Part shown: in pieces, positions 1-31,877 of the stretch
Position numbering within the stretch: position 1 is the first letter of the stretch
How the letters are laid out: every line of letters starts with the position of its first letter
Origin: Bacteroidales bacterium UBA3684
Lineage (GTDB): Bacteria; Bacteroidota; Bacteroidia; Bacteroidales; P3
Length of the DNA: 31,877 bases
Assembly: GCA_002372855.1 (NCBI GenBank)
Contig: DFIZ01000022.1
Location: 1-31,877 of the forward strand
Direction: 5' to 3'
Notes under the pieces: generated by a model
What the model saw: the letters and a program-made list of their open reading frames with translations, nothing else
Database searches by the model: none
Told to the model about the DNA's origin: nothing
Made by a program: the position numbers and the translations under genes

Positions 1-29
1 GATATAAGAAATGCCGAATTTGGTACCTC
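1..29 (-). repeat. Dispersed TACCAAATTCGGC repeat, copy A (cut by window edge)
   Basis: Read on the minus strand, this stretch is GAGGTACCAAATTCGGC followed by ATTTCTTATATC. The same core recurs at 22409-22436 and 31851-31877 on the plus strand. At 22409 the repeat runs into an array of 11-base units starting TTCTTATAT, and this copy breaks off exactly where such an array would begin. A GAACCCC/GGGGTTC hairpin follows at about 32-52. The function is unknown. Confidence 0.7.
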
Positions 30-93
30 TTGAACCCCTGTTTGAGGGGTTCGGGGGATGGGGTTTGGAAGATGGTTTTCCATTCAAAAAAAA

Positions 94-126
94 GTTGTGT
101 ATATTTCAAAAAAATGTGTATATTTG
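94..126 (+). promoter_or_regulatory. Bacteroidota-type promoter of the T9SS surface protein gene
   Basis: A TATATTTG -7 box at 119-126 matches the Bacteroidota consensus TAnnTTTG. A GTTG at 94-97 lies 21 bases upstream, where the TTTG-like -33 element is expected. Transcription would start near 133, giving a leader of about 105 bases before the ATG at 238. A second, weaker copy (TATATTTC) lies about 20 bases upstream, so the start may be duplicated. The consensus is known for the phylum; its use here is inferred. Confidence 0.65.
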
Positions 127-237
127 CAGTTTACATCGATTGTGTGTGTCCGGTGTTTTGTGTTGGAATACAGGATTATTGGTAGAGAACAATATTATAA
201 AATATTTTATTAACCTTAAACAAACAAAAAAACTGTT

Positions 238-3200
238 ATGAAACGTTACTACTGTTTTCTCGCGTTGTTTGCGCTGCTGGGACTGGGGTCCGCGCAGGCG
301 CAGATAACCACCTTCCCCTACACCCAGGGGTTCGAGAGCGGCCTCGGCGGCTGGACGACCGTCGACGGCGACAACGACGGCGAAAATTGGTTTTCGTCCA
401 CCGGGTCTGACGAGGATATTATCCCCCACGGCGGCAGCAGCTATGCATCCTCGTGGTCGTACGACCATATCGAAGGCGATCCTTGGTATCCCAACAACTA
501 CCTGATCAGCCCCGCCATCACCGTCACTACGGGCCTGAACCTGAGCTACTACGTCATCCGTGGCTGCCACAGCGGCTACCCCGACCAGTATTCGCTCTAT
601 GTCTCCACCAGCGCCACGCCGTCGGACATCAACGCCCTGACGCCGCTGGTCAGCGAGTCGCCCACCGAGACGCAGTGGACCAAGAAGACCTTCTCCCTCG
701 AGGACTATGCCGGACAGACGGTCTACATCGTTTTCCGCCACCACAACAGCAATGATATGTGCTCCATTGGTATCGACGATGTCACCATCGGCGAAGCCGG
801 TATGCCCGAGGTTATGCTCCCCGGCCCGCAGACGGCTTCCATCGGCAGCCCCCTGAACATCGGTGCTTCCGTTGTCGGTGCCCAGCCTTTGACCCTCACC
901 TGGAGTTCCGTTATGGCCTCCAACGGCGATGCCACCATGTATGACAATGGCGACACGCTCACCATCACCTACTCCGCTTCCGGCCTCGACACCGTGATGC
1001 TTATTGCTTCCAACTCCTTCGGCGCCGACACCGCCACCACTGTGGTCAACGCCTACTGCGTGGCTCCGACCTCCATCACCACCACTTCCTCTTCCATCGA
1101 CAGCGCCCTCTTCTCCTGGACGGGCGAGGCCACGGACTATGAGTATGCCCTCATGGTCGGCAGCGCCGAGCCCGGCGAGTACGATATCTTCACCACTACC
1201 GACAACTCCGTGCTGTATGACACCCTGCAGGGCGGCGTGACCTACACCTTCTATGTCCGTGCTCTCTGCGGCACCAGCCACAGCACGTGGATTTCGCGCC
1301 AGCACACCCCCGGCACCTATATCCTTGCCGCCAACAGCAGCGACACGCTGCGTACCTGCGGCTCGGTGGTTTACGACAATGGCGGCCCCGACGGCAACTA
1401 CGCCAGCAGCCAGAACTCCACCCTCTACATCCTCCCCACCGACGACACCAAGTGGGTCGTCATCAGTGGCAGCTCCTACACCGAAGGCAACTATGACTAC
1501 ATCCGCATCTACGATGGCATGGGCACCAGCGGCGAGCAACTCTTCACCGACTATGGCATCGATGCCAATACCTCCTTTGGACCCTTCATGTGCCCTGCCG
1601 GTGCCACACTGACCTTCTATTCCGACGGTTCTGTGACCCGTTCCGGTTTCCAGATCAACGTCACCTGCATCGACGCCCCGACGTGCCTGGCTCCGACCAA
1701 TCTTACCCTGGTCCGTGCTGCTGAGGATACCCTCGTTGTCAGCTGGAATGCTCCCGAGGGCGGCGCTTCGGACTACCTGGTGCAGTATCGCAGCGGCTCC
1801 GACGAGTGGAGCAGCCTGACGGTCACCGACACCGTGGCCGCCATCGACGGCCTCAGTGCCAACACCGTCTACGAGGTTGTTGTGCGCACCCTCTGCGGCA
1901 GCGACAGCAGCTTTGCCATCAGCGGCACTTATCGCACCGCCTGCGGCGCCATCACCACCCTGCCGTGGACCGAGAGCTTCGAGACCTTCGCCAACAATAC
2001 CCGCGACACCGCCGTCACCTGCTGGAACTTCGTGTGGCCCACGGGCGGCAGCAGCAACGGCTACTGCCAGGTGGTCAACAGCTATGCTGTCACCGGCAGC
2101 AACACCCTGCGTTTCAGCGGCTACGCCTCAACTCCCATGACGGCCATCCTGCCTCCCTTCACCGACGACATCAGCGGCATGGAGATGAGCTTCTACCTCC
2201 GCGCCGAGAACAGCAACGACTATAGCGGCACCACCAACAGCCCCGGAGCCATCCGCGTGGGCTACATCACCAGCGTCGGCGACAGCACCACCTTTGTGCA
2301 GACCGCCCGCTTCGAGTGCACCAGCGGCAACTATGGCAGCATGGCCATGGAGGCTGTCACCTTTGCCGGCGCTCCCTCCGGCGCCCGCATCGCCATCCAG
2401 CAGGTGAACAACGGCACCAACTACTGGTGGTGGATCGACGACATCGATGTCCACGTTGCTCCTTCCTGCACGCGTCCCGCTGTTGCTGTGAGCGACGTCA
2501 CCACTGACGGCGCCACGCTGACCCTCAACGATGCCAGCGAGGTTGGCAACTACCGCCTGGTCGTTGTCAGCGGCAGCAATAGCGACACCATCGACAACGT
2601 CACCAGCCCCTATATCCTCACTGGCCTCGCCTCCGGCTCGGCCTACACCGTGTATGCCTACACCGTCTGCGACGACGGCACCTACACCGCACCCTCCACG
2701 GCCTCGTTCTTCACCGCCTGCGACGTGGTGTCCACCTTCCCCTGGAGCGAGAACTTCGACGCCCGCACCACCGGCACCTTCAACGACCCCTGCTGGGAGA
2801 ATGTGCACATCAGCGGCAGCGGCTCCAACCTCTTCTCCGTCAGCTCCAGCACCCAGGGCGGCAATAGCACCAACAAGCTCCAGCTGCCCGATATGTCCAG
2901 TGGCACCATGACCAAGCTCGCACTGCCTCCCATGCAGTTCGAAGACGGTACTGCCTACCTTTTCTCCATCGATGTCTACCGCAACACCAGCAGCTATCCC
3001 AACGAGGGTGTGCGCATCTTCGTCAACGACACCAACGATTTCGCCGGTGCCGTCGAGCTGGGCTTCCTGCACCGCAACTATCAGCAGACCGACGGTCGTG
3101 TGGTGACCGCCGAAAGCGCCAGCGGTTGGTACACCTATGAGTTCCTCATCCCCGATACCATCGAGAGCCCCGTCTACATCATCCTGCGTGGAGAGAGCTC

Positions 3201-6200
3201 CTACGGCAGTTCCACCTACATGGACAACATTTCGGTTGCCGTGGCTCCCTCGTGCATGCGTCCCGCCAGCATTGATGTCACCAGCGTCGATTCTACTTCG
3301 GTCACCCTCGCCATCAACGATGCCAACAATACCGGCAACTACCACATCGTCATTCTCAGCGGCAACGACACCGTGGTCAATGAGACTATCGCCTCTAACA
3401 CCTATACCAACGACACCCTCCAGCCCGCCACCCTCTACACCGTCCTGGTGAGCACCCTCTGCGACGACGGTACCGAGACCGCCACTACCAGCACGAGTTT
3501 CAACACCTCATGCACCGCTATTGCCACTCCGTGGACAGAGAGTTTCGACACCTACTCCACCACCGACTTTGCCGCCAACCTGCCCTGCTGGGTTCAGGTT
3601 ACCCCCGCCATCGGCACCTCCGTCAACTATGTCAACCTCTCCACATCCTATCCTTACAACGGCAGCCGCCACCTCCGCTTTGCCTATTCCGATCCTGCGG
3701 GATGCATCGTGGCCCTGCCTATGTTCGACAACGACATCAGCACCCTTGAGCTGTCCTTCATGCACCGCCCCGAGAGTGCCACCAATTCCAGCTGCGGCAC
3801 CCTCCGCGTTGGCTACATCACCAACATCGCCGACACCTCCACCTTCGTTGCCGTCAGTCAGTGGAACTACAATGACTTTGCCTCTGACACCTACCGCCAG
3901 GAGGACATCACCTTCGCCGGCGCCCCTGCCGGCGCCCGCATCGCTTTCAGCCACAGCACCCCCAGTACCAACAACTGGTACTGGTTCATCGACTCCATCG
4001 ATGTGCACGCTGCTCCCAGCTGCCTGCGTCCTGTCAGTGTGACTGTCAGCGACATCACCGAGACCTCGGCTCTCGTCGCCATCAACGACCCCACCCACGC
4101 CAACAGCTATAGCCTCGTGGTGGTCAACGGCTCCGACACGGCTGTCAACACCACACTCACCGACACCTCCTATACTCTCACCGGCCTCCAGGCCGCTACG
4201 GCCTACACCGTCATCGTCCGCACCCTCTGCGACGACGGCACCATGACCAACCCCGTCACCACCTCCTTCAACACCTCCTGCGGAGCCGTCACTGCTCCTT
4301 GGCTCGAGGACTTCAACAGCGCTGCCACCTGGATGTGCTGGACCACCTACAGCTTCGACAACGAGACCAATTCCGACTGGACCCTCAACGACGGCGAGGC
4401 CACCTCGAGCTACAACGCAGATGCTGCCGCCAACGACTGGCTCATCACTCCGGCTATCGAGGTCCCATCCGATGCCGACGGCCTTGCACTGACATGGAAA
4501 GCCACCGGTGCCTCCTATGATGGCTACAACACCCACCTCACCGTTCGTCTCTCCACCACCAGCACCGACACCGCCAGCTTCAGCACCGTGCTCTTTAACA
4601 ACGACCTGCCCGATGCATGGAACTCCTACAGCGCTTCGCTCGACTCCTATGCCGGCGAAACCATCTACGTCGCCTTTATCCACGACAGCTACAACGACGA
4701 CGGCCCCTCCATCGACAGCGTCCAGGTGCGCTCCACCCTTGTTCCTGTCGTAAGCATTGTGGCCGACGCCACCACCGCTGATGCCGGCACCAACCTGGGC
4801 TTCCGCGCTGTCCTCAGCGAGGGTAGCACCACTGGAATCAACTACACTTGGACCAACACCCTCGCCGCCTCCACCATCAGCGGCAGCGGCGACAGCATCA
4901 ACATTGCCTACACCGTCGCTGGCGAGGACACCGTGACCGTCATCGCCACCAACAGCTATGGCGCCGACACCGCCTCGGTCTTCGTGCGCGTGCGCGACTG
5001 CCAGGTCGTCAGCGTCTTCCCCTGGACCGTCGACTTCGAGAACAGTGGCGATATCGAGTGCTGGAGTCAGGAAGGTAGCTCTCAGTGGCGAATCGGCACT
5101 GGTGACAACAACACCTCTACCGGCGCACATGGTGGCACGGGCAACGTCCTCATCACCCACTCCTCCACCGGCAACGTCACCAAGCTCATCACTCCCGTGC
5201 TCAACCTCGGCGGTGCCTCTTCGGCCACCCTTACCTTCTGGCACATCCAGCGTGTCTGGGCTGGCGACCAGGATGAACTCAACGTCTACTACCGCACCAG
5301 CCAGAGCGACCCCTGGACCCTCATCACCAGCTATACTTCCAACATCGCAACTTGGACTGCCGACACCCTCACCCTCCCCAACACCACCGCTACCTACCAG
5401 GTGGCTTTCGAAATGGTTGACGACTGGGGCTACGGCGTAGCCATCGACGACATCACTATCAGCGGCGCCAACGGCCCGCAGACCAGCTTCGTCGTCAGCG
5501 CCACCTCTGCCAATGCCACCATGGGAACGGCCACGGTCAGCCCCAACGGCACGGTTGCCGCCGGCACCAGTGTCACTGCTACGGCCACTGCCAACGAGGG
5601 CTACCAGTTCGTCAACTGGACTGTCAGCGGCAACGTTGTCAGCAGTGCCAATCCCTACACCTTCACCGTCACGGCCAACACCGCTCTCGTGGCCAACTTC
5701 GAGGCGCTGCCCGAACCTGACTGTGAGACGCCCACCAACGTCACCGTCAGCGACGTCACCCTCACTTCTGCCACCATCGCCTGGACTGCCGGCGAAGGCC
5801 AGAGCAGCTGGGATGTCCACGTCACTGGCATTGGCTACGACCAGACCTTCACTACCTCCACCAACCCCTACACTATCACCGGTCTGAACGCAGATGTGGT
5901 GTACACTGTGACCGTTCGCGCCAACTGCAGCGCTACGGCATTCAGCGAGTGGAGCGCCCCTGTCACCTTCACTACTTTCAGCTGCCAGTCTGTCAGCGGA
6001 GTTACTGCGAGCAACGTCACCACCAACAGCGCCCAGGTCAGCTGGACCGCTGTTCAGGGAGTGAACGGCTACGAGGTTGAGTACGGCGCCAGCGGCTTCA
6101 ACCAGGGCGCCGGTACCACCGTGCAGGCCAGCACCAACAATGCCACCCTCACCGGTCTGACTGCCAACATGGCTTACGATGTCTATGTCCGCAGCGTGTG

Positions 6201-6510
6201 CGGCGAAGGCGTCTACAGCGCATGGAGCAATGTCACCTCCTTCACCACCGACGAGGGCGAAGGCATCGACGACGTCAACTCCGCCGCCATTGCCCTCTAC
6301 CCGAACCCGGCCACGACCACTGTCACCATCAGCGGCATCGAAGGCCAGGCCACGGTAACCATCGTCGACATGAACGGCCGCGTGAGCGGAGAGTGGAGAG
6401 TGGAGAACGAAGAAATCACCCTTGACCTCACGGGCTATGCCCAGGGCGCCTACTTCGTCCGCATCACGGGCGAGCAGCAGAACGCCATCCGCAAGCTCAT
6501 CGTGAAGTAA
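238..6510 (+). CDS. Giant modular T9SS-secreted surface protein (MAM-like, CUB, FnIII repeats)
   Basis: A 2090-residue secreted, probably surface-attached protein. A signal peptide ends at A21 with Q22 as the mature start. Next come a MAM/choice-of-anchor-like jelly roll (about 22-186), a PKD-like segment, an FnIII (about 272-360), a CUB-like domain (about 365-478) and another FnIII. Repeating units then pair a jelly roll opening PW(T/S)E(S/N)F with an FnIII-like module opening APSCxRP (near 742, 1003 and 1259). Further jelly rolls lie near 1354 and 1593, with a PKD-like stretch near 1506. An InlB-B-like repeat near 1751 and two FnIII modules near 1827 and 1915 follow. Residues 2009-2090 form a type A T9SS sorting domain (ALYPNP, DMNGR, GAYFVRI). 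No catalytic domain is evident, so adhesion or glycan/protein binding is the inference. It is monocistronic, with its own promoter and terminator. The tail contains an odd SGEWRVENEE stretch from a GA-rich repeat. Confidence 0.92.
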   Translation: MKRYYCFLALFALLGLGSAQAQITTFPYTQGFESGLGGWTTVDGDNDGENWFSSTGSDEDIIPHGGSSYASSWSYDHIEGDPWYPNNYLISPAITVTTGLNLSYYVIRGCHSGYPDQYSLYVSTSATPSDINALTPLVSESPTETQWTKKTFSLEDYAGQTVYIVFRHHNSNDMCSIGIDDVTIGEAGMPEVMLPGPQTASIGSPLNIGASVVGAQPLTLTWSSVMASNGDATMYDNGDTLTITYSASGLDTVMLIASNSFGADTATTVVNAYCVAPTSITTTSSSIDSALFSWTGEATDYEYALMVGSAEPGEYDIFTTTDNSVLYDTLQGGVTYTFYVRALCGTSHSTWISRQHTPGTYILAANSSDTLRTCGSVVYDNGGPDGNYASSQNSTLYILPTDDTKWVVISGSSYTEGNYDYIRIYDGMGTSGEQLFTDYGIDANTSFGPFMCPAGATLTFYSDGSVTRSGFQINVTCIDAPTCLAPTNLTLVRAAEDTLVVSWNAPEGGASDYLVQYRSGSDEWSSLTVTDTVAAIDGLSANTVYEVVVRTLCGSDSSFAISGTYRTACGAITTLPWTESFETFANNTRDTAVTCWNFVWPTGGSSNGYCQVVNSYAVTGSNTLRFSGYASTPMTAILPPFTDDISGMEMSFYLRAENSNDYSGTTNSPGAIRVGYITSVGDSTTFVQTARFECTSGNYGSMAMEAVTFAGAPSGARIAIQQVNNGTNYWWWIDDIDVHVAPSCTRPAVAVSDVTTDGATLTLNDASEVGNYRLVVVSGSNSDTIDNVTSPYILTGLASGSAYTVYAYTVCDDGTYTAPSTASFFTACDVVSTFPWSENFDARTTGTFNDPCWENVHISGSGSNLFSVSSSTQGGNSTNKLQLPDMSSGTMTKLALPPMQFEDGTAYLFSIDVYRNTSSYPNEGVRIFVNDTNDFAGAVELGFLHRNYQQTDGRVVTAESASGWYTYEFLIPDTIESPVYIILRGESSYGSSTYMDNISVAVAPSCMRPASIDVTSVDSTSVTLAINDANNTGNYHIVILSGNDTVVNETIASNTYTNDTLQPATLYTVLVSTLCDDGTETATTSTSFNTSCTAIATPWTESFDTYSTTDFAANLPCWVQVTPAIGTSVNYVNLSTSYPYNGSRHLRFAYSDPAGCIVALPMFDNDISTLELSFMHRPESATNSSCGTLRVGYITNIADTSTFVAVSQWNYNDFASDTYRQEDITFAGAPAGARIAFSHSTPSTNNWYWFIDSIDVHAAPSCLRPVSVTVSDITETSALVAINDPTHANSYSLVVVNGSDTAVNTTLTDTSYTLTGLQAATAYTVIVRTLCDDGTMTNPVTTSFNTSCGAVTAPWLEDFNSAATWMCWTTYSFDNETNSDWTLNDGEATSSYNADAAANDWLITPAIEVPSDADGLALTWKATGASYDGYNTHLTVRLSTTSTDTASFSTVLFNNDLPDAWNSYSASLDSYAGETIYVAFIHDSYNDDGPSIDSVQVRSTLVPVVSIVADATTADAGTNLGFRAVLSEGSTTGINYTWTNTLAASTISGSGDSINIAYTVAGEDTVTVIATNSYGADTASVFVRVRDCQVVSVFPWTVDFENSGDIECWSQEGSSQWRIGTGDNNTSTGAHGGTGNVLITHSSTGNVTKLITPVLNLGGASSATLTFWHIQRVWAGDQDELNVYYRTSQSDPWTLITSYTSNIATWTADTLTLPNTTATYQVAFEMVDDWGYGVAIDDITISGANGPQTSFVVSATSANATMGTATVSPNGTVAAGTSVTATATANEGYQFVNWTVSGNVVSSANPYTFTVTANTALVANFEALPEPDCETPTNVTVSDVTLTSATIAWTAGEGQSSWDVHVTGIGYDQTFTTSTNPYTITGLNADVVYTVTVRANCSATAFSEWSAPVTFTTFSCQSVSGVTASNVTTNSAQVSWTAVQGVNGYEVEYGASGFNQGAGTTVQASTNNATLTGLTANMAYDVYVRSVCGEGVYSAWSNVTSFTTDEGEGIDDVNSAAIALYPNPATTTVTISGIEGQATVTIVDMNGRVSGEWRVENEEITLDLTGYAQGAYFVRITGEQQNAIRKLIVK

Positions 6511-6521
6511 CACTATGGAGC

Positions 6522-6538
6522 GCCGGCGTCCCGCCGGC
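6522..6538. repeat. Short palindrome after the surface protein gene
   Basis: GCCGGCG, spacer TCC, CGCCGGC: a perfect 7-bp stem with a 3-base loop, starting 11 bases after the stop codon. It resembles REP-type intergenic palindromes and sits just before the terminator, so it may protect the 3' end of the mRNA. Function is inferred only. Confidence 0.6.
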
Positions 6539-6547
6539 ACCACCCCC

Positions 6548-6585
6548 AACCCCCGCACGCAAACCGTGCGGGGGTTTATTTTTTA
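6548..6585 (+). terminator. Rho-independent terminator of the surface protein gene
   Basis: The left arm AACCCCCGCACG (6548-6559) pairs perfectly with CGTGCGGGGGTT (6565-6576) around a 5-base loop. TTATTTTTT follows. It lies 38 bases after the stop codon, a classic intrinsic terminator. Confidence 0.9.
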
Positions 6586-6593
6586 CCCCACCC

Positions 6594-6857
6594 GTAGAGA
6601 CGCGGCATGCCGCGTCTCCCGCCCCCGGAGGGGGCATAAGAACTTAGGCGGGGGCAACGCCCCCGTGGTGCGTGATAGTGTAAAAAAACGCCCTGCAGGG
6701 GCATAAGAGTTGGATTCTTATGCCCCTGCGGGGCGTTGGTTTTTGGGGGACTGCCTTATCGGGGGCGTTGCCCCCGCCTAAGTTCTTCCGCCCCTGCGGG
6801 GCGTCCGTCGTCCGTGGAACGCCTACACCCGGGAGACGCAGCATGCTGCGTCTCTAC
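6594..6857. repeat. 264-bp composite quasi-palindrome between convergent genes
   Basis: The ends are inverted copies: 6594-6621 starts GTAGAGACGCGGCATGCCGC and its near-complement ends at 6857. Each end is itself a palindrome (GAGACGCGGCA/TGCCGCGTCTC and GAGACGCAGCA/TGCTGCGTCTC). Inside, 6638-6665 is perfectly complementary to 6760-6787 (28 bp). Positions 6688-6707 pair with 6717-6736 with one mismatch and a 9-base loop. A GCCCC-nnn-GGGGC module occurs four times. No coding gene is credible here. It could be a MITE-like element or stacked REP modules; no target-site duplication is evident. Confidence 0.75.
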
Positions 6858-6879
6858 AGAAAGGGGTGGGAAGGAAACG

Positions 6880-7344
6880 CTAATTGTAAATCTCCAGGGT
6901 GTAGCCGTCGAAGTGCGTATTGTATTCGTAGAGCGGGCAACCCGAGGCGGAGCCTTCGAGGGGCTGGCCATACTCTGTTTCGTAGAGCGACCCGCAGGCT
7001 CTGCAGCGCAGTACGGCGCCATCCCAGTCAGGGTCGGGTTCCAGACGCACATCGTTGTCGTTGGGACAGGCACACTCGAATGCTACAAAATCGCTGAAGG
7101 TGGTGCGGCGGATGAAGATGCCCTTGTATCCACGGTTGATGGTCACCGTGCCGCCGATGTTGGTGAGGGCATTGAAATCGGGCTGGTAGATGTTGATGAT
7201 GGCTCCGTCGCCGAAGGGCGTGTTGCAAATGTTTTCGCGGGTGCAGGAATTGAAAGTGAGGCACGAAGAGGGGAGAATGAAGAACAGGCTTGCGCGGAAG
7301 ATCCGCGCAAGCCTTCTTTGTCTTGATGGTCCTTCTTTTTTCAT
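6880..7344 (-). CDS. Rieske-fold lipoprotein with four-Cys ligand set
   Basis: A 154-residue lipoprotein with a Cys-rich redox-like domain. The ATG at 7344 overlaps the upstream lipoprotein stop by ATGA, so the two are probably translationally coupled; an in-frame extension upstream would be antisense to that gene. The hydrophobic segment leads to candidate lipobox Cys at 34 (FNSC) or 28 (PSSC). The domain has a C91-x-C93 pair, a 20-residue gap, then C114-xx-C117 followed by GSLYE. This spacing is that of a Rieske [2Fe-2S] site (CxH...CxxH) with both His replaced by Cys. Similar small Bacteroidota lipoproteins are often labelled Rieske-like. Whether it binds a cluster, a single iron or zinc cannot be told. 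The region coding for the signal peptide contains a perfect 11-bp inverted repeat. Confidence 0.8.
   Translation of the reverse strand: MKKEGPSRQRRLARIFRASLFFILPSSCLTFNSCTRENICNTPFGDGAIINIYQPDFNALTNIGGTVTINRGYKGIFIRRTTFSDFVAFECACPNDNDVRLEPDPDWDGAVLRCRACGSLYETEYGQPLEGSASGCPLYEYNTHFDGYTLEIYN
7287..7313. repeat. Perfect 11-bp inverted repeat inside a signal-peptide coding region
   Basis: GGCTTGCGCGG (7287-7297), a 5-base loop, then CCGCGCAAGCC (7303-7313). On the coding strand it encodes the RLARIFRAS segment joining the charged and hydrophobic parts of the lipoprotein signal peptide. It aligns in frame with similar palindromes in lptC and lptE. Confidence 0.85.
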
Positions 7345-8399
7345 TTTCCAGCAGGATAGTCGCCGTAGAGAGTTTTCATTGTCACTTCGGCGACGATGCG
7401 GAGGCTTTCCGCGCTGACGGCCTGAAGGTTGTCGGTGGTGGTGTGCCAGTGCTCGAAGAACGAGGTGTTGCCGCTGTTTTGCACGATGTCCACCATGGGT
7501 ATGCCGCTGAGGCGGTTGACGTAGTAGTGGTCGTCGAGGATGGGGTCGGTGTTGACGTCGACAAATATGTCGCCATAGCCGAGCGCCTTGGCGGCTGTCC
7601 ACAGTTTGTCGACGAGGCCGGGGGCGTAGTTGCGGCTGATTTGCTCACGTGTGAAGCGTGGCTGCTGGGTGCCCACCATGTCGAAGAGGATGCCGTAGAC
7701 GGCTGTGTAGAAGGGCACGTGGCGGTTGCGGACCCAATGCTGCGAGCCCTTGCACCAGGTGTCCTCGTCGTAGACCTCGCTCCATTCCGGTGCGCCTTGG
7801 TCTTCGACGTCGAAGAGGAGGAAGTCCACTCCCACGCCTTCGGGGCGCATCTGGCTCATGACGCGTGCCATCTCCATCAGCACGGCCACCCCCGAGGCGC
7901 CGTCGTTGGCACCGGGTACGGGGCTGCGGTGGAGGTCGTCGCTAGGGTCGTGGTCGGCCCACGAGCGGCTGTCCCAGTGGGCGGCGAGGAGCACTCGCTT
8001 CTCGGCCATGGGGTTGATGGAGGCTACGATGTTCTTGCCGGGAACGGTGCTTTGGTCCCAAAGGGTGGCCTGGAAGTCCTGTACACGCACGGTGTCGCAC
8101 CAGCGTGCCATCTGGTTCTGGAGCCATTGGGCGCACTGCAGCCAGGCTTTGCTGCCGGGAATGCGGTTGCCGAAGGCAAGCTGGGCTTCGACGTATGCGT
8201 AGGCACTGTCGGCCGAGAAAGCGGGGGTCTCCACCTTCGTATAGTCGATGGCCTGCGGTGTGGCGGCACCGCCCTCATCCTGCTTGTGCTTGCAGCCAGA
8301 CAGCACCAGCAGGAGGATCAATACTGAAAACGGAAAGTGGAAAGACCTGATGAAGGTTTTCCCACTTTCCATTTTCCATTTTTCTTTTCCCACTATCAT
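7341..8399 (-). CDS. M28-family lipoprotein, probable glutaminyl cyclase / aminopeptidase
   Basis: A 352-residue lipoprotein with a zinc-dependent M28 fold. The lipobox is LSGC at C36, placing it in the periplasm or on a membrane face. Visible motifs are AAHWDSRSWADHDP (first zinc His and Asp), PGANDGASGVAVL (bridging Asp region) and LLFDVEDQG (acidic ligands). The ANDGASGV and DVED signatures with this length fit Bacteroidota lipoprotein glutaminyl cyclases, which turn N-terminal Gln of exported proteins into pyroglutamate. A plain M28 aminopeptidase is the alternative. Five exported proteins in this window start with Gln after cleavage, which suits the cyclase reading. The start at 8399 is 9 bases after efp; Met10 (8372) is an alternative. 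An inverted repeat spans its signal-peptide coding region. Confidence 0.85.
   Translation of the reverse strand: MIVGKEKWKMESGKTFIRSFHFPFSVLILLLVLSGCKHKQDEGGAATPQAIDYTKVETPAFSADSAYAYVEAQLAFGNRIPGSKAWLQCAQWLQNQMARWCDTVRVQDFQATLWDQSTVPGKNIVASINPMAEKRVLLAAHWDSRSWADHDPSDDLHRSPVPGANDGASGVAVLMEMARVMSQMRPEGVGVDFLLFDVEDQGAPEWSEVYDEDTWCKGSQHWVRNRHVPFYTAVYGILFDMVGTQQPRFTREQISRNYAPGLVDKLWTAAKALGYGDIFVDVNTDPILDDHYYVNRLSGIPMVDIVQNSGNTSFFEHWHTTTDNLQAVSAESLRIVAEVTMKTLYGDYPAGK
8326..8376. repeat. Inverted repeat in the M28 lipoprotein signal-peptide region
   Basis: GAAAACGGAAAGTGG (8326-8340) pairs with CCACTTTCCATTTTC (8362-8376), 14 of 15 positions, and AAA/TTT pairing continues inward. On the coding strand one arm encodes KMESGK (charged) and the other FHFPFSV (hydrophobic). 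Confidence 0.8.
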
Positions 8400-8408
8400 G
8401 TCTCTTCT

Positions 8409-8972
8409 TTATTTCAGACGCTCGGCGTACTCGTTGGTACGGGTGTCGACCTTGATACGCTCGCCTTCCTTGATGAAGAGGGGCACGCGGACCTGCACGC
8501 CGGGTTCGACGGTGGCGTCCTTCATGGCGTTGGTGGCGGTGTTGCCGGCAAAACCGGGTTCGGTGTAGGTGACGACGGTCTCGATGAACGGGGGCAGCTC
8601 GCAGGTCAGCGGGGTCTCGGTGTCGGCGTCGACGGTGATTTCCACGTACTGGCCGTCGCGCAGGAACTGCGGGGCGTTGATAATCTGCTCGGGGATGTAG
8701 ATCTGCTCGTAGGTCTCGGTGTGCATGAAGACGTGCATGTCGCCCTCTTTGTAGAGGTAGGTGTAGGGGCGACGCTCGACGCGGACAATGTCGATCTTGG
8801 CGCCGCTGGGGAAGGTGTTCTCCAGCATGCGGCCGGTCTTCACGTTGCGCATTTTGGTGCGCACGAAGGCGGCTCCCTTGCCGGGTTTCACGTGGAGGAA
8901 TTCAACGATGGTGTAGATGTCGTTGTTGAAATTGATGCAAAGTCCGTTTTTAATGTCGGTCGTTGTTGCCAT
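8409..8972 (-). CDS. efp: Elongation factor P
   Basis: A 187-residue EF-P, which relieves ribosome stalling at polyproline stretches. It has the N-terminal KOW-like domain with loop VKPGKGAAF, where K32 is the tip Lys that is modified in many bacteria. The middle OB domain includes VERRPYTYLYKEG. The C-terminal OB domain includes TYTEPGFAGNTATN, ATVEPG, VRVPLFIKEGE and the terminal IKVDTR. The length matches the family. The gene lies 30 bases after a small membrane protein gene and 9 bases before the M28 lipoprotein gene, so it is co-transcribed with envelope genes. Nothing suggests a defect. Confidence 0.97.
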   Translation of the reverse strand: MATTTDIKNGLCINFNNDIYTIVEFLHVKPGKGAAFVRTKMRNVKTGRMLENTFPSGAKIDIVRVERRPYTYLYKEGDMHVFMHTETYEQIYIPEQIINAPQFLRDGQYVEITVDADTETPLTCELPPFIETVVTYTEPGFAGNTATNAMKDATVEPGVQVRVPLFIKEGERIKVDTRTNEYAERLK

Positions 8973-9002
8973 AAAAAAAATAATTTATTATTTTTTGTTT
9001 GT

Positions 9003-9275
9003 TTATTTGTTTGAATTCTTTTTCTTTTCCTCGGCGTAGAGCTGGGTGAGGCGGCGCAGGTCGTCTTTCATCTGGTCCAACTCCTCTTCGCAGGCTTTGA
9101 AGCGGTGGCGCTCCATCATCCAGCGCATGGCGATGGCCAAAGCCACGAGAATCATGGTGAGCGAAAGGTTGAGCATGCTGCCGCTCGATTTGAGCATAAA
9201 ATAGACCACCGTCGCGCCGATAATCAGCACGTAGGAAGCTATTTCATATATTTTTATTGCTGTCTTGTGACTCAT
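9003..9275 (-). CDS. Small membrane protein with C-terminal coiled coil
   Basis: A 90-residue protein I cannot assign to a named family. It has a short cytoplasmic start and two hydrophobic segments (about 9-27, IYEIASYVLIIGATVVYFML, and 34-51, LNLSLTMILVALAIAMRW). A charged C-terminal helix (about 53-90) is rich in Glu, Lys and Arg and likely forms a coiled coil. It is the first gene of the efp operon, with a promoter about 23 bases upstream of the ATG. Its position before efp suggests only co-regulation. Confidence 0.8.
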   Translation of the reverse strand: MSHKTAIKIYEIASYVLIIGATVVYFMLKSSGSMLNLSLTMILVALAIAMRWMMERHRFKACEEELDQMKDDLRRLTQLYAEEKKKNSNK

Positions 9276-9297
9276 TTTTTACGTTGGTTTGAAAATG

Positions 9298-9305
9298 CAA
9301 ATATA
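9298..9305 (-). promoter_or_regulatory. -7 box of the efp operon promoter
   Basis: On the minus strand this reads TATATTTG, matching TAnnTTTG. It ends 23 bases before the ATG at 9275, so the mRNA leader would be only about 15 bases. The -33 region is AT-rich without a clear TTTG. Confidence 0.6.
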
Positions 9306-9358
9306 CGAACTTTTTTTTAATTGGAAATATATTTTTTTATTCCCACCTACCTACCATC

Positions 9359-9428
9359 CCCCTATCAAGTCCTTACCAACTCCTTACCAACTCCTACCAT
9401 CGTGGGAGTTGATAGGGAGTTGGTAAGG
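9359..9428. repeat. 11-bp-period hairpin array, GC-rich type
   Basis: Four consecutive 11-base units (CCCCTATCAAG, TCCTTACCAAC, TCCTTACCAAC, TCCTACCATCG) occupy 9359-9402. Inverted units follow at once (9403-9428, ending GGGAGTTGGTAAGG), forming a long imperfect hairpin. The layout matches the array at 22428-22539. It lies between the efp-operon promoter and the end of the long minus-strand cluster. The 9276-9555 intergenic region otherwise holds only that promoter and the hairpin at 9466-9501. Confidence 0.75.
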
Positions 9429-9465
9429 CTGTAATAGGTTGATAGTCAGTAGTAGTACAGTAAGT

Positions 9466-9501
9466 GCCCCAAAAAGGTTATATTTTTGCCTTTTCGGGGG
9501 C
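9466..9501. terminator. Possible terminator hairpin after the DUF4491 gene
   Basis: GCCCCAAAAAGG (9466-9477) pairs with CCTTTTCGGGGGC (9489-9501) around an 11-base AT-rich loop. It lies 55 bases downstream of the last gene of the minus-strand cluster. No U-tract follows in that direction, so it may only stabilise the 3' end. The loop also contains TATTTTTG (9481-9488), a match to a plus-strand -7 box, but no plus-strand gene follows. Confidence 0.4.
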
Positions 9502-9555
9502 TGTTTTGTATCGAAAAAGGATAAAAAGAAACGGGTGCAATCCGGGTTTCGGGAG

Positions 9556-9843
9556 TCAGGATTTGCGGCTGGGCTTTTTGGGAAACCATCCTCGGGCGAC
9601 GCGCTTGCGCTGCTGGAAGAGCTCGACGATGGACCAAAAGCAGGAGAATCCTAAAACGCCGAGGAGGATGCCGGCCACGATGTTGGCCACAAAGAGGGAA
9701 GCGATGCAGGCCGCTGCCCCGGCCAGGGCAAAGAGTGGCCAGCAGCGCACGCCGAGGTGGTATTCGGCCTTGATGACGAGGGGGTGGAAGGCCCCGATGA
9801 TGAGGAAGGTGGCTATGCCGATGATGAGCCCGTTGAAGTTCAT
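9556..9843 (-). CDS. DUF4491 family membrane protein
   Basis: A 95-residue protein recognisable as DUF4491, a small Bacteroidota membrane family. Features are the opening MNFNGLIIGIATFLIIGAFHP, a KAEYHLG turn, a central hydrophobic stretch and the ending WSIVELFQQRKRVARGWFPK. About three membrane segments are expected. The function is unknown. It is the last gene of the long minus-strand cluster, 21 bases after the phosphotransferase gene, so it may belong with envelope modification. Confidence 0.88.
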   Translation of the reverse strand: MNFNGLIIGIATFLIIGAFHPLVIKAEYHLGVRCWPLFALAGAAACIASLFVANIVAGILLGVLGFSCFWSIVELFQQRKRVARGWFPKKPSRKS

Positions 9844-9864
9844 GTGTCGTTGGCTTTGCGGTGG

Positions 9865-11844
9865 TTATTGTTCGAGGTCGCCGGGACGGATGACAAGGTG
9901 GTTTGTCGTCATGCGGATCATGTAGGTCTGCACGATGGCCTTGAGGCGATGGAGCATGCGGTCAGTGCGCTGGCGTTGGTCGGGGTTGTCGAGGAGGTTA
10001 TGCTGCTGGAGGGGGTCGGCGGCGTAGTTGTAGAGGGCCGTGGGGCGCTCGCCGTCGAAGAGGAGGGTGTAGTCGCCTTCGATGTACTGGTAGACATCGT
10101 TGCTGTAGTTGACAGCCCAGGGGGTCTCGTCGGGGTCGAAAATGTTCTTGCCGAAGGCGGAGAAGGGTTGGTCGTAGCCGAGGATGCGGAGCACGGTGGG
10201 CATGATGTCTATCTGCTGCATGACGCCTTTCTGGAGGCCTGTGGGCAGCTCGCCGGAGGGGTCGTAGATGGCGATGGGAATGGAGAAGAGGCCTGTGGAG
10301 GTGTGGCTTTCGGGGTACTGGAGCTGGTTGGTGTGGTCGGCGGTGAAGACGAAGATGGTGTTGCGGAACCAGGGCTGGCTGCTGGCGGTCTTGAAGAACT
10401 GGCGCAGGGCGTTGTCGGAGTACTGGACGGCGCGATGGATGGGCAGAGGGCCGCCGGCGTAGACCTTCTCGTAGCGTTCGGGGATGCGGAAGGGATGGTG
10501 CGAGGTGGCGGAGAAGAAGCCCGCCAGGAAGGGCTCCTGGAGGCGTTCGGTGATGGCGGTGGCGGTGAACTGGAGGAACTCCTCGTCCCAGATGGCCCAG
10601 TGGCCGTCGAAGTCGGAACGGCCGCCGGTGCGGGGGTCGGAGCAGTAGTCGGACATGCCGTAGTAGTTCTGGAATCCGGCACTGCGGGCGAAGGCCTGGA
10701 AGCCCATGGACGAGTTGGGGGCGCCGTGGAAGAAAGCCGAGGAATAGCCCTTGTGGCCGAGGCAGTCGGCCAGGCCTGTGAGGTCGTTGAGCGACGAGGG
10801 GGTGAGGATGAAGGGCTCGATGAAGAAAGGCACCGAGGTGAGCGACGAGGGCATGGCGTCGATGCTCTTGCGCCCGTTGGCAAAGGTGTGCTCGTAGGTA
10901 AGGCTGTGGGCAAGGAGCGAGTCGAGGAAGGGGGTGTAGCTCTCGGTGCGGCCGGGGTTGTAGTAGCCGAAATATTCGCGCGAGAAGCTTTCGAGGATGA
11001 GCACTACGACGTTGCGCTGTCCGGAGACCATGGGGATGGTGTCGTTGCCGGAGGGGACATGGATGGGCGTGAAGAAGGTGGCGAGTTCTTCCTCGGGCAT
11101 GTAATGGGGGTCTTTGAAAGGATGTTTGCCGATGGTGCGGATGAGAGAGAAGGGGGTGTTGAGCACGATGGATGCCTGCTGGGGGGAGTGGACGTACTGG
11201 TTGGCGTTGGAGATGGTGATGGGGCGTGTGTCGCGTGTGAAGCCGCCGCGCATGGCGAAGATGGAGAAGGGAATGGCCACGAGGAGGCCCAGGGAGTTGA
11301 CGAGGTAGTAGGGGAGGTGGCGGGGTTGGGGTGCGGTCTTTGTGTCCGGTTGGAAGTAGAGGAACCAGAGGGCGGCGATGAGGGCCAGGCCGAGGAGGAC
11401 AAGGTACCAATGGTTGGCGACTTCGGTGAAGAAGATGCCGCCAAGATTGCTCTCGTTGCTGAATTCGGAGAAAAAGGTGGCTGTGGTGCGTCGGCCGGTG
11501 AACTGGGAATAGACCGAGTCGACGAGGTTCAGGCAAAGCCCGAGGGAGTTGACCACAACGAAAATCCACTTGCAGAGTTTGTGCCACCAGGGGCGTTCCT
11601 TGGTGTGGAGGGGCAGGAGCATGAGGATAATCCAGAGCCAGTTGGTGTAGAGAATGGCCGAGGAGTCGAACCGGAGGCTTCCGGCAAGAAGTTCGCCCAT
11701 GGAGAGCTGGTTCCAGTCGACGGAAAAGAGGCTCCAGTTCTCGAGTATGAAAGCCACACGGGTGACCATATACAGGACATAGACCAGTACCAGGTTGAGG
11801 AGTACTGCCAGGACATTGCTGTAGGGTGAGGATTTTATTTTCAT
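9865..11844 (-). CDS. LtaS/MdoB-like membrane phosphotransferase (sulfatase fold)
   Basis: A 659-residue membrane enzyme. About five N-terminal membrane helices (near 10-32, 60-78, 88-106, 138-156, 172-190) precede an extracytoplasmic alkaline-phosphatase/sulfatase-fold domain. Motifs are VVVLILESFSREYFG (metal-binding Glu), FANGRKSIDAMPSSL (probable nucleophile Ser where LtaS and OpgB have Thr), DGHWAIWDEEF and FTADHTNQ (metal ligands). Family members transfer phosphoglycerol or phosphoethanolamine from phospholipid to a glycan or lipid. The acceptor here is unknown; lipid A, LPS or a capsule-like glycan are candidates given nearby lpxD and lptC. The 49-base gap from the MBOAT gene is filled by an 8-bp tandem repeat. 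Confidence 0.88.
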   Translation of the reverse strand: MKIKSSPYSNVLAVLLNLVLVYVLYMVTRVAFILENWSLFSVDWNQLSMGELLAGSLRFDSSAILYTNWLWIILMLLPLHTKERPWWHKLCKWIFVVVNSLGLCLNLVDSVYSQFTGRRTTATFFSEFSNESNLGGIFFTEVANHWYLVLLGLALIAALWFLYFQPDTKTAPQPRHLPYYLVNSLGLLVAIPFSIFAMRGGFTRDTRPITISNANQYVHSPQQASIVLNTPFSLIRTIGKHPFKDPHYMPEEELATFFTPIHVPSGNDTIPMVSGQRNVVVLILESFSREYFGYYNPGRTESYTPFLDSLLAHSLTYEHTFANGRKSIDAMPSSLTSVPFFIEPFILTPSSLNDLTGLADCLGHKGYSSAFFHGAPNSSMGFQAFARSAGFQNYYGMSDYCSDPRTGGRSDFDGHWAIWDEEFLQFTATAITERLQEPFLAGFFSATSHHPFRIPERYEKVYAGGPLPIHRAVQYSDNALRQFFKTASSQPWFRNTIFVFTADHTNQLQYPESHTSTGLFSIPIAIYDPSGELPTGLQKGVMQQIDIMPTVLRILGYDQPFSAFGKNIFDPDETPWAVNYSNDVYQYIEGDYTLLFDGERPTALYNYAADPLQQHNLLDNPDQRQRTDRMLHRLKAIVQTYMIRMTTNHLVIRPGDLEQ

Positions 11845-11852
11845 ATCAATTG

Positions 11853-11900
11853 CTTTACAACTTTATAGCTTTATGACTTTACGACTTAATGACTTAAAAC
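11853..11900. repeat. Six-copy 8-bp tandem repeat filling an intergenic gap
   Basis: Units are CTTTACAA, CTTTATAG, CTTTATGA, CTTTACGA, CTTAATGA and CTTAAAAC, in exact 8-base register. The array covers nearly the whole gap between the MBOAT stop codon and the phosphotransferase start, and overlaps the last two MBOAT codons. Its copy number would set the spacing to the next start codon (11844). Confidence 0.85.
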
Positions 11901-13804
11901 TGGAAATAGATGAAGGGTTGGAGGTCGGAGGTAACAAACTGGTAGAGAACCACGGCCAAGAGCACCACGAAGGTTGCCATGAGCCAAAGGGGCATCCGGG
12001 CGAACCAGAGACGGTAGCGGCGCTTGAAACGTGTGGGAAGCCAGTGTACAATCATGCCGACAGCGAAGAGGATGAACACGGAGGCGTAGTTGGAGAGGAT
12101 GTCGGGTATCTGTGCAAGGTTCCACTGCGAGCCGATGCGCTCCACCATCTGGGAGGCGGTGTTCCAGGCGGTCTCGTTGGCTTCGGCAGGATTGAGGTTG
12201 GAACCCGAACGGAAGAACAGGCGGGTGAAAGAGATGAAGATGAATGTGATGAGCACGGACCAGGCGGTTGACAGTCGGCGGTTGACGGAGGATATTTTTT
12301 TGATACGACTGAGGAGGAAGAGGATGAGATATCCGCCGAGGAGTACCTGGAGGCAGAAGGCCAGGAGGTTGACGAGGGGACTCTCGGCGAGGTAGGAGGC
12401 TGCGGTGAGGGCCGTGGTCAGCAGCAGGAGTGTCAGCAGGCGTGTGGTCCAGGAGCGGTCTTTCCACCATTTGTATACCAAGATGCCCAGGCCGTTGAGG
12501 CCGCCCCAGGTGATAAAGTTGAACGACGAGCCATGCCACAGGCCTCCGAGGAGCATGGTGTCCATGTTGTTGACATTGGTGCCGAGGGTGCGGCGATGCG
12601 AGGGACGGAATGCCAGCAGGAGGAGCACGACGGCGATGACGGTGCAGACCGCGAGGGTGAACCAGAGGTTCTGCAGGCGGAAGGCGGCGATGAGGAGGAT
12701 GGCAGCGAGGATGAAATAGGAGGCGAAACCCGCTGTGCGGTTGCCGCCGAGGGGAATGTAGAGGTAGTCGCGCAGCCAGCGCGAGAGCGACATGTGCCAG
12801 CGTCGCCAGAAGTCGGTGGGATTTTGGGCTTTGTAGGGCGAATTGAAGTTGACAGGCAGGTAGAAGCCCATCAGCATGGCCACGCCGATGGCAATGTCGG
12901 TATAGCCTGAGAAGTCGGCGTAGACTTGGAGCGAATAGACCATCAGGGCGGAGAAGTTCTCGAAGGAGGTGTAGAGCAGGGGGTTGTCGAAGACACGGTC
13001 GACGAAGTTGACGGCCAGATAGTCGCTTAGGATGAGTTTCTTAATCAATCCGTTGCATATCCAGAAGACGGCGATGCCGAATTGCCGGCGTCCTAGGAAG
13101 AAGGGCTTGTACAGCTGAGGGACGAACTGGTCGGCGCGCAGGATGGGTCCTGCAACAAGCTGGGGGAAGAAGGCGGTGTAGAAGCCAAAGTCGAGAATGT
13201 TTCCCACATGGGGAATCTTGCGTTTGTATACGTCGACAATGTAGCTGATGTTCTGGAATGTGAAGAAGGAAATGCCGACGGGAAGGAGAATGACGGAAGC
13301 GTCGAAATGGTTGGTGTGGAAGAGGTTGTTGGCCCAAAGAGCCATGTGGTTGACCACCTGCAGGGGTTCGGAACCGAAGTAGTGGCTGATGGTGGCGTTG
13401 TAGATGTCGGTGAAGAAGTAGGCGTATTTAAAATAGCAGAGGATAGCGAGGTTGACAATGACACCGAATACCATCAGCCCTTTGCGGCGGGCGTTGGAGG
13501 CGGTGTGGTCCATTCGTATGCCGAGTACCCATCCCAGTAGGGTGGACAGGACAAGCAGCAGGACGAAGAGGCCGGATGTTTTATAGTAGAACACCAGGCT
13601 GAAGGCGAAGAGGTAGCCGTTGCGGAGCACACGCCGTGTGGGGTCGAGGCTGCCGTCTGCTTGGCGACGCTGGCGGGCGACGATGAGTCCGAAGAAGAGA
13701 TAGATGATGAGGAACAGCACCCAGAAGTGGATCTGCGTGAAGAGCAGAGGGTGGTCGTCGTTGAAGGCGAAGAGCGAAGCGAGGTATGTGAGTATGTCGG
13801 TCAA
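11894..13804 (-). CDS. MBOAT family O-acyltransferase (AlgI/DltB-like)
   Basis: A 636-residue polytopic membrane protein. The signature DFWRRWHMSLSRWLRDYLYIPLGGNR is followed by LLGGLWHGSSFNFITWGGLNG, whose WHG His is the expected catalytic residue. AlgI/DltB-type proteins pass acyl groups across the membrane to extracytoplasmic partners such as SGNH proteins. Two SGNH genes lie directly upstream (gap 4 bases), strongly suggesting an O-acetylation system for an envelope glycan. The length is larger than AlgI (about 500), owing to extra membrane segments at the C-terminal end. The substrate is unknown. Confidence 0.93.
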   Translation of the reverse strand: MTDILTYLASLFAFNDDHPLLFTQIHFWVLFLIIYLFFGLIVARQRRQADGSLDPTRRVLRNGYLFAFSLVFYYKTSGLFVLLLVLSTLLGWVLGIRMDHTASNARRKGLMVFGVIVNLAILCYFKYAYFFTDIYNATISHYFGSEPLQVVNHMALWANNLFHTNHFDASVILLPVGISFFTFQNISYIVDVYKRKIPHVGNILDFGFYTAFFPQLVAGPILRADQFVPQLYKPFFLGRRQFGIAVFWICNGLIKKLILSDYLAVNFVDRVFDNPLLYTSFENFSALMVYSLQVYADFSGYTDIAIGVAMLMGFYLPVNFNSPYKAQNPTDFWRRWHMSLSRWLRDYLYIPLGGNRTAGFASYFILAAILLIAAFRLQNLWFTLAVCTVIAVVLLLLAFRPSHRRTLGTNVNNMDTMLLGGLWHGSSFNFITWGGLNGLGILVYKWWKDRSWTTRLLTLLLLTTALTAASYLAESPLVNLLAFCLQVLLGGYLILFLLSRIKKISSVNRRLSTAWSVLITFIFISFTRLFFRSGSNLNPAEANETAWNTASQMVERIGSQWNLAQIPDILSNYASVFILFAVGMIVHWLPTRFKRRYRLWFARMPLWLMATFVVLLAVVLYQFVTSDLQPFIYFQF

Positions 13805-13808
13805 GGGG

Positions 13809-15131
13809 CTATTGTTGGCTTAGGGGGTTGAGGAAATCCAAGGGGTTGGTGAAGGAGTCGGGAGTGGCGGTGGAAGTGGGGCGGTCGACAGGATGTTTCC
13901 TGGTGTAGGAGGTGTAGGCGTCGAGGAGGGCGTTGTAGAAGAGGTTGCCGATGAGCACGTAGCCTTCCTGCGTGAAATGTACGCGGTCTTTCTGTGCCAG
14001 CTTGGCTTTGAACCATTTGTCCATGGACTTGAGACCGCCCATGACCTCGAACTGGTCCCATACGGCGCCGTTGGTTTCATTGGCCAGGCGGTAGAATACT
14101 TCGCGAGCCAAAAGCCCGTTCCGGTTCACCTCGTAGCGGTTGCGGCGCTGGCGTCGGAAACTGTCGTTGTTGGTGATGAAGACGAAGGCGCAGTCGGGAT
14201 TGATGACGCGGATGGAGTCGACAAGGGCCAGGTAGTTGGCACGGAAAACGGCGGTGTCGAAGTCCTTGCCCGAGGCATCGTTGATGCCGATGCCGAAAAC
14301 GACCATGTCGGGCCGCAGCAGTCGCAGGTCGCGCGTTAGGTTCTGGCAGCGCAGATAGTCGGGCACAGAGGCGCCGTTGACGCCGATGGAGTGGAACGAG
14401 AATCCCGACCGGCGGTTGTCGAGGCAGATGCCGGTGAGGGTGAAGCGTTCCCCGGCCTGGCAGGGGAGGAGTATGGTGAAGGAGTCGGTTGCCTGACTGA
14501 GGTTGAAGACAAAGCGTTCGGTCCGCGCGTCGGCGTATGAGGGATAAATGTTGCGGTCTGCGATGCGCAGCAGGGGCACTACATGCTCGTCGGAATGGCC
14601 GAAGATGATGATTCGCGAGGTCGAATAGTCGACAGTGGGCTCATTCATTGCAATGGCCACCTCGGTAGCCGAGTCGGCAGCGGTGATGGCAATGCCGCAG
14701 AGCCCCAACGGATAGGTGTGCTCCTTGTAGATGTTTCGTGTGAGGGTGACCTTTTGCGGGCAGTGCACGCGATAGTCGCGAGGGTTATTGCACTTGGCGG
14801 CAGCGGAGTAGGGGAATATCATGCCGCGGCCGGCTATGAGGTCGGGGTAGGCGTGCATGAGGTTGGTGCGGATGGTATTGCTCATGGTGCCAGCCTGAAC
14901 ATGCGAGCCTCCGATGTGGACAATATTGACATTGCCCTGGTGGGTGGCGGTGACGCGGCGCCACTTCTCGAAGAATGTCTTCATGGTGGGAGACGCGGCG
15001 TCGTAGCGCAGGTCATTGTTGTTGTAGAAGATAAAATTGTAGTTTTTCGGCACTTCCACAGGACGTGGCTGTGCCGGGCACCACATGGCAAAGAGCATAA
15101 GAGCGGTCAGTAGTGTAATGTGTTTTCTCAT
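13809..15131 (-). CDS. SGNH/GDSL hydrolase family protein, secreted (first of a pair)
   Basis: A 440-residue exported protein. The ATG at 15131 overlaps the preceding stop (ATGA) and opens a signal peptide ending CPA, with mature Gln21. Block I is VHIGGSHVQAG with candidate nucleophile Ser76; the usual GDS is GGS. Block III is VVFGIGINDASG near residue 280. Block V is DRVHFTQEGY near 383, supplying Asp and His. These are the parts of an esterase/acetyltransferase triad. Placed between another SGNH gene and an MBOAT gene, it likely acts like AlgJ/AlgX or PatB, transferring or removing acetyl groups on a periplasmic or surface glycan. A plain deacetylase is the alternative. Confidence 0.85.
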   Translation of the reverse strand: MRKHITLLTALMLFAMWCPAQPRPVEVPKNYNFIFYNNNDLRYDAASPTMKTFFEKWRRVTATHQGNVNIVHIGGSHVQAGTMSNTIRTNLMHAYPDLIAGRGMIFPYSAAAKCNNPRDYRVHCPQKVTLTRNIYKEHTYPLGLCGIAITAADSATEVAIAMNEPTVDYSTSRIIIFGHSDEHVVPLLRIADRNIYPSYADARTERFVFNLSQATDSFTILLPCQAGERFTLTGICLDNRRSGFSFHSIGVNGASVPDYLRCQNLTRDLRLLRPDMVVFGIGINDASGKDFDTAVFRANYLALVDSIRVINPDCAFVFITNNDSFRRQRRNRYEVNRNGLLAREVFYRLANETNGAVWDQFEVMGGLKSMDKWFKAKLAQKDRVHFTQEGYVLIGNLFYNALLDAYTSYTRKHPVDRPTSTATPDSFTNPLDFLNPLSQQ

Positions 15132-16552
15132 TGTGGCGATTGTTCTTTGGCGTTTTCTTTCAAACGACGACGCAGGCAATAGAGTTGGTAGTTGTCGGCG
15201 AAGGCCTCTGCCAGGCGTGTCCCCATGATTTGGGCTCCGTGCGGTGTGAAATGCACGTAGTCGCTCCCGGCGAGTCCTTTCCTGTTCCATTCCACCATGG
15301 AGTTCCATCCACCCATGGCGTGGTAGATGCTCCAGTAAGCGGCACCATGCCGGGTGACGGTGGCGATAAGACTGTCGATAACGGTGGGCAGCGATGGATA
15401 GGTCTGCAGGGCGTCTTTCACTCGTGTGCTCATGTCCGAGGGCCCGATGAAGAGGATTTTGGCCCGTGGGCAGCAGGAGCGCACATAGTCAATTTGGCGA
15501 CCGATGGACTGGCAGTAGGTTGTTATGGATTTTTTGTTGTTAAGGTAGGGAACGGAGTTGCCGCCGAACTGCATGATAATCATTCCCACGTCGAGGATGT
15601 CGTAGGCTTGGGTCAGGAGGTTGCGGTTGACGAGGGTGAACTGCTGGCCGGAGCAACCGCGCATGGGGATGTTGTCCACCGCCACGCCGGGGCCGTCGTC
15701 GACGGTGACGCAGTAGAGGTCGGCACTGCCGCTGGTGCGCAGGCGGAGGTAGGTCTGGGGCGTGGAAGTCCGGTAGTCGATGGCACCCACACCGTGACTG
15801 CCGTAGCTGTCGGCAAAGGCAGTGTCAACCTCTTTGTTGTCAATGTTGAGGCGCAGGTCTTCTCCACGGTTGTTGAACACCAGCATCACCCGCGAGAACT
15901 GCTTCACGGCGTTGTCGACCGACGAGTGTGTGGAAGCCTTGATGGTGAGTGTCGCCTGTCCGTCCATGCGGAAGCATTGCATCATGGGTCCATAGTTGCC
16001 ACGCGAGCGTGTGACGGTGCTGTCGCCAAACGAGGAGAGGTGGATGAGGTTGCCGCTGGTGCTTTGACGCACGGCGTAGGTGGGAATGATGGTGCGGTAG
16101 GGTATCATTCCGGGACCGCCGCCACCGAAGGTCGCCTGCATGTAGGCACGCAGCTGGGCCGACATGCGGTCCATCTCAATCTGCGAATCCCCGTAGTGCA
16201 TGACGCGCACCACGCGGTCGTTGTCCGCAGCACCCTCGGCTGCAGCCCAGAAGGCGTCGAAGAAAGTGCTGTCCGGCAGCCAGAAACGGGTGTCGCTGCT
16301 GTCGCAGTGTGCTTGGATGTAGACGATGGAGTCGGTGATTTCCTCCGCCTCGGCCAGCAGCATGGAGTCCATGCGCTCCTCTTCGGGGTCTACCTCTGGG
16401 GCGGGCTTGTTGGCCTCGGCCAGCGAGTGGATGGAGGGCAAATAGAAAGAATGCCCTCCGACGGTCACCCCATCGGAAGGGAAACAGGCGCAGATGATCG
16501 CCAGCGCGACAATAATGCACGCGAAGAAAAGCGATATCTTGCCGGGTTTCAT
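15128..16552 (-). CDS. SGNH/GDSL hydrolase family protein, membrane-anchored (second of the pair)
   Basis: A 474-residue protein with an N-terminal hydrophobic anchor (about 6-24). An acidic linker (about 50-75) leads into an SGNH domain. Block I is MHYGDSQIE with Ser123; block III is IIMQFGGNS; block V is [10 protein letters not shown] with Asp431 and His434. It is a distant paralogue of the next gene, with the standard GDS in block I. It overlaps lpxD upstream and the other SGNH gene downstream by ATGA junctions, so all three are likely translated in a coupled way. A role in glycan O-acetylation with the MBOAT protein is inferred. Confidence 0.86.
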
Positions 16553-17562
16553 TTCTTCTCCAAAGCAGATATGCGGTTGGCCAGTTTCTCGATGTTGCGC
16601 ACCAGCACCTCCACCTTGCGGCGTTTGCTGGCTTCCATGGCGGGACTGCCGAAGATGGTCTGGTTGCTGCTTACGGAGTTGGTTACACCGCTCTGGGCGC
16701 CGATGGTCACGTGGTCACCCACGGTGATGTGGCCCACCAGTCCAGCCTGGCCGGCAATGATGCAGTCGCTGCCTACCTTGCAGCTGCCAGCGATACCCAC
16801 CTGCGAGGCCATGGCGGTGTTCTGGCCGATGACCACATTGTGGGCCACCTGGCACAGGTTGTCAATTTTCACTCCCTGATGCAGGATGGTGGAGCCCATT
16901 GTGGCACGGTCGACGCAGGTGTTGGCACCCACCTCGACGTTGTCTTCCAGAATGACGTTGCCAATCTGGTCAATCTTGTCCCAGCCGCCGTCGCCCGTGG
17001 GGGCGAAGCCGAAGCCGTCGGCCCCGATAACGCAGCCTGCGTGGAGAATGCAGTTGCGTCCAATTTCGACGCCCTCATATATCTTCACTCCGGCGTATAT
17101 GATGGTGCCGTCGCCGATCTTCACGTTGTCGCCGATGCAGGCATTGGGGTATATCTTCACGTTGTTGCCCACCGTGCAGTGGCGTCCCACCACGGCGTAG
17201 GGGCCCATGTAGCAGTCCTTGCCAATCTTTGAGCCGCGGCCCACGCTGCTCTTCCACGAACGTCCCTTGGGCGGTTTGCTCCGCTGGTTGAAGGCGTGGA
17301 GCAGTTTGGCCACCGCCATGTAGGGGTTGTCAACGCGGATGAGGGTGGAGTTCACCGGGTGCTCCGGCACGAAGTCCTTCTTTACGATAACTATCGTCGA
17401 CTCTTTCTCGTAGATGTAGTGGGTGTATTTGGGATTGCCAAGAAAGGTGATGCCGCCTTCCTCGCCTTCCTCGATTTTGCAGGGCTTCCATACTCGGGCG
17501 TTCTCGTTGCCTTCGATGGTGCCCTTCACTAGCTTGGCCAGTTCTTTTGCTGTATATTGCAT
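16549..17562 (-). CDS. lpxD: UDP-3-O-(3-hydroxyacyl)glucosamine N-acyltransferase
   Basis: Third enzyme of lipid A synthesis: it adds the N-linked hydroxyacyl chain to UDP-3-O-acylglucosamine in the cytoplasm. The N-terminal uridine-binding domain contains [14 protein letters not shown] long left-handed beta helix of hexapeptide repeats follows (about 105-300). The catalytic His is H241 in [10 protein letters not shown], and the protein ends in a helix ([15 protein letters not shown]). The start at 17562 gives 337 residues, matching the family opening (MQYTAKELA). A start at 17583 would overlap lptC by 17 bases. It sits between lptC and the SGNH pair. Confidence 0.96.
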
Positions 17563-17566
17563 GAGT

Positions 17567-18151
17567 TTATTCTTCAAATTCAATGATGCCTCGCTGCCGT
17601 GTGACGCGCAGGTTGGTCATGTTGGCGTCGCTCGTGAACCCGTCGCCATATGTGATGCGGTTCCCGTTCACGGCTCGCACGCTGTGGTTCGAGTAGATAA
17701 GGTCCTCGTCCGACTTCCACACGATGTCTTCCAGATACACCGTGTCGCCGTTGGTGTAGTCGATGACCACCACGCTGTCCTTGGCCGTCAGTATGTTGCG
17801 GTCGTCGTACGAGGTGGCCCTGTCGGCCCGGATGAAGGTCTGCAGCCTGCGGTCCCCGTCATAAAAACGCAACTCTACCCCGTTGGGGTAGATGGTGCGT
17901 GTGTCGGGCGTGCGAAACTGCACTATGCGCGGCGCGTCGAGCTCCAGCTGCAGTTTCCCTTCGTTGCTGCGCCATATGTGTCCGTCGAGTATCTCCTGGT
18001 CGGGACGCTGTTGGCGGTCGAAACGGCTGATGTCCTTCATGTCGTTGCTGCAGGACATTACAGCGGAAAGTGAAAACAGAAAAACGAAAAAGCAGCTTAC
18101 GCGGCCATGCCGCGTAAGCTTGTTTCTCTTTTCCCTTTTTCCCTTTCCCAT
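17567..18151 (-). CDS. lptC: LPS export periplasmic protein LptC (lipoprotein form)
   Basis: A 194-residue LptC, which passes LPS from the LptB2FG transporter to the periplasmic bridge. Bacteroidota forms are lipoproteins; here the lipobox is VMSC at Cys34. The body has the LptC beta-jelly-roll signature: [72 protein letters not shown] and [15 protein letters not shown]. It ends 4 bases before lpxD and starts 4 bases after the TPR gene. The signal-peptide coding region is one long inverted repeat whose core is a perfect 12-bp stem. Confidence 0.93.
18094..18120. repeat. Perfect 12-bp palindrome in the lptC signal-peptide region
   Basis: AGCTTACGCGGC (18094-18105), loop CAT, GCCGCGTAAGCT (18109-18120). 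On the coding strand it encodes KLTRHGRVS. Purine-rich DNA on one side (KGKREKRN) and pyrimidine-rich DNA on the other (FFVFLFSL) extend it imperfectly. The opposite strand reads [15 protein letters not shown], so the motif is nearly symmetric. Confidence 0.9.
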
Positions 18152-18155
18152 CTCC

Positions 18156-19505
18156 TTATCTCGTTCTCACCGTGGTCGATTCGCCAACCCATCCGGGTAC
18201 GGTGAAGCGGTTGCCGTTCTCCAGGCCGGCCATGAAGGCGTCGGTCTGCTTCGGGAAGCGGGCGGTGTAGGCGCTGATCATGCGGTTGCATGCCTCGACG
18301 TTGCCCTCCGAGGAGTCGACGGATTTGGATTTTACCAGCTTGTCCACGGCAGCCCAGTACACACTGTGGCCGTTGATATTGTCCTCTGTGGCGCTCGAGG
18401 CGCTGGCGGCATACATGCTGGCAATCATGCGGTAGGGCTCACCCTTGGTGCGGTCGGTCTCGGCGGCGTTGTTGTAGGCCGTGCGGGCGGCGCTGTAGCT
18501 CCTGGCTCCGTTGTAGGCGTGGCCAAGGTAGAGGTAGGCCTTGTATTTGTCCTTCTGCGTGGTGACACCTTCCACAGCATCCTTCAGGTACTCGATGGCC
18601 TTGCTGTAATCTTTCTTCTGCAGGCACATCTGACCCATGTTCAGGGCAGTGGCGGGAGTGGGTTCCAGGCGGTAGAGGTTCTCGGTGGCCGAGAAGAAGA
18701 GGGCCTGGTCGGTGCAACCCTTCTTCGACATGATGTTGGTGATTTTCTTCAGCAGGTCCACGTTCTCGGGGTCGGCCTCGAACTTCTTGCTGTAAATCTC
18801 CACCAGCTGATCGCAGGTGGCGTAGGGAGAGAAGGCGGCCTCGACACCGGCGATGTAGCCGCGGATGGTGGCAGCCTTGGCGCTGTCGTCGATGTTCTTC
18901 TGCAGCTCGTCCTCCAGCTTCTCGCTGGCAATGTCGTAGTTGTCGACCACCAGCGTGGGCTCGGCCTTGCCGGCACGCACATAGTTGATGGTGGCTTCCA
19001 TGTATTTCACCAGGTAGGCGGCCTCAAGCTCGCCGTCCATTCTCACTGCCTGGTCGTAGAGGGCGTAGTAGCGCTCCAGACCGGCTTCCTCCATCAGCTC
19101 CTCCAGCTCCATGGCTTTCTTGGCGGTCCATTTGGGCGCCTCGCCGTAGTTGGCAATGCGGGTATCGTACATGCGCATCAGCTCTTCGATGAGGGTGTCG
19201 CGCTCGGCCGGGGTCTTGGCTTTGGCAATCATCACTCTCATGATGTTGGTACCGTTGATGTAGAGGTTCTTGCTCTGCTTGGGGCAGTTGGCAACAACCT
19301 GATGCCAGTTGGGGTAGGCTTCCTCAAGCCAGCGGGTGTCCTTGGTGGCTTTGTACTGCTTGATAGCATCCTGATAGAGCGACACAGGTGTCATCATCTC
19401 CTGCTGTACTTCTTCCGAGCAGCCCCAGTTGGGCAGCTGGGCCATCGCTGTGGTTCCCATGGCTGCCATAAAGATTCCCATCGTCAGTGTTTTGATCGTT
19501 TTCAT
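18156..19505 (-). CDS. Periplasmic tetratricopeptide-repeat protein
   Basis: A 449-residue exported helical-repeat protein. The signal peptide ends AMA with mature Gln23. The body is alpha-helical with TPR-like units, clearest at about 290-370 (PATALNMGQMCLQKKDYSKAIEYLKDAVEG, YKAYLYLGHAYNGARSYSAARTAYNNAAE). No enzyme motif is seen. In Bacteroides, homologous genes commonly lie between an outer-membrane porin and lptC, the same order as here, so a scaffold role in envelope biogenesis is plausible but unproven. A 103-base gap precedes it without a recognisable -7 box. Confidence 0.85.
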   Translation of the reverse strand: MKTIKTLTMGIFMAAMGTTAMAQLPNWGCSEEVQQEMMTPVSLYQDAIKQYKATKDTRWLEEAYPNWHQVVANCPKQSKNLYINGTNIMRVMIAKAKTPAERDTLIEELMRMYDTRIANYGEAPKWTAKKAMELEELMEEAGLERYYALYDQAVRMDGELEAAYLVKYMEATINYVRAGKAEPTLVVDNYDIASEKLEDELQKNIDDSAKAATIRGYIAGVEAAFSPYATCDQLVEIYSKKFEADPENVDLLKKITNIMSKKGCTDQALFFSATENLYRLEPTPATALNMGQMCLQKKDYSKAIEYLKDAVEGVTTQKDKYKAYLYLGHAYNGARSYSAARTAYNNAAETDRTKGEPYRMIASMYAASASSATEDNINGHSVYWAAVDKLVKSKSVDSSEGNVEACNRMISAYTARFPKQTDAFMAGLENGNRFTVPGWVGESTTVRTR

Positions 19506-19608
19506 CTCTGTTATGTTTTATTTTTGTTTGTTCCAATTATGTTTTTTCTCTCTTTATTTCTTTAGTGCCGTTAGGAGTGGTTTTATTGCATCCTCCCCCT
19601 TCTTCGGC

Positions 19609-20946
19609 CTAGTTGTATTTGCGCTTGGCGAACCATCGCTCGCAGGTGCTCACGCCGATGCCTATCGTGAGGCAGTTGCGCTGCAGCAGGTCTTTGTTGC
19701 CCACGCTGCGGTAGCCCACGGAGAGGTTGAGCAGCGATTTGCCCTTGCGCATGGGCAGGGCGGCTCCCAGGCCGAAGCCCCAGGCGTTGACAACCTCCGA
19801 GCGGCCGTTGATGTTCAGCCGCATGGCTCCCTGCTCAAGGTTGATGCCGGCGCTCCAGCTGATGCGCCCCCAGTACGACGAGGCGTCCATCGTGCCCGTC
19901 TTCTCGAAAGCCAGGGCGTAGCGGCTGTAGGGACCGTAGTCGAGCGAGCTCTCGCCGAAGACCGGCGGCGTGATGCCCTCGGTGTATTTCATGCCGGCCC
20001 ATCCGGCAAAGGTCACGTCGGCGGCCACCATCCACTGGTTGTTGCGCGCCAGGCTCAGGCCGATGCCTATGGTGTGGTCCTGCTCCAGGGTGCTCTCCAC
20101 CGTCGCCGACTGCCCCGCGGCGGGGAAGATGGTGTCCACCAGGCTCTGGTCGCTGCCGTGGTAGGTGTAGATAAGCACCTTGTCGTCGACATTCATCTTG
20201 CGGTAGGGCTTGTAGGTGACGCCTACGCCGAGGGTGTACTTCTCGCCCAGCGGCTCCCAGTATTGGACGCCCAGGTCGAACAGCAGGTTGCCCATACGCG
20301 TCTCCTTCAGGCGGCGCTTGTCCATGTAGTGCGTGCTGTCGATACCTTGGAAGTCGTAGGAGAGGGCCTGCTGGATGCGGCCCGTCAGCAGGTCGACGTT
20401 GAAGCCTGCCTGCAGGCGGCGCCCCTCGACGCCGTTGCCCAGAATGTTGAAAGAGCTGCCGACGAACACCATGCTCACTCCGCCCGTGCCGTCGTAGATG
20501 TTCTTCACCACACTGTTGTTCAGGTAGGTACTCTCCCACACCGACGCGTAGTCCACCGTGCTGTAGGGCAGCAGACCTGCCGCGGCCTTCCACCACTTGG
20601 TGATGGGCAGGCCGAACATCAGGTGGCTGATGTTGCCGTCGGCGTCGTTGGCGCGTTCGGCGTTGTTCTGCAGGCGCGTCAGCTGGATGTTGGCACCCAT
20701 GTCGAACACAAAGCTCTCCATCCCTATCGAGCCGTAGGAGGCCGGATTGAAGGGGTTGATGCAGTTGCTCCCCGACACGGTGTAGGCCACGCCGCCCATA
20801 CGGTTCACCGTAGGCACGGTGTAGGGCAGGTCGCTGAAGCCCAGCCCGAATTGCGAGTAGGGCATGTTGAACCCGTTTTGGGCTGCAGCACAGCCCATCA
20901 AGCCCATCAGGCCCATCAAACCCATTATAAGTCTCTTATTTCTCAT
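19609..20946 (-). CDS. Outer-membrane beta-barrel (FadL/OmpP1-like porin)
   Basis: A 445-residue outer-membrane protein. The signal peptide ends AAA with mature Gln23; its core is a repeated LMG triplet made by a 9-bp tandem repeat. The mature start (YSQFGLGFSDLPYTVPTVNRMGGVAYTVSG...INPFNPASYGSI) resembles Bacteroidota proteins annotated as FadL/OmpP1-type hydrophobic-compound transporters. Alternating aromatic beta strands follow to the end, although the very last residues (WFAKRKYN) are not a textbook barrel terminus. It overlaps coaX by 11 bases. The substrate is not predictable from sequence alone. Confidence 0.85.
   Translation of the reverse strand: MRNKRLIMGLMGLMGLMGCAAAQNGFNMPYSQFGLGFSDLPYTVPTVNRMGGVAYTVSGSNCINPFNPASYGSIGMESFVFDMGANIQLTRLQNNAERANDADGNISHLMFGLPITKWWKAAAGLLPYSTVDYASVWESTYLNNSVVKNIYDGTGGVSMVFVGSSFNILGNGVEGRRLQAGFNVDLLTGRIQQALSYDFQGIDSTHYMDKRRLKETRMGNLLFDLGVQYWEPLGEKYTLGVGVTYKPYRKMNVDDKVLIYTYHGSDQSLVDTIFPAAGQSATVESTLEQDHTIGIGLSLARNNQWMVAADVTFAGWAGMKYTEGITPPVFGESSLDYGPYSRYALAFEKTGTMDASSYWGRISWSAGINLEQGAMRLNINGRSEVVNAWGFGLGAALPMRKGKSLLNLSVGYRSVGNKDLLQRNCLTIGIGVSTCERWFAKRKYN
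20893..20925. repeat. 9-bp tandem repeat in the porin signal peptide
   Basis: GCCCATCAA, GCCCATCAG, GCCCATCAA and a partial ACCCAT are in exact 9-base register. On the coding strand this gives repeated M-G-L. Gain or loss of a unit stays in frame and would change the length of the hydrophobic core by three residues. Confidence 0.85.
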
Positions 20947-21628
20947 TGTATGTCATTATCTCGTTCAGTCCAATCATTGTCAGGTGCGGCACGTGCTCCC
21001 ACCCCCGGGCTCCCGACGCCGCAAGGCGTTCGGCGTCGCCGCCGGTGAGCAGCACCCGCAAGGCCGGGGCCTTCTCCTTGTAGAGCGCCACATAGCCCGC
21101 CAGGGCCAGGAGCGTGGCCCCCAGTGTGCCGGCAAGGATGCTCTCCTCGGTCGATCGTCCCAGCACGGGGGCTTTCTCCACCCCCTCGATATCTATTAAC
21201 GGCAATTTCGCCGTAAAAGTATGTAGCGCCTGCAAATTCATTTTCAATCCCGGCATGATGGCCCCGCCGTGGTAGGTGCCGTCGGCATCGACAAAGTCCA
21301 CCGTGATGCACGTCCCCGCGTCGATCACCAGGCAGGCCTCGCCGGGGTGCAGCCCCGCGGCGCCGCAGGCGTCGGCCACACGGTCGGCCCCCAGCGTCTC
21401 GGGCGTCTTGTAGTCCAGGCGTATGGGCAGCGGCATGGCGGAATCGAAAAGTGTGTACCGGCACGGAAAACCCTCCAGCACCTTGGTGTCGCCGCTGGCG
21501 CACACCATGATGTTGCCGGCCTCGCGCAGCAGCCCCTCGGGCAGCCCGTAGCCGTGCCCCGTGAGCTCGCGTCCTTCGAACGAGGCCCACTTTGTGGCGG
21601 TGTTTCCTATGTCTATCGTCAGGTTCAT
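20936..21628 (-). CDS. coaX: Type III pantothenate kinase
   Basis: A 230-residue CoaX, the first step of coenzyme A synthesis (pantothenate to 4'-phosphopantothenate). It has the ASKHA-fold P-loop LTIDIGNTATKWASF at the start. Next come TLGADRVADACGA (with the active-site Asp), CLVIDAGTCITVDFVD (phosphate-2 motif) and HGGAIMPGLKMN. The length is close to the usual 240-260. The ATG at 21628 overlaps the pth stop by 4 bases (21625-21628) and gives the family's normal N-terminus. Confidence 0.96.
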   Translation of the reverse strand: MNLTIDIGNTATKWASFEGRELTGHGYGLPEGLLREAGNIMVCASGDTKVLEGFPCRYTLFDSAMPLPIRLDYKTPETLGADRVADACGAAGLHPGEACLVIDAGTCITVDFVDADGTYHGGAIMPGLKMNLQALHTFTAKLPLIDIEGVEKAPVLGRSTEESILAGTLGATLLALAGYVALYKEKAPALRVLLTGGDAERLAASGARGWEHVPHLTMIGLNEIMTYNEK

Positions 21629-22299
21629 TGCTGGTTGTCGTTTTTCGTCTCGCCGTGGGCGTTGCCTTTCTTGTTGTAGAGGTTCATGGTGCGGTCGATG
21701 CCTTGGGTGGCGAAGCACTTGACGGCGTCGCAGGCCTGCTCCACGGCGGCCTCGACGCGCACAAGGTCCTCCTCGGGGAACCGCCCCAGCACGAAGTCCA
21801 CCTGGTGGCCGCGGCCGAAGTCGCTGCCCACGCCCACGCGCAGCCGGTTGTAGTTCTGTGTGCCCAGCAGGGCCTCGATGTCCGCCAGGCCGTTGTGGCC
21901 GCCGGCGGCGCCCTGCTTCTTGATGCGGATGATGCCGGGGTCCAGCGCCAGGTCGTCCACCACCACCATCAGGTTCTCCAGCTCTATTTTCTCGGCCTGC
22001 AGCCAGTACTTCACGGCTTTGCCGCTGAGGTTCATGTAGGTGGTGGGCTTGATGAGCACCAGCGTGCGCCCCTTGTGGCGCACCTCCGTGCGGTAGGCGT
22101 GGCGCTCCAGGCTCCAGCGGCCCTCGCCGGCCTTGGCCAGCGCGTCCACCACCATGAAGCCCGCATTGTGGCGCGTGCCCTCGTATTCGGCACCCACATT
22201 GCCCAGTCCCACTATAAGATATTTGCTCACAGTGTCTCCAATTGTTTCTTTACAATCCTTTCTTTTACAATATGATATAATCTTACCCCAAAGGCTCAT
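21625..22299 (-). CDS. pth: Peptidyl-tRNA hydrolase
   Basis: Recycles peptidyl-tRNA by cleaving the ester bond. The core KYLIVGLGNVGAEYEGTRHNAGF holds the catalytic His, and IKPTTYMNLSG, VVVDDLALDPG and GAAGGHNGL are family signatures. The start is uncertain. ATG at 22299 fits the promoter spacing seen for the efp and toxin-antitoxin operons and gives 224 residues, with about 23 extra, unusually AT-rich codons. GTG at 22230, preceded by GGAG, gives 201 residues and matches the usual Pth N-terminus. A longer frame from 22320 is excluded because it would start inside the -7 box. It leads the eleven-gene cluster. Confidence 0.93.
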   Translation of the reverse strand: MSLWGKIISYCKRKDCKETIGDTVSKYLIVGLGNVGAEYEGTRHNAGFMVVDALAKAGEGRWSLERHAYRTEVRHKGRTLVLIKPTTYMNLSGKAVKYWLQAEKIELENLMVVVDDLALDPGIIRIKKQGAAGGHNGLADIEALLGTQNYNRLRVGVGSDFGRGHQVDFVLGRFPEEDLVRVEAAVEQACDAVKCFATQGIDRTMNLYNKKGNAHGETKNDNQQ

Positions 22300-22317
22300 C
22301 ACATCAAATTTAAACTG

Positions 22318-22325
22318 CAAAGATA
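22318..22325 (-). promoter_or_regulatory. -7 box of the pth-led cluster
   Basis: On the minus strand this reads TATCTTTG, an exact TAnnTTTG match, 19 bases from the ATG at 22299. The same octamer precedes the antitoxin gene. No clear -33 TTTG is seen. Gaps of at most about 100 bases to 9556 suggest this could drive much of the eleven-gene run, with internal promoters possible. Confidence 0.65.
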
Positions 22326-22408
22326 CAAAAATTTTTTTATATTAATGTCTCTTATAAAGAAAAATTCGGAAAACATTCCTCCCCGACCCCTGTCAACAAC
22401 CCACCCGA

Positions 22409-22436
22409 GAGGTACATAATTCGGCATTTCTTATAT
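22409..22436 (+). repeat. Dispersed TACCAAATTCGGC-type repeat, copy B
   Basis: GAGGTACATAATTCGGC followed by ATTTCTTATAT. It differs from copy A by two bases over 28. It runs directly into the 11-bp array, with the last nine bases forming the first array unit. Confidence 0.75.
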
Positions 22437-22539
22437 TGTTCTTATATCGTTTTCATATCGTTCTCATATACTTCTCATATACTTCTTATATAGGTGATAT
22501 AAGAAGTATATGAGAAGTATATAGGAACGATATAAGAAG
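22428..22539. repeat. 11-bp-period array forming a long hairpin, AT-rich type
   Basis: Six units in exact 11-base register (TTCTTATATTG, TTCTTATATCG, TTTTCATATCG, TTCTCATATAC twice, TTCTTATATAG) fill 22428-22493. A GTG spacer follows, then about four inverted units (22497-22539). The innermost 21 bases of each arm are perfectly complementary around the loop AGGTG. The period is close to one DNA helical turn. It sits between the C69 peptidase stop and the pth promoter. Nothing else is seen in 22326-22584. Confidence 0.85.
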
Positions 22540-22584
22540 GGTCCTCTTATGTCCCTTTCGGGTGGGTGTGGGGGAGGGTGGCGG

Positions 22585-24342
22585 TTAGTGCTCGAGGATG
22601 ACGTCGCCGTGGTCGCGGACGATCATGCGGTACCATTCGGGGCGGTACTGGGGCTGGAGGGGGAAGGCGGCCATGCCGGTGGAGGTGCGCTCGAAGCGGC
22701 CGTCTTTCTCTTTCTTGATGTTGCCGTCGATGTATTTGACGAGGAGGTAGCGGTCGAGGTTGTTCCACTCCTTCATCATCTTGTCGGCCTGGCGGCCGGA
22801 GAAGTCGTTGAGCTGGTTGGTGAGGGCCTGGCCGTCGAGGTTCTTGACGCGGGCGTCGAATTTCTGGACGTCGGCGATGTAGGTGCTTTCGAGGTTGGAC
22901 TGCACTTTCTGGAGGTCGCGGATCATGTCGCTGTAGCGGCTGTAGACGAAGTTGGTGACGCGGTTGAAGAGCCAGAAGGCGGAGGTTTCGCTGTAGGTCA
23001 GCATGTCGCCGTTGCCCTGGCGGAAGCAGAGGGGTATTTCGGTGATGCCGCAGTACATGGGGCAGTAGACGGTGGAGTAGGTGTCGTCGACGCCGAACCA
23101 GAGGATGCCGCCGACTTTGGAGGGCAGCCATCCGCGGCACTGTGCCACGAAGGAGAAGCCGGTCTGCTGGGTGGAGGTGGCGCGCTCGTGGATGTAGCTC
23201 TTGCCGTCGACTTCAAAACCCATGGGGCGCCAGCGGTAGGGGCAGTTGAAGGGGCCTGCGCCGAGGTCCTTGGTCATGTCCATGGAGGTGCCTTCGTAGT
23301 GGTCGCGCATGAGGTTCATGACGTCGTGGACGTCGAGTTTGTGGTCGGGTTTGACCCAGAGGGGGAGGCGTTCGGCCGTGGCGTCGCCCATGGCGTAGCG
23401 CTCGTAGCGCTGCATGCCGGTGGCAACGCGGTTGAACATGGCGTAGACGCGGGCGTCGCAGCCGCGGAGGCCGCTGAAGGTCAGCGGGGCGTAGGTGTCG
23501 CAGAAGGAGAAGTCGGCGTCGGTGCCGTCGTACCAGCCGCAGGCGCGGGCGTAGGTGATGACGTCGGCGCTGTAGACGCATTCGACCTCGGGCTCGTAGA
23601 TGTAGTCGAGGTGGAGGCTGGAGATGGCGGCGTGGAGGCCTTTGCCTTTGGCTTTCTTGAATTTGCCTTCCTGGGGGAACTGGGTGATGCGGGCCTGGTT
23701 GGCGTGGCCGGAGACGTAGCCGTCGGGGATACGGCGGGCCACCCAGACGCCGCCGTCGGTGTATTTATATTTCAGTTTCTTGGCCAGGTCGGCTTTGACG
23801 GTGCCCTGGCGTTTGCCGATGAGTTCGAGGATCCACACCTCGTTGGGGTCGGCGATGGAGAAGCTTTCGCCTTCGCTGTGGTAGGGGTAGTCGCGGAGGA
23901 ATCCGGCGAGGACGACGATGGCCTCGCGGGCGTTCTTGGCGCGCTGGAGGGTGAGGTAGATGAGCGAGCCGTAGTCGATGCCGCCTTCAATCTCGGTGGC
24001 CAGTTCCTTGCGGCCGCCGTAGGTGGTCTCGCCGATGGCCAGGGCGTGCTCGTTCATGTTGCCCACGACGCTGTAGGTGTGAGCCACCTGGGGGATCTGG
24101 ATGAGCTTGGTGCCGGTGTCCCAGTCGACCACATGGAAGAGGGTGCCGGCGGGGTAGTCGGCGGCGCGGCGGTAGTAGAGCTCGCCGTAGAGGGTGTGGC
24201 TGTCGGCGGCGTAGGTAATCATGGTGCTGCCGTCCTTGGTGGCACCTTTGGAGAAGAGGAAATTGGTGCAGGCCTCGGCGGTGGTGCCGAAGAACATCGC
24301 TGCGCTGAGCAGCCCTGCTGCAATGATACGGGTGAATTTCAT
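22585..24342 (-). CDS. Secreted C69-family dipeptidase
   Basis: A 585-residue Ntn-hydrolase dipeptidase (peptidase family C69, PepD-like). The signal peptide ends AEA and the mature N-terminal residue would be Cys25 (ACTNFLFSKGATKDGSTM), the expected nucleophile exposed by cleavage. Other landmarks are GNMNEHALAIGETTYGG, EGGIDYGSLIYLTLQRAKNAREA, SFSIADPNEVWILELIGK and GVWVARRIPDGY. It likely hydrolyses dipeptides in the periplasm or outside the cell. It lies 25 bases after the toxin gene with no visible promoter between them, so it may be read through from the toxin-antitoxin promoter. Confidence 0.93.
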   Translation of the reverse strand: MKFTRIIAAGLLSAAMFFGTTAEACTNFLFSKGATKDGSTMITYAADSHTLYGELYYRRAADYPAGTLFHVVDWDTGTKLIQIPQVAHTYSVVGNMNEHALAIGETTYGGRKELATEIEGGIDYGSLIYLTLQRAKNAREAIVVLAGFLRDYPYHSEGESFSIADPNEVWILELIGKRQGTVKADLAKKLKYKYTDGGVWVARRIPDGYVSGHANQARITQFPQEGKFKKAKGKGLHAAISSLHLDYIYEPEVECVYSADVITYARACGWYDGTDADFSFCDTYAPLTFSGLRGCDARVYAMFNRVATGMQRYERYAMGDATAERLPLWVKPDHKLDVHDVMNLMRDHYEGTSMDMTKDLGAGPFNCPYRWRPMGFEVDGKSYIHERATSTQQTGFSFVAQCRGWLPSKVGGILWFGVDDTYSTVYCPMYCGITEIPLCFRQGNGDMLTYSETSAFWLFNRVTNFVYSRYSDMIRDLQKVQSNLESTYIADVQKFDARVKNLDGQALTNQLNDFSGRQADKMMKEWNNLDRYLLVKYIDGNIKKEKDGRFERTSTGMAAFPLQPQYRPEWYRMIVRDHGDVILEH

Positions 24343-24367
24343 AGGGTTTGGTGTTTTATTGTTTTTG

Positions 24368-24685
24368 TTATATTCTTTTTTTCAGGGTTGTTTCCAGGTT
24401 GTCGGTGTCCCGCCGGTTGTCCCACACGGCGACAATGCTGACAAGGTGTTCGGATTCGTTTACGATGTAGTATAGATTGGTATGTTTTGCTGCCAGCACC
24501 CTGCAGGGGGAATAGGTGTCGGAGAGGTGGCCCAGGAAGGGGAAGCGGGAGAGGTTGTTTTCGGCGTCACGAAGTGCGTTGATGAATTTTTTTGAAGCGG
24601 TTGTACCAGTGGTGGACTTGACGAATGCCACTATGTTTTTGGCATCGTCGAGCGAGGCGCTGCTCCATTTGACTTCGTATATCAT
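24368..24685 (-). CDS. ParE/RelE-family toxin
   Basis: A 105-residue protein with the ParE/RelE fold. It opens YEVKWSSASLDDAKNIVAFV; a helix follows, then FPFLGHLSDTYSPCRVLAAKHTNLYYIVNESEHLVSIVAVWDNRRDTD, the typical beta strands with Arg and Tyr. Family members inhibit either gyrase (ParE) or translation (RelE); the sequence does not decide which. The ATG overlaps the antitoxin stop by ATGA, the standard coupled arrangement. No truncation is seen. Confidence 0.85.
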   Translation of the reverse strand: MIYEVKWSSASLDDAKNIVAFVKSTTGTTASKKFINALRDAENNLSRFPFLGHLSDTYSPCRVLAAKHTNLYYIVNESEHLVSIVAVWDNRRDTDNLETTLKKRI

Positions 24686-24960
24686 AATGCCTCAAGCTCT
24701 TTGAAAAACTCGTCGCTTGATAGCATGGACGAGGGTTCTTCTTCCATTTGTTGAATTCTTCTGTCCAGCTCCTCCTTTTTTTCTTCGACCGTTCGTGGAG
24801 GAAAAACATTCTGGATGAGTTTGGCAATTTCGTCGTCGGATGTTTTTTCTTTTGTCGGAAGCACAAGTTCCATAATGAAATGGCGAGCTCTGGCAGTGAG
24901 CTCTTCCACGGTGTATGTGCCTGTGCTGGGTACCTCGAAACTGATTCTAGTATTCTCCAT
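24682..24960 (-). CDS. Antitoxin partner of the ParE/RelE toxin
   Basis: A 92-residue acidic protein. Its N-terminal part (ISFEVPSTGTYTVEELTARARHFI) resembles the short DNA-binding or dimerisation segments of Bacteroidota antitoxins. The C-terminal half (about 55-92) is a charged helix rich in Glu, as expected for a region that wraps a toxin. No standard helix-turn-helix or AbrB motif is obvious, so the assignment rests mainly on position before the toxin and on the ATGA overlap. The promoter box lies 23 bases upstream; autoregulation is likely by analogy. Confidence 0.75.
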   Translation of the reverse strand: MENTRISFEVPSTGTYTVEELTARARHFIMELVLPTKEKTSDDEIAKLIQNVFPPRTVEEKKEELDRRIQQMEEEPSSMLSSDEFFKELEAL

Positions 24961-24982
24961 TTTTGTCTTTTATTTCAAAGTG

Positions 24983-24990
24983 CAAAGATA
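24983..24990 (-). promoter_or_regulatory. -7 box of the toxin-antitoxin promoter
   Basis: On the minus strand this reads TATCTTTG, identical to the pth box and 23 bases from the antitoxin ATG. The predicted leader is about 15 bases. Confidence 0.6.
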
Positions 24991-25060
24991 CAACTTTATT
25001 TTGATATGGGATAAAAAAGTGTTTTTTTCGCACCGGATGTCAGATTGCGGGCGGGAAATG

Positions 25061-25068
25061 TGTATTTG
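25061..25068 (+). promoter_or_regulatory. Weak -7 box before the FISUMP-like lipoprotein gene
   Basis: TGTATTTG matches TAnnTTTG except at the second base, 28 bases upstream of the ATG at 25097. No clear -33 element. It would be the only recognisable promoter for the plus-strand run ending at 31823. Confidence 0.35.
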
Positions 25069-25096
25069 ATTTTAGAAACGAAAAAACCTTTATTTT

Positions 25097-25999
25097 ATGA
25101 AGACAATACGATTCATTATGATGATGGCTGCCGGGATGCTGATGGTGGCCATGGCCTCGTGCAACAAGGAGGAAGACAGTTGGCAGGAGACGTCTCCTTT
25201 CGATGCCAATGGTGCCTCGCGGGCTCTCTTTTCGGTGAGTGACTCTCGTCAGGTGCATTTCTCCCGAGGAAACCTCCAGTACCAGGCCTCCACGGGCGGC
25301 TGGCGCTTCGCATTGGAACAGTATGATTGCTGCGGCACCGACAATGAGTCCATCGGCGAAGACTACGACGGCTGGATAGACCTCCTCGCATGGGGCACCA
25401 GCGGCTGGGAGGGCGCTTCGGTGGCTCCATGGGTGGTGAGTGAGGAGTATTCTGACTACTGGCCCGGAGGTGCGAGCGGCAACAGTCTCACCGGCGACTG
25501 CGCCGAGGCCGACTGGGGCGTGCACAACGCCATAGTGAACGGTGGCAACCAGCCGGGCATGTGGCGCACACTTACGGCTGACGAATGGACCTACCTGCTG
25601 GGCGACAACGCCGTGCGCAACGGCAAGTGGGCATCGGCTATGATCGACGGCTTGCGTGGCATAGTTGTGCTCCCCGACAATTGGGAGCCTCCCGACGGGC
25701 TTGTCTACATTGCAGGACAAGCGCGTGGGTGGGAGACCAACGTGTACACCCTGGAGGAGTGGAGCCGTATGGAGCAGGCGGGAGCGTTGTTCCTTCCAGC
25801 GGCAGGCATGCGTAGGGGGCTTGTCTGCGGACGCTTCGCAAACTGGCCCAATGCCACGGGCCTCTATTGGTCGTCGACGGCAGCCGATGTGTCGGCAGCT
25901 TTCGGTTTCAATTTCATCGGCAGCGACTACATCAATCCCGGACATGGGGTGCGCAGCTGGGGATGCTCGGTGCGCTTGGTGAAGGACGCTGTCAAGTGA
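25097..25999 (+). CDS. FISUMP-like surface lipoprotein
   Basis: A 300-residue lipoprotein with lipobox MASC at Cys22, followed by NKEED, an acidic stretch resembling a lipoprotein surface-export signal. The body resembles the FISUMP / C-type-lectin-like modules common in Bacteroidota: FSVSDSRQVHFSRGNLQYQ near the start, MWRTLTADEWTYLLGDN in the middle, and GLYWSSTAADVSAAFGFNF with GCSVRLVKD at the end. The function of these modules is unknown; binding or surface structure is likely. It ends 29 bases before the sigma factor gene, so the two are probably co-expressed and may act together. Confidence 0.82.
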   Translation: MKTIRFIMMMAAGMLMVAMASCNKEEDSWQETSPFDANGASRALFSVSDSRQVHFSRGNLQYQASTGGWRFALEQYDCCGTDNESIGEDYDGWIDLLAWGTSGWEGASVAPWVVSEEYSDYWPGGASGNSLTGDCAEADWGVHNAIVNGGNQPGMWRTLTADEWTYLLGDNAVRNGKWASAMIDGLRGIVVLPDNWEPPDGLVYIAGQARGWETNVYTLEEWSRMEQAGALFLPAAGMRRGLVCGRFANWPNATGLYWSSTAADVSAAFGFNFIGSDYINPGHGVRSWGCSVRLVKDAVK

Positions 26000-26028
26000 T
26001 GGCATAGATTTTGCAGGAAATTGTGGAA

Positions 26029-27063
26029 ATGATGAACCGCCACGACGCATACACCGCCATGCTCAGCCGCCACCGCCACGTGATATGGGCGATGTGCCGC
26101 GACCATGCCCACGGCCAGTGGGACGACTGCTGCGACCTGGTGCAGGAGGTGTCGCTGCGCCTGTGGCTGGAGTTCGACAGGCTGCGCCCCGGCGCCACGC
26201 CCAAGGAAGAGCGTGAGTGGGTGCGCTGGGTGGCAAGGAAGGTGTTCTACCTCGAAGGACGTAAGCGACGTCTGTCGACGCAGCCCCTCGGCAGCGAGGC
26301 CGCCGCCGTGCCGGCCTCCGACGAGGAGATGCGTCTGCGCGAAAGCGTCGAGGAGATGATGGCGTCGCTCAGCCCCGAGGAGCAGCGCCTGCTGCGCCTG
26401 AAGATGGAGGGTTACAACGCGGACGAGATTGCCTCCGTCATGGGGCTGAAGCGCGACGCCGTCTATCAGCGCATGCACCGCATAGTCCTCAAGGCTCGCC
26501 GGGTGTTGCTGATGGTGCTGCTGCTCATCGGCACCTCCACGGTGGCCATCGCCGTGGTGCCGCAGTGGCGGAAGGCCGTCTTCTCCTCCCGCCAGCCGGA
26601 GCCGGTGCCCGAGCCGGAGGTCTCGCCCGCACCCCCGCCGCGCCCCACTGCCACGGAAGCCCCTCCGCAGCCGTCCGACGTCCCGCCCGCTGTGGCCGAC
26701 ACCGCTGCAGGTCTTCCCTGCCGTCCCTGCGACTCGGTGCCTCACCTGCAGGCCATACCCCTCTTGGCAGACAGCACTCCTCCCGTCGTGCCGGCGAGGC
26801 GGATTGTGCGACCCGTCATCACCGTCGACGGGAGCACCATCCTGGTCCGCAACGTCGAGGACGAGACGGTGCGTGTCTACAACGCCCGGGGGACCCTGGT
26901 GGCCATGAAGCGTTGCCATGGAAGCTGCCGGATAGACCTCCACATGAGCCGTGCCGACAGGGCCTCCCAGGTGTATGAATACATCATCCAGGTGGGCGAC
27001 AACATAGACAACCTCTGGCGCTTGCGGTGGCACAAGGACAAGAGAAGCGATTTTATCTTCTGA
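26029..27063 (+). CDS. ECF-type sigma factor fused to a membrane helix and extracytoplasmic domain
   Basis: A 344-residue fusion. The N-terminal part is a sigma-70-like factor: region 2 includes CDLVQEVSLRLWLEF, and region 4 (about 112-159) includes LSPEEQRLLRLKMEGYNADEIASVMGLKRDAVYQRMHR, a helix-turn-helix. A hydrophobic helix follows directly (about 162-180, VLLMVLLLIGTSTVAIAVV), then a Pro-rich linker (about 188-225). The C-terminal domain (about 260-344: ILVRNVEDETVRVYNARGTLVAMK...YEYIIQVGD) is predicted beta-rich and recalls the strand pattern of T9SS sorting tails. The sigma part would be cytoplasmic and the C-terminal part periplasmic. Membrane tethering with signal-dependent release is inferred. 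ATGs at 26029 and 26032 are both possible. Confidence 0.85.
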   Translation: MMNRHDAYTAMLSRHRHVIWAMCRDHAHGQWDDCCDLVQEVSLRLWLEFDRLRPGATPKEEREWVRWVARKVFYLEGRKRRLSTQPLGSEAAAVPASDEEMRLRESVEEMMASLSPEEQRLLRLKMEGYNADEIASVMGLKRDAVYQRMHRIVLKARRVLLMVLLLIGTSTVAIAVVPQWRKAVFSSRQPEPVPEPEVSPAPPPRPTATEAPPQPSDVPPAVADTAAGLPCRPCDSVPHLQAIPLLADSTPPVVPARRIVRPVITVDGSTILVRNVEDETVRVYNARGTLVAMKRCHGSCRIDLHMSRADRASQVYEYIIQVGDNIDNLWRLRWHKDKRSDFIF

Positions 27064-27122
27064 GGACACACAATAAAAAAAGCTCTGTTCCGTTATAAGG
27101 GCAAAGAAAGAGAAAAAAGAAC

Positions 27123-28301
27123 ATGGAACTGAGCACCTATTTCGAACCTATCGACACTGCGATTGTGGATTTCCATAGCCGCGAGTTCCACCCCACGCTG
27201 GGCGACTGCGTGGCCGCACACACCGAAGTCGGGGCTTTCCCCGACTGGAAGAATGCGCGCATGGCCCTGCTGGGAGTGAAGGAGGATCGCGGTTCGGTGG
27301 AGAACCCCGGTTGCGCCGCCGCGCCGGACCACATACGCCACTACCTCTACCGCCTGGCCAAGCCCCATGCCGACACCGCCATTGTCGACCTGGGCAACAT
27401 TGCCCCCGGCGCCGAGAAACGCGACACCTACTTCGCCCTCATCGAGGCCCTGCACCAGCTGCTGGAGGCCGGCATCACCGTAGTCATCCTCGGCGGCAGC
27501 GACGACCTGGTCTTCCCCATATACAAGGCCTACGAGGTCCTCGGACGCGTCATCAATATCTGCTCCGTCGACTCGCGCTTCAACCTCGAGGGCGGCGACG
27601 AAATCAACGCCAGCAACTACCTCCAGCACATCATCCTCCAGCAGCCCAACTACCTCTTCGACTATGTCAACGTCGGCTACCAGACCTACTTCGTCGGGCA
27701 GGAGATGATAAACCTTATGGACGAGCTGAAATTCAGCACCAAGCGCCTTGGCGAGGTGCAGGCCTCGATGGTCAGTGCCGAGCCCCTGGTGCGCTACAGC
27801 GACGTGGTGGCTGTCGACATCAGCGCCGTGCGCCAGAGCGACGCCCCCGCCAACGCCAATCCCTCGCCCCATGGTCTCTACGGCGAGCAGCTCTGCCAGC
27901 TGGCACGTTTCGCCGGCATGAGCGACAAGACCTCCACCTTCGGCATCTTCGAGATGAACCCCACCATGGACAAGGACGGCCAGACCGCCCACATGCTGGC
28001 CCACGCCGTGTGGTTCTTCATCGAGGGCTTCTACTACCGCCAGAACGACTTCCCCCACCGCGACAAGCAGTCGTACAAGCGCTTCACCGTCGAGATGCGC
28101 GACCACGGCCTCGACCTGGTCTTCTACAAGAGCCTCAAGAGCGACCGCTGGTGGATGGAGGTGCCCTGCAACGACGAGGAACGCCGCGAACGCTACCTCC
28201 GCCACACCCTTATCCCCTGCTCCTATGCCGACTACCAGCACGCCATGGAAAACGAAATCCCCGAGCTCTGGTGGCACTATTATAACAGAATCAACAATTA
28301 A
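27123..28301 (+). CDS. Arginase/formiminoglutamase-fold protein lacking most metal ligands
   Basis: A 392-residue protein of the ureohydrolase fold. The expected manganese sites are altered. GGDHS is GGSDD (near 123), the DAHxD motif is SVDSR (near 148), and the DxD motif is DIS (near 231). At most one or two of the usual ligands remain, so hydrolysis of arginine or formiminoglutamate is doubtful. Bacteroidota carry a clade of such arginase-like proteins, often labelled formimidoylglutamase. The 59-base gap before it has no clear promoter. The next gene begins 17 bases on, so it is likely co-transcribed with lptE. Confidence 0.8.
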   Translation: MELSTYFEPIDTAIVDFHSREFHPTLGDCVAAHTEVGAFPDWKNARMALLGVKEDRGSVENPGCAAAPDHIRHYLYRLAKPHADTAIVDLGNIAPGAEKRDTYFALIEALHQLLEAGITVVILGGSDDLVFPIYKAYEVLGRVINICSVDSRFNLEGGDEINASNYLQHIILQQPNYLFDYVNVGYQTYFVGQEMINLMDELKFSTKRLGEVQASMVSAEPLVRYSDVVAVDISAVRQSDAPANANPSPHGLYGEQLCQLARFAGMSDKTSTFGIFEMNPTMDKDGQTAHMLAHAVWFFIEGFYYRQNDFPHRDKQSYKRFTVEMRDHGLDLVFYKSLKSDRWWMEVPCNDEERRERYLRHTLIPCSYADYQHAMENEIPELWWHYYNRINN

Positions 28302-28317
28302 AATAAAGTAATACCAC

Positions 28318-28488
28318 ATGGACCTGAAATTCAAAGAAAAGATTGATGCCCTGATTAGCGAGGTGGCCGCCGTGCCCGACCTCATGACCAAGATAGCCGT
28401 GCTGAACTACATCCAGCAGGAGTCCGGGTTCCTCCTTTGGCAACTCGAAGACGAACAACGCATCGATGAAGACTCGCGAGATTATTAA
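28318..28488 (+). CDS. Small 56-residue protein upstream of lptE
   Basis: An open frame of 56 codons from ATG at 28318 to TAA at 28488, beginning MDLKFKEKIDALISEVAAVP. It is predicted mostly helical and acidic towards the end (LEDEQRIDEDSRDY). It starts 17 bases after the arginase-like gene and overlaps lptE by 23 bases. Codon use is like the neighbours. No family is recognised. The tight packing argues it is real; it may also help couple translation into lptE. Confidence 0.6.
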   Translation: MDLKFKEKIDALISEVAAVPDLMTKIAVLNYIQQESGFLLWQLEDEQRIDEDSRDY

Positions 28489-29038
28489 AGCGGAAAGCGG
28501 AAAGTGGAAAGTGGAAAGATGGCTGACGCGGTTGGCTTGCGTGGCCTTGTTTCTCCTTTTTCCTTTCTTATTTCTCATTTCCTGCAGCGGCGGCTACTCC
28601 TTCACCGGCGCCTCCATCCCGCCGGGAGCCAAGACCATCTCCATCGCAACCTTCCCCAACTACGCCGCCACCGTCAACCCCCAGCTCAGCCAGAAGCTCA
28701 CCGACGAGCTGATGCAGATGTTCTCCAGCCAGACGCCCCTCAACGTGATGACCACCGACGACGGTGACCTGCAGCTCGAAGGCGAGATCACCGGCTACGA
28801 CACCCGTGCCGCCGCCCTCTCCAGTGCCGACGAGGTCTCTATGAACCGCCTCACCATCACCATCAAGGTGCGCTTCACCAACACCGTCGACCCCGACGCC
28901 AGCTTCGAACAGTCGTTCTCGCGCTACCGCGACTATGCCGCCTCGCGCGACTTCTCCTCCGTCGAGAGCTCCCTGGTGTCCGAAATCGTTACAGAACTAT
29001 GCGAAGACGTCTTCAACAAGTCGGTGGTAAACTGGTAG
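28466..29038 (+). CDS. lptE: LPS-assembly lipoprotein LptE (Bacteroidota type)
   Basis: A 190-residue lipoprotein that plugs and assists LptD in placing LPS in the outer leaflet. The lipobox is LISC at Cys40, then SGGYSFTGASIPPGAKTISIATFPN. QLSQKLTDELMQMFSSQTPL, GDLQLEGEITGYD, MNRLTITIKVRFTN and the ending EDVFNKSVVNW are characteristic of Bacteroidota LptE. The N-terminus is unusually long (39 residues before the Cys). It is encoded by a 7-bp tandem GGAAAG repeat followed by a decayed palindrome encoding WLTRLACVALF. GTG at 28511 is an alternative start within the repeat. Confidence 0.92.
   Translation: MKTREIIKAESGKWKVERWLTRLACVALFLLFPFLFLISCSGGYSFTGASIPPGAKTISIATFPNYAATVNPQLSQKLTDELMQMFSSQTPLNVMTTDDGDLQLEGEITGYDTRAAALSSADEVSMNRLTITIKVRFTNTVDPDASFEQSFSRYRDYAASRDFSSVESSLVSEIVTELCEDVFNKSVVNW
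28492..28519 (+). repeat. 7-bp tandem repeat in the lptE N-terminal coding region
   Basis: Four units in register: GGAAAGC, GGAAAGT, GGAAAGT, GGAAAGA. The unit length is not a multiple of three, so gain or loss of one copy would shift the lptE frame before the lipobox. The related motif GGAAAGTGG lies in the M28 lipoprotein gene. Confidence 0.75.
28521..28546. repeat. Decayed copy of the signal-peptide palindrome in lptE
   Basis: GGCTGACGCGG keeps the left arm seen in lptC and the Rieske-like gene; the right arm (TTGCGTGGCC) has diverged. The encoded WLTRLACVALF aligns in frame with [11 protein letters not shown] of LptC and RLARIFRASLF of the Rieske-like lipoprotein. Confidence 0.65.
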
Positions 29039-30714
29039 GGTATTCCATCTTCTTGTTTTCCTTTCTCGTCTACTTCCTCACCATGGACCGCACGGTCTCA
29101 TGGTGGGACTGCGGCGAGTTCATCGCCACGGGCTACGGCCTTCAGGTGGGCCATCCGCCGGGAGCGCCGCTCTATCAGCTCGTCACCCACTGCTTCATGC
29201 TCCTCTCCTTCGGCAACCCCACGCTGGTGGCGCCGCTGAGCAACCTCGTCTCCGTGCTCTGCGCCTCGCTGACGGTGCTGCTGCTCTTCCTGAGCGCACG
29301 CCTGCTCCTTTCGAGGGCGGGCCACTCCCCGCGCCGCTCCCTCTTCGGGGCCGTGGTGGGCGCCCTGTGCTATCTCTTCTGCGACACCGCCTGGTTCTCC
29401 GCCGTCGAGAGCGAGGTCTACGCCATGGCCATGCTCTTCTGTGCCCTCACCGTGTGGCTCACGCTGCGGTGGGAACAGCGCGGCGACGGCCGACGGCTCA
29501 TCCTCGTGGCCTTCCTCCTGGGTCTCGGCATCTGTGTGCACCTGATGACCCTCCTGGTCTCGCCCATGCTGCTGTGGATCATCCTGCGCAACCGCAGGGG
29601 CTTCCGTCCGCGCCACGCACGCATCCTCATCCCCGCCGCGCTCTTCTTCCTCCTGGGCCTGGCACCCTACGCCGTCATCCCCATCCGCGCCGCCGCCAAT
29701 CCGCCCATCAACGAAGGCCACCCCTCCACCTACGAGGACTTCAAGAAGTACTTCCAGCGCGACCAGTATGCCAAAGCCCCGCTCTACCCCCGCCAGTGGC
29801 GCGACCGCGACATCGCCAACTGGCCCTCCTGGGGAGGCGGCGACCCCGACTCCTTCTGGGACAACACCAAGTACTGGTTCACCTACCAGCTGGGCTACAT
29901 GTACTGCCGCTACCTGATGTACAACTACATAGGCCGCCTTAACGACCATTGGGGCATCATCGTGGTCTTCGCGCTGCCCTTCCTGCTGGGCTTGTGGGGC
30001 ATGGTGGCCCACCGGCGACGCCGCAGGGGCGATTTCTGCGCCCTGCTGCTGCTTTTCCTCTTCGGCGGAGTGATCCTCAACCTCTACCTCAACCACCCCT
30101 GCTACGAACCCCGCGAGCGCGACTACGCCTATGTCCTCTCCTTCTATGCCTTCGCTTTCTGGATTGCCTTCGGCGTCGCCAGCCTGGCAAAGGGGAAATG
30201 GGCCCTTCTGCTCCTCCTCGCACCCCTGCTGATGGCGGTGGGCAACTGGTCCGACCACGACCGCTCGCGCTGCCACTCCGTCCACGACATCGCCATGGCA
30301 CACCTCCAGAGCTGCGACCACGGCGCCCTCCTCTTCACCTACGGCGACAACGACACCTTCCCCCTTTGGTACCTGAAACACGTCGAAAACCGACGCCCCG
30401 ATATCGATGTCTACAACGTGAACCTCACAGGCTTCCGCCAGGTGCTGCAGCTGCTGGACGACAACGACTACCGCCGGCCCGTCTACTTCTCGCAGTATGC
30501 CTACGACAGGCTGAAAAACTTCTACCCCGGCCGCCTGCGCTGCGAGGGCTTCTGCTGGCGTCTGCTGCCCACGCCCGCGGGCACCGGCGACCTCGAACCC
30601 CTGCGGCGCCACGTGCAGGACTCCATCCGCTGGCACATCACCCCCAACGAATACCAGGACCGCGTCAGCCGTTCGCTGATGCGCGTCTGGCAAACCAACA
30701 CCCAAGGTCTATGA
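28999..30714 (+). CDS. DUF2723 family polytopic membrane protein, short form
   Basis: A 571-residue integral membrane protein. The first helix is followed by TMDRTVSWWDCGEFIATGYGLQVGHPPGAPLYQL, the DUF2723 signature. About ten helices follow, then a soluble part with ALLFTYGDNDTFPLWYLKHVENRRPDIDVYNVNL. The fold resembles GT-C glycosyltransferases (protein O-mannosyltransferase-like), with Asp and Glu in the first loop as likely catalytic residues. Many Bacteroidota members are about 1000 residues; this one is shorter at the C-terminal end. It overlaps lptE by 40 bases; a later Met29 start would lose the first helix. Its likely donor is a polyprenyl-linked sugar; the acceptor is unknown. Confidence 0.88.
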   Translation: MRRRLQQVGGKLVGYSIFLFSFLVYFLTMDRTVSWWDCGEFIATGYGLQVGHPPGAPLYQLVTHCFMLLSFGNPTLVAPLSNLVSVLCASLTVLLLFLSARLLLSRAGHSPRRSLFGAVVGALCYLFCDTAWFSAVESEVYAMAMLFCALTVWLTLRWEQRGDGRRLILVAFLLGLGICVHLMTLLVSPMLLWIILRNRRGFRPRHARILIPAALFFLLGLAPYAVIPIRAAANPPINEGHPSTYEDFKKYFQRDQYAKAPLYPRQWRDRDIANWPSWGGGDPDSFWDNTKYWFTYQLGYMYCRYLMYNYIGRLNDHWGIIVVFALPFLLGLWGMVAHRRRRRGDFCALLLLFLFGGVILNLYLNHPCYEPRERDYAYVLSFYAFAFWIAFGVASLAKGKWALLLLLAPLLMAVGNWSDHDRSRCHSVHDIAMAHLQSCDHGALLFTYGDNDTFPLWYLKHVENRRPDIDVYNVNLTGFRQVLQLLDDNDYRRPVYFSQYAYDRLKNFYPGRLRCEGFCWRLLPTPAGTGDLEPLRRHVQDSIRWHITPNEYQDRVSRSLMRVWQTNTQGL

Positions 30715-31823
30715 AACGTCTTGCCCTCACCCTTTTGCTGCTTTCCGCCACGGCCCTTCCGGCTGTGGCGCAACGCCACGTCGTGCGGCTCCGCCCCTGG
30801 AGCCAGGGCCCCTTGTCCTACGCCGACTTCCGCGGCCGTCCTGCCGGCGAGGCCGACGGCAGCTTCGCCGACTTCTCCTTCGGCTACCGCCATGTGGCCG
30901 ACACCGTCGACGGCATCGCCCTCCCGCGCCTCAAAGCCTGGGGCTCCCTGAGGCCCTACGCCTCGTGGATGCTCCCCGGCAGCCGCAACGCCGCCCGCCT
31001 GCGCTACCACCAGCAGCAGTTCGACCTCGTCGAGCGTGCCCGCCAGGAGCTGCAGCGCGGCCTCGACGACGGCTACTACGACCCCCAGTCGCTCTTCGGC
31101 GATGCCGACGAACGCCTCGTCCAGCGCCTCGCTCTCCTCGACAGCCTCACCCTCCACGGCACCGACACCGCCGCCCTCGCGCGCTGGCAGGCCTACGCCG
31201 ACAGCGCCTTCGGCCCCCTGGCGCCGGTCTCCGAAGCGCTGCCCGAACTGCGCCTCGGCTGGATGGGCGAGTTCCACTTCTTCATGGGCCACCGCTCCTT
31301 CCGCGGCGCCCTCGCCGACTGCTTCCGCCCCAGCGTCGACTTCGCCTTCCTCGTCGCCGCCCTCTACAGCCACCACATGATGGCCTTCGACATGGGCTTC
31401 GGCATCGCCCCCCTGCGCGGCGAGGTCCTCACCGCCGACAGCTACTTCTACACCGACCGCCCGGCCACCGACCTCCGCCTCCTCTTCGAATACGGCTACC
31501 GCCTCGTCGACCGCCGCCACTGGTCGCTCACACCCTTCGTGGCCGGCGGCTTCCACATCCTCGACCAGAGCGAGGAGGACGACGAGTTCTCCGTCTCCAC
31601 CGGCACCTACGGCGGCGGACTCCTCCTGCAGTGGCGCTATGCCATGAGCTTCGACGCCCTCGACGGTGCCCGCGTGGGCCGCCGCGACCTCGACTTCTCG
31701 GCGCGCCTCTCCCTCCTCCGCTCCTCCTTCTCCGAGATTGTCGGCCACCCCTCCGGCTGGGGCGTCTACCTCCAGTTCGGCCTCGGATTCGGCTACGGCT
31801 CCTACCGCCACGCCAAACCCTGA
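30711..31823 (+). CDS. Predicted outer-membrane beta-barrel with DUF922-like N-terminus
   Basis: A 370-residue exported protein. The signal peptide ends AVA with mature Gln21. The opening RLRPWSQGPLSYADFRGRPAGEADG recalls the W-x(n)-LTWxDF-G motif of DUF922-like proteins, but I see no HExxH zinc motif. A helical middle (about 100-170, RYHQQQFDLVERARQELQRGL) follows. From about 180 to the end, Gly- and aromatic-rich alternating strands (FMGHRSFRG, FEYGYRLVDRRHWSLTPFVAGGFHI, GVYLQFGLGFGYGSY) indicate a barrel. The ATG overlaps the DUF2723 stop by ATGA. A surface or channel role is likely; the exact function is unknown. Confidence 0.8.
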   Translation: MKRLALTLLLLSATALPAVAQRHVVRLRPWSQGPLSYADFRGRPAGEADGSFADFSFGYRHVADTVDGIALPRLKAWGSLRPYASWMLPGSRNAARLRYHQQQFDLVERARQELQRGLDDGYYDPQSLFGDADERLVQRLALLDSLTLHGTDTAALARWQAYADSAFGPLAPVSEALPELRLGWMGEFHFFMGHRSFRGALADCFRPSVDFAFLVAALYSHHMMAFDMGFGIAPLRGEVLTADSYFYTDRPATDLRLLFEYGYRLVDRRHWSLTPFVAGGFHILDQSEEDDEFSVSTGTYGGGLLLQWRYAMSFDALDGARVGRRDLDFSARLSLLRSSFSEIVGHPSGWGVYLQFGLGFGYGSYRHAKP

Positions 31824-31850
31824 CACCACCCCTCCTGACACCCACCTCCG

Positions 31851-31877
31851 ACCTACCAAATTCGGCCCTTCTTATAT
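31851..31877 (+). repeat. Dispersed TACCAAATTCGGC repeat, copy C (cut by window edge)
   Basis: ACCTACCAAATTCGGC then CCTTCTTATAT, ending at the last base. It matches copy A over the core, and the window stops exactly at the first 11-bp array unit, as at the opposite end. Confidence 0.7.

Follow-up and report, generated by a model that had tools for sequence, protein, structure and literature searches.

The nearest known mechanism to the arrangement reported here is that of the protective hairpins of Escherichia coli, which are encoded in the downstream gene. In programmed operon mRNA decay, as set out in the cited part of the report (Dar and Sorek 2018, PMC5927463), protective hairpins without a U tract follow the upstream gene. 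The protective structures are often conserved, and 17 of 26 were encoded inside the downstream gene. The present hairpins resemble these in lying after the stop codon and in the downstream gene, and in lacking a U tract (28 of 35 hairpins inside an open reading frame (ORF) had no T run of 4 at the foot). Compared with the features given in that part of the report, they differ in being placed ~40–55 nt past the stop, often in signal peptides, and in their large sequence turnover, and they are known from sequence alone.

Palindromic repeats inside or beside coding sequences have also been reported. The RU-2/YPAL palindromic mobile repeat makes up part of the predicted signal peptide of YPO1552 (Delihas 2007, PMC2759123; reviewed in PMC2229807). 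It is one sequence-conserved enterobacterial repeat, for which the cited portion of the first report claims neither a stop-codon rule nor covariation (PMC2759123). The preliminary description of the present locus had stated that no system of this kind was known; given the cited sections on RU-2 in YPO1552 (PMC2759123) and on protective hairpins encoded in downstream genes (PMC5927463), that statement was too strong. REP, Rickettsia palindromic elements, and the GTAG and CGTC families (PMC3733652) are likewise small palindromes, located mostly past coding regions and sometimes in frame. These families share sequence according to the cited text, whereas the exact core of the present palindromes does not reach high copy number and the arms vary by place. 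The IS605 stem loops 3′ of Borrelia lipoprotein genes (Delihas 2009, PMC2775950) are similarly kept by compensatory and G-U changes, but are described in the cited section as downstream of genes and not through the next signal peptide. The coding palindromes of Nematomorpha mitochondria (PMC6649704) are also inverted repeats retained within coding sequence; as far as the cited part goes, they differ in being mitochondrial and up to 284 bp long, with both arms encoding conserved protein regions. The BrickBuilt MITE of Porphyromonas gingivalis (PMC4596501) likewise belongs to Bacteroidales and combines tandem units with inverted-repeat ends, but its unit is 23 nt and the cited passage states that it is always intergenic. 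Among titles and the first lines of abstracts in open PMC, with subscription papers outside the scope, we found no description of hairpins inside Bacteroidales signal peptides.

The window, i.e., the whole stretch of 31,877 nucleotides that was analysed, gave no match to any Rfam family at gathering score. The locus under study consists of the following features.

6880..7344, minus strand: Rieske-like gene, predicted lipoprotein (ORF list; the label is that of the preliminary description)
7243-7344, minus strand: Rieske-like signal peptide with lipobox Cys (read from sequence)
7286..7314, minus strand: palindrome with 13-bp perfect arms and a 3-nt loop in the Rieske-like signal peptide codons (sequence and RNA folding)
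7341..8399, minus strand: M28 peptidase gene (Pfam PF04389, E 1.3e-33)

The palindrome had been reported as an 11-bp perfect inverted repeat at 7287-7313. It exists but is larger, with arms at 7286-7298 and 7302-7314 that are 100% complementary. Its placement at the junction of the n- and h-regions was confirmed in the minus-strand ORF 6880-7344, which encodes the protein MKKEGPSRQRRLARIFRASLFFILPSSCLTFNSC; the ‘Rieske-like’ identity found no support, as this protein matched 0 Pfam families at E 0.001. The Rieske-like ATG overlaps the M28 stop codon TGA (7341-7343) as ATGA, and the hairpin is centred +40.5 nt from that stop. RNA folding of the 110 nt downstream of the M28 stop gave −34.9 kcal/mol (z −4.99, 0 of 200 shuffles as stable), a stable hairpin past the stop and in the next gene, as in the E. 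coli protective structures. The 150-nt stretch around the palindrome gave z −3.34. By eye, the foot of the hairpin showed no T run. Codon resampling with the peptide preserved gave p = 0.02 (100 resamples). This result indicates that the peptide explains part of the palindrome, but probably not all of it.

We consider it probable that the M28 gene upstream has a post-stop RNA hairpin and that the palindrome, written within the following gene, forms it. Many genes in this rumen Bacteroidales genus would carry a hairpin centred ~35–60 nt past the stop codon. If the following gene begins at that stop or directly behind it, the hairpin would occupy approximately its codons 5–25; in an exported protein these codons form the signal peptide. 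The hairpin would thus also spell part of the next export signal because the genes are tightly packed. Signal peptides would tolerate it since their sole requirement is positive charge and then hydrophobicity, which a purine-first palindrome encodes in both orientations. Fast-changing tandem-armed palindromic repeats, presumably mobile, which also occur in intergenic DNA and in proteins, seem to supply part of the raw material. The most likely function would be protection of the upstream mRNA from 3′–5′ decay, which would give unequal upstream and downstream mRNA levels, and the Rieske-like hairpin would act like the hairpin at lptC described below. A fuller version of this reading, which we put forward only tentatively, gives the hairpin a dual role: it would guard the 3′ end of the upstream mRNA and provide codons of the downstream lipoprotein's export signal. 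The palindromic repeats would be freely swapped, given that either orientation reads ‘positive, then hydrophobic’, and the lptC hairpin would persist across several Bacteroidales lineages despite repeated replacement of its sequence and peptide. If true, this would illustrate how RNA control signals are accommodated in packed operons, namely in the stretch of the following protein that is most permissive, and would help to explain the fast change of signal peptides in these bacteria. It would provide a concrete cis-element at lptC (lipopolysaccharide transport) in several Bacteroidales lineages, and N-terminal repeats in such genomes would not necessarily be signs of wrongly called starts or of a novel export system.

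The position of the hairpins was surveyed in sampled stretches of three genomes of one genus (G000, G002, and G008), where 321 hairpins had a score of at least 11; gene starts were the calls of this analysis. Their positions peaked at +20 to +80 nt after stop codons in convergent, distant same-strand, near, and packed gene pairs alike. Within +10 to +100 nt of a stop (n = 183) the median centre was 43.5 nt (interquartile range 36–58). The packed class contained five hairpins at +37 to +52.5 nt within the next gene, including the Rieske-like one (40.5). When upstream ATG, GTG, and TTG starts were allowed, the hairpin was coded by the next ORF at 24 of 404 packed junctions, 13 of 197 ahead of signal-peptide genes and 11 of 207 ahead of others, the Rieske-like gene being among the others. 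Elsewhere in genes such hairpins were rare: 5 of 2570 control windows of 110 nt inside genes contained one. Packed junctions of E. coli K-12 had 0 of 67 (Fisher p 0.035).

Start-region hairpins were found at 13 of 554 operon-internal starts versus 0 of 467 starts without a close same-strand upstream gene (p 3.7e-4), a distribution that links them to the gene upstream and not to export. Six of the 13 were in genes not called as signal-peptide genes, the Rieske-like gene being one. Two loci separated the hairpin from the ORF. At L272 lptC starts +116 nt from the upstream stop, the hairpin stands at +40.5 nt outside the ORF, and the signal peptide is an ordinary short one. The same was seen at L007, where the Rieske-like gene starts at +168 nt and the hairpin is at +56 nt, again outside the ORF and with an ordinary short signal peptide. 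It does not seem to be export that anchors the palindrome, and its cause is better placed in the RNA of the upstream gene. Exceptions to the stop rule were G114 and G127, in which the Rieske-start palindrome lies across the M28 stop rather than ~40 nt beyond it; in these genomes the palindrome CAGCATGAAAAATAGC..GCTATTTTTCATGCTG spans the upstream stop codon and the new start (L362 in G127, L365 in G114). A start-region hairpin, GACCGGCAATTTC..ATTGCCGGTC, was present in one gene, which we take to be KDO-8-P synthase, of both G000 (L036 10464-11213) and G002 (L104 18072-18899).

Further hairpins of the window, and the genes to which they belong, are listed here.

8326..8376, minus strand: tandem-armed palindrome encoding most of the M28 signal peptide (gapped score 14; RNA z −5.64)
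8409..8972, minus strand: gene upstream of M28, presumably elongation factor P (efp), whose stop anchors the M28 hairpin (ORF list)
17567..18151, minus strand: lptC (Pfam PF06835, E 7.8e-6)
18065..18148, minus strand: palindrome encoding the LptC signal peptide, with tandem purine/pyrimidine arms (gapped score 16; RNA z −7.18)
18156..19505, minus strand: gene upstream of lptC, which we assume to be TPR-like, whose stop anchors the lptC hairpin (ORF list)
28466..29038, plus strand: lptE (Pfam PF04390, E 2.6e-16)

The M28 signal peptide palindrome, centred +57.5 nt from the upstream stop, had not been listed with the Rieske-like finding. The LptC palindrome has the core GCTTACGCGG..CCGCGTAAGC and is centred +49 nt from the upstream stop. 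In lptE the purine arm was kept at 28491-28546 and the core had diverged; no significant hairpin was detected there (score 5; z −0.99; 31 of 200 shuffles as stable). The peptides of the Rieske-like, Lpt, and LptE proteins had been aligned as copies of one element. A shared core L-T/A-R ... V/A-S/A is readable and corresponds to a DNA core like GGCTNACGCGG..CNGCGTNAGCC, but the LptE member of the alignment has no significant hairpin. The proposed rule of a purine arm for charged residues and a pyrimidine arm for hydrophobic ones fitted the long LptC and M28 arms better, while the 13-bp Rieske-like stem is mixed. Relatives retrieved with LptE were mostly rumen and herbivore-gut metagenome bins, some of them named Candidatus Colimorpha.

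In related species the structure was kept at lptC. Matches were obtained in 57 of 59 genomes, and the codon-resampling test covered 42 of the 50 fetched loci, the other 8 being without a lipobox match. The signal peptide DNA was palindromic against codon-resampled controls in 26 of these 42 loci at p ≤ 0.01 and in 34 at p ≤ 0.05. In an enlarged set, with 5 of 80 loci left out of the tallies, 57 of 65 rows of the genus reached p ≤ 0.05, some genomes being counted twice. Two other genera gave 4 of 6 and 3 of 4 at p ≤ 0.05; in further genera and families of the order the hairpin was present in 13 of 27 and absent (p > 0.05) in 14 of 27. When positions were measured from the upstream stop, a hairpin with a score of at least 11 was present at 42 of the 72 distinct junctions of lptC.

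The lptC hairpins form groups that are unrelated in sequence and in peptide. Both sides of a pair had changed in 8 of 16 pairs in group A (16 sequences), 9 of 17 in group D (6 sequences), and 6 of 18 in group B (8 sequences). The covariation score was reached by 0 of 500 shuffles in each of the three groups, and pairing was 90–96% compared with at most 64% in slid registers. The number of further pair types was unexceptional against shuffles in D (143/500) and B (460/500). Covariation at lptC is of the RNA type. Sense-strand mismatches in 60 distinct hairpins were G.U in 44 cases and A.C in 11, some of them common to relatives, and such an excess is expected for RNA. In the two other genera the lptC hairpin is retained although its arms have lost the purine-first order (e.g., QTRLLLLVAGVFVF), which indicates that the structure outlives the coding pattern. 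The group A hairpin occurred at 12 places in 12 of 59 genomes, every one at the start of lptC. The hairpin centre was 55.3 ± 10.2 nt from the upstream stop and 38.8 ± 7.9 nt from the lipobox Cys (n = 51); the two distances are similarly tight, so the anchor cannot be chosen from lptC positions alone. At five lptC loci (L216, L217, L222, L223, and L214) the interval from the upstream stop to the hairpin contains no ATG in frame, and an alternative start codon or coupled re-initiation may operate there.

The other orthologous junctions were surveyed with identical windows counted once; no upstream stop was available for 5 Rieske, 6 LptE, and 1 lptC locus. A hairpin was present at 6 of 25 M28–Rieske junctions and at 1 of 61 LptE junctions (67 of 80 LptE loci used, 13 more distant ones left out); it is not conserved at either. 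The efp–M28 junction had one in 13 of 30 cases, and 10 of these 13 were one form spelled by the conserved peptide IAACLLVLAGC. In those M28 orthologues (L235, L236, L238-L240, L242, L244-L246, and L249) the hairpin GCAGCCTGC..GCAGGCTGC lies over the h-region and the lipobox. The M28 gene of the window does not have this hairpin, and its tandem-armed palindrome stands at that place. The Rieske signal peptide of G002 carries a different palindrome, and that of the close relative G082 carries a homologous but diverged tandem-armed palindrome. The remaining Rieske orthologues have mostly short signal peptides without a palindrome. The Rieske-like hairpin is specific to its lineage and may represent an eroded remnant of the core of a tandem-armed repeat such as the one in G082.

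The preliminary description explained the palindrome as a dispersed element repeatedly captured as an export signal, its presence being due to selection on the signal peptide. We regard this as unlikely, although part of it stands, as palindromes do recur in intergenic DNA, proteins, and signal peptides. Ungapped inverted repeats with a score of at least 13 numbered 86 in 646 kb of G000 versus 3 in one Markov shuffle, and 46 in 400 kb of G002 versus 0 in a shuffle; gapped hairpins at this score numbered 107 versus 7 (G000, 646 kb, one Markov shuffle) and 58 versus 2 (G002). Densities of gapped palindromes (score at least 13) per 10 kb were 3.11 in signal peptides, 0.38 in other coding DNA, and 8.42 in intergenic DNA of G000, and 6.32, 0.16, and 6.67, respectively, in G002. 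Signal peptides are therefore enriched ~8-fold and ~40-fold over other coding DNA, in favour of capture, with only five signal peptide hairpins in each genome, and intergenic density is higher still. The signal peptide predictor of this analysis counted the Rieske-like hairpin as gene body. All 9 long palindromes in signal peptides were purine-first, compared with 20 of 85 in intergenic DNA and 9 of 21 in gene bodies. This agrees with the idea that one palindrome can supply a signal peptide in either orientation, but the 9/9 count holds partly by definition, since the predictor requires K/R and then a hydrophobic run.

Capture is also favoured by a strict core palindrome common to the lptC signal peptide (G000 and G082), another signal peptide in G002, and intergenic DNA in G087, and by the different palindromes in the Rieske signal peptides of G002 and G082. 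However, this core was limited to 4 of 101 family genomes, and the exact word GCTTACGCGGC, proposed as the dispersed family, was not enriched (28 matches with at most 1 mismatch versus 69 for the reversed control). An exact high-copy palindrome family is ruled out by these two counts, which also differ from the many copies that define REP, RPE, or MITE repeats; in-frame copies within genes, another property of such repeats, were found. Hairpins also occurred at operon-internal starts of genes not called as signal-peptide genes (6 of 322, including the Rieske-like gene), while 149 signal-peptide genes without a close upstream gene had none. The lptC arms of the two other genera, with the hairpin retained and the purine-first order lost, likewise speak against capture. 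A general palindrome habit of lipoprotein signal peptides is ruled out by the ungapped count (score at least 10), which was 2 of 49 in G000 and 0 of 31 in G002, under a filter that missed the Rieske-like and LptC cases.

That the hairpin is an intrinsic terminator or attenuator serving the upstream gene, with a chance overlap of the next gene, is quite unlikely. The distance from the stop does resemble that of hairpins at convergent gene ends, but a T run of at least 4 stood at the foot of only 7 of 35 in-ORF hairpins compared with 32 of 75 at convergent ends, which makes a terminator less likely, and the Rieske-like foot has none. Chance together with codon bias, by which purine-rich n-regions and pyrimidine-rich h-regions would yield inverted repeats without further cause, is very improbable and for lptC disfavoured: the Rieske-like resampling value is modest and the LptE case L142 (score 14) is explained by its peptide (p 0.32), but the 26 of 42 lptC loci at p ≤ 0.01 rule out codon bias alone there, and 13 operon-internal start hairpins with a score of at least 11 were observed against ~0.6 expected from codon resampling.

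For the post-stop RNA hairpin, the possible source repeats were also inspected. Many palindromes consist of two facing arrays of short units (GGAAAGT, GGTTTAA, GGAGATAAG, AGAAGTTAA, and others) flanking a spacer, which in some tandem-armed palindromes contains a GCTGACGC-like core. The word GGCTGACGC occurred 17 times in intergenic samples versus 3 for its reversal. The majority of palindromes are intergenic; others encode signal peptides or are read in frame within proteins. Tandem-armed examples of the last kind were seen at L037 15578-15698, L046 3412-3496, L090 8073-8157, and L114 17782-17861, giving inserts such as VESGKWKVES...STFHSPLST.

Three matches of the Y1_Tnp transposase type were detected, two of them over the cut-off (G000: C81, C41, and C73; L197-L199). 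A 52-bp palindrome was observed in L197 and an 86-bp palindrome in L199. The three loci (3.2–3.3 kb) carried other palindromes, with single GCTGACGC words in two of the three and no GTAGAGACGC, and a transposase-flanked repeat is a weakened reading.

Several other palindromes were noted. A long one with units of the TTCTTATAT / CTTCTCATATA type occupies 22428-22539 of the window and is near-identical at several places, namely L035 10087, L039 10412, L040 22, L078 236, L079 9806, and L088 16022; five palindromes of this type lie within ~330 bases of a contig or stretch end. The REP-like palindrome GAGACGC[A/G]GCATGC[T/C]GCGTCTC, at 6597-6618 and 6833-6854 of the window and at L033 8919, L040 9118, L047 58, L048 19759, and L094 55, often has GTAG feet and occurs as monomers and facing pairs. 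The intergenic gap at 9347-9452 of the window contains a pyrimidine-first palindrome (CCTACCAACTCC.. / ..GGAGTTGGTAGG), and similar units were found at L036 12280, L046 11733, L096 9439, and L101 18429.
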